Source: Adineta ricciae (lineage: Eukaryota > Rotifera > Eurotatoria > Adinetida > Adinetidae). From it: DNA of 64,000 nucleotides. The translations under genes and the position numbers were made by a program. Of this stretch, positions 1 through 64,000 are shown in pieces. Position 1 is the stretch's first letter. Each line of letters opens with the position of its first letter. The stretch is from assembly GCA_905250025.1 (NCBI GenBank), contig CAJNOJ010000035.1:1-64000 (forward strand), read 5' to 3'. Below the pieces are notes generated by a model. It did not search any database and was not told where the DNA came from. It was given only the letters and a program-made list of their open reading frames with translations.

Positions 1-1591
1 TCAAAATAGAGAATTTCTATTCTTATTCGCTCCATATATGTATACAATGACCTCTCAAGTGTAACCATTGTAAATGTCATCTTTGTTCTCCTTATTGTCA
101 GTTTCTAATTATTTTTCTCTCGCTTTTTTTTTCCTTTCTCAACTAATCCATCGAACAAATGAATAAATTTCGTTTCTAATTCTCAATAATATATTTATGT
201 CTACATGCACACAAGTAAAAAAACACTGAACGGTAGATGGTCTCAAATCATTTCACATTTTTAATTACGCACTATATTACACGCTAGTCAAATAAGAAAG
301 AAAATTTCTAGTTGAAAGCATATACGAAAAAAAACCGTGTACGTTTGCGAGATATCTTACTCGGCTAGTAAATCATCGTATGAACGCGAACGATGTTGTT
401 CGGGATATCGTTGTCTCTGACGTTTTGTTGATGCTTGGTATGAAATTTGTCCAAATGCCATTGTTTAATCTTGGACGAATTCGTGAATTCGAAGAAATAT
501 GTTCGAGAAAAAGAGACACGTATGTGTGTATCAAACAGTCGTTTGCATGGAATAATGAAGAGCGATAACAAGTGTCTGAGCGATATATTATTTTCACGCG
601 AATGAAGCGCAAAAAGAGCCTTCGAAGTTTAACTCTGTTGAGGTACAAAGTGACGATATGAGAGAAACAGCAGGTGATAAATAAGATCGAATGCAAACAA
701 ACGAAACAAACTAGACGTAATATTTCTTCTTTTTCAATTGTACCTCACGCTTCAAAGGAAAAGAAGGTAGAATAAATGTACGGGAGAAAAAAAAAGGAGA
801 CAAGACTCTGTATTTAATACATTGATGCACAGATAGATAGTTTCATGATTGACTGGAAAGGAAAAAAGAAACGAAGAGAAAAAAAGAACCGACAAGTGAA
901 AAGTAGATTGATTATTACAGGTGAAATAATATTTCATAGGCGAATTTTCTTCTCTTTTTTTTCTCGTTTCTTTTTCCTTTTCTGATGCTGGACAATGTTT
1001 GGTCCATTAAGCACTGATTTCATATCATACCTGATCGATCTCATCTAGCAAATATCGACCGAGAGCGAGAGGAAAAAATAAACAATTGATTGTTGGATTC
1101 AAATGTCGTCAAGAACACTGATATGTTGTATTTGGTTTGCTACCGGCAATGACCTTATCAATATGACGGTAGAAAAAGACGGCGGAGAGGGAGAGAAAGA
1201 AAAAAAAAGAAACAGAGGATGATATAACGGTAATGACTCGCAGAAAAATAAGACGCGAGTCTTACGAGATGAAGGACATCAATAAAGAGATAAGTTTTTT
1301 TTTTATCTAAATTAAACAAAAATTCAGATTACATTATCTATGATTTTTTTTGCTAGCGATATAATTAACTTGTTTCGATGTTTATCTCCTGATGTCACAT
1401 TGAGAATGTCAATATTTCGGTTAGAATTGATGATCTCTTTTTTTTTTCTCTCGCAGATACTGATATCGTACAGAGGTCATCTGATTGGAATCTATTTGTA
1501 TGAACGAGCAAAATGTTGTCTCATGTGGCAAAAAACTCATTTCATATGTGAAGATTAGATTGTCTATTAGGAATGCAAATGAGAAGTTTAC
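1..1591. other. no recognisable gene
   Basis: This is AT-rich sequence with many A and T runs. Open frames on both strands around 365-700 have no family resemblance and overlap each other. There is a T-rich stretch followed by CAG near 1440-1457, but no exon I could support follows it. Confidence 0.5.
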
Positions 1592-1885
1592 TTACGGCAG
1601 AAGATTACTTAATAATGAACGTCGTGGATGGTGAACTGTTGCGTAAGTAAGACCTCGTGATTGAGGATGTTGGCTATGTAAAATATCTGAGAACGGTTCG
1701 TTTTGATATTGATTGCGGCGAGCTGATATCGAGTGACTTCCTCGTCCAATGTTCGGAGTTTTAGCAAGTGCTCGAGGCCATCTTGTATAAGATGAAGATG
1801 AATAACCTGTCGCCGTATCATATTGAGAATCTGCGATCGCTGGTGGATTGCGTGGAGGTCGTGATGATGATGCTGGAGACAACAT
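1592..1885 (-). CDS. possible disordered-protein exon, unknown
   Basis: I do not recognise this open frame. It starts at an ATG and encodes 97 residues rich in Ser, Arg, Pro and His, beginning MLSPASSSRPPRNPP, the composition of an intrinsically disordered protein. A GTAAGT donor lies at the end of the frame on the minus strand (complement of 1588-1593), so it may be an exon whose continuation lies at lower coordinates; an open frame exists there (about 1400-1545) but has no distinctive features. A second frame of similar length overlaps it, which weakens the case. Coding potential is suggested only by composition and the donor. Confidence 0.22.
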   Translation of the reverse strand: MLSPASSSRPPRNPPAIADSQYDTATGYSSSSYTRWPRALAKTPNIGRGSHSISARRNQYQNEPFSDILHSQHPQSRGLTYATVHHPRRSLLSNLLP

Positions 1886-2176
1886 TGTTCATAAGACACT
1901 CATACACACACACCCTGACACACAGTCTATGTCTCGTGTCTCCGTTTATGTCCTGACTGGGGCTAGAACGAGAAAAAAGGAATGATCAAGCACTAGTTTG
2001 GTGAACTTTCTCTCTTGTCGAGCACAATTTTTTCTTTTTTTTTTCTCAGCGTTCTTCTTTGTCGCAACCGCACATGCATTTCTTTCCGGTCTAATCATCG
2101 TAATAGAAAAGGAGAAAAAGTAACTCCTATGTTCACAAATTGGTCTCGAAAAAAAAAAACTAATGAATGCTGTCAA

Positions 2177-2419
2177 ATGAATATATCAAAAAAGATGGGC
2201 TCATCAGCAATAGATAAATGTAGAAAAAATCCTTCAGTACTTTTACTCATATATGCACTGATTTGTACTTCAGCTTTGGCGTCTGATGTAATTAATGTAT
2301 CCTATATGTCTATGATGAATGAATGCGAAGACAAAAGAGAAAATAGAAATATGCAAGCGTATCTCATTGAAGTAAACTCAGAGCTTATATTTAATAGAAG
2401 TCGATCTCGTCAAAAATGA
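2177..2419 (+). CDS. possible small secreted protein
   Basis: This is an 80-residue frame starting at ATG 2177, with an alternative ATG at 2195. It has a short charged start, then a hydrophobic run (PSVLLLIYALICTSALA) ending in a plausible signal-peptidase site after ALA. The mature part would be about 45 residues, acidic in the middle and Arg-rich at the end (NRSRSRQK). This is the layout of a small secreted peptide or peptide precursor, but there are no clear dibasic-flanked peptide copies and only two Cys. The frame extends upstream without an ATG, so an unseen 5' exon is possible. I know no family for it. Confidence 0.33.
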   Translation: MNISKKMGSSAIDKCRKNPSVLLLIYALICTSALASDVINVSYMSMMNECEDKRENRNMQAYLIEVNSELIFNRSRSRQK

Positions 2420-3560
2420 TAAAAATCATACATTATCGTAAGTGTCGTAACTGAACATTTTTTACGGTTGAATACATGTGCTTCGCTCGCTCTCGTACGA
2501 GATTCAAACGAAAACTAGACGTCAATAAACGGATTACTTAGTTGAAATTGAAAGTAACAAGTCATATAACTATATATTTCATTTACAAAATCAATCGTGT
2601 TTGTTAAGTAACGGCAAGAGAAAAAGTAAAGCAAAGATTTCGGTTTATTGTCTAGTTTCTTTTATGTAATATCTATTATCAAATATTACTACTCAATTTT
2701 GACTTGTCGGCATCTCTTTACTCGATAGTTAACCATACTTATACGTGATGTTTCGCATGTCATGAACAACTTATTAATCGCTTGAACTATTTAACAGATA
2801 ATCAAATTAGGTTGTAGACAGAATTGATGAGGTAGTATGTATTTCTCAAGTGAGATACTTCAGAAGTTCGATAAACATTTTATTATCCTCGTTGATAAGA
2901 CATGATAAGTTCTTTTCTGCACAGCATTCATTCTCAGTCTTCTTTGTTAAACATCCAAGTACGAAATTAGTCAATGACTAGAATATCAAAATGATTGATC
3001 ACGTATGATTTTATAATTACAGAAAAGAATATATTAATATGTATGCTCTTAAAATATTGCAAATCAAATAGTGAATGATCAATTAGCAACAAGGTCAGAA
3101 GAAGAAAAACCGACGATTGTCTTTTCTTGTTTCGAGAACAAATCCAATAATAGTTCATCAGAAGTTTGTTTGAATGACATGGTTGGCCAAGGTCAAATCA
3201 ATTGAACATTGAAAAGCATCAAACAATTCTATACTTTCTTCCGTAATTCAATTAGGACTTTTTTTTTCAACGTTTCCTGTCGGATCACTCGGCGAGTACA
3301 TGCATTCATATTTGATTAAGAAAGAATTCGCCGTCGTGCAAAATAAGTCTTTCAAGATTCGATTAGATTCACTCGTCATCTCTTTATTACTTGGAATACA
3401 AAGAATGTTGACAAAGTCTGGCTGATTCGTTCGCAGTGCAGAAAAAGAAGTCGATGTGGAAATTTTATTGTAAATGTGTATATTGAATATGTCCGAGGAA
3501 AACTATCGAGACCAGAATATTACGAGAAAAAAAAAGAACACAATGAGAGAGACAATCAGT
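2420..3560. other. no recognisable gene
   Basis: AT-rich sequence without a credible frame or repeat. The right part is probably the 3' untranslated region of the minus-strand twinfilin gene. Confidence 0.5.
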
Positions 3561-5102
3561 TTAGTCATTGGATTCATCGGTTGTTTTCAATAATCTACGA
3601 GGGCCGCGTGAACCTGGTGCTTTCGGTTTAGCAAACGATGATTTAGCCGTGTTTGCCGCAATGTCAGGATGGAGCTGTTGCATGAGATAGTCCGTTGTCA
3701 AATCTGCCGAATCGCAAATTTCCAACTGAACGAAGAGACAATATGGTTGAATAACATATGACTAAACAAACACTTACTTTCTTCTCAAAACTGATTCCGT
3801 ACTTCTTTTCAAGATTTTCTATGACACTTTCTTTGCAACTAGCGTACAGCATTCGTTGTTTGATTTTTGAACCATGTCCAGGAACAGAATACAGAAAAAC
3901 TAAAATCACGTAGGAAGACATTGGCAATTCAGAGAAACTTGTTTCTTTAGCAATTTTACACATTGAATCGATAGGTTGATTATTGTAGTCATGTTTAAAT
4001 CTGTATACATGATATCTTCCTTGTTGACCTGGCAGACATTTTCGAATATGCTCCGGTGTCGCATGAGATTCAGAATGAGATAGCAGAATGCGTTCTGTTT
4101 CATCATCGATTTCCTAAATGAAGTCTTCGTTTTTGCTGAAGTTTAATCAGAAATAAAATGCTTACTAGTTGAATATAATCAACTTGATGCTTTTTAAACA
4201 AATGTATTGCTTCAATAACATTTTCATCGAAGGGAAATGTTAAACCTTGTAAGGTTGGATGACGAGTATCAACACTAATATCTGCAGAAGCCTAAATCAA
4301 ATGTGCATGATTATTCGCAAGAATGAAATAAGGAAGAATTTACTTCGCGTTGTTGAATTTCAAGCATTTCTTCCTCACGCATTGTTCGTGGAGGTGGTGC
4401 ATCTTGAGTGCGTACGTGCTGTTGGAATGAATGACTAGTCATTTCATTCTAATAAATACAAAATTCGAACCGATTGAACTCTTTTCGAATGGAAATTACT
4501 TTTGATGATGCTCGAAATTCCTGGGTAATGTAAGTTAAACCAAATTCTCGTTTTAATGTTGCAACTGTCGATGCATATAACATCCGTTCGCGTACCTGAT
4601 GTGTTAAACAACAACATTAAGATTTACATGAGAAAGAAAACTTCTTTACTGTCGCATCGTCTGGAATATAAGTGATTAGTAACCAATTATGCCCACTCAA
4701 TTCGCTAATTGTGTCTAATCGAACAAAAAAGTAGGCAGGATGTTTGTGGTGAACTAACGGTGGAACCATTTTGTCAAAATCTGTGAAACCAAATGAAAAT
4801 TTCCCTATCTTTTGCACATTAAAATGTTACCTTCGTTGAATGATCGAACGGCATTATGTTCTTCTTTTGCGATAAGTTTTTCTATGATAAAAAAAAGTGT
4901 TTTTTTTCAATGGAAGATTTCAGCTTAATCAAGCGATCAAACCATTCTCGATGACAACAACAACAACTCGTGTATGGCCATCTTTCATATCAGCAAATTT
5001 ATCACGCAGTTGATCAGTCGCTAAACAAAGACGAAGAAGACAATAAAAAAAGATTTTTTTTCATTAATTGCCCATACCGGTAATGCCCGATTGATGAGAC
5101 AT
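3561..5102 (-). CDS. TWF: twinfilin, two-ADF-domain actin regulator
   Basis: Twinfilin binds ADP-actin monomers, caps barbed ends and interacts with capping protein in the cytoplasm. I could join nine exons: 5078-5102, 4943-5020, 4831-4881, 4650-4780, 4500-4595, 4344-4448, 4166-4291, 3778-4113 and 3561-3725, giving about 370 residues (about 350 in vertebrates). The start MSHQSGITATDQLRDKF closely follows the vertebrate N terminus. The first ADF-H domain ends near RERMLYASTVATLKREFG. A linker with a stretch resembling the DTRHPTLQGL of vertebrate twinfilin leads into the second ADF-H domain, which contains GRYHVYRFKH and KQRMLYASCK. The basic tail (GSRGPRRLL) matches the capping-protein/phosphoinositide-binding tail of the family. 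All introns are GT-AG and about 45-70 nt. It is divergent to the ALAS gene, separated by 0.9 kb. Confidence 0.93.
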
Positions 5103-6015
5103 ATCCAACTGATTGACTTACGAATGAATGACAGAGAATATGGGTGAAAGTAAATAATTAGACAAATTCGACCAGTCAGATTCATTCCAACAACGAGCAC
5201 CATCTGTTCGAAGGCATTTATTTCGGAAAGGTTTATGCATTGATTTTTATTCGTTAATTGTTGATGATGATTTTGCGGTTGAGAGCGAGAGAGAGACGAA
5301 AATTGACAGAATTTCATTTGAGTCATTTGCTTGCTTTCAATTATCATTTTCTGAGTAATGTTAATTTACATAAAAGATAAGATTTGAATATGCAATAGCA
5401 TATTTGCGTTGCATGTTGAAGAGCATCTGTAAATACATCTGGTTTATTTGTTTGAGATTTTTCTTCGCATACTGATCTACATACAGTCAGTCTTATAAAT
5501 AAAACCTTTGTACCTGTTCTATATCTGGCTGGAGTTTTTCAAAATTCCCCACATGTCCGTCGGATAGGTCTATTTTCGCACTCTATATCACTCTTTCAGC
5601 TTATAAATAGTGATCAAATCGACATTTGTTTGCTACTCAGATAGGACTATCAGATCTGGGCCAAAATCATGATTCGTATGATTTTACTCGGTTACTTTGT
5701 TTTTAGTGGGTTCTTTGCAAGAGAATTGGCAATGGAAGTTTTCATGCTGAAATCCTCGAAAAGCTATTTCATCGGCTGATTTATTTTCTTCTCAACATTT
5801 GATGATCTCCTGTGTAAGAGGAAGCGCAGGTAAGTGCGAAAAGGAGAGAAAAAAGAAAAAAATTGCTTCCATCACGCAAACAAGACAAAAGCAGAAAAAG
5901 TGTCTAATCATTTCTTACTAATTCTGCTTGATGTCACAACATATTTTCATCAAAGAAAAAAAAGGAGAATACAGGTGAATATTTTTAGACCAGCATATCT
6001 TTTGATACAGAAGCA
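5103..6015. other. divergent intergenic region, TWF/ALAS
   Basis: This region separates two genes transcribed away from each other and so should hold both promoters. I see A-rich runs and a candidate acceptor (tttgatacag) just before the ALAS ATG, compatible with a 5' leader intron or trans-splicing. I found no iron-responsive-element-like hairpin. Confidence 0.4.
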
Positions 6016-8131
6016 ATGTCAGTTTACAAATGTCCGTACTTGGCTCAATTGACCTTACAACAAGTCCGAGCATCAGCACCGTATATTCTCAATACAGGTG
6101 CTGCTTCGTGTCCAATTTTTGGACAATTGGCACGACAAATGTCGACAACAACAACGAATACGGCAACATCGATGAAGGTTTCATCGCCTCCTCCGAGTTT
6201 CGACGAGATCAAAGCCGCTCATGAGAAAATTGCCGAACGAAAACGAATATCGAAAATCAAATTACCAACAACATTGAATTCTTACAATGGAAGTATGTGT
6301 AGAAAGCAGTTTTCTTTAAATATCAATTGTCCTTTTCTTTCTCAAAGTTATCATCTCTACCGAATGTACGGATCTTTCGTGTCCGTTTTTGAAGACAACA
6401 CCTATTGCTCTTCGTCGAGTAAATATGGATCAAGATACAATTGAAGTGAACGGCAAACTAGGTACCACATTTTTCTTCTAGTCGATGTTGTTTGACAAGA
6501 TTTTCTTGTAGGAAAACCAATCCGACCAATGATGGATACCAAGAATTTGTTTGAATACAATACATTCTTTGACGAGAAGATCCAGGCGAAAAAACGCGAT
6601 AATTCCTATCGAATTTTCAAGTGCGTTCAACGAAGAAGTGGTTTATTTCCACAAGCTGAAGAGAAGAAGCATCTTGATGAAGATCGTGATTCTCGTACGA
6701 TGACAGTATGGTGCAGCAACGATTACTTAGGTTTAAGTCAACATCCCGAACTGAAGAAAGCTGTCATGTAAGTATTTTCTGAAATGTTCTATCATGTGAG
6801 AAACTTCTTCAAGCGTCGATAGGAAACAGTACTCTCAAATTAGTTTCCACTTTTCATTTTTGTTTCTTTTTAGTAATGCAGTTACTGCACATGGTTCTGG
6901 TTCCGGTGGCACACGGAATATATCAGGAACGAGTCCATTGCACGAAAAACTCGAACAACAGTTAGCTCGTCTCCATCAAAAGGAATCAGCTCTGTTATTT
7001 ACTTCTTGTTATGTGGCTAATGATACGACACTGTATACATTAGCAAAAGGCTTACCGAACTGTCACATCCTGTCGGATAGCGGAAATCATGCATCAATGA
7101 TCCAAGGTATACGGAATAGTCAAGTGCCAAAGCATATTTTTCGACATAATGATGTCGAACATTTGGAAGAATTATTGAAAAAAATTCCACGACATATACC
7201 GAAGATTGTCGCCTTCGAAACAGTTCACTCAATGGATGGTATTGTTGCATGACCTGTTATAGAGATCAATACATAATGTGATGTGATTTAGGTTCAATTT
7301 GTAATTTGGAAGCCATGCTAGATGTTGCTCGTGCATATGGTTCCATTACATTCATTGATGAAGTACACGCTGTTGGTTTATATGGTGATAATGGCGCAGG
7401 CATCGGTGAGCGTGATCATCTGCTTCATAAAATGGATATCATCTCTGGTACACTTGGTGAGTAAATGAATTTTTATCGAAGGAAAAACTCCACGGGAAAC
7501 TCGTTATGTAGGTAAAGCATTTGGGAGCATTGGCGGTTATATAGCTGGCAGTGCGAAAATGACCGATTTCATTCGCAGTTATGGTTCAGGTTTCATTTTC
7601 ACAACATCAATGCCGCCTACAGTTTTAGCTAGCGCCTTAGCTGCAATTAAGGTACGAATGGATGAGTGGAAACATTGAATGATATGAGTTTCGTTTAGAT
7701 TTCTATGAGTGACGAAGGTCGCACACTACGACGTAAGCAACAAGAAAATGTCCGTGAATTACGATCGAAATTAATCGATGCTGGTCTCCCAGTAATGATG
7801 TCACCCAGCCACATCATTCCAATTCACGTATGACAGCGAACTTGTCAATCCTTTTTTTTTCGATATCTACTTCTAATTTCAGGTGGGCAATGCTGCACTT
7901 GCTACACTTTTGTGCAACCATTTGCTCGATCGACACTCAATCTACATTCAATCGATTAATTATCCAACTGTTGAACGTGGAACTGAACGTTTACGTATTG
8001 CCGCGACACCGTATCACACCAGTGAAATGATTGATCAATTAGTCGAAGCATTGACACAGGTTTGGAAGGATGTTGGTCTTAGTTTAAAAGACATTGAACA
8101 GCAATCTGGCATCGTGCGACATCACAATTAA
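6016..8131 (+). CDS. ALAS: 5-aminolevulinate synthase, mitochondrial
   Basis: This PLP enzyme condenses glycine with succinyl-CoA to 5-aminolevulinate, the first and rate-limiting step of animal heme synthesis, in the mitochondrial matrix. Eight exons (6016-6292, 6348-6461, 6512-6767, 6874-7238, 7292-7456, 7512-7651, 7699-7827, 7883-8131) give 564 residues, close to vertebrate ALAS2 (587). The N terminus is presequence-like and contains three Cys-Pro motifs: KCPYL at residues 5-9, SCPIF near residue 32 and SCPFL encoded by exon 2, as in the heme-regulatory motifs of vertebrate ALAS. The catalytic domain begins near [11 protein letters not shown] and includes [16 protein letters not shown]-like [12 protein letters not shown], the [10 protein letters not shown] aspartate region and SGTLGKAFG with the PLP-binding lysine. 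All introns are 47-106 nt. Confidence 0.96.
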
Positions 8132-8830
8132 CGCCGAATGAAAATATCGAACTTTTCTTTTTGTCCTTGAACCAGTTGTTTAATTGTAAGAGAGAAAAAA
8201 AATCAGTCTTTATGTAAATGTCAGTAGAGGTCGTCTAAATTTCCGTTTTTATTCCTTCTATGCTCCTATCGCATCTTTTTCGCCTATGGATCCGTCCTTA
8301 GGTGAGTGTTTTGTGTTTTTTCATCGAATTTCTAAGATGCAAATAAACATAAAACATCTTACAACTCGAACCAATGTACGATCGTGTATTCCGTTAGAAA
8401 TTGATCGCAACAACTGCCAGTCGGAAGCAAGTAACAGAAAAGTCTTTATGACTCATATCTCACATTGTGACTTTGTTTGCATTCATTTTGTTAAAAAGAA
8501 GGAAAGAAAACGGCATCGATTAAAAAAAATACAAAAAAAAATGAGCAAATCACAGTTATAACTCTGTTGAATCGATTAGGTTTTTTCCACGAATGCACAT
8601 GATAGAAAAATATACGTTGTGAAGTATGGCTTCGTGTATGTACGTATATAGCTTCTTTATTATTATCGACAAAACGTTCTTTTTTTTCTCTCTCTCTTTC
8701 CTTTTATATATTTCATCCTACTCAACGTGTCCTTGTACATATTTAGTGTATACTGTTTTATTACGCATTCTATTTTCCAGATTTATTAGTCAGGTGACGA
8801 TCCATTGTACCGTTTTCTGATATTACAATA
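8132..8830. other. intergenic, ALAS 3' region / AMPD leader
   Basis: A 700-bp spacer with no credible gene. An open frame at 8286-8561 is Lys-rich and featureless and is probably chance. T-rich tracts followed by CAG lie near 8770-8795, a candidate 5' leader acceptor for AMPD. Confidence 0.4.
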
Positions 8831-11800
8831 ATGAATACGGATTCAAATGATCCAAATGAAGAAATTACTGCTGGTCATCGACAAGCACCGATCTCAAATC
8901 AGGAGTGGAATCGACAGACAACTGTCGATGCACGAAATGTGCTTCAAACTCAACTATCCAGTGCTTCTGGTGAATCGTCTCAGCAACTCCAAGAACAACG
9001 AACCGTTATAAGTGAATTGAATTGACTACGATCTTCTCAGCAGTTCGACTGTCTATTTTAGTGAACAAAAAACCTGTCTATCCAATGTATGTTATTCATC
9101 CTGAGGCAATTCCATCACTGAACGAAGTTTCTGATGAACTAAAAAGACGTCGTCATATACGTTTTGTCGACCCATTAGCGATGGAAACGTTCGAAGGTGA
9201 TATACCACTTGAAACGGCTAGTTCATTGCAAGACGAAATTCAGCGTGCTGTACAAAACCGGTTTGTTAGAAGCGAATAAGTTTTCGCACCGTATCCGATC
9301 TGAAATTTTGTAGGGCATCGCAAGATGAGAATACCGATCAAGAGCATAACGATAATGTACCATCAAATGCTGAGAGTTTATTTCAACCAGTAACAAGTTC
9401 GGATCAAACAGATAACTTGTTTAAATATCTTCAACAACACTCATTTGGCCTAAGTACAGGGTCCTCTGACCGTCAGAATATTTCTCAATTATTTCAACGA
9501 ATTCGAATAACGGGAGACTTTCATGACATGTGTCATATTGAAGATTTAGACGAATCGGTGGCTCCATTACTTCGTGCTTTACTTATACGAGAAAAGTATA
9601 GTTTGAAACTCACGTCAAATAGTTTTTCAATCACTTTCTCTTACACTCTCAAAGGTATATGATCTTCAGTTTACAATCTTATCCAACTGTCGTCGCACAA
9701 TTTTTGACACGAACGTTGCAATCCGACGAACAATCACGCCGTCCATCCAGCGTTGGTTTCCATCCTACTTTTGGTTTGTATGACCGCTTGATCTTCGTTT
9801 GATGCGTGTTTTTTGCTTCTTATCTGTATCTCTTTTGAACTGATATTTGTTTGCGTGTGTGTGCGTGTGCTTGCCGTGAAACCTTCTTTTTATTTAGGCC
9901 TTCTACAAAGAGTGAATGCTGTTACTTTTAGCGAAGGGTTACACCAAAAGCTTAATGAATCTGCATCTTCACATACGATCTCACGACAAATAACAATTGA
10001 TGACACTAACGAAGATGATTCTGGTATTTCGCTTCTTCATCTAACATTAGCCTAACATCTATTTTGTTATCCGTATCGAAATGCTTATCTATATCTTTGT
10101 TTTGCTAGACGATTCTCATCCATTCCATCCACCAGTGATAAAACGTAAGGATGCGTTCAACCTTCCGTTACTTCCGCCAGTGGATATGTGTGTGAAAGTG
10201 GAAAAAGGTATTCCATCAGCTTACATCTTGAACGATGAGAAGGAATGGGTATCAGCTGAGTATCCAACTATCGATCGTGATCAATTTATTGATGATTACA
10301 CACTTTTATCGGCAATGATTACCGATGGACCGTTGAAATCATTCTGCTATCGTCGTTTACAATATTTAAAATCCAAATTCGAGCTGCACTGTTTACTCAA
10401 TGAAGTTAGAGAATGGGCAGCAATCAAAGCAACTCCGCATCGTGACTTCTATAATGTTCGCAAAGTCGATGCACATATTCATGCAGCATCATCAATGAAT
10501 CAGAAGCATTTATTACGGTTCATGAAGAAAAAACTGCGAACATCCGGCGATATGTATGTGCATAAAACAAAAGATGGACGACTGATGACATTGAAAGAAG
10601 TTTTCGATGAATTGCATATCACAGCTTACGATTTAAGTGTCGATATGCTCGGTGTACACGCAGTAAGTAATTCGAATGTTGATAAGGAAGTTGTAGAAGA
10701 TTTTTTTTTTCGCAGGATCGAAATACATTTCAACGCTTTGATCGTTTCAACGCGAAATACAATCCACTCGGTCAGAGTATCTTACGGTAGTGTGTATAGA
10801 ATTGATGGAATAGTATTCTATTTGACTTCTCTTCGATATAGGGAAATATTTTTGAAGACTGATAATTATATCGAAGGTGTTTTCTTTGCTGATCTATTAA
10901 AAGTAGCTTCTATTTGAAAATAATTATACGCTTTAGTTGAATCTTCGCTTGTAGGAAGTCATATGTGATCTAGAAGATAGTAAATATCAACATGCTGAAC
11001 CTCGGCTATCAATCTATGGCAAAAGTATGGATGAATGGGATAAGTTAGCGAAATGGGCGATAGTTAATACAATGTATTCAGCTAATGTCAATTGGATGGT
11101 TCAAATTCCTCGTCTTTAGTATGTTGAATTTGTTTAATTTCAAATTCAAAAGTATCTCTCCTTAGTAATGTTTATCGTTCAAATGGTATTATAAAAAATT
11201 TTCAAGAATTTCTAACCAATCTCTTCAAACCATTGTTCGACGCGACAATTAATCCTCAATCCCATCCCGAACTATTTCGTTTTATGCATCATCTAACTGG
11301 TTTTGATTCAGTTGACGATGAAACCAAACCTGAACGACCGGTTCTTACCACGGATATGCCATATCCAGAAGAATGGAATACGAACGATAATCCACCTTAT
11401 GTTTACTATTTAGTAAGATGAATAATGGAAAACATTTGTCATGTACATGATCAGTGTGTATTTTAGTTTTATATGTATGCAAATATTATGACGTTGAATC
11501 AACTACGAAGGTAATTTTTGCTCTCTGTTCGAATTAGCTTTTAAACTCTTTCTTTTTAGGGCGCGAGGTTTGAATACATTTCAATTTCGTCCACATTGTG
11601 GTGAAGCAGGTGCTGTGACACATCTCGTCACAGCATATATGGTTGCAGAGAATATTGCTCACGGCTTGCTGCTGCGCAAAGTCTGTATAGGTATGCTTGA
11701 TGTTAGATAACTTCATGTCTATTGGTGTTTTAGTCGCCTGTTTTACAATATTTGTTTTATCTATGTCAAATTGGTATTGCTATGTCACCATTGAGTAATA

Positions 11801-12531
11801 ATTCTTTATTTATTAACTACAATCGTAATCCAATGTTAGAATATTTCGAACGCGGCCTGTGTGTATCGTTATCCACAGATGATCCAATGCAATTTCATTT
11901 CACTAAAGTTTGATTTGTGAATAGTATTGAAAATGAAGTCAACTAGTTTCTCTTAGGAACCATTGATGGAAGAATATTCTATTGCTGCTCAAGTATGGAA
12001 ATTGTCAGCTGTTGATATGTGTGAATTAGCACGTAATTCCGTACTAATGAGTGGATTTTCTCATGAAGTAAATGAAAAAAACAAACCAATCTGATATGTC
12101 GACTTTATACGCGATCGTTTCTAGGTGAAAATGTATTGGCTTGGGCCAGATTATCTAGAACCAGGAATTGTAGGGAATGATATTCGTCGCACAAATGTAC
12201 CAGCGATTCGCATTGCTTATCGCTTTGAAGCATGGCGTGAAGAACTGCGTTTGATCGCTCTTGCATATAAGAGTCGACAAGAGGTATTGTTTATTAAAGA
12301 TAAAAGGTAGCACAACTTCCGTGCAAACTGTACTTTTAGAGAAAAGAACATCAACGAGTCGCGAATCAGACGTCAAGCAAGGAAGCATCAGCATCATCGC
12401 CAAATCAAGAGCATATTCGTAAGAGATTGATCCGTTTTGAATTTCAATTCATCTATTTTTTATTTTCAGCTAATGGGAATCAACAATCAGCCGACAATAA
12501 AAATTCCAATCTCGGTAAAATCAATGAATAA
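8831..12531 (+). CDS. AMPD: AMP deaminase
   Basis: It converts AMP to IMP plus ammonia in the cytosol (purine nucleotide cycle). About 17 short exons give roughly 915 residues, near vertebrate AMPD2. The N-terminal 250 residues are variable and Ser/Gln-rich; the [11 protein letters not shown]-like region and [15 protein letters not shown] follow, where HIH is the first zinc ligand pair. The MNQKHLLRF phosphate-site helix, [18 protein letters not shown] and [17 protein letters not shown] (catalytic Asp pair and zinc Asp) come next, and the family C-terminal block [13 protein letters not shown]. One intron needs a GTCTGT donor (near 11681) to keep the LLRK-PVLQY junction. The stop is in a last exon starting near 12471. 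It lies head-to-tail behind ALAS. Confidence 0.95.
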
Positions 12532-12901
12532 TATTACCGAACTTTATTCTCTACTTCCTTTCATCATCCAGTTGTATATTATAATTATACATCATATTCT
12601 CTCTAATAAATACTGTTCCCAGATAGAACTTTCATTTATATCAAATTGCCAGCTTCTCGTAGTATCGTGAAGTGTAACGCAGAACGATAAGATCTATAGA
12701 AATAATCTATCGAAAACATGTGACTTTCGTCGTGTCAAATTTTATCATTTCGTTATCGTTCTCTCTGTTAGTTGTTTTCGATTTCGTCGTTCTCCGCCCT
12801 ATTATTAAAAAGAAGAAAAACGAAAGAGAAAAAATGCGTTACATTTGATAACGTACCTTTTCTACTTGTATACTGACATTACATTTTGATTTTAAAAAAG
12901 T
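12532..12901. other. intergenic spacer before ACSF2 copy A
   Basis: AT-rich, no gene seen. It shows no similarity to the sequence before copy B (14100-14248), although the two coding regions are nearly identical from the ATG onward. Confidence 0.5.
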
Positions 12902-13452
12902 ATGTTTATCGGAAATACCAAACGTTTTCTAACGCAACAACAAGCATCGTGCATCGTTATTCACCTCAAACTTCGACATGCTTCCTCCTCTGCTGTGCCA
13001 CCCGCCAAACTAACCTCAAGTTATTTTCACCATTCTTCATCACTTCCATTCGTCTACAAAACAATCAGTCAAAACTTTGACGAGACTGCTGCCAAATATC
13101 CAGATCATGAGTGCTATGTCTTTTCGAGTAAGTTATTCGATCACAACCTTTCCTANNNNNNNNNNNNNNNNNNNNNNNNNNNNNNNNNNNNGCCGAAGCA
13201 CAAGTCTTTTCGATTCCTGACGAACGATATGGTGAAGAAGTGTGCACATGGATCAAACTGAAACCGAATGCACCGACATGCACAGTCAATGATATTACTA
13301 AATTTCTATCGGACAAACTTGCATTCTTCAAGATTCCGAAACACATTCGTTTTGTAGATAAATTCATAATGACACCAACCGGCAAAGTGCAAAAGTTCAA
13401 GTTATCGGAAGCGATGGTCGCCGAGTTAAAGGAAGTGAAGTCGAAGAAATAA
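12902..13452 (+). CDS. ACSF2: ACSF2-like acyl-CoA synthetase, copy A (gap inside)
   Basis: This is the first of a tandem set of medium-chain acyl-CoA ligases of the ACSF2 type, which activate fatty acids with ATP and CoA in mitochondria. Only the two ends are present. Exon 1 encodes a presequence-like start (MFIGNTKRFLTQQQ) and the first 75 or so residues; intron 1 starts with GTAAGT and is cut by 36 N (13156-13191). Sequence resumes at AEAQVFSIPDERYGEEV, 86 residues from the stop, with the C-terminal GKVQKFKL block of the family. About 500 codons are missing because of the gap, not because of visible decay. The ends differ from copies B and C by only a few bases. Confidence 0.85.
13156..13191. 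other. assembly gap, 36 N
   Basis: A run of 36 N falls within ACSF2 copy A, between intron 1 and the last third of the last exon. The true missing sequence should be about 1.7 kb if copy A is like its neighbours, so the N count does not reflect real length. Confidence 0.97.
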
Positions 13453-14248
13453 ACACTCTCTTTTCGATAATTTTTGTGTAGAAGATTTTATTGGTTTAGC
13501 GCAGTTTTCTACCTTCAGTGTTGAAAAGTGTGCTTTTTCCAAAATAGTTGGTTTTTGTGGAAATTGATAAAGGAGATTGAGGTACTTTGCTCGAGTGCGT
13601 TAACCTTCGTGTCTCATCCTATGGTTTCGTTCAGGGGAGTTTAAATATAGTATTCATAAGTTTTCACAGTCCATTCCTTAAAATGTATTGGTATGGATTA
13701 ATTGTATGTAAGGTTCTTCTGCGAGTTATGAACAAACGAAAAGAGTTATACAGTAATCAGTTGTTTAGCAGACGAAAATGATTTTTATCACCGTAAAACA
13801 AACCATCCTGCAGTGTTTCATAATCCAATTCTATGAAGAACCAATGGTTCGAACGTGTACAAAGTGACAATTTCATTCAGCTGTTATATAGAGATACATA
13901 CATACGTTGGTAATGCTTGCATAATACTACGCATATGAGAATATTTAACACATATCCAGTTTGACACATTTATTGGAATGGTTGTAAGTCCACTAAAACA
14001 GTACGAATGTACTCGCGCACTACGATATATAGGCTGACATATTCCATCCCACTTTCCAATATTTACCAAGATTTTTTACCTCTTTCCCTTTCTTTCTTAA
14101 CTATATTTAGATTTTTTCACGCACATACTAACGACGTAAACAGCAGCGAACGATAAGAAAAACTTTTTCATTCTCTTGCGTCTTACTATACGTCTACAAA
14201 ACTAGGACACGTGTATCTTTGGACTTTGAATACTAATAAGCTCACACC
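13453..14248. other. spacer between ACSF2 copies A and B
   Basis: No gene recognised. The sequence after copy A's stop is unlike that after copy C's stop, and the sequence before copy B's ATG is unlike that before copy A's. Short frames here have no features. Confidence 0.45.
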
Positions 14249-15755
14249 ATGTTTATCGGAATTACCAAACGTTTTCTAACGCAACAACAAGCATCGTGCA
14301 TCGTTTTTCACCTCAAACTTCGACATGCTTCCTCCTCTGCTGTGTCATCCGCCAAACTAACCTCAAGTTATTTTCACCATTCTTCATCACTTCCATTCGT
14401 CTACAAAACAATCAGTCAAAACTTTGACGAGACTGCTGCCAAATATCCAGATCATGAGTGCTATGTCTTTTCGAGTAAGTTATTCGATCACAACCTTTCC
14501 TAGTCAATCTCGTATTCTGCAGGCGAACAAAAACGATATACTTTCAAGTCATTCAAAGAGGAAGTCGATGGTCTAGCTGCATCTCTTCTCGAACTCGGAT
14601 TCGAAAAGAATGATCGGTTTGCGGTATGGCTACCAAACACCTCACAGAATGTCGCAATGACCTATGCTGCATCGAAACTAGGTCTCATCAAAGTGAGTCG
14701 ATACTGTATTGATCCATGGATTTCTCATGAGAATGATTGTAGGTGAACATCAATCCTGCTTATGTTGGTCGTGAACTTGAGTATTGCATCAACAAGGTGG
14801 GATGCAAAGGCTTGATTTTGCCACCATCGGTGAAAGTGATTCCATCGTTGGACCTGTTTCGAAAGGTAGTTCCTGAACTGGATAGTCACTCGAGATCTCG
14901 TGAGCTGTCGTCGAAAGCGCTTCCGACGTTGAAACACGTGATACTGATAGGCGATGGATCGAAGAGCAGTGGAACTCATTCGTATGATGATTTGGTGAAG
15001 CGCGGAAGTAAACTGTCACACAATAAGCTGGAAGAGCGGCAAGCATCAGTGAATCCCGATTCGGCCGTGGCAATATTTTACACATCGGGCACAACTGGAC
15101 AACCGAAAGCAGCAACGTTAAGTAACTTTGGGATGCTCAATCTAGTGCATGCTCAATGGGAGCACCTTGGCCAGTTCTTCACACGTCTCTGTGTTCCTAT
15201 TCCAATGTTTCACATGTTTTCTGAAATCGTCGGTGTACTAAATGTGGCTGTCGCGAAAGCAAAAGTAATTTTCCCGGCGATTTTACCTGATACTGTTTCG
15301 ACGATGGAAAGTATTCACAAAGAAAAATGTACAGCTCTTATCGGTGCACCGATTATCTTTCGTGATATTTTAACACATCCTGACAAGAACAAATACGATT
15401 TAAGCTCATTGGAATTCTCTGCAATTGGTGCCAGTCCAATGCACCCTAGTTTCTTATCACAGTTAGAGAAAGAAATACCAGTTAAACGTATAGCCCAAGG
15501 CTATGGATTGACAGAAAATTGTGCCATATTGACTAGTGGCATGTGGGCCGGTGATAGTGATCCCAAACGACGTCAAGGATCTCTGGGACGATGTATGCAA
15601 CGGTTAGAAGTCAAAGTAGCTGATGAAAATGGTAATGCTGTACCCATAGGTCAACAAGGTGAGATTTGGGCACGTGGTTACCCGATCATGATGGGCTATT
15701 ATAATGATCCTGAGAAAACAAAAGAAGCACTCACTCCTTCTGGATGGCTTCGAAC
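14249..15755 (+). CDS. ACSF2: ACSF2-like acyl-CoA synthetase, copy B (3' end lost in gap)
   Basis: Three exons are visible: 14249-14474, 14523-14692 and 14743-15755. The product starts with a likely mitochondrial presequence (MFIGITKRFLTQQQ). It has the AMP-binding P-loop FYTSGTTGQPKAATL, a QGYGLTENCA motif equivalent to the YGxTE adenylate motif, and runs to GYYNDPEKTKEALTPSGWLR, just before the expected TGD motif. There it meets a single N (15756), after which sequence jumps back to the middle of exon 2. About 140 C-terminal residues are therefore absent by assembly, not by mutation. The first third and last third of exon 3 are almost identical to copy C while the middle is clearly diverged. 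Confidence 0.9.
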
Positions 15756-15756
15756 N
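15756..15756. other. single-N scaffold join
   Basis: The base before this N belongs to the last exon of one ACSF2 copy and the base after it to the middle of exon 2 of another. The junction is not biological; it marks an unresolved join in a tandem or allelic repeat. Confidence 0.9.
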
Positions 15757-17300
15757 AAGAATGATCGGTTTGCGGTATGGCTACCAAACACCTCACAGAA
15801 TGTCGCAATGACCTATGCTGCATCGAAACTAGGTCTCATCAAAGTGAGTCGATACTGTATTGATCCATGGATTTCTCATGAGAATGATTGTAGGTGAATA
15901 TCAATCCTGCTTATGTTGGTCGTGAACTTGAGTATTGCATCAACAAGGTGGGATGCAAAGGCTTGATTTTGCCACCATCGGTGAAAGTGATTCCATCGTT
16001 GGACCTGTTTCGAAAGGTGGTTCCTGAACTGGATAGTCACTCGACATCTCGTGAGCTATCGTCGAAAGCGCTTCCGACGTTGAAACACGTGATACTGACA
16101 GGCGATGGATCGAAGAGCAGTGGAACTCATTCGTATGATGATTTGGTGAAGCGCGGAAGTAAACTGTCACACAATAAGCTGGAAGAGCGGCAAGCATCAG
16201 TGAATCCCGATTCGGCGGTGGCAATATTTTACACATCGGGCACAACCGGTCAGCCAAAAGCGGCGACACTTACGAATTACGGCATACTCAATTTGGTGCA
16301 TGCTCAATGGGAACTTCTGGGCCAATATTTCACACGTCTCTGTGTTCCTATTCCAATGTTTCATATATTTGCAGAGGTGGTTGGCGTATTGAATGTGGCT
16401 GTTGCGAAAGCAAAAGTAATTTTTCCGGCGATTTTACCTGACACAGTTACAACAATGCAAGCTATTCATAGTGAGAAGTGTACAGCTCTTATCGGCGCAC
16501 CGATTATCTTTCGTGATATATTAATGCATCCGGACAGAAAAAAGTACGATCTCAGTTCGTTAACTTTTGGTGCTCTAGGAGCAAGTCCGATGCATACAGA
16601 CTTCTTAGCACAACTGGAAAAAGAAATACCAATTGGACGTGTGTCTCAAGGTTATGGTATGACAGAAAACTCAGCTCTTATGACGAGTGGTATGTGGGCC
16701 GGTGACAGTGATCCCAAACGACGTCAAGGATCTCTGGGACGATGTATGCAACGGTTAGAAGTCAAAGTAGCTGATGAAAATGGTAATGCTGTACCCATAG
16801 GTCAACAAGGTGAGATTTGGGCACGTGGTTACCCGATCATGATGGGCTATTATAATGATCCTGAGAAAACAAAAGAAGCACTCACTCCTTCTGGATGGCT
16901 TCGAACTGGTGACGAAGCTAAAATGGATGAAGATGGTTATCTGTATTACGTAGGTCGTCAAAAGGAAATGATCATTCGTGGCGGTATCAATATCTATCCC
17001 GTGGAAATTGAAAACACTCTTATCGAACATCCAAGTGTTGCCGAAGCACAAGTCTTTTCGATTCCTGACGAACGATATGGTGAAGAAGTGTGCACATGGA
17101 TCAAACTGAAACCGAATGCACCGACATGCACAGTCAATGATATTACTAAATTTCTATCGGACAAACTTGCATTCTTCAAGATTCCGAAACATATTCGTTT
17201 TGTAGATAAATTCATAATGACACCGACGGGCAAAGTGCAAAAGTTCAAGTTATCGGAAGTGATGGTTGCCGAGTTAAAGGAAGTGAAGTCAAAGAAATAA
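15757..17300 (+). CDS. ACSF2: ACSF2-like acyl-CoA synthetase, copy C (5' end lost in gap)
   Basis: This starts inside exon 2 (KNDRFAVWLPNTSQNVAMTY) directly after the N. Exon 2 ends at 15843, followed by a 50-nt intron identical to that of copy B, then exon 3, 15894-17300, to a normal stop. It holds the full catalytic core: FYTSGTTGQPKAATL, QGYGMTENSA, LRTGDEAKMDEDGY with the conserved Asp, YVGRQKEMIIRGG, and the C-terminal PTGKVQKFKL with the adenylation lysine. Human ACSF2 has the same order of motifs. Together with copy B's 5' part it could be one gene or two; the flanks alone prove at least two loci (A, and B/C). Confidence 0.93.
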
Positions 17301-20004
17301 GCGTTGCCTGTTGCTTTTTTTAATAAGAATTTTATGAAAAAATAAATATGAACTAAACGAATACAGCCGTGAGTTTAGACTGCAATATGAAATATAATGG
17401 GTCTCAACGTTAGGTATATATATTGTATGCCATCTTAGATGATCCAAAACACTACGAATATATTCCTTTAAGTAGAATGAAAGGGTATGCGCTCTGCAGG
17501 AGATCGATTTTTGTAAAACTACGTATTTCGATAGTCTTTAGTGTCGTCATTCAGACTATGTATAAATATGATATGAACAAAGCTTGTTTGGTCGGGGTTT
17601 GACGCATTTGCTAGAAGCATTAGTGAAAACACGTTGCACTCTCATTCATTTTTCTTTGTGCTTATCGTGATGTAATACGGTCGTATTTACACTAATAATA
17701 TTGGAAAGTTGTCTAGTCATCAATAATTTTGCTCTCAAATTGCCGGGATGACTGTAAGTAGAGTTGAAAAGATTCGATGTTGTATTAAATATATGAACTT
17801 CTCAAGTAGGTGGTGACAGAGTAGCCTTTAAACAAATTTTACTTTCGAAGTTCGTGTTTGTTTTTTTTCGACAATTTGACAAAAATGTGATGTTTTTTAC
17901 GCTCTTTTCTCTTATGCATAATATGTTATTAGCATCTACGCACACTTTGCTCGACAATGTTGCAGCTCGTGTTTCCCATTCAAAAGAGAAAACTGTTCTG
18001 AAGATGGTAGGAACAGGTTTTTTTAGAAAATATCACTATTTTTGAGATAAATGAAATCTGCAGGAGACGCTAGAAGCACTTTTCGCAGTTTTGAAATTAA
18101 GATAAGTATAGGGTATGAACGAAATTGATTTAGAAAATGGGTCCCTTACAATTTTTAGATATAAATTTCTTCTTCATTTTAAAAAACTTCATAATTTCCC
18201 TGTTGTACCAAAAATATTCGCCGCGAAAAGTTCGCTTTTTTGGTGTATTTATCAAATGATCTAGTATCTGTAATAATTGCTTGGTTCAAATTTTTATCAT
18301 ATTCTGTCTTCTGAAAATTTCATGAACTCCTGTACTTTTGAGAGAGGGAGAAGATATTCCCTAATTTAAAAACATACAATACTTTGAAATCTGGTAAATT
18401 TCGAATAAAGTTTCACATAAAATAAGATCTTCTATATTTTTATTTCTCGACGTAACCAGTTTTTCGCAGATCTTACAGCTAACTGACTGTGCAGTAGATG
18501 CAAACATGCGATAGAGAGGGAGAGAGATTACATTCACTCCAACACATTATGCTATTTTCCTTCTCTTATTGTACTATGCTTTATTGATCCACAGCAGTGC
18601 TTGGATGAACTTTTCCTCTCTCTATCGTTGTATACACGCACTGGTGTAGTTTCCATTCATATAAAAACCAATCATCTTCATTTTTTGTAGGCTTTTTAAT
18701 AATCGTAAACATGACTCTAAATAGATAGAATATCATCAATGAAACATAACAGCGGTCTCTGCGAAAGTCAACTTTTTATTTAGCTTGCTACCTTCAAGTC
18801 CGCAGAACATGCAGATCACTGAACCTTCAACAAGGAAATTTAAACGAAAATAGCAATCTACTTTTAACTGCCAAAAAAATATTCGTATCGATCCTATGCA
18901 AAGATTATGAATAGCCATGATATTCATATTCAAGCTAATCAGCAGGTATCAAGTACGGAATTCGATGTCGTTAATGTAGCCAATTAACTACTATTGAACT
19001 CATTATATTTTGAAGCTGTTCCAAATAGTTAAAGCATATTGAAGAATAATGGTATCGAATGGGATAAAAGTGGAAGACCAAATTAGAGAGGTTTCCATAC
19101 ATATAAAGATTAAAAAAATCAAAACAACTACCATATTGTTTAGTTAATAGGATAACAAATATTACAAAAGATTATGTGTTGTCATCATGCTGTTACAGAA
19201 CAAACCGGTCGTGGTGCGTTTGTATCTTCTGTTGAGACTATATGGATCTTGTGAGAAAAATTGGAAACAGTTCGAACTGAGATTACTATTTTTCATATAT
19301 TTTTGCTTGTCATCTATGTATAATCTTCATTTCTATCTATGCCGAAAACATTTTACATGTTGTAATGTTTGAAGCGTTCATTATTGGACTGTGATTAATT
19401 GTTTTCCTTCAAACTCTTTTATGCGATCGTGTACACAATCATTCTCATTGTTAAAAAGAAAAATCGATATTTTTATTTGATCAGTGTCTTTTCCATTCAA
19501 AGAAATTTTAGATTTACTTCAGAATTTTCCTCTGATCACATCATAGATCGTGATGTCATCGGACATTCTCAATTAATGACTCGATTTCAATGTCAACAAA
19601 ACATTTCTTTGCTTTTTTTCGATAATAAATCTGTTAATCAGTACGAAATGTCCCAATGATTCCTGTTCTATGCCTTTTGACATTGAAATGTATGAACAGT
19701 AGTTGAAAACAATTGTTTCACTTGAAAGCAATCAGAGAATGGGCAAACAAACATTTAAACGAACTAATGAATCTTGATAATCGTTCAGTTGAGTAAAAGC
19801 AGTCAATGCATTTCGCCTGATTGATCTTGAAGAGCATTTTTTCTATTCAAAATCGAAAGCTTCATTTGAACCGGATGAAACAGTGATGATTATCAGTCAA
19901 ATATTCAAAATAATAAGAAAAACATCATTTTAAATTAATTTACTTCCAGTCAAACGGAAACTTAGTTTTCTGAGATAAGAACGATCTCTTCATGACTTTT
20001 TCTG
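17301..20004. other. gene-poor spacer, 2.7 kb
   Basis: This is the longest gene-free stretch in the window. It is AT-rich, with several short frames (for example 17854-18045) that show no domain, signal peptide or repeat. I see no terminal repeats or transposon protein. The right edge runs into a decayed ACSF2 fragment, so the stretch may be the remains of further array copies too diverged to see. Confidence 0.45.
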
Positions 20005-20122
20005 TTTTCCAAGAACCTAAATTAAAGTCTTATCGAACATCCTACTCTTGACAAATTGTCTTCATTTCTGAGATGAACGTCAATGAAGAAGTGTGCGCAC
20101 GAATCAAAGTGAAAACCATCAT
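20005..20122 (+). pseudogene. ACSF2: decayed ACSF2 fragment
   Basis: About 115 bases align base-for-base, with scattered differences and small indels, to the last exon of the intact ACSF2 copies (about 17000-17115). Shared strings include tcttatcgaacatcc and gaagaagtgtgc. It corresponds to the segment from IENTLIEHP to EEVCTWIKLK. No open frame spans it and nothing similar remains on either side, so it is a relic of an additional array copy about 2.7 kb beyond the last intact stop. Confidence 0.75.
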
Positions 20123-20396
20123 CATTCATCTTTTCTTCATTTGGACTATGTTTTATACATATTTGAGTAGATGAGCGACCTCTTTCTCGTCACTTTGTAT
20201 ATATTGATTAGATTATTTTTAAAATTCACTCGGAAAAAATTCATCGAGAACCTACTGTACATCTTTTCGGATATCTGTTGACAATAATCAATGTCGTCTG
20301 TGTCCTTTGTTCCGCAGTCTTTCTAAAACATTACTTACTTGTTCAGTTCAGTCGACTTTTACGTGCACATTCTGTTCTCCATTCATTCAAACCATC

Positions 20397-21200
20397 ATGT
20401 CGAAATCATCTTTAATTCCTCTGGATTTCTTTCTCGATATGTGTCCATTTGATCTTTATTCGAAAACTGGCCCATCAATTCCATCATGTAATCCAGCGAT
20501 TGCTCCAGATATTTCAATGATCCACGGAATGAATCTATCCACAATGAATAATAATAACACAACTACATGTTTTGAATCTCAAACGAATCATCCAATGTTA
20601 AACGGTGAACTGCTACTTTCCTATTGTCCGTCGACGTCATTAAACATTCCTTATGCAACTGAAACAAGTAAATCAACTCCATCATTGATACCTTGTGCTT
20701 TAACACAATCCTGTTCATACCATAATAATTCTCAATCGACAATACAATTATGTAAACGTGTTAATGAATATCTCGATGATATCATTCGTTTATTGATTCA
20801 TATGGATACAAGTTCAGATCGACGAATGCATAATATAAATAATCTTTTGAAAAATATTCAATTCATTGTTGAACGTTTTATAATCATTCAACAAAAAATA
20901 ATTAAACCATTGAATGATTCTTCAAGTGACATGCTAAAATTAAACATGTTGATTCGTTCGTTAAATAACCCATCGAATCAAAATCATGCCAATAATGCAA
21001 TCTATTTGGATCATCGTTTACATGAAGAATTCGTTTGCGTATTGAAACAACTTGTGCGGTTAATTGATGCGTCACGTTTATCTCTGGGAAATACAAATAT
21101 AAATTTACAAGAGAAACTTGATGCTATTCATGAACAAACCAATTCTATGCACGAACATCTTGTAACAATAACACGAAAACTTGAAACGAATATTATTTAA
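20397..21200 (+). CDS. unknown helical protein upstream of MCM4
   Basis: This is a single open frame of 267 residues from ATG 20397; an upstream extension has no ATG. I do not recognise it with confidence. The first 130 residues are low-complexity, rich in Ser, Thr, Asn and Pro. From about residue 120 it is predicted helical: a block starting CKRVNEYLDDIIRLL, a second (NNLLKNIQFIVERF) and a C-terminal heptad-like helix (INLQEKLDAIHEQTNSMHEH) ending at the stop. The helix order loosely resembles Mediator subunit MED30 but without diagnostic identity. An AATAAA lies directly at the stop and the MCM4 ATG follows 73 bp later. Confidence 0.7.
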   Translation: MSKSSLIPLDFFLDMCPFDLYSKTGPSIPSCNPAIAPDISMIHGMNLSTMNNNNTTTCFESQTNHPMLNGELLLSYCPSTSLNIPYATETSKSTPSLIPCALTQSCSYHNNSQSTIQLCKRVNEYLDDIIRLLIHMDTSSDRRMHNINNLLKNIQFIVERFIIIQQKIIKPLNDSSSDMLKLNMLIRSLNNPSNQNHANNAIYLDHRLHEEFVCVLKQLVRLIDASRLSLGNTNINLQEKLDAIHEQTNSMHEHLVTITRKLETNII

Positions 21201-21257
21201 ATAAAATAATTTCTTTCTTTCTATGCGTAAAATCACCAAATTATTTTGTTAAACGAT

Positions 21258-21273
21258 ATGTTCACTTTTCTAG
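21258..21273 (+). promoter_or_regulatory. acceptor-like site abutting the MCM4 ATG
   Basis: A pyrimidine-rich run (ttcacttttctag) ends directly at the MCM4 start codon, 58 nt after the upstream stop. With no room for a promoter plus first exon, it could be a spliced-leader trans-splice acceptor; a 5' leader intron reaching into the upstream gene is the alternative. Confidence 0.35.
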
Positions 21274-24617
<3,344 letters not shown>

Positions 24618-24921
24618 ATCAATTTCATTTATTATCCTCATCTATATACGGATTTCAATTACTTTCCACAGCGGACAAATCTATTTTTTTCTTTTTGTTA
24701 TACTCTTACGATTAGATTGAATAAATAAATAAACTTAATTCTATATCAAAAAATAGTCTGTAATGTACTAACGCCATCTACTTGTAAAACTTTTGGATTC
24801 GGTCGATCTAATGCTTGCTCGTCTAACAAATAGGAATAGTGTCTATTCTGTTTCTTCAAGATCGTCTTCCCAAATCAATGTAATCGATTGTCACTTCCTG
24901 TCCTTTCTTTATGTACTTACA
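24618..24921. other. MCM4/BCKDK spacer
   Basis: Holds overlapping AATAAA motifs near 24720-24735, likely the MCM4 poly(A) signal, then the leader of the next gene. An ATG at 24811, in frame with the kinase, could give a longer N terminus. Confidence 0.5.
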
Positions 24922-26264
24922 ATGTCTGTCTATCGTTACTTATCATCAACAGTTCGATCATCGAATTCAACTCCAAGTACGGCCTGTCTCTCCAGTATAG
25001 TTAAGCAATTAGCGAAATTTTCATCTCACGATGAACTGATCGAATACTCTCAACGACCTATTTCATACTGTTACCCGAATCGTATGATCGATGCTTGTTC
25101 ACCTGAACATTCAACGCCGGTTGATATGATTCAAACTGCACGAGATCTTCATGATCAATTATTAGTTCGTCTTGCGCATTGTTTGTCCCATTTTCAATCG
25201 ATTCCATTTCTTCCCGGTGTTAATCCAACATTATTGGCTTTACATGAACGCTATCTGAAACTTTTTGAAAGTCTCGCACAATTTCGTCAAATTAAAACAT
25301 TGAAAGATGAAGAAAAATTCCACGAATTAATCAACCGATTTATTGTACAAAACAACGATGTGATCGGATTATTATCAACAGGCTGTAGTGAAGCACAGAA
25401 ATATTTCAAAAATTATGAAACCATGAAGGAATTTTTGGATAATGTTCTTCATGTACGTTTGGCCATGCGTTTACTTGCTGAACATTATATGGAATTACAT
25501 AAACAACAAGCACAGTCCGAATGGCGTGGAGCTATTTGTATGAATTTCTCACCTGCGAAAGCAGTTCAACAATGTATCAAAGATGTTTCTTCATTATGTT
25601 TTGAAACCTATACAGTTGTGCCGTATATTCAAGTAGAAAATTCTATGCAGGAATCCATTCCCTATTTCCCCAGTATTGTGGAATATATCCTGCGTGAATT
25701 GTTGAAAAATTCGATGCGTGCAATTGTTGAGCACACGAAATGTTCATTGGGCAACATTCAACATGTCAAGCAATACTTTGAAAAACATCGTGATACACCA
25801 CTGTGTACAATTGAGATCGCATCGAATCCTGTTGATGAAAATTTTATCATCGCAGTTAAAGATCAAGGAGGTGGAATTGACGCAAGCGATGATAAACTAT
25901 TCACGTATATGTTTAGCGGTAAGAAAGGTGACGGATGACATCGACATATTCCTATCTGATTCTTTCCCGTAGGTGATGTTCCCAAAGAAGAGAAAGAGGA
26001 AAAACATATCGATATCTTAGCCGATTTTCAAGAACGTATGACTCAATCGTAAGTTATCATGGAAGGTTTGTGGTTCAAGCTCGATTCATCTTTCTGTTCA
26101 GATCGAAACAAATGTATGGCTATGGATTCGGCCTTCCTGTTTGCCGCCTCTATTCGAAGTTTTTCGGTGGATCGTTAACTCTTCGACAGGTATCACGTAT
26201 CGGTATTGATACTTACCTTCGTCTCGGTTTCATTCATACAAATTCTGAACGTATCAAGATTTAA
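24922..26264 (+). CDS. BCKDK: branched-chain ketoacid dehydrogenase kinase
   Basis: This mitochondrial GHKL-fold kinase phosphorylates and inactivates the E1-alpha subunit of the branched-chain ketoacid dehydrogenase complex. Three exons (24922-25920, 25973-26048, 26101-26264) give about 412 residues, the same as human. The start is Ser/Thr/Arg-rich, as for a presequence. The N-terminal four-helix bundle includes LPGVNPTLLALHERY. The ATPase domain carries the N box ELLKNSMRA, the G1 box DQGGGI and the G2 box YGFGLP. The C-terminal GIDTYLRL is nearer to BCKDK (GTDVYLRL) than to the pyruvate dehydrogenase kinases. The main uncertainty is which of two in-frame ATGs (24811 or 24922) is used. Confidence 0.9.
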
Positions 26265-26631
26265 TCGCTAAATAAACTCACTCCTTCTAGTCATGTCTTT
26301 TTAGTACATTTTACATGTATCTCATTTGATGAGTTGATGTTCGAATAGTTTTTTTCATACGAAATTTCAACAGAAAACATAAACGAGCTCATGGTGATAG
26401 TTAGATTTCGCCATACACATCTCATCTTCTCATTGTACACGTGCGACATCTGATAGCGACTCTCTATATCACCATTGACGACAATCTTGGTAACATAGGA
26501 CAAGAGAGAAGGGCAATAAAAGTCATACAGAATAATTTGCTCGGATCAAATTCTTCATACTCACTCATTCCGAATGAACGTGCATTAAGTACCAGCGAAA
26601 TCTTTGTTTTCGCTAGTCTGATTATTTATGG
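26265..26631. other. BCKDK/ZDHHC spacer
   Basis: AT-rich spacer, no gene recognised. Frames on both strands here are short and overlap. Confidence 0.5.
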
Positions 26632-27890
26632 ATGGCGATTATCAGTTCCGGTTCGAATAATCCATCCCACGTGGGTCGACGTCGTCGAAATGCTTTTTCA
26701 CTGCCATTTCATTTGCTTCAAATACTCTCTCTGATAGTCATTCCATTTCTAATCCTAATGAATTATTTGACATTATGTGTGAATGTACCAACGCATCCAT
26801 GGCAGTGGCTAAATATTGTTTTTTCTTCGCTTGTTATTCTTCCATTTTCAATTGTTTTTATTATTATATCCTGTATTGATCCAGCTGATGAACAAGTTAT
26901 TCTTAAAAGTCAAGGACCAAGAATCGATTTCGATCGTCGTCAGCATCCGCATGTCATTACTCAATTGTACTGTCATGTTTGTTCTGTACATGTTAGCGAA
27001 CGAGCCAAGCATTGTTCATCGTGTAATAAATGTGTTTATTCATTTGATCATCACTGTATATGGTTAAATACCTGTGTGGGTGGAAAAAACTATCGACTGT
27101 TCTTTTCAATGTTATGTTTGATTGTTTTGGGTACATTGTTTATGTTTCTCAATAGTCTGCTTCAGTTCATTGGATCATTTTCTACTACATCATCACTCCA
27201 GTTAAAACCATTCTATAACACAGGTACATTTCGTCTTTGAACTAGAAGACCTCAGAATTAAACTCGGTTTTTAGATCAATATGCGATCTTAATGATACCA
27301 TCATCACTAGTTGCATTTCAAGTAATCACAGCTATTCTCGCCTTCTTTACACTTGTTATCTGTGGATTAGCTTTGTATCTTCTGGCATTTCATGTATATT
27401 TGTGTAAGTATACAAGATCTGGTTTAGTTTACTAACTTTGATGATATTAGCCTATCATGGACTATCGACCTACGATTACGTTGTTCAACATCGAATGAAA
27501 CGAACAGTTGATCAAACGATCAATCAGTTCAATCAACTAAATCTAACTCAACCGAATGAATCGACAGTGAAACAGTCGGAAACGAATCATGAAAAAGTTT
27601 GTCCTTACATTTCTACTCATGACGATATCTTCATTGTTTTTTTCAGCGAAAGAAACGTCGGCATGGATCGAGTAAGCAACAAAACGGTACAACGAATCAA
27701 GGACATACATCTCCTGTATACGTTGCCGAAGAAGATCATGTATATTTGATATGATTCAAAACTAATCATCATCTTTTTTTTTTATTTATGCTCCTAGAGA
27801 GATTCTCCTCGTCGTTTGCAAGCATGTCGAGGTTCACATCAAGAAGCGTACATTCTTCGAGCCATATCTCAAGTACATGATGAACATTAG
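26632..27890 (+). CDS. ZDHHC1: DHHC palmitoyltransferase, ZDHHC1/11 type
   Basis: A membrane S-palmitoyltransferase that transfers palmitate from CoA to protein cysteines. Five exons are inferred. Two membrane segments lie near residues 27-75, then the Cys-rich domain ([21 protein letters not shown]) and the catalytic [13 protein letters not shown], followed by two more membrane segments split over exons 1-2. Beyond the last segment, [13 protein letters not shown] matches the TTYEYIVQHR element of ZDHHC1 and ZDHHC11. The tail is basic (RKKRRHGS). A stop at 27752 would end the frame if the last intron (GTATAT to CTCCTAG, about 27738-27797) were not removed; removing it opens a frame to 27890, which I prefer. 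The gene symbol is approximate between the two paralogues. Confidence 0.88.
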
Positions 27891-28085
27891 TCAAGAAAAT
27901 CTTGGCCATTATTCATTGTTGTATGCGTCCGACGAGGTGAATTAACAGTCAGATGCATTATGAACAGTGATAGATAAATCATCCTGTTGTTATAGTTTTT
28001 ATCAAAATTTATCGATAAAATCTAAAAGAGCGCTGACTTGTTTTTCTCAATCTTTTCTTTAATTTGCAAGAGACTTTTTTAAAAA

Positions 28086-29380
28086 ATGATTCATCAATCT
28101 TTCGAAGGTTGTGCACCGAAACAAAATCCTCGCATATCTCTGAATTTTCTTACTGATATCGTTCAATTTTCTTCTCGAATCATTCGTTTGGTTATCAACA
28201 TTCTTTACGTCTATCGATTTCTCACAGCTATCAATGGACTACGTCTTCGTAGTCAGTTGAATGAAGATGATGAAATGCTAAAAATTCGTGCACCATACAT
28301 GTGTGCGACTCGACATCATCTCTCGGTTGAACCTGATGTTATTGAATTGCACAAAGAATTACGAAAGATAATGTACCGGTAGATTAAATTTTCGAGTAAA
28401 TTTCGATTTCATTTTCTGGATGAGAATAGATTCAAACATGAAGTTCGCTACATTGCGCATACCATTCAGCATTATCCTCATTTGATATTCCAAACAGTCC
28501 CACTACTTGAGTCGAGTGTTGGCAAGCTCCAGTGTCACCTTGATGATCTGGAAATGGCAGCAACGTTCAATGGAAATACCGACGGACAAGCAAATCCGAC
28601 GTGTAACACTGCCACTAAACATCAAACCAGGTGATTTGTACTCAGAAATAACTTCGTTTTCTAACTTCTTTCCGATTTCCTAGGTACAAATCGAAGAATA
28701 ACAACCAACAATTACCTGGATATCAATCCGAGAGTGATTCTCAAAAGACTCAAGTTAAAACTTCTAAGAAGCAAGAAAAATCTTCGCCTTCCCAAGTCTC
28801 ACTACATCAATCCGGTAAACTTCAACGTCTCGAAATGGATGAAGAACAAGTCTACATAATCACACGAAACATCCATCTAGCTCTGCATACGCTACTTATC
28901 AATACCAAGTAATTTATTCTTAGTTCATGATCTTCTACATGCAGATTTTCATAGATTAGTACATTTAACGACAAAAGATGGTATGAAAGCGGGCACTTCA
29001 ACATTGCTGTTTCCATTCATTTACGATATCGGAAAGAAATTCTGCCTTTCATTTTATTATCTACAATTGCTTTCTAAATACGTGTCACACCGAGCTATTC
29101 AATCAGAGAATCGGCCAGTACCGCCGTTAACTGATATTCGAGTGAATCTACATCCGGCAAATCGAAATGTTATCACTGAAGCGAATCAATTTCTCGTAGA
29201 TAATGTTCGTCGTTGGTTTGGAAAATATGTTTCTGTAAATGCGTTCTATCTTTTCAGTTCGCAAGAACGGTAAAAAAGCGTAGTGTGCGATTCAATGTGG
29301 CTACTCAACAATGTCTACCATCATCAGTTCTCACGCGTCGGTTTAGTAATATTCGAACTTCGACAAGAACAAAGAACTGA
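28086..29380 (+). CDS. unknown conserved-looking multi-exon protein
   Basis: I do not recognise this gene. Exons 28086-28377, 28431-28631, 28683-28911 and from about 28954 join in frame through GT-AG introns of about 50 nt. The N-terminal part is hydrophobic and helical (near IIRLVINILYVYRFLTAI), followed by an amphipathic region (ELRKIMYRFKHEVRYIAH), a Lys/Ser/Gln-rich linker, and a second helical part (YIITRNIHLALHTLLINT, then FPFIYDIGKKF). The 3' end is ambiguous: reading through gives a stop at 29273, while a 60-nt intron from about 29200 gives a basic tail and a stop at 29380. Membrane association is possible but no clear transmembrane pattern emerges. Confidence 0.7.
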
Positions 29381-29676
29381 TCACATTTTTTTTCCAATTG
29401 TAAAAATAATAATCTAATTGATAGAGTTTTAGTAGAAATCATTGTTGTTATGAGAGCGATTTTTTATATGAGAAAACAAAACCAGGTTTTGATGGAATAG
29501 AAACTTACGGCCTCTAGTACTTGAGAATAGGTGCATATATTTGATTGGTCTGCCGCATCAAACCGATTCACAATAAGACACAGCACACATACAAAGATAC
29601 AAAGAAATAGATCGGCATTTTCATCGATAATCTATCGATATAACAGCACATATCTCAGATAATTTAAATATTAATT

Positions 29677-30728
<1,052 letters not shown>

Positions 30729-30844
30729 ACGAATGAACAGATCCATTTAATCTAACCATGTCAGATAGAGATTATTTCCCTGTAGAATAATAAACATATC
30801 GGATATTTTTCTTTTCTTATCAAAATCATCAAGAATCATCTTTT

Positions 30845-30860
30845 TCTTTCATATTTCTAG
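30845..30860 (+). promoter_or_regulatory. acceptor-like site before SPCS2
   Basis: A T-rich run ending in TAG (ttcatatttctag) lies ten bases before the SPCS2 ATG and within the 142-bp gap after PCNA. It could be a trans-splice or 5' leader acceptor. Confidence 0.3.
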
Positions 30861-30870
30861 ATTAATTACA

Positions 30871-31757
30871 ATGAGCGATACTGTAAGATCCGGTCTCTTG
30901 GTAACTTCTTAACCACAATTCTCTTCTTTCATTCTTCTTCCAGGCAGCAGGGGTTACGACAACTGACAAGCCCATCAAAGTTAATAAATGGGAAACGAAT
31001 GCAGTTAAAAATGCACTTGACGATGCTTGCAAGAAAGTAAGAAACATGCGAATGTTCAAGTAATGACCAATTCATCTTGATATGATTAGTATTTCAAAGA
31101 GACATTGAATTTCGCTGAAGACTACAAACTAATGGATGGCCGTCTCTATATCTCGTTTATTGCATGTCTATTTTCGGGTTATGCTTTGATTTATGATTGG
31201 TTAAATCCATTTCCCAAATCACGTTCAATACTCATTCTTTGCGTCATAGCGTAAGTAGACAAAAACCAGCGTGTATCTTCGTCATCGTTGAAAACCCATG
31301 GATCAGATACTGAACATCATATTCTTTAGCTACTTTATTTTAATGGGCATTCTGACATTCTATATGCAATTCATCGAACGTGGTAAATTCTACGCTGGTA
31401 AACTCGGTAAATAGTTTCTGTATTGCTTTTTGATGTTTCGAACTTAACGGAAACGAATTTAGTCGATCGAGCTGGTGTTGATCCTGTTTCTCGCTGTACG
31501 GTTTCATCGAAATTGAAAAAGTACGTCAGACACTCGTTGTTTACATCTCTCGACAAGATCCAATTTCATTTAGATATGATGATAAATATCAGTTAACTTT
31601 GGACTACAATGATGGAACAGATAAGACATCAAAATCCCTAAAAAAATCGATTGGAAATTATTTCGATGAGAATGGTGTTCTGTGTTATGATCGTTTTACC
31701 GCTGACATACGAAAAATGTATGATGAAGCACGATTGAATGCGCGAAAAGCGAAATAA
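30871..31757 (+). CDS. SPCS2: signal peptidase complex subunit 2
   Basis: A non-catalytic subunit of the ER signal peptidase complex. The short first exon (MSDT) is followed by an exon with KPIKVNKWETNAVKNALDD, which matches the family N terminus (KPVKIDKWDGSAVKNSLDD in human). Two membrane segments follow (around YISFIACLFSGYALI and YFILMGILTFYMQF) on either side of the short luminal turn NPFPKS, then the cytosolic domain with SSKLKKYDDKYQLTLDY and TKSLKKSIGNYFDENG. Six exons, short GT-AG introns, about 200 residues. Its likely AATAAA (31823-31828) falls inside the opposite-strand frame at 31813-32289. Confidence 0.93.
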
Positions 31758-31812
31758 ATCAAATGATGAAAAGAGAAAAAAAAATGACTAAAACAAAATG
31801 TTAGTCTTTGTT

Positions 31813-32289
31813 TTATGTTTTCAATAAACGTTTTGAACATCGGACTTTTTCCTCTTGTCGATAGCGACGACCATAATACCGTTGCTTCTCTTCCAGTCGT
31901 TTCATGTGTGCATGAAAAAGGAACAAACATACCAGATGATACACGAGATACACAACTATCATTGAACGAATCCATTGAATATACTGATGAATATTCAGTG
32001 GATAAGTTAGTTCACTATGAGATAGACATTTCGATGAGCTTGACGTTGAGAGAAATGAAAATGTTGGTAAAATTTTGCTTAGTTGAAAACTAGTTAACCA
32101 TGACCAAATATTCGCGGACAGACCTTTTTGATTCGATAAACTCGATTGACATTGCTGTATTTGAAAGGCGAGATGCAATGGCTGATATGCGTTCCAGACA
32201 TGCGTCAATGATGAACATGCAAGAAGTAATAAACTAGCGAAGAATATCCGTGCAAAATGAACTAAATAACCTCGTTTGGATGACATCAC
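31813..32289 (-). CDS. small membrane protein, unknown
   Basis: A single frame of 158 residues. It has a hydrophobic N-terminal segment (HFARIFFASLLLLACSSL) that could be a signal anchor, a Ser-rich middle, a second hydrophobic segment (IVVYLVYHLVCLFLF) near residue 115 and a strongly basic tail (RLEEKQRYYGRRYRQEEK). The basic tail after the last segment suggests a cytosolic C terminus. I know no family. It is convergent with SPCS2, and the SPCS2 poly(A) signal lies in its last codons. No AATAAA is evident just downstream on its own strand, so the gene call is moderate. Confidence 0.5.
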   Translation of the reverse strand: MMSSKRGYLVHFARIFFASLLLLACSSLTHVWNAYQPLHLAFQIQQCQSSLSNQKGLSANIWSWLTSFQLSKILPTFSFLSTSSSSKCLSHSELTYPLNIHQYIQWIRSMIVVYLVYHLVCLFLFHAHMKRLEEKQRYYGRRYRQEEKVRCSKRLLKT

Positions 32290-32947
32290 AGATGATTATA
32301 GGCGGGAAATATAAATGTGTTATTTATCAGCCTACTGAGACGAGTTTCATAGAACATCAATTCACTATCTTAATCGTAGATGCGTATGATCATATTCCAG
32401 AACTTGATGGGATATCTTCTGGAATATGAATCATTGATTGAGACTTGAATAATTTAAATTCCTTTCGAATGAAAAGAAAAGAAAAGCTATTGACATGTTG
32501 ATTGAGTATCTTCCCTCTTGAATGAAATCATTTCCTTCAATGTAATATTCATGTTTTTCACTTTAAAGTAGCGGAAAAAAGAATATATTCTTTTGTGTAA
32601 ATCTGTATGATACTTTCTTCGACTGAATGATCTGTCATCATGCTAAGGCTCATTTGTTTGACAAGCTTGTTTCACGTCTCAAAGATATTTTATTCATCAT
32701 TCAACTAAATATAACATGATAGGAATACTTGGGTTTAAACCAATGGAAATATCGCTGACGAATGTTAATAATTAATATATTTTCCAAATGTGAAGTGCGA
32801 AAAGTGCATGTTAATACGCCGGAGAAATCTCAAATTTTTCCACAAAGTGTAAATTGGCAAAAAAACGATATTCATTTATTTGAAATAAACAACATATAAC
32901 AGTGGTTCGAATGCCTAACGATATGGCCAGTTCGTTTGACTTGCGTC
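32290..32947. other. spacer with a hairpin
   Basis: No gene recognised. It contains an imperfect inverted repeat at 32386-32434, listed separately. Confidence 0.5.
32386..32434. repeat. inverted repeat, about 17-bp stem
   Basis: The left arm atgatcatattccagaa and the right arm ttctggaatatgaatcat pair almost fully around a 14-base loop. The stem is shorter than a typical animal microRNA precursor but could extend imperfectly outwards. It lies between two minus-strand genes and matches no repeat elsewhere in the window that I noticed. Confidence 0.7.
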
Positions 32948-34075
32948 CTACAAATTTGAAGCATCGATACTCCTATTGACAGCAAAACTTGTCGCCAGAT
33001 CATGGCTTTTATTGAGAATGATTCGTCGACATGTAATCACTCGTATGAATTCACCGCGAAAGATTCGACTTGTTAAACAATAGAGATAAAAATTACAGCC
33101 GAAATGAATGTACATGAGCGCACGAAGCATGCGAAATATAAATACATAGAGAGGAGTATCTGGAACAGGATTCTGCTGATCGCGGTTGATTTGTTCAAGA
33201 AAAATCAAATAAACAGTGACAGGCACAGTTGTACATAGAAAGACGAGAACACATGAAGACATCATTAATGACATTTGTCGTTCGAATGCTTTCCGATGCG
33301 ATGGGCTTTTTCTTAACGAGATGCTCCCATGTAATGTTTGTTGAATATTCGTGATTTTCGTTGACACGCTTCCACTTCGAAGACTTTCGAAATGGTGACG
33401 TTGTCGTCGAAGAATACAAACAATTCGAATGTTGCAAAAGATCATAATGCATCCCGGAAGGAAACAAAACACGATCATATCGATTTTTGGCCAAATGACT
33501 TTATAGAAAAAGTAATAATTCGGATACTCATCGCGATTTTCCAAACAGTGAGCTGTCGTTCGATTACCGCCTCGTTCTTGTCCGATGCCAGCCGAAAAAT
33601 AGTGTCCATTGATACCGCACAGGAGAAAAAAGAAAATAAGTATCGCAATTAGAGCATTTCGTGGTGTACACAGAAGTTTCGCGCGCAGAGGTATTTCCGT
33701 TCGTAGAAATCGGTCAATTGCCAAGCCGGCAATGCACCAGGACGAAAGATCCATGAAAACATACCCGAAAAAAGTTCGAAAACGACAAGCAAGCGCCGAA
33801 TAATTTTGTAATTGAATGGAAAAGGCGTCGGCCAAGAAGAACCATAACGACGCAATAAGCGCTATTGAATCACTAATTGAAAGAATCAGAAGAAAGATAC
33901 TACTGGATATTTGTCGCATGCGATGACTAGAAAATGTCAGAAGAGCAAACACATTTCCAGTAAAGCCTAAACTATAGATAATTGAATAGATGACTGTGCC
34001 GATTCGATTTCCTAGTGCAGTGTAATCAATAGATGCAGTCGATTGTGTTGGAGTAGAAGTCGTAGCATTCATCAT
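32948..34075 (-). CDS. rhodopsin-family GPCR, intronless
   Basis: A 375-residue seven-transmembrane receptor in one exon. The short N terminus carries an N-glycosylation site (NATT). TM1 has GNVFALLTF. The TM3 cysteine (ALACRFRTF) and a second cysteine in extracellular loop 2 (AHCLENRDE) can form the conserved disulfide. The DRY motif is DRF (AIDRFLRTE), and TM7 has NFYLY in place of NPxxY, before helix 8 (SRIFRGEF). Loop 3 is long and basic. These are features of the divergent peptide-receptor-like group expanded in small protostomes; the ligand cannot be named. A single-exon structure is usual for such receptors. A decayed receptor lies 1 kb upstream on the same strand. Confidence 0.9.
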   Translation of the reverse strand: MMNATTSTPTQSTASIDYTALGNRIGTVIYSIIYSLGFTGNVFALLTFSSHRMRQISSSIFLLILSISDSIALIASLWFFLADAFSIQLQNYSALACRFRTFFGYVFMDLSSWCIAGLAIDRFLRTEIPLRAKLLCTPRNALIAILIFFFLLCGINGHYFSAGIGQERGGNRTTAHCLENRDEYPNYYFFYKVIWPKIDMIVFCFLPGCIMIFCNIRIVCILRRQRHHFESLRSGSVSTKITNIQQTLHGSISLRKSPSHRKAFERQMSLMMSSCVLVFLCTTVPVTVYLIFLEQINRDQQNPVPDTPLYVFIFRMLRALMYIHFGCNFYLYCLTSRIFRGEFIRVITCRRIILNKSHDLATSFAVNRSIDASNL

Positions 34076-35085
34076 CGATGTTAAATTGTGTGAACGACGA
34101 TTGGTTTGAAGGAGAAAACGCGGCGTTCCTTTTCTCTTTTTAACAATGTGTTTGTCAGAGAAGAACAGAGGATTTAGTTCCTATGAAAACATGAATTCGT
34201 GCTTCATTTAACTTATGTGCGGCAAGAAGAAGAAATACTTGAATATCTACAAATAGGATTACTAATGTTCGATGAAAAAATCGTCGATTAGAATTCGAAT
34301 CAAGAAGACTGTGCTGTTGAATTTAACGATAACAGCATCAATAAATGTCAACTTCGAAGTTTTCTCTTTAACATGCACAATTTACTTTTGATCAATCATA
34401 ATCGACAACATTGTAAAAGAAAGTTAGTTAGTCGTGACAAGAGTCTATTATAAAGTGGTGTCGTTTGTCATATCTGAAAAAGAGAAATGAAAATAGTTCA
34501 TTTGGATTGGAAGAAAAGGCATGTTTTGGTTTGACTAATGTGTGTGCGAAAACAATTTATGAAACGTTTTTGAACGGGTACCAGGACGTGAAAACTGTTG
34601 CTTTGTATTAAAGGTCAAATAAGGTCGTATTCAATATGTTCTTTCAGAAAAATTATAGCGACATGAATTGTTTTTATTGGAAGGCGGAGTTAAGAACTTC
34701 CTTGCTGTTGGAAAAACAATCGATGTGAAGAAAAAGCAAAGAAGAACAATAGAGAAATAGATCTTAACTCATCAACAGAAGAAAAATCAATGAGGACGCA
34801 TACAAGAAATGAATTCTTTGTGTAACTTACAAACAATAGGTTAACATCTTTCTCTTTCTCCTTCGCCTGCTTTTAATGCAATCTTCGAACAGTAAATAGT
34901 GCCGAAGAAATTGACTAACAATTAATCTTCTGTTAGATTAGAATAAAGCTCGCTCTTCAGTTTATAAAAGGGAAGCGTAAGAGGATGATAGAGAAAGAGA
35001 AGAAAACGATGAAAAAAAACTGCTTACAAGCCGCCTGAAAAGAAGGGAGGAAAATGAAGAACGAGTGATATGACATGGTAAAAAT
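34076..35085. other. spacer, no gene
   Basis: AT-rich, A-rich runs, no frame of note. Holds the promoter side of the intact GPCR and the 3' side of the decayed one. Confidence 0.5.
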
Positions 35086-36245
35086 CTATTTATGAGAAAA
35101 TCCGGTTAAATCTACAGGTGTTCTTAATGACGAAGATTTTCTGATAGAATGTTGCTTATGAAAGTTTTCGCTGTGTAAATAACGTCGTTGACGATAATAT
35201 TCATGTTGAGCGACATATTTATAGTTGATTAACAAACACAAAAGATTCTTCACATGATACCGATATCTACCTGATATAAGGAGACAAATGAAACATCTGT
35301 ATGCATAGGAAAGCGTAAGAGATGATTGCGACTGATGATTGAAATGTATGATATGCAAATAAAATATCGAATAGGGTGATAACGACATCAGCAAAAGATC
35401 GCTGATTCTCGATGGTAGATGAATAATTAAGTCCATCGCTGCAGCGATGGATTTGCGAGATGTCTGCTTTTTGTTCGTTTTCTTTCGTTGACATCCGATT
35501 AAAACAGATATGAAAAAAGATAATTAAACATGGTATTGAAATTCCAAGTAGATTATAGGAATAATTAGTTGCATTTAATAATTGTTTACTGGTCTTGTCT
35601 AATGTCATAGAACATACTTCAATGCTTTTCTCTATATTTAGAAGCTATTATCAAGAGAGAAAGGAAAGAAGTTTTCCTGTATTTTACCCTGAAGATAATC
35701 TTGAAAATCTTCTTTCTTTGATACTTCAGAACTTCAATGGGGTAAACATTGAGCTTACTTAAAATAAATATCAGGAAAACCGTCGAATACATCGTATTGG
35801 TGTAATTCAAACTCCGACTCCAATAAGAATTACCGCGATGAGAATTCTTCAAGACGATTAACTGATCGAGGATTAAGAAGATCATAAGTCATGTTATCAG
35901 AAGCAAATTCATCTTTGCAAAATACGTCAAGAACTTACAAGCAAAATCTGATATGTGAATCAAGTAGTGTTGACCTGCTATGTGATCCTGATGAATATAG
36001 CCAAAAAGGTTATCGAATAAGTGATAGAGAAATACTCAAATTATCAATAGTGACGATTTCGAATAGGAACCTTTCGGATGAGCCGGAGGGTGCACTTGAT
36101 AAATAGGACATACGCAATGAATTCGTTCGTATAACCGCTCGCGAACGAGAATACATAGTAGAAGAATGTTCAATGAGATACTTATTAGAAAGGAGCAACT
36201 GGAGAAAAAACAGGTATTTGCCATAGTCGAAATCGATAAATTCAC
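35086..36245 (-). pseudogene. decayed rhodopsin-family GPCR
   Basis: Receptor landmarks remain in order on the minus strand but in interrupted frames. TM1 is FLISISLNILLLCIL, near 36170. A TM3-like segment with a disulfide-type Cys (DFACKFLTYF) and a DRY-like LDQLIVL follows, separated by an in-frame stop; another stop lies between TM1 and TM2. Then come a TM4-like segment (YSTVFLIFILSK), a TM5-like segment (GISIPCLIIFFHICF) and, in a third frame, TM6-TM7 with a helix-8-like SGRYRYHVKNLL and a Ser/Arg tail. At least two stops and two frame changes would have to be explained by introns for this to be functional; no good GT-AG pairs remove them. It is probably a relative of the intact receptor at 32948-34075. 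Confidence 0.6.
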
Positions 36246-36614
36246 TGTAGAAGAGTGAATTTGTTCTGTTAGTCTTGAGAGAGTCTTTCGAGAGCCGACA
36301 ATGGCTTTGATATACGAAATAAAGTTTGAACTACTTCATTCGGAAATGTAACACGAATAGTTTCATTGTAATCTACTACTAAAGATGTTCTCATATCTTC
36401 GTTTCTTGATCTACTTCAGCATTGATTATTTTGACATTCATGAATTATAAATGAAAGGATAAAGTCGACTTAGCTCGACGAGTTTTCAACGAATTAATCA
36501 TGTCAACAATGTTTCTCTTTTTTTTCTCAGCATCAAAAAGTGTTAGACTTGATGGATTGACTTAATTAAATTTAAGCGCGTAACATTCGATCGCGTCGAT
36601 TGATTCTATTTGAT
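36246..36614. other. spacer before ARID1
   Basis: Divergent promoter interval between the decayed GPCR and the ARID gene. A T-rich run ending CTCAG (near 36517-36531) is acceptor-like, but all frames after it stop before the ARID exon, so I see no upstream coding exon. Confidence 0.45.
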
Positions 36615-38791
36615 ATGGAACGTGAGAAAATGACGATGGAAATCTTCGATCGATTGTTGAAATTTGGCAATGAATCAGTAAGGAAATGATTGTAATTGAT
36701 TCTCTTGCGAAGATATGAACGTATCTCTAGGACCGACCGTTGTTTTGTCAACGTTTGCAAAATATTTGGAACGAGCAGACTATTTCCTGTCAATCATATC
36801 CGACAATCACGAATCAAATGCTTGATTTGTACAAACTACATAATCTCGTTCAAGAAAGACAAGGCTATTTGGAAATTACGACGAATCGTGGTTGGAAAGA
36901 GATCTCGAATATCTTAGGTTTTGGCGATTCGGGCAAGGAATACTACGGGAAAAGTTCGATACATTTTGTCTCGTTGATTTCTATTAGGTTCAGCTGCGTA
37001 CAGTGTTAAACGTAATTACATTCGATTAGGTTTACTAGCATACGAATGTCGTTTTGATCGAGCTGGAATTGATCCACGTTCCGTGATGGAAATGGCTGAA
37101 ATGCCACATACAGTTCAGTTCACGTGTAAAATCAAAAAATCATCTTATTCTTCACTTGAGATTTAGGTTAAGAAGAGAAAGCGTGGTAATATTTGTGCAT
37201 CAACACCTGTAAAAGTTTGTTCACAAACACCTGCTTCCTGATGGTAGCTTATTATTTTGCGTAGATCAGTAAACAACAATTCCAAACACCGCACGATCCT
37301 GACGAAACAAAAAAGCATTTGCCACTACCTATTGACATCCCTTCATCTCGCATTCCAATGCAATCATTATGTCTGACTGATTTTCAACATCTCGCCTTTA
37401 TTCTCCGTACTGGTTGGTTGGCGGATATGAACAAACATTTAGATACGCTTCTTATTTTGCTCAGTGAACCGCGCACAGCCTGTTACTTTCATCTAAAATC
37501 GCTGCCGGGTTTATTCAATGCCATCATGGAGCAATACGTCGGTAAAACTTTGATCATTTTCTAACACAAATAGCTATCCGTTTGTATATAAGCTTGTCTA
37601 CATGAATTGTTTCATCAATCGTTTGTACAACTCTCGCCGCCAAATGGTTCTTGCATGGATTGGTTTCTTCAATTGAAATTACGGATCGATGAGGGTGTCA
37701 TTGGTCCTATATCAAACGAACAACATTTAGAAAGACTCTTCTTCGGTACACATCGCTATGTACTCAAACGGTTGATGACACAATCAACTAACCATCAGTA
37801 TATGATTTCTATTGATCGCTCCCACTCATTGATGATCCGATGTTCGTGTTTATCAACAATAGTACGAAATTTATCATTTATTGAAGAAAACGACTATTTA
37901 GCTAATGATCGATATTTTATCGATATTCTCCTAGAAGTGTTAAATTGTCATCATGAAACAATGCATCAATTATTTGATTGTTCGCATACACAATCACTGA
38001 ATGAGTCCAATTGTCTGCTAGATGACCCATTGACTTGTTCGAAAGCTGATAGTCAACAGCATTTTATGTATCTTCTGGATAATACATTTGTTACATTAGC
38101 CAATCTCTCAACATTTATTGAACTTCAACATTATCATTCGACAACACGATTTCGATTAGTTCATACGCTCATTCATTGGATTTTATGTGCATTATCATTT
38201 GCAGATGAAACATTTATTTCGATGAACATGGAAGAGCAAATGACAAACAAGAAAATTCACGTATCTCCACGTGAAATTACCTTACAAATCTTTGCGAAAT
38301 TGTGCACAAACGAAAGCAATGTTGATTTCATTTTACTCGATCTGAACTGGGATGAAATGCAAACTTTCAGTCGCACACTTCTATCTTTAATGAATTCGAT
38401 TAAGCAGGAAGATACCAATCGTGAATACTGTTTAATCATCATCTGTTCTCTATGCAAACGAAATCGATCGTTAGTCGAATATTTCTCTTCGCAAATCATT
38501 TGTATTGAATTGATCTTCAATTACTTGGAATTCTATGAATACAATCAACAACAGTATCTGATCGCAACCTTAGCATCCTACTACAACGCATCGTCGACAA
38601 TGCCAGTCAATCATTCAGCTGATATGATGATTGATTCATGCATTCAACTATTATTACTCTTTGCCAATACTGAAGAAAAGAACTGTTTGACAATGTTCGA
38701 ATATCGACTTCTCGATATGTCAGCGTCCATTTATTTCGAACAGAGAATCTTAAAAGCATTTGCTGAGATTCTGTATCTAATCAATTCATAA
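36615..38791 (+). CDS. ARID1: short BAF250/ARID1-like SWI/SNF subunit
   Basis: BAF250 (Osa, ARID1A/B) is the DNA-binding signature subunit of the BAF chromatin remodeller. Six exons (36615-36677, 36731-36932, 36988-37112, 37167-37214, 37265-37541, 37593-38791) give 637 residues. The ARID domain starts near residue 20: LQNIWNEQTI, QMLDLYKLHNLVQERQGY, GWKEISNILGFG, then AAYSVKRNYIRL and YECRFDRAGIDP, close to the ARID1 pattern. The BAF250 C-terminal domain follows (LERLFFGTHRYVLKRL, IRCSCLSTIVRNLSFIEEND). Family members usually exceed 2,000 residues, with a huge disordered N-terminal half that is absent here. The second intron (36933-36987) appears to use a GC donor (GCAAGG). Confidence 0.87.
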
Positions 38792-39381
38792 TGTCTTGCA
38801 TGTCTGCTTTGTTTTTACATGATAAATTTGATTATGATTTCTAACCAATCGCTCAGGATGATAAGAAATTACGTTTGTGCTGTAGATTTTAAACTAATCT
38901 TGCAGTTGACATGGTAACGGATTCTTTTCTAATTTATGTGATGTGTTGCTATATTTATCTCTGCTAAATATATCTTTTCATTTTATTTTACATATATCTG
39001 AATCTGATTACAGGAAAAGTTCCTACATGAATATTTGTAGAACGGTCGTAATCGATTTGTTCGTAAATAGTAGAATGATGATGTTGATTTACATAGAAAG
39101 AAGAGAAATGAAAAAGAATTAACTGATACGTTGTGTTATCAGTCGTTTGACTTTGTTTTACACCAAACATAATAGAATTATATATTGTCAAGCCAACGAA
39201 CTCAAAAAACAAATGAGAGAAGACATTCTCTGCATGTAATTCAAAGTGGTTGTCATCCATAAAGGTGATACGACGCGGAGAAATAGAAAGAAAACGACTA
39301 GTCGAGTGAGTTTTACAGTTTAATCATCGAATCGTCAGACACGACAAAAGAAGGAAAAACTCTTTACTTATCACGTTAATC
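38792..39381. other. spacer, no gene
   Basis: 3' region of the ARID gene and promoter side of the PLAT gene. No feature recognised. Confidence 0.5.
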
Positions 39382-42300
39382 ATGCCTTGCTGTACAGGAA
39401 AAGCCAGTACAAATGCGAAACCACCACAACCAGTGGGTATGTGAACTATAATTAAGGTTATCACTAAGAATTCGACAATTTTAGACAAAATACCTGATTC
39501 ATCATCGGGAGAAAAACTTCGACCAATCAATCCCGTTATGAAACCTGCCGATCCTTCTAGTTGAGAAACATATCTAATAATATACTTTTTAAATAATATT
39601 CTTTCGTTCAAAAATAGAAATTGAATATACGATTACTGTAAAAACGGGTAATTACCGCAATTCCGGTACTAATGGCCCGGTTTATTTGAAAATATTTGGC
39701 CGCGATAATCGACAGACGGAAGATATACTTCTGAAAACATCGTCAAACGAAAAGTTCTTTTCACAAGAATCGACAAGAAAGTTTCAAATTCAAGCTATTG
39801 ACGTCGGTAAGCCGCAACGAATCGTTCTGCGACATGAAAACAAAGACAGTGGATGGTACGTTGATTACGTTGATGTGTCCGTTCATGATTTTCTCATCAG
39901 GTATATTGTTAATGGACGATATCCCGGATTGAAATATTGATTTAGATTCTTTGTCAATCGGTGGTTAGATGAAACGAAACACGATCGGAAACTATCGGTG
40001 GAATTGTTTGGTACAGAACAGCCAGGTGAGTGATTCGTTGAATAAGCTTGAACTTTCAAATGACGTTTGTGTTCCATTTTAGCTGCCAATTATAACATTG
40101 AAGTTTACACAGGCAGTGAACAGATGGAACCATTGGATTCACCGGTATACATACAAATCTTTGGAACAGTGTCGACAACACCGAAGATCTTCTTAGAATC
40201 GAAAAACAGTTCGTTTACGAAAAATTCTCAAGCGAAATTTAACGTTGATAGTAACAATGTTGGTCAGGTGAGCTCGACAAGAATTTAAAGTGATGATCAA
40301 AATTCGAATGTTTGATTTAGATTGAGAAGATCATAATTGGACATGAAGGTTTAGGAACAGTGAATGATTGGTTTTTACAAACTGTCAAAGTGCAAACCGA
40401 TTCTGAACAACAGCAGTTCGTTCTTGTTTTTCTATTGATTGTTTTATTTCACAAAAATTCTCTTTTAGATTTATAGCAAATAGATGGCTGAGTCCGACGA
40501 AAGATGATAAGAAATTATTTGTTGAATTGACACGACGCGTACCATCACCGCCACGTAATTTCATAAATTGTGAATTCCTTAATGCTCATATGTTTTTTAT
40601 TTCTCAAACAGCTTCAATGTATATGGTGACTGTACGAACCGGAGATGTTCCTCACAACGAAATAGCAGAAAACGTGCAAATGAGTATTCGAGGAGCAAAT
40701 GGCGAAGTTGAGAAAGTGTTATTGAAGGAACATTGGAAATCAGACGAGCAGCAGAAGGTCTTTCAACAAGGAAAAACAGATCAATTTGAAATAAAACATG
40801 CTGATATTGGACAGGTGATAAACAAATATCGGACATTGTATTCATTTGCATATCTAATCTTAGATTGAAAGTCTTACCATTGGTTTCGATGACCCCGACC
40901 AACGATTTGCTTGGATGCTGGATACTGTTGAGATCAAATATAAAAAAACAGTTTATCAGTATGTGAAAGAATCGTGCAAAAAGAAAAAGAAATCCTTTTT
41001 CTGTAGTTTTCAAGGACGATGTTGGCTATCAAGCCGATTAGGTCAAGATTTTAGTTGGATTACGATTAAACCGGAAGCGAATCATGACGGTAAGAGAATC
41101 TCGTAGTTCGGTTCCTAGGGGATCAGATAATCTCTGACAAATCCCCAGATTTCTGTCGAATGTGCTAAGAAAATGTGACGTTTACATTATGTGATCCTAT
41201 CTTTCAACAGATATTACCTATAAAACAACTATCACCACTGGTGAATCTGGTATCGGTAGTAATGTAATCTTATGCATCTATGGCGAAAGTAATGTGACCA
41301 AAAACTTCGCTTTAACGCAAACGATGGACGGTTCAAAAGCTAGATTTGAGCAGAATAGTCAATTACAATTTGATTTGAAAGCCACTGACGTCGGAAAAGT
41401 AAGTTATTGCTTATGAGAATATACAAATAACAGAGCCAAATGTATTCGACTTAGATAAAAAAGATCAATATTGGACATGATGGACAAGAAGAAGACCAAC
41501 AATGGTCTCTCGAAGCAGTACGAATCGAAAAGAAAGATGAACAATACACGTAAGTTGTTATGCTAGCCGATTACTTTTTGCGATCACTCTTTGTGTTCAG
41601 ATTCAAAGCCGATCGGTGTTTGAAAGCAAAAGATAACAACTTTGTCGATCTATTCCCTGAAGACTCACTGTCAAAAGAAGGTAAAGAAAATTTTAGTTTT
41701 AAAATTGCAGTGTCACATGTGTTCTTTCAAATCAAGTTGTTTATAAAATTACTGTCATAACCAGTTCGGAAGAAGATTCAAGTACAGATTCTGGTGTGTT
41801 TATGACCATTTACGGCGAAAAAGGACAAACAAAAAAGTTTCAATTAATTAAACCTAATGAAGATTCGGAATCTTTGTTTCGACAAGGTCAAACGAGTGAA
41901 TTTGAAATGGAACTTGTTGATGTTGGAAAGGTACATTTACGAAGTGAAATCTTCCAGCAAGTCTACGTTCACTTTTAGATTCATAAGATAAACATTGGAC
42001 AAGATGGAAAAGGTCTCCGTCCAATGTGGCACTTAGATGCCGTAAAAATTCTTCAAAACGGATCAGAACTCTATAAGTATGTCTAAACTGCTATCAACCA
42101 ATCGACAGAAAGTTCAATATTTATTTAAGTTTTATTGCTGATACAACACTCGACTTATCCATGCCGTACATCGATCTAACGCCGTCTTTACCAGGTAACT
42201 AAAAAGATTCTTCTAAAATCCTATTCTCCATTATTTTCTAGAAGCACCACCGAGTTCTAATTCTTCGAAACGTAGTTCCATGACAGACAAATTAGAAGTT

Positions 42301-44455
42301 CAAGGTATATTTTGTACGTCAAGTACAGAATCCAACAATTGATTTTTCTAATTTAAGAAACAACATACAAAGTTTTGGTACAATATGGTACATTACAACA
42401 GCGATCACTTGGTGACGACGATGATGACGATGAATCCCAGCTTCACATGGTCATATTTGGATCGAACGGTCAAACAAAAAGAATAGTGCTTCGAAAGAAT
42501 TTGGCTGGTGAAATCGATCTGCAAGCGACCGACGTTGGACAGGTTTGTTTCATTTCTTCAAAATTATATTGAATTTTTCCCTTCGGAATTCGTTTGAAAA
42601 CAGATCACAAAAATAACTCTGGAGCAAAATGGTAGTAAACATACAAAATTTTCCAATCTGGATCGTATCATTATCAAACGAGGAGATGAAACAACAATGT
42701 AAGTCATTAGGTCTTGAATTCATCTCTAGATCTGACACATCTGATTAGCACCCTATCACCCTTTTTCCGACTTCTACTCTGTCAATAATAATCAATCCTA
42801 CTCATTAAACATGGTAGACAACACGTTGTCTACTCGATACGCTTTTATGTAATCAGACAACAACAGTCATGCAGTTCGCACTACTCCATGTTTTCTTTAA
42901 TCATTAGAAATATGACTAAGAAAGATTTTCTCTGACACGATCGCCTTTAGTAGTTAAACTATTTCTTCGAGTGAGCGACCTTGAAAGTATGCTGTGATCA
43001 AATTTTCTAGCTTCAATATTAAACGTACAATCGAACCAAACACCGAACTGGAATTCGCTCCATCATCAGATGACCCACCTATGGATGAACGTAAGTACAC
43101 TCTTGTTTTAAGCGATTTGATGTAACTTAATTTCTTCGTTAGCGACATTAACATCCACTTCTGACGTTGAAAGAAAAGGTAAATAAAACTATAAAATGCG
43201 TGTTGTCAAGAGTGCATCACACAGGACAGTTTCTTTTTTTCTCTTCCTAAAAAAACACAAGACAAAGAGGAAAAAATCGCCTAGTCAGTAGCAAAAAATA
43301 CCTATACATATTTACTTTCTGTCGTTTTCAAATGACAAGATCTCAATCAGCTAGACCTCACACGAAAAAACGGCATGGTAGAAGATAAGAAACTTCGAAT
43401 GAACATTCAGCTCTGCACTGTCTTCTTCTTTGTTTTCAGATGCTGTTTATAAGATTAAAGTTGGCACAGGTGAACGAACATTTCATGGAACAGTCAATGT
43501 TAAAATTCGCGGCGAACATGGAATTGTAATCATTCCATTAGAGACGACCAAGAGTGGTGCTACACCATTTCAGTCGAAAGCAACCGATGAGTTCATATCT
43601 CGAACGACGGATGTGGGTAGAATCAAACGAATTACTATTGAATGTTCGGGACTCGATAAGAAGAATAGTTGGCACTTACGACGAATTCAAATAACTAAAG
43701 GAGAAGAAGTTTATAAGTAAAGATTGAATAATGAAAAACAAAGAGCCAACATGTATTCTTTAGTTTTCTTTCGAATATTCGTTTCAATACAAAGGAACAA
43801 AAATTAACTCTTCAACCACTTGATCAATACCCTCAAGATTATGTTCAAAATGAACTACGTCGTTTGAAAGAAAAAATTCGAGAGCAATCTTCCAAATTAC
43901 ATCGACCAAAACAGTTCCGTTTATAAACTTCTCTTCTTTCTAACTATCTTCTCTTTGTATTCTAGTCGAGCACATGAACCCTATGTATACAACGACTTAG
44001 GCCCATATTTTGATACAAGTGGTGTTAACAAAGCACTGGATGGAGTAAACGACATTCTCTAAGCTTAATTTATCAAATCAGTTGTACTCTCCTTCTAGCC
44101 ATTAGAGATTCCATCTGGTTACTATACGCGTGTAACAGCATTGCGTGTCGTAGAACCATGGGAAGCATATGGAATGGATTATGGAGTTACGTATGAGTTA
44201 TTAAAACCAAGAAGAAATCGTAGTCATAGTTCGAAACGATCGTAAGTAGAAACAATATTTCTTGGTAGATAATATTTGTTCTCTATTCAATAAAATAGTT
44301 CAACTACACAAAACGGAATGTTGATGCTTCCACCGCTTTCACTTCCGTATGGTGGTCAAATCGCTTCAGTCACTTCGACGAGACGTTCATCATCGAGTAG
44401 TAGACAACGAGCATCATCGCGGCAAAATGGTCAATACTTGCAAACAGCTACTTAA
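39382..44455 (+). CDS. LOXHD1: multi-PLAT protein, LOXHD1-like
   Basis: PLAT/LH2 domains are beta-sandwiches that bind membranes or proteins; the vertebrate relative LOXHD1 has 15 PLAT repeats and works in hair cells. Here seven PLAT starts can be read, each beginning with a Y-x-[IV]-x-[VT]-type strand: EYTITVKTG, NYNIEVYTG, MYMVTVRTG, TYKTTITTG, VYKITVITS, TYKVLVQYG and VYKIKVGTG. Each unit later shows the ATDVGK/Q-I-x-K-I-x-[IL] element, usually with an intron falling exactly between Gly-Lys/Gln and Ile. The start MPCCTGKAS has vicinal cysteines suited to palmitoylation. After PLAT 7 comes a non-PLAT tail of about 150 residues (from FNTKEQKLTLQPLDQYP) ending in a Ser/Arg-rich stretch. About 20 exons. 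Confidence 0.85.
42814..42833. repeat. 20-bp inverted repeat in a PLAT-gene intron
   Basis: Arms gtagacaac and gttgtctac flank a 2-base centre. It lies in one of the longer introns (about 300 nt) of the LOXHD1-like gene. Confidence 0.7.
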
Positions 44456-45028
44456 ATATCACTGTTTCCAATGAAACATATTACCAAGATTTTTTCTATT
44501 CGTAAAAAATAAACAGTCATGTCGAATTAAAATATTTTCAGTTTGTCGTATCCGAGCGGTGTGTTCTATAAGACAAGTATCGACAGTCAAACATGATTTT
44601 TCTTTATATACAATATATAAAAAAGAACTTCATACATTCTGTTTCAACAACGATAAAGAAAACGCAAATTAGATTCTTGTTATCATTTACATATTGCAAA
44701 AATGACAGTGATATATATGTATGTATAGCACAGAGTGATATTTTTAAAAAATCAAGCGACAAAATTGCATTGTAGAAAGCAAACTCCAATACTGGACGGA
44801 CAACATATAAGAAGAGTAACAGAAAAAGAAACCCTGATGATGAACTATATAATACTGAAGACAATAATTAGATATTTAAAAAAACCAACCAGCAAGAAGT
44901 CACCGTTGAAAATATATAAGACATCTACACAGAAATTCTATTTGACAAATGTGCAACAGAAACATATCATCCGAATCGATTGAGCAACATTCGAGCACAA
45001 TGGCACAGCACCGGCAACTTATCTGACG
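44456..45028. other. convergent 3' region
   Basis: Lies between the stops of the PLAT gene and the nuclear receptor. An AATAAA lies near 44507. Frames on both strands at 44593-44983 are AT-driven and featureless. Confidence 0.5.
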
Positions 45029-47411
45029 TTAATTATTGTTTGTGACCGCTTGTGATGCGATGGAAGAAGAATTCGATGGATAATCAAGCCAAGTATAATC
45101 GGGTTTGGTATCGATGGCATCAAGATAATCGATTTCCATGTCCTTCGAAATAGCGATAGAGATCGTCATTGTTAATAATCGCAACTTACCACGACAATGT
45201 TCGTTGCTTCTCGATGAAGTACTTCGAAAATGCATTTTTGTACTTGTCCATCAGTGTTCATTTGCAAGCAAAGAAGACGTTCAGCGACTAGAAAGTTGAG
45301 GGTGAAAATGAACTAATCGGGTAGAAATGTTCGACATACTTAAAGCATCTAAAGCTCGTAATTTCGAAAGCAAGAGGAGTAGTTTCGAAAACTGCATTTG
45401 ATCATTGGAACGATTTTTCGCGATGTATGACCTTTCTGCTTCACAATATCGCGTTTGGATTTGTTCGACTTTATTTCTTGTTGCTTCGCCTTCAATTCGA
45501 TCTAAATTGAAAAGAAAACCGTCCTGATTATTATTTTGATCATAGTTGTCATCCAATTACCATGGCTAAAAAATACGATACAACAAAGAAGAACGAATTC
45601 TTCAACAGTCAATTCTAATCGACTGAATATTCGACAAAATTGAAAGAATGTATGACCATAACAACCAAAACCTTGGGTCATAAGAGTGTTCTCATCAAGT
45701 GTTATACCGTTGGATAAATATAATTTATCTTCTTCAGGTTCATAACGATAGGCGAGACGAAGTAAGGCTACACCATGAACACCTAATTTAAGTAAATGTG
45801 CACGTTCTTGAATCGATAATTCATCATTGCCAGGCATTTGCATGCAAAATTGAATGCATTGCATGATACCTTTTTGACTAAATTCATCTGTTTTCTGCCA
45901 GCGAATATCTGGCTTTTCCTAAAAGAAAAACACAAGTAAAATGTGTATGTCATTGTTCGATTTCTTTACATCGAGTTCTTGAGATGGTTTGAAATTGAAT
46001 GTCGACTTGTGTAAGTTGACACAGATATGAATCAATTTTTCACTATCAACAGGTGAGACTTTAGGTTCAACAACCACCGGTAATGATTCAGTCGACGGAA
46101 TTGATTGAATAGAGACCCGTTTCTTCTGGCGGTTATTCGTTGCTTTGGCATCAGTGGGATTCAACAGTTTCTTTGCATGGTTTAGTATTCGCAATTCTTC
46201 TTTGCTCATCCCAACAGCGAAACACTTTTGAAAACGCTACAGGAAAGCATCATAGAATCAGAATTCTCAATATGGTCACCCCTTACACAGTACTGACAAC
46301 GGTTTCGTGTCATTTTATTGATTTCACAATTCTGATCTTTATGACACTGATACGCCATGTTTTTCTGAACACTACGTCGGAAGAAACCCTAGAAAACAGC
46401 GAAAATATGCAGTTGCATACCACGAAATGCAATCAAAAGTCATACTTTGCAACCTAAAAGAGAAATATATCAGTAATTTAGTCAATTGAATGAAAATTAA
46501 ATAAGTACCTTCACAACTTGATACGCCGTAATGATATCCGGAGCTCTTGTCTCCACAAACTACACACGGTTTATACACTCTAGGCGGTGGAGGTGGCGAG
46601 GCAACAGCAGGTTTCTCAATTGTTTGAACATTTACTGGCTGTATATTATAAATCGGTGGATTAGGAACGACTGAAATGGAATAATTTCATTTTTCAACAC
46701 GAACACTAGTCGCCAAACAAAACTTTACGCGTCGTATTATAAATCACATTGTCAAAAGCGACCGATTGTTGTTGCTGATTATTATTATTAGTATTATATT
46801 GATTTGTATTTCCATTGAAATATTGTGTTACATTTTCAGTTTTAATAACTTGACCATTGATTATATTAACCCCGGAGCTGAAATATTCATTTACAGTTGT
46901 ACCCATTAAAATATTGCCTAGAGGAAAAAATATACATTTATCGATATAAATCATATCGAAGAGCAAAATTCTCTTGTGAATTTTCTTCAATGCAGACAAC
47001 GATTATCTTTATTCATATATGCGATGGTCTCTGGTCATGATCAAGCGAATTTCGTCATGATTAATGACGTTTTTCTCATGTCCGACGAGATACGATTAGT
47101 AACTTGTGCTATTTTCTAGGATATCTCTTTTTCTTATTGATTAACATTCAGCGCACGACAAAGATCAATCGTACGGTAATCGTCGTCATAAAAGAAAACA
47201 TCTGCCTTTGATTCGGACATGGTAAAAATGTCAGAAAAGATGGATATCTACCTGTAGTTCGATTCTTCATTTGGGTCTCATTATTATTGTTGAGATCGAG
47301 AAGATTTTCATTCGTTGTTTCCAAACAGGTCATTGTATGATATTCATCGGTATTTTCACCAAAAAAATGATCATAATCAAAAGATTCTTGAAGAAGTTCG
47401 TTGTTATCCAT
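45029..47411 (-). CDS. nuclear receptor, RAR-like DNA-binding domain
   Basis: A ligand-regulated transcription factor of the NR1 class. The start [18 protein letters not shown] leads an acidic, Asn/Gln-rich N-terminal region; a 334-nt intron (46918-47251) follows exon 1. The DNA-binding domain, split over three small exons, has [20 protein letters not shown], the P-box CEGCKGFFRRS and [22 protein letters not shown]. The second finger is closest to retinoic acid receptor ([23 protein letters not shown] in RAR). The ligand-binding domain includes [19 protein letters not shown], then [15 protein letters not shown], and ends with an AF-2-like CIFEVLHR, followed by a 35-residue extension. The ligand-binding half is too diverged to say which ligand, if any, is bound, so RAR, another NR1 group or a lineage-specific receptor all remain possible. 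Confidence 0.88.
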
Positions 47412-47917
47412 TGATTAACAATTGGTCATGCTGTAAATCAAAAATGCTTATTGAATTGTCTTTTCGGAGGCTCGCTAGCCAACGCGCACTCTATATTTGA
47501 AATCGAGAAGAATACGTTGAGTTGTGTTGAGTGAGTGTTTCTCTAGTGAAGAGGAGAATGAGCGAGAAAATTTTTCTTCCCTTTCTTTCTTTCTTTCTCT
47601 TCCTCGTTTTTGTCTTTCTGTACAATGACCATCGAATGAGACGTACGTTTGTATTGGCGGACCGTGTTGTTGTCTTCGCCGCCGCCGCCGGTCACTTTTC
47701 CCGTGTCGACGAATGATTATACAGACGGCGATAAGATGTTGGCGAATTGCCATATTTGACTAGCATCAAAAGCAGGAAAAAAATTCAATTTCCTCTAGTA
47801 ACGCTACTAAGGGTTTTATTAGTTTTTTTTAGTTGAACTCTGGATGACCCCGACGTTTTTTTTTCTTGAGATGAAGTAAAAACAAAAAAGTCCGTGTGTG
47901 TTCAATTCAATGTGTTT
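47412..47917. other. spacer upstream of the nuclear receptor
   Basis: Contains pyrimidine-rich tracts (47560-47620). On the minus strand a T-rich run ending in CAG (near 47430) could be a 5' leader or trans-splice acceptor for the receptor. No gene recognised. Confidence 0.45.
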
Positions 47918-48882
47918 TCAATTGTCGCCGGACGCAAACATCAACGAACTAGATTGTTTATGATGAATAACTCTTGACGAATCTTTGTCAGGACTTGTTT
48001 GATATTCCAAATATTCACTGATCACCTTATATATGTGCGTTTTTTCACGATCGATCATTTGCAAGAAGATTTCATTTCGCTCAAGGTCATCGGTCGAGGC
48101 ATGTTTGAGAATATTGAGAATCGACGACGAGAGTATTTCGTCACGTGACAAATATTCATGAAGCCATGTACATAATGTGCCTGAAATGAACAATGATTTG
48201 AAATAGATTTTGCAACTGATCGAGAGAGTACGAATACGATTCGTCTGTTCCGGTGTGAGCTTAGCTACAAGACACTGATAATCATGTCGGATGTATGATT
48301 AAACGAAATTCGACGCGCGTTAATGTAGAACATAATTTGTTACCTATTTCCGATGCAATGTGTTTGCGTGTTCCATCTTTATAAAGAATATGCCTCGGTA
48401 CACATTCTTTCTTCTCATCAACGGTTGTCAGTTCCAGATCGTTTAGCCATGTGTGAATGTACTTTTTACATTCATTTCGAAGTGTTTCAATCAGATACTT
48501 TTCCGATAGATGGATTAAACCATTAACTAGCAAGAAAATAAACTGATTCTAATCGAGACAAACAAATCTCACTGTTTTGTTCGGTTATTTTAATTGTAAA
48601 TTGTGGATAGATAAATTTTAATAATTCAATCATATCGGTCGATGTTATACTCGATTGTTCGTCATCTTCATCAATGATGAAGGTACTATCAGGTTCGATA
48701 GCTAAAAATGCTTTTATGATCGGTGACGCTTCCGATAGAATAGCTTTGTTCGCATAGAGAATCACATCTATGATAGAATTGAAATGATAAGCGTAGCGAT
48801 CGATTTTGATGCATTTACCAGTTTCATTTTTGAACGAGATCTTCACGTCCGAAAATTCATTTGATTGATGAAAATAGTCCAT
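47918..48882 (-). CDS. BTB/POZ-domain protein
   Basis: BTB domains dimerise and often recruit cullin-3. Exon 1 (about 48571-48882) opens MDYFHQSNEFSDVKISFKNE, with the DV start of the fold and the core NKAILSEASPIIKAFLAIEP equivalent to the HKxVLxxxSpxFxxxf stretch, although the usual His is Asn. LLKFIY completes the core. Later exons encode a BACK-like helical region (LSEKYLIETLRNECKKYI) and a C-terminal helical part ending near 47918. Two GT-AG introns are inferred; the second acceptor (TCTTGTAG) was chosen to keep frame. No kelch, MATH or zinc-finger domain is attached, so the partner or substrate is unknown. Confidence 0.8.
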
Positions 48883-49189
48883 CGTTTGATTGAGATACGA
48901 AATGAAAAGTGAACAAATGATTTGGAAAATTGCTATGCGAATCCGAATTGGCGCAATGCAAACAGCGAGCGAAAATGAACTTCACATTCTTTAGATACTT
49001 TTATTCATTGACAGAGAAGAGATGTTGCATTCGGAAATTTCGGAAAAACAACGATAATGTTAAGAATAATAGACTAATCAATCAATATATATATATACGT
49101 ATAAAAAAAAAAGAAGTTTGGTCAGAAATGTTTGTTTCTATGATCAACTAGTTATATTGTAATTGAAATGAACAGTAAAGTCGAATTGT
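48883..49189. other. spacer, no gene
   Basis: Short AT-rich spacer with a TA repeat near 49087-49097. No gene. Confidence 0.5.
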
Positions 49190-50459
49190 TTAGAGGTTTT
49201 CAACGTTTTGATAGAATGTGGCCTAAAACCGAAGATGATTTCGTAGAAAATGAAATGGAAATACATTACCGGAATGGGAGAGTATTGTTGAGCATTTTCA
49301 TCACCATCACTATCACTACTATCAGCAGTTCGATCACGTTGATTTGCTCGAGAATCTTCAAAAGAAATAAATTGAATTACAAAGAATTGATTTGTCTTTT
49401 GGTCACTACCAATAATAGTGTTGCTATTTAATTTTGTGAAACACGAGTCACATACTCGAACTGGTTTTGGATCCAAATGTAAAAGTAAAAAGCGTTTCTT
49501 CGAACAACCATCACAAACAATAATACCACAATTTCGACAATGCTACAACACGAACCGATACAATGAATTGACTCGACTTGATTTAGTTACATGTTTACGG
49601 TTCACAGCGGAAAACTTCGACGTATGACAATGCATACATGTATCTGCTTTGTCATCAGGTATCCAATGTGCAGCGACAGCATTATGGTGTGAATTGTTTC
49701 CCTCTAAATGATTCATTTCGAAAATCGAGTCGTTCAAATTCTTTTCAAAACATACCGGAAGCATAACGAATACAACGTTCGAGATGTGTTAACCATTCTT
49801 GTCGTTCGCGATCTGAATTCGCTCGAACAACAAATGATTTCTTTGGACTACTAATTAACCATGCAAATGGGTTTTCTATAAGTCATGATTTAAACAAAAG
49901 ATTCAAATATCGACATCGAGCGTACCAGGCGAATCGATTGGAGCACTAATTTGGATTTCACTGAGTGGAATGATCTTTTGTTGTGAATACTAGATTTACA
50001 AAAGAAAAAAAAAACGAACGAACAAACATTTCTTCGCAGTAAAAACAAATCATTTACCCTACGTCCACTGATGACAACACGTCCATAGACAAGAATATCA
50101 TTGAATAAAAAGAAAGCACGTTGCTTCGGCTTTTTCCGGCATACTTTCATAAGAATGCCTTCACCAACTAGGGCTCGGCCTTCTTTCTGCAAGTTCTACA
50201 AAATCAACCGAGACTGTCAACTAGTTAAGCGTGCTAACAAAAACGAAATCATGTACCTGACTATTCACAAATTTGTCTTGGACGTTTTTAATTCTTCTTG
50301 TATTGTCTGCTGAGCGACCTGAGATAAAAAAAATCAGCGGACATATAGAACGAAAGTTACATTCAGTTATCTCTATTTGTTCTACGAACTCAGTTGGGCT
50401 AGTCCATCTTCTTTATTCGTTTGAGTTCGATCGAGCCCATTTGAATTATTTGAAGTCAT
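49190..50459 (-). CDS. PLEKHF: phafin, PH-FYVE endosomal protein
   Basis: Phafins bind PI3P on endosomes and act in endosome fusion and autophagy. The start is [13 protein letters not shown]; the family N-terminal block [12 protein letters not shown] follows a short second exon. The PH domain begins [19 protein letters not shown] and [14 protein letters not shown], almost identical to vertebrate PLEKHF2. The FYVE domain has [19 protein letters not shown] joined across an intron to HCRNCG (the RKHHCRNCG signature), then [11 protein letters not shown] and [10 protein letters not shown]. The C terminus is acidic ([12 protein letters not shown]), as in the vertebrate proteins. Introns are 45-60 nt; exon 1 splicing (donor GTTCGT) is the least certain. 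Confidence 0.93.
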
Positions 50460-50953
50460 GTCTAGAAAGGAAAACAAGCGACTCCTAGTAAATTCTTCAA
50501 ATAAATATCTCGAATCAGTTGAAAGAAATTTTCTAAAGACAAATACTACAAATAGAATTAATAGACATTTACGCCTACCCTAAATAAAGTTGTGCTCGTT
50601 CTTTCCTTCCTTCCCAAAAAGGTGTACATCTTTTGGATTAGACAGTATTCTTACCAATCAAAACACAGTATAAAATCTTAGTTTAGAGCGCTTGAAGACA
50701 CACTACGAAGAAAGAAACTGATATCTATAGATAATTGATATGTAAGAAGAACGAGAGAAGAACAATGATTTGTGATATCTATTGTATATTCATTCATTTC
50801 TATTATGTCTTTGACATACCAGACTAAACAACAAAATTCTTAGGCGATGGAAAGAAAGATCTGCGCTTTGTATTGACATCGACGATTTCATACAAGAGAT
50901 TGTACAATTCATAGTTCACTAGTTAATCACTTCGCATCTTTTTTCTTCTAGAA
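50460..50953. other. divergent spacer, phafin/GMDS
   Basis: Divergent promoter interval without recognised genes. It ends in a T-rich acceptor-like run, listed separately. Confidence 0.5.
50936..50951 (+). promoter_or_regulatory. acceptor-like site 2 nt before the GMDS ATG
   Basis: The run ttttttcttctag ends two bases before the GMDS start codon. It could be a spliced-leader acceptor or the end of a 5' leader intron. Confidence 0.35.
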
Positions 50954-52502
<1,549 letters not shown>

Positions 52503-52694
52503 ATTTCCTATTTATACTTTTACGCGCATTAAATTTTCAGTTATTGAATGACAAAGGCTCTTTTACATTGAATAAACGTAGAGAAAGAAACAGTGAAAGG
52601 ATTGACTATTATACATTTTTCGATAATCAAAAGAATCTTCCTTCCCGATCTTTTTTCATGATTAAATAAGCGTAGAAAACAACAAAACAATAGG

Positions 52695-53978
52695 TCAGCA
52701 GTCCGATTCGTTGGACGCTTTTGGCCTTCTGTTAGTTTGATCAGCATTATCAGAATGTATGTCAAATTCGAACTTTCGTTTGGAAGAACTGAATAGTTTT
52801 TTTCCATGGATAAACAGTCCGTTAGCTAAAGTAACGATAAATTTGCGTTCGAATATTTGCTCACGCCAACGTTCGGGAATTTTATCGATACCGTACGCTG
52901 CTCCAGCAAGTTGACCATATATGGCGGCTGTCGTATCGGTATCATCACCTAAATTAACAGCGGCCAGTGCACCTTTTTCAAAAGAACATTCGTCATTATA
53001 AAATGCCCACAAAGCTGCTTCTAATGAGTTCAGAATAAAGCCTGTTCCACGAATACCATCCTCGTACCCTTTCTTCTCTTTATAAGAGCCTTTGACGATC
53101 CTCATGACATCAGCATCGAGTGGTGGTGAAAATTTATTCTGATAAGATTTCGGATCTAGAAGTTCATCTTTTGAGTGACCATGAATCGCCTTCCAAATGA
53201 GTGCAGAATAGAATCGACACGCATCACTAGCTCTTTTATCTCCATGGGTGAGAGTTGCACTAGAACCTGCTTTTTGAATAGCATCAACTTCCGAACAGTG
53301 GTAAAATAAAGGAACTGGTGCTAAGCGCATTAATGGCCCATTACCAGCAGCTTTTGGATCACCACAGTTTACATCTAATTTTATTTCCGACAATTGTGTT
53401 TGGTCTAAACGATCTATAGAGCCATCTGAGGGTGATATACCTAAATTTTTCGCACACTGGCGCTGACGCTTTTCGAATGTTGTTATTGCATCACGTGTGG
53501 CTTGCCCAATATCAAAGCAGTTTCCCGTTGATGACATATAACCTCTTCTATACCACCACTTATATCGTACTAACTGATCGTAAGCATCGAAGCCATCTTT
53601 AACAATAAAGCTAGCAGCCAGACAGAGTGCCATTGATGTATCATCCGTCCATTTTCCTGCTTCCAAACCCCACGTCCCACCGCCTTGTATGTCAGTGACA
53701 CGATTGCTTTTCATGTACGAGTAAGATCGAAATTCAACTGCTGCTCCAAGTGCATCACCAACAGCAAGACCGAGTAAAGAACCTTGAATTCTCGAAAGCG
53801 TTGCGTCATCATCGTTTAACTTGGATAATTCTTCGTCCTGAAGACGATCATATTCTTCGTAGGGTTGCTTTTCGTCCAATAGCTCAGTTAAAGACACTGA
53901 TTTTGTATTCTTTGGTTGTGTACAAGTTGACATCATGTTTTGCATCGATGAGAATATAGTGGTAAGAAATTTAGCCAT
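52695..53978 (-). CDS. ADP-ribosylglycohydrolase (DraG/ADPRH family), intronless
   Basis: Enzymes of this family remove ADP-ribose from proteins or small molecules using two Mg2+ ions. The frame is one uninterrupted exon of 427 residues from ATG 53978. Family motifs are GLAVGDALGAAVEF, WTDDTSMALCLA (metal-binding TDDT), SSTGNCFDIGQATRDA, AGNGPLMRLAPVPLFY and NLGDDTDTTAAIYGQLAGA (second metal-binding Asp set). All are intact, so it should be active. The pattern, especially GKWTDDTSMALCLA and GNGPLMRLAPV, resembles bacterial and fungal members more than animal ADPRH or ADPRS. The N-terminal 65 residues and C-terminal 40 are extra and low-complexity. No intron over 1.3 kb is unlike the neighbouring genes, whose introns occur every 100-250 nt. 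Confidence 0.93.
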   Translation of the reverse strand: MAKFLTTIFSSMQNMMSTCTQPKNTKSVSLTELLDEKQPYEEYDRLQDEELSKLNDDDATLSRIQGSLLGLAVGDALGAAVEFRSYSYMKSNRVTDIQGGGTWGLEAGKWTDDTSMALCLAASFIVKDGFDAYDQLVRYKWWYRRGYMSSTGNCFDIGQATRDAITTFEKRQRQCAKNLGISPSDGSIDRLDQTQLSEIKLDVNCGDPKAAGNGPLMRLAPVPLFYHCSEVDAIQKAGSSATLTHGDKRASDACRFYSALIWKAIHGHSKDELLDPKSYQNKFSPPLDADVMRIVKGSYKEKKGYEDGIRGTGFILNSLEAALWAFYNDECSFEKGALAAVNLGDDTDTTAAIYGQLAGAAYGIDKIPERWREQIFERKFIVTLANGLFIHGKKLFSSSKRKFEFDIHSDNADQTNRRPKASNESDC

Positions 53979-54254
53979 AGAAAATGTCTTTATTTTACTT
54001 TTCTTCCTGTGTCGTTTGTGAAAAATGTGAGCTTCAAAAAAAACATTGCAAAAGAAACGCAAGCAACGCGTGTTTCATTCTCTTCTCGAGAATATAATCT
54101 TTCGGAAGAACAGGTGAATTTGTTTCCTCTATAAAGAGCGTTTGACTACCAAATGATCGATCAAGCCTAGTAGAAATGCGTTTTAAGATAGAATTTCAAA
54201 AGCAATCTGATTTATTTCTATGAAAATATTGTTTATTGAGTAAAAACAAGTGAA

Positions 54255-54590
54255 TTACGACAAATCGAAGTCAAAAAAGAAATACGCTGCAGCCACCCAT
54301 ACCGGTGATGGAGCATTATAGATTTGGCAAAGTCTCAAGAAGTTACTGTCACGAACTGTACCATCATCGTCAACCTTTCCAATCGTAATAAATCTGCTAT
54401 CGCGCACCGTTCCATCATCCTCTACTTTGCCAACCATCATCCCCATAGAATTCCTAACTGTGCCATCTCTTTCAATGTTGCCTACATTAGTATACGTTGC
54501 ATTGTAGACAGTTCCATCACAATTAATTTGACCTAATCGGACTCCTGATGCATTGTAGACACTTCCATCACTGTTGATGCTGCCTGGCAT
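54255..54590 (-). CDS. five-repeat beta-flower-like protein, intronless
   Basis: A 111-residue single-exon frame built from five perfect-length 17-residue repeats, starting at residues 3, 20, 37, 54 and 71. The repeat core is G-x-[IV]-x-x-D-G-[ST]-V-[YR]-[ND]-[AS], for example GQINCDGTVYNATYTNV. After residue 87 comes a 24-residue tail ending in an aromatic/hydrophobic stretch (VWVAAAYFFFDFDLS). Repeats of this type are known from bacterial proteins described as five-fold beta-flower; I know no animal function. There is no signal peptide. It shares strand and intronless structure with the ADP-ribosylglycohydrolase 277 bp downstream, which hints at a shared origin. Function unknown. Confidence 0.8.
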   Translation of the reverse strand: MPGSINSDGSVYNASGVRLGQINCDGTVYNATYTNVGNIERDGTVRNSMGMMVGKVEDDGTVRDSRFITIGKVDDDGTVRDSNFLRLCQIYNAPSPVWVAAAYFFFDFDLS

Positions 54591-55742
54591 GGTGAAAAAA
54601 GTTGCGAAAATAAAGTCGAGTAAAAATGTTCGGTTCTTATACTACGAGTAAACAAGACATTTTTTGTTCTTTAACCTAATTTTTACTGATCGAAATAAAA
54701 AAAAGACGTCATCGTTGAAACATCTGCAATGATAACACACTTAGCATGTAAAAATAAGAATTCAGAAATGTAAATCATCCCAACGGAAAGAAAAGTTAAA
54801 TTTGACGAAATGATCTCGTTTGTTCATACAACAAAGCACACAATGATCCGACATGATGACGTCGGCATTTGTACTTAGCATACAAATGTGCGTCATTGAT
54901 TTACAAAAATATCTCCAATGATTGAAAGAGAACTCTCATGATTTACTAACAGGACTAATTATTACGCAAAGTCGGATAAACATCAACGTGAACTCTGAGT
55001 TATGCATTGAATACACCCATAGACGAACATTTTCTTCTTTTGATTTTGATCATACAGAACAAATCTTTGTTTTGACATTAAGTTTCATTACAAAACATTG
55101 ATAAATGTCGACAGATGAAAAGAAACTCAACCTAACATGTATTAAATCACGGTACGATACACAACAACAATTCATCTTCGAACGACCAATAATATCATTT
55201 GATATTTGTCAATTGGCTTCGAAGACAACTCTTTGTTTTTTGACAAACGTCTATTTTGAAAACAATAATAATTGTAGTCAATAGTTAAGATCTTGTCGAT
55301 GATCATTTCTCGCACCCACAATCTTATCTTTGCGTTCAATGAAATCCTTTCGTTTTCACGTCCATTGAAAATAAGAGTGAACCAATTATTTCTTCGATGT
55401 GTTCCTTTTTTGTCAAGCTATTAACCTATTGGATCAAAACTGACCATGGTCATGTCAATGTTTTCTTTCTCTTCGCTTCTTTTCTCATTCCTTCCTGTGT
55501 GTACACGAACGTACAAACTATCGGTCGTCCATTTTTGTCCGTCCGTCCATGATCATAGTCCATATGTTTTTTTAACGCTGTCTTCATGTCGATCGTTTGA
55601 CTGGCATATTTTCTTCTTTTCTCTTTTTCTTCTTCTTAGAGTAACTCTAACATTGACAGATATGCAACTCTGAAAGAATGGTCAGTGTGTGCGATTTTTC
55701 TTCATAGAAATTTTCAATAGATATATTCACATTCAGATCTCA
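54591..55742. other. spacer, no gene
   Basis: AT-rich interval of 1.15 kb upstream of NLK and of the beta-flower gene. Frames around 55446-55673 are Phe/Ser-rich and look random. An acceptor-like CAG lies six bases before the NLK ATG. Confidence 0.45.
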
Positions 55743-57558
<1,816 letters not shown>

Positions 57559-58416
57559 TACTAATCGAATTGATTCTTTTCTTTCTCGTTTATATAATAA
57601 TCTCATTGTTTGTTCTTCTTTTTTTTGTCTGTCTCTCATCGCGGAGATATGTGTTGCTTTTTTTTCTTATGTTGTGTATAGCTAAATAACTATTTGTATG
57701 TGCTCTAATTCCCATTCTTGTTCCGTTTATGTGCATGACGACTTTTTCAATTCAGGTGCTGATAGCAGAATAGCAACCGGTTTTTGAATGTTTATTGCTC
57801 AAAATTCATCTGCATTTCTTTTGTTACATATGCTGCGTACACATTGTCATTTTTGTTTGTTGACATATTGTGAAAATTTTATTCGTACGTCGGTCGCGAC
57901 GTGATATAATAACAAATCTTAGATTAGCATAACTCATTTCGTTTTCTGTGTTCATGATTATTTATTCCTGATTTGTTTTCTACGCAAGGAAATCTTTCAA
58001 ATGATTGAATTTGCAACTTCTTCGTCACGATTACCATGTTAAATCTTCCTAGGAAAATTCTTCTCTTCTTCATATGTTTATTTTAAACATCAATAGAAAT
58101 AAATAGACTTTTATCATCTCTTCGAACACGAAAAGACTTCCATGCTAGAATTAGTTGAGCAAAGTAACCATGACCAGAGATCAAAGATCATTGGGTACGC
58201 TTGAATAGCAATCAAATTCGTTCAACGTCGCCTAGTCACCGCATTTTCATACATATTATGATCAAAAGATATTTCATAGGTTTGTTTTGCTATGACAAAT
58301 ATGAAGAACGATGAAGCTATACCCGCTTTTGTTTTCACTTAGATTTATGTTAAAAATTAGCAGAAAAATTGTTGCGATTGAGTTTGTTCATCTGTTTGTA
58401 GAAGTGATTCTTCTCA
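57559..58416. other. convergent 3' region
   Basis: Likely 3' untranslated sequence of NLK followed by the 3' side of the next minus-strand gene. T-rich tracts near 57610-57670. No gene recognised. Confidence 0.5.
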
Positions 58417-59020
58417 TCAACGAATATTTATTCGAGGACTTGTTTTTGAGTGTTGTTGTTGTGCCGTTTTCTCGAGGAATTCAGTGTAGAATGTTTTAAT
58501 CACCGGTCCTGTCTTGAAAAAAACCAAACAGAAAATTTCATCTGAATAACGACATTGATCGATCTATTACATACGAGAATAGTTTCAACATCAGCGTTTA
58601 GACGTTGCAATTCACCGCGTTGAAAATGTTCCATAGAACGTTGCCGATTTTTCTTTGAAGGTCTACGTGGAAACAATCGAATGAATGGATGATAAAATAG
58701 AAAAGAGTAATTTACGCAACAGTCGAATCAACCTTCGATCGTCGATTCGTTGTTTGTGAACGTTTTTTTGGAGGAGATTTATATAGACTTGAATCGAATC
58801 GACTTTCACGGAGAGATTGTCTCAAACAAATTTCTCTACAAATATTGCATTGTTAGACAAGCAAACATGATTGATGAAGAATAGCAGCATACATATCCTT
58901 TTTCAAACCTTTGATAAATCGTTGACGTCTGATTTCTTCTTTGGTTAGATTGTGTTTGGCTTGATGTTTGTCAGTTTTCAAGAACTTTTCATTTTGTTTT
59001 TCTTCTGTGTGAGTCGACAT
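58417..59020 (-). CDS. small basic nuclear-type protein, unknown
   Basis: Four exons join in frame through introns of about 50-70 nt to give about 134 residues. The start is MSTHTEEKQNEKFLKTDKHQ, followed by a helical basic stretch (TKEEIRRQRFIKGLKKD), then RQSLRESRFDSSLYKSPPKK, with likely nuclear localisation clusters (PPKKRSQTTNRRSKKNRQR). A helix (ELQRLNADVETIL) and a short tail end at 58417. Exon boundaries at the second intron are uncertain: I used the CTTCAAAG acceptor to keep frame. No Pfam-type domain is recognised. Composition suggests a small DNA- or RNA-associated or centrosomal protein, but that is only a guess. Confidence 0.6.
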
Positions 59021-59360
59021 CTTCACTACGACGAGTTGCTTTATGAAATGTCGGAAATGAAAAAGAAGAAAAAAGGGAGAAACTTACGTTGACATCATAC
59101 TTATTCTTTTCTCTGTCTTCTCTCTCTCTCGCCGTTTTTTTTTTCTTCAAAGTATGCGACGAGAAAAGGTCGTTTTTGAAATTTCTGTTAATATATCGAC
59201 GTACTTGAACGAATCAATACATTACGTAACGAACGAAATAACGCCATTAGATTTTGCTTTTTTTGACAAAAAAAGCTCGATTTGAAACTGTCCGAATGAA
59301 CGTCATATTCTTCTGTTTATTTACATCAAATAGAAAACTTAACAAGAAAATTTCTATATT
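59021..59360. other. spacer, no gene
   Basis: Poly-pyrimidine and AT tracts; the 5' side of the basic-protein gene and 3' side of SMAP. Confidence 0.5.
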
Positions 59361-60119
<759 letters not shown>

Positions 60120-60313
60120 TGCAATTGCAACCAAATAAAATGATCGACTTTTCTAGTGATCTGACTGGTTCACAGCGAACAAAATTTGAAGACCAACAGA
60201 ATATTATTTAATGAAGATGTCGCTTCTCTCTTAGTTTTACTTTCATCTAACTTTATGAGATCAATAGCAAACCAACATGTTTGTTTTTTTTATTATCGAA
60301 ATAATCAAGCATT
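60120..60313. other. short spacer
   Basis: Only 194 bp separate the SLC6 stop from the SMAP start on the same strand, tight enough for possible co-transcription. Confidence 0.4.
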
Positions 60314-63192
60314 TCAAAAACGTGAACAGATCGTTGCTTCGGAATCAAACGCATGATTAAGGGTATTCGAAGAGATGCGAGACGTTGTTTCGTCTTTGAG
60401 TTTTTGATTCATTACGTCGTATCGCCCATATCGATCCGTTTTTCTTGCTGGTCCCCAATCATTTTGAGGTTTACTTGCATATGTTAGTGCTCGTAAGTAA
60501 TGCGGCATGTCATCTGAAATCTTCAATGACAGGAAAAAGAGCAAAACTTTTGTGGTGAACGATGAAATAAAAGATTTTACTTGACTTTGATGAGTTTTGG
60601 TTACTTTCCAAGCTTTGATCACTTCATAAATCATCACACCAGGTATGAATGCTATTGATGAACACACCATAAGCCAACCGATCGCATTTGCGTATGGCAA
60701 GTAAACATAATTGCCTTCCGTTGGTGCTTTAAATTGAATAATTGATGAAAAGAAAACAACCTAAAGAAAAGAATTTCTTTCGCATGTAAACTCATCACTA
60801 CTTTTAATCATTCATTCAAGTTACGAGTGTAATAATAGGACCTGTTATACACCAAGTAACAAACCAATAAGGTTCCAATGGTCGTCGATCTAGCATCATA
60901 CGGATATCTTCCATGAATTTATTGAAACCTGAGATAGTAAAACCGTGTTATTGATTTGAAATGTTTTAGATTTTTTACCATATATATAAGCAATGATGAT
61001 GAATTCAAAGAATGCACAAACAATCACCGATAAATTAGCTGAATATTCGTTCATTAGTGTCTAGACAAAGTCAAATCGGAATTATCTTCGCTTAAAACTC
61101 ACTACATACGAATAAATAGATTCCACCCTGAAAATATAGAATCAAATGTTTACAAGCACAGCATGTCTGAATGGCTTCACTTACCGGTGCACACATGGGT
61201 AAGGCTGCTAAGAAGCAGACAATACAATAGCCAATGATGATGTAGGTTTTGTAACGTCGCAGGCTACTGAAAGTATCGACAATTCCCGAGATTGTCACAT
61301 CCGACAACGCAAACTAAATATCTCATAAGAATATCTACATATGCTAACTTTTACATTATGATGTACCTGAGAATCGAGACCCAGCGTTAGCAACATAAAA
61401 AAGAAGATGACTGCCCAAAATGGTCCACCTGGCATAATGGACAGTGCTTGCGGATAAGCAATAAAAGCTAAGCCAGGTCCTGCTTTCGCCACTTGATCAA
61501 CTGGTAAACCGGTTTTGTATGACATAAAACCAAGAATCGAAAAAACAGCAAATCCAGCAAATACCTACAATCAACGCATGGCCTTTATGTCTACATGCCC
61601 TTCAAAATTACTTACCGAAGTAAAACAATCACATGCAGTCACGATCATACAATCCCTAAATATAGAGAAATCATGTTTCCTTTTTCGAACGAGTAAACTA
61701 ATCGACATCATACCTAAGATAGTTAGATTTGAATTTGTTAAAACTAGCATAACCCAGTATAGATCCAAAGGCGACCGAAAGTGAGAACGTCACTTGAGAG
61801 GCAGCAGCAATCCAAACCTTAAACAAAATAAAAGTTAGCATGTCAACCATCGGATGCTTCCTAATTACGTCAAATTCACGGATTTTACTCCAGTTTGGTT
61901 TCAAATAAAACTTGATACCAGTTGCTGCTCCTATTTCCGGACATATACAAAAGTATTCTCTCGCATAGAAAATATCACAAACCTGGCAAAGTGACACCAC
62001 GGATGATCAAAGCAAATATTACCACATATGGAAATAATGAAGTAAAATACACAACCTAAAGATATCTCTCTTAGATCCTGCCAAATCCGACATTCTAATC
62101 TATACTTTGCCTGATGATTTGATTCCTTGAATAATGCATGCAGCAACAAGAATCCACGCTAAGAGTAAGCACAGTGTCAACGACCAGTGTGGACTGCCCA
62201 TATCTTCCAATGAATTACTCCGACGTAGGACATAATTACTATTGAATGCAGAAATTTATTGATATTAAATAGTAAGCATGGCATACTCGAAATATTCTTC
62301 GGGCGGAAGTGCAGGTAATGAACAATTAGCCGATCGATTACTTGTTAAACAGAAGAAACGCATAGTCGAATTATAGGAACCATCTAAATACGATTGAAAA
62401 AGATTGTTTAGGACCGCCATTTTTATCTATACAACCTGCTCTTGAACAACGATTCGTATTCCACCAATTTCCACAATCACTCCATTGAAGTTTCTTACGA
62501 AATGAAGCGAAAAAGTAGAATAAACACCAGGCAATAATAATATTGTAGTATACTGTGACAAAAAAGGAGTTGACAGCCATTGCCCAGCCAACTCCTAAAA
62601 AAGAACGTCTTCATATTGTCTATCAACAAATCACTGTCTTTGTTCTACCTTTGAACATTCGTGACATCCCAAAAGCAGCTGTTGCACCACGACTAGTAAA
62701 TTGACCAAGAGATAGTTCAAGAAAGTATAATGGCGTTCCGATGAGAAAATATACGCAAAAGTACGGTATAAGAAAAGCACCTTAATCGATAGAATACTAC
62801 AAGTTTGAAAAACAATATGTTACTTACCACCCCCATTTTTGAATGCTAAAACAGCATGTAAATAGAGAAATCAATATAAACATAGGACTATCTAGCTGTC
62901 AACTTACCGATGTAAGGATATCTCCAGACATTTCCCAAGCCTGCAAGACTCGTAATCTAATTTAAATCGATACAACTATCAAATCTTACCAACAGAACAG
63001 CCAATCAATGAAAGAATAAACTCAATCGGTCGATCCCATTCTTCTCGTTGTTCTTCATCAGTACTCGGTACTTCTATTTTCTAAAAATTTCATCGTAACA
63101 CATACGAATTCGACATTCATTCGAGAAATTACTTCAATATGTTTCGGCGGAGCAGTTCGTGATGGAACCAAAGCACGTAAGCGATCTAACAT
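60314..63192 (-). CDS. SLC6: SLC6 sodium-dependent amino-acid transporter
   Basis: A 12-TM Na+/Cl- coupled symporter of the neurotransmitter sodium symporter family at the plasma membrane. About 15 exons. The N terminus [20 protein letters not shown] leads into [17 protein letters not shown] and TM1 [20 protein letters not shown]. Gly, not Asp, precedes LGNVWR, which argues against a monoamine transporter and for an amino-acid, GABA or glycine type. TM2 has [14 protein letters not shown]; loop 2 has the disulfide [10 protein letters not shown] and N-glycosylation sites (NST, NRS, NCS). TM6-7 show [20 protein letters not shown] with chloride-site serines. The last exon (60314-60536) holds the cytosolic tail. 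The substrate cannot be named; the TSRG sequence is most like glycine or general amino-acid carriers. Confidence 0.92.
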
Positions 63193-64000
63193 TGTTTGAA
63201 TCGAACCAAATGCCACTCAAAGCACATCTTTATATATCGAATATCGCTCCACATTACATTTTTATTAACATTAACAAATATCACGTCAATCTTTAATAGA
63301 AATATTTTAATCAAAAATCACACGAAGTTGGCATCCGATGATAGACTATGTGCTTCTAACTATCAAGCACTCTTCAGACTTAAATCACTGCTTGATCTAT
63401 CGAGAAACTTGTGAAAAAAAGATCAATTCAGAACATTCTTTTATATGAATATCAGCACAAACTTGGTCTCCAAATCATCGACTACAATTCTAGTCGATTG
63501 TTGACGAACACGATATGGGTGCTCATCTTTTACGCTGCTGAGTTAGTATTCACAAACGTGCTCAGGCATACTCGATATAAATTAACAGGATATCTTCTTT
63601 CACTCCGAAGAAATGACTTTCAAGATTTTAATCGTACAATGAAGACGAGCAGAATTTAGGTTATGTGTTTACGAATGTACGCATAACCCTCAGTAGTGCA
63701 ACACATTAGTCGATAATTTGTATTTAGATATACCAGTGCGCTCTATGAGGAAAGGAAAATATGTGCCACTAGAGAAAAGTACAATCATTCTTTTGTTTTG
63801 TTTGACCCACAAGAAAGAGGAAAGCGACTGGTGAACTTGACGCATTGTTTCATATTTGCACGTCAAGAGTAGCAGTAGGAAAAAAAAACATTTTTTCAAA
63901 AGAACTTTTTTTTCAGTACTAAGTAAAGTACATACAACCCTGACGCACAAGACTTCTGAAATAAACTCAAGAAATAGAAAGCAATACATGATGCAACTAA
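63193..64000. other. right end, no gene recognised
   Basis: Upstream side of the SLC6 gene. Frames at 63411-63659 (+) and 63690-63989 (-) have no domain; the latter is a hydrophobic AT-driven frame. Confidence 0.45.

What the first reader, a model, noticed from the sequence alone, without database searches (positions are those of the whole stretch)
52695..54590. Two adjacent intronless, bacterial-looking genes: ADP-ribosylglycohydrolase and a 5 x 17-residue beta-flower protein
Almost every gene here is cut by short introns, yet this 1.9-kb stretch holds two same-strand genes with none. One is a DraG-type hydrolase with all metal-site motifs intact and a bacterial/fungal-like pattern. The other has five exact 17-residue repeats of a kind I know only from bacteria. 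Together they look like one horizontal acquisition, kept intact. The pairing of an ADP-ribose eraser with a repeat protein is not a combination I know in animals and could be a functional unit.
Basis: partly seen in the sequence, partly recalled or inferred. Interest (0 to 1): 0.75.

Follow-up and report, generated by a model that had tools for sequence, protein, structure and literature searches.

The report
Two bacterial-type genes, rotifer-like genome
Two neighbouring genes in a genome that looks like a bdelloid rotifer's appear to come from bacteria, an ADP-ribose-removing enzyme and a small 'beta-flower' repeat protein, but nothing shows that they arrived together or work together, so this is one more case of the gene capture these animals are known for.

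Summary
Both genes are real. ARH (52695-53978, minus) is a full ADP-ribosylglycohydrolase with an intact metal site, closest to bacterial Tri1/Thermus-type enzymes (50-55% identity over the domain) and far from animal ARH1/ARH3. In a 32-row tree it sits among bacteria, beside Bacteroidota (86/76). The 111-aa protein (54255-54590, minus) is a Pfam Bflower_2 member with a confident beta-flower model; its closest relatives are secreted-looking Bacteroidota proteins, whose signal peptide and first strand it lacks. Neighbouring genes are animal-type, some with short introns, so the pair looks integrated in the host.

Corrections: (1) the five units are exact only in length; (2) 'no introns' is unproven: ARH has a 22-residue insert, absent from relatives, matching an in-frame 66-nt GTATAT...TAG stretch that may be an intron; (3) in published bdelloid genomes about 21-25% of genes are single-exon (three of four species) and 6-9% foreign with phylogenetic support; (4) no bacterial operon: of 69 ARH and 74 beta-flower loci none holds both, and the beta-flower gene has its own AATAAA. 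Horizontal origin is well supported; a joint acquisition or functional unit is not. Organism, expression and substrate were not tested.

The parts
52695..53978 (-). ARH: ADP-ribosylglycohydrolase gene, 427 aa, Tri1/DraG-like
   Evidence: open frame; Pfam PF03747 3e-73; model pLDDT 86; Foldseek top hit Tri1 6dre
53634..53651 (-). WTDDTS metal-site motif (residues 110-115)
   Evidence: D112, D113, S115 invariant in 22 relatives; checked
52932..52949 (-). GDDTDT metal-site motif (residues 344-349)
   Evidence: G344, D346, D348, T349 invariant in 22 relatives; checked
53375..53440 (-). possible in-frame 66-nt intron (GTATAT...ATTAG), or a real 22-residue insertion (residues 180-201)
   Evidence: absent from bacterial relatives; splice-like ends and size; +5.5 bits when removed; low confidence in the model there, pLDDT 67-69
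54255..54590 (-). beta-flower protein gene, 111 aa, Bflower_2 family
   Evidence: open frame; PF21785 2.5e-20; model pLDDT 85
54330..54584 (-). five 17-residue petal units (residues 3-87)
   Evidence: units listed; strands
54276..54305 (-). C-terminal hydrophobic helix (residues 96-105), matching the W..AA..FFF tail of bacterial relatives
54232..54237 (-). AATAAA, 17 nt after the beta-flower stop, between the two genes
   Evidence: sequence
51095..52501 (+). convergent host gene (GDP-mannose dehydratase-like) with seven introns of 50-61 nt; context, not part of the pair
   Evidence: introns located and exons joined

Best explanation
Two separate host genes, each captured from bacteria (Bacteroidota the likeliest donors) and kept as coding genes. 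ARH encodes a metal-dependent hydrolase that removes ADP-ribose from proteins, most likely from arginine as its Tri1 and DraG relatives do; in the animal it would erase marks set by the host's own or by bacterial ADP-ribosyltransferases. The other gene encodes a small beta-flower module without the relatives' secretion signal, so it probably acts inside the cell, perhaps binding lipid or protein as the structurally related Tubby domain does. They are neighbours through insertion history, not an operon. Shown: families, intact metal site, bacterial affinity, host neighbours. Inferred: expression, substrate, location, donor, separate arrival.
For: ARH: 195 bits to Thermus ARH and 189 to Tri1 against 65 to human ARH3, ARH1 not listed; 50-55% identity to bacterial proteins; within a bacterial group at 96/98, beside Bacteroidota at 86/76, clade with ARH3 rejected at p 0.034; structure nearest Tri1. 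Beta-flower: PF21785; best relatives in Bacteroidota; rare or absent above cut-off in two other phyla sampled; Tubby-like 1zxu, prob 0.91, TM 0.58. Protein-level conservation: 45 of 71 codon pairs for residues shared between units differ synonymously. Host setting: intron-bearing gene 193 bp away; G+C 41-43% against 39% in that gene's exons. Not an operon.
Against: The ARH branch is long (1.91) and donor support is modest; eukaryotic sampling is two human proteins. No RNA or proteomic evidence. Most beta-flower loci have only 1.5 kb on either side, so distant linkage could be missed. Arginine specificity rests on relatives. Both genes point to the same phylum, which a single transfer would also give. 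Foldseek E-value for 1zxu is 0.13.
Confidence: 0.6

Rival explanations
1. One transfer of a contiguous bacterial fragment carrying both genes, now working as a pair.
For: Same strand, 276 bp apart, both bacterial in affinity; ARH places beside Bacteroidota and beta-flower relatives are Bacteroidota; four genomes hold both families.
Against: No locus of 69 ARH and 74 beta-flower loci holds both; different contigs in the shared genomes; AATAAA between the genes; ARH relatives occur widely without beta-flower.
Confidence: 0.12
2. The genes reached this genome through another eukaryote (fungus, protist, other animal), or are old eukaryotic genes lost elsewhere.
For: Eukaryote sequences other than two human proteins could not be searched; a weak match of the 111-aa protein to DUF3659 (0.0081, below cut-off), a family I recall as fungal.
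Against: ARH is nested among bacterial proteins; beta-flower keeps the tail of bacterial secreted relatives.
Confidence: 0.2
3. Assembly artefact or bacterial contamination, or dead insertions.
For: No RNA evidence; the beta-flower frame lacks its signal peptide and first strand.
Against: 193 bp from an intron-bearing host gene, G+C near that of host exons, both frames open with conserved residues kept.
Confidence: 0.04

Closest known systems
Tri1 ADP-ribosylarginine hydrolase (NCBIfam NF041672; PDB 6dre, 6drh) and Thermus ARH (2cwc)
   Same: Fold, metal-site motifs, best structural and among the best sequence matches
   Different: 263 bits against a Tri1 cut-off of 490; own 60-residue N-terminal extension without relatives; no partner toxin gene seen next to it; 22-residue insert or intron
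DraG and Listeria Lmo0067 ARH-type immunity protein (2woc, 8za7)
   Same: Same family and fold
   Different: 23-26% identity; more distant than Tri1
Animal ARH3 and ARH1
   Same: Same superfamily; equivalent metal ligands
   Different: 65 bits for ARH3, ARH1 not listed; not sister in the tree
5-fold beta-flower proteins (Pfam PF21785, clan CL0395 with Tubby; Durairaj et al. 2023, PMC10584680)
   Same: 17-residue petals with DG turns, C-terminal hydrophobic helix, fold
   Different: No signal-like segment, first strand missing, units more diverged, in an apparently animal genome

Membership tests
ADP-ribosylglycohydrolase family (PF03747) | Profile match over the curated cut-off, full length | tested here: met
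   247.4 bits against 26.2, positions 1-287 of 287
ADP-ribosylglycohydrolase family (PF03747) | Two metal-site motifs (TDD and DxDT) | tested here: met
   T111, D112, D113, D346, D348, T349
ADP-ribosylglycohydrolase family (PF03747) | Hydrolysis of protein ADP-ribose | not testable with these tools
   needs an enzyme assay
Tri1 (NF041672) | Equivalog score cut-off | tested here: not met
   263 bits against 490
Tri1 (NF041672) | Encoded beside its ADP-ribosyltransferase toxin | tested here: inconclusive
   the identified neighbours are a GDP-mannose dehydratase-like gene and the beta-flower gene; no transferase domain in the reading frames scanned, but the neighbourhood was not scanned completely
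Bflower_2 (PF21785) | Profile match over the curated cut-off | tested here: met
   72.8 bits against 38, positions 13-111 of 112
Bflower_2 (PF21785) | Beta-barrel of short hairpins with a C-terminal helix | tested here: met
   ten strands of 3 or more residues and helix 96-105, pLDDT 85; prediction only
Bflower_2 (PF21785) | N-terminal signal-like segment and first strand, as in the bacterial relatives (not required by the Pfam entry) | tested here: not met
   match begins at profile position 13; alignment; no petal-like exon seen by eye upstream
Bacterial operon of ARH and beta-flower | The two genes adjacent in bacteria | tested here: not met
   no locus with both among 69 and 74; most beta-flower loci have short flanks

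The most novel reading that the evidence does not exclude
An animal has taken over an immunity-type (Tri1-like) ADP-ribosylhydrolase from bacteria as a cell-autonomous antidote to ADP-ribosylating toxins, next to an intracellular version of a secreted bacterial beta-flower protein.
Probability: 0.1. Interest if true: 0.65.

Novelty: new member of a known kind. Interest (0 to 1): 0.3.

Why it matters
It adds a probably foreign ADP-ribose eraser to a bdelloid-like animal; in Adineta vaga, ADP-ribosylation is reported among the processes enriched in genes raised by desiccation (PMC10809525). It also gives a apparently eukaryotic member of the beta-flower fold, described in 2023 mainly from bacteria. 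If the 66-nt stretch is an intron, it is a small, testable case of intron gain after transfer. For the field as a whole it is one more foreign gene pair in animals known for them.

Tried and rejected
Own-genome search: no genome is held for the window. Beta-flower relatives in viral contigs and phages: none; one plasmid hit, Prevotella. Solved-structure sequence search with the 111-aa protein: only chance repeat matches. Joint bacterial operon: looked for in all fetched loci, none. A single donor order for both genes looked possible, but the best beta-flower relatives then came from genomes outside that order's list, so only the phylum is shared. The first, 51-row tree left the gene unplaced amid very long branches; the 32-row tree, built with the 22-residue insert left out, replaced it. 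Chance level of the intron coincidence: 8% of codon shuffles give such a stretch within 15 nt of these bounds. A first exon upstream of the beta-flower gene: none evident by eye. Literature: no held paper has both 'bdelloid' and 'ADP-ribosylglycohydrolase', or 'bdelloid' and 'ADP-ribosyltransferase'.

Full report
What is there. The stretch holds two minus-strand open frames, 52695-53978 (427 aa from the ATG) and 54255-54590 (111 aa), 276 bp apart. Pfam assigns the first to ADP_ribosyl_GH over the whole profile (3e-73) and the second to Bflower_2 (2.5e-20). The surroundings are those of an animal: a GDP-mannose dehydratase-like gene (named from my own knowledge of that family) with seven introns of 50-61 nt ends 193 bp from the ARH stop, and nuclear-receptor, FYVE, BTB, PLAT, DHHC, PCNA, rhodopsin-type receptor and BAF250 domains lie elsewhere in the window. 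The organism is inferred, not tested; the intron size fits the medians of 55 and 58 bp given for Adineta ricciae and A. vaga (PMC5916493).

ARH. The metal-site residues are intact. Among solved structures the sequence scores 195 bits with a Thermus ARH, 189 with Tri1 and 65 with human ARH3; ARH1 is not listed up to E 10. The predicted structure (mean pLDDT 86) is closest to Tri1, then the Thermus enzyme, then the Listeria immunity protein, then DraG. Bacterial relatives reach 50-55% identity over about 300 residues. In a 32-row tree with human ARH3 (sequence recalled and confirmed against PDB chains) the gene lies in a bacterial group (96/98) beside Bacteroidota (86/76); a clade with ARH3 is rejected at p 0.034. 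Its branch is long, so the donor placement is tentative. It does not reach the NCBIfam Tri1 cut-off (263 against 490 bits), so it is not filed as Tri1; that it works like these enzymes is an inference from fold and active site.

Introns. Relative to the bacterial proteins the frame carries a 22-residue insert (GISPSDGSIDRLDQTQLSEIKL) that coincides with an in-frame 66-nt stretch beginning GTATAT and ending ATTAG. Of three frame-preserving GTA...YAG stretches in the gene it is the only one whose removal improves the fit to a bacterial profile (+5.5 bits; the others lose about 33). Codon shuffles give such a coincidence in 8% of cases, so this is a lead, not proof. In three of four published bdelloid genomes 21-25% of genes are single-exon, so intronlessness says little about origin.

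Beta-flower. The bacterial relatives carry a signal-like N-terminal segment, often ending in AQ, then the petals and a W..AA..FFF tail. The window's protein starts near the end of the first petal strand, without a signal, and keeps the tail. The model shows ten strands of three or more residues and the terminal helix (pLDDT 85). Foldseek lists the Tubby-like 1zxu (prob 0.91, TM 0.58, E 0.13), in line with the clan named by the family's authors (PMC10584680). The five units are equal in length but share only 4-12 of 17 residues; 45 of 71 codon pairs for shared residues differ synonymously, which points to conservation of the protein, though part of it may predate the transfer. The family passes its cut-off in 61 of 87 genomes of one Bacteroidota order, in 8 of 247 sampled across the phylum, in 1 of 200 in the phylum of Pseudomonas and in none of 199 in that of a Clostridiales genome. 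In the class of the first order, 75 of 395 genomes match the window's own protein.

Are they a pair? Of 69 loci with ARH and 74 with beta-flower (some are refetched places) none holds both. G002, G004, G781 and G805 hold both families on different contigs. An AATAAA follows the beta-flower stop by 17 nt, which suggests a 3' end of its own. I find no support for a joint unit; loci of 3-19 kb and fragmentary genomes leave some room for distant linkage.

How it most likely works. ARH is inferred to remove ADP-ribose from proteins, probably from arginine, in the cytosol. In A. vaga, ADP-ribosylation is among the processes enriched in genes raised by desiccation (PMC10809525); this gives such an eraser a plausible setting, but no link to this gene is shown. 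The beta-flower protein is read as an intracellular binding module by analogy of fold only.

Verdict. Two captured genes that are ordinary by bdelloid standards (6.2-9.1% of genes with phylogenetic support); one belongs to a family that I do not know from animals, a point that could not be checked here. Interest 0.3.

Noticed in passing
window 14743-17297 (+): Two long adjacent frames that both match AMP-binding enzymes and are 90% identical over 341 residues: a recent tandem duplication, perhaps partial.
   Followed up: partly
window 20223-21197 (+): A 325-residue open frame (stop to stop) with no Pfam match.
   Followed up: no
L034 3896-5948; L005 5977-7931: Tandem pairs of divergent ARH genes in a Rhodothermus plasmid and a Bacteroidetes genome.
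   Followed up: no
order of G004 (87 genomes), for example L095, L103, L113: Up to six beta-flower genes per genome, some in tandem: an expanded, secreted-looking family in one Bacteroidota order.
   Followed up: no
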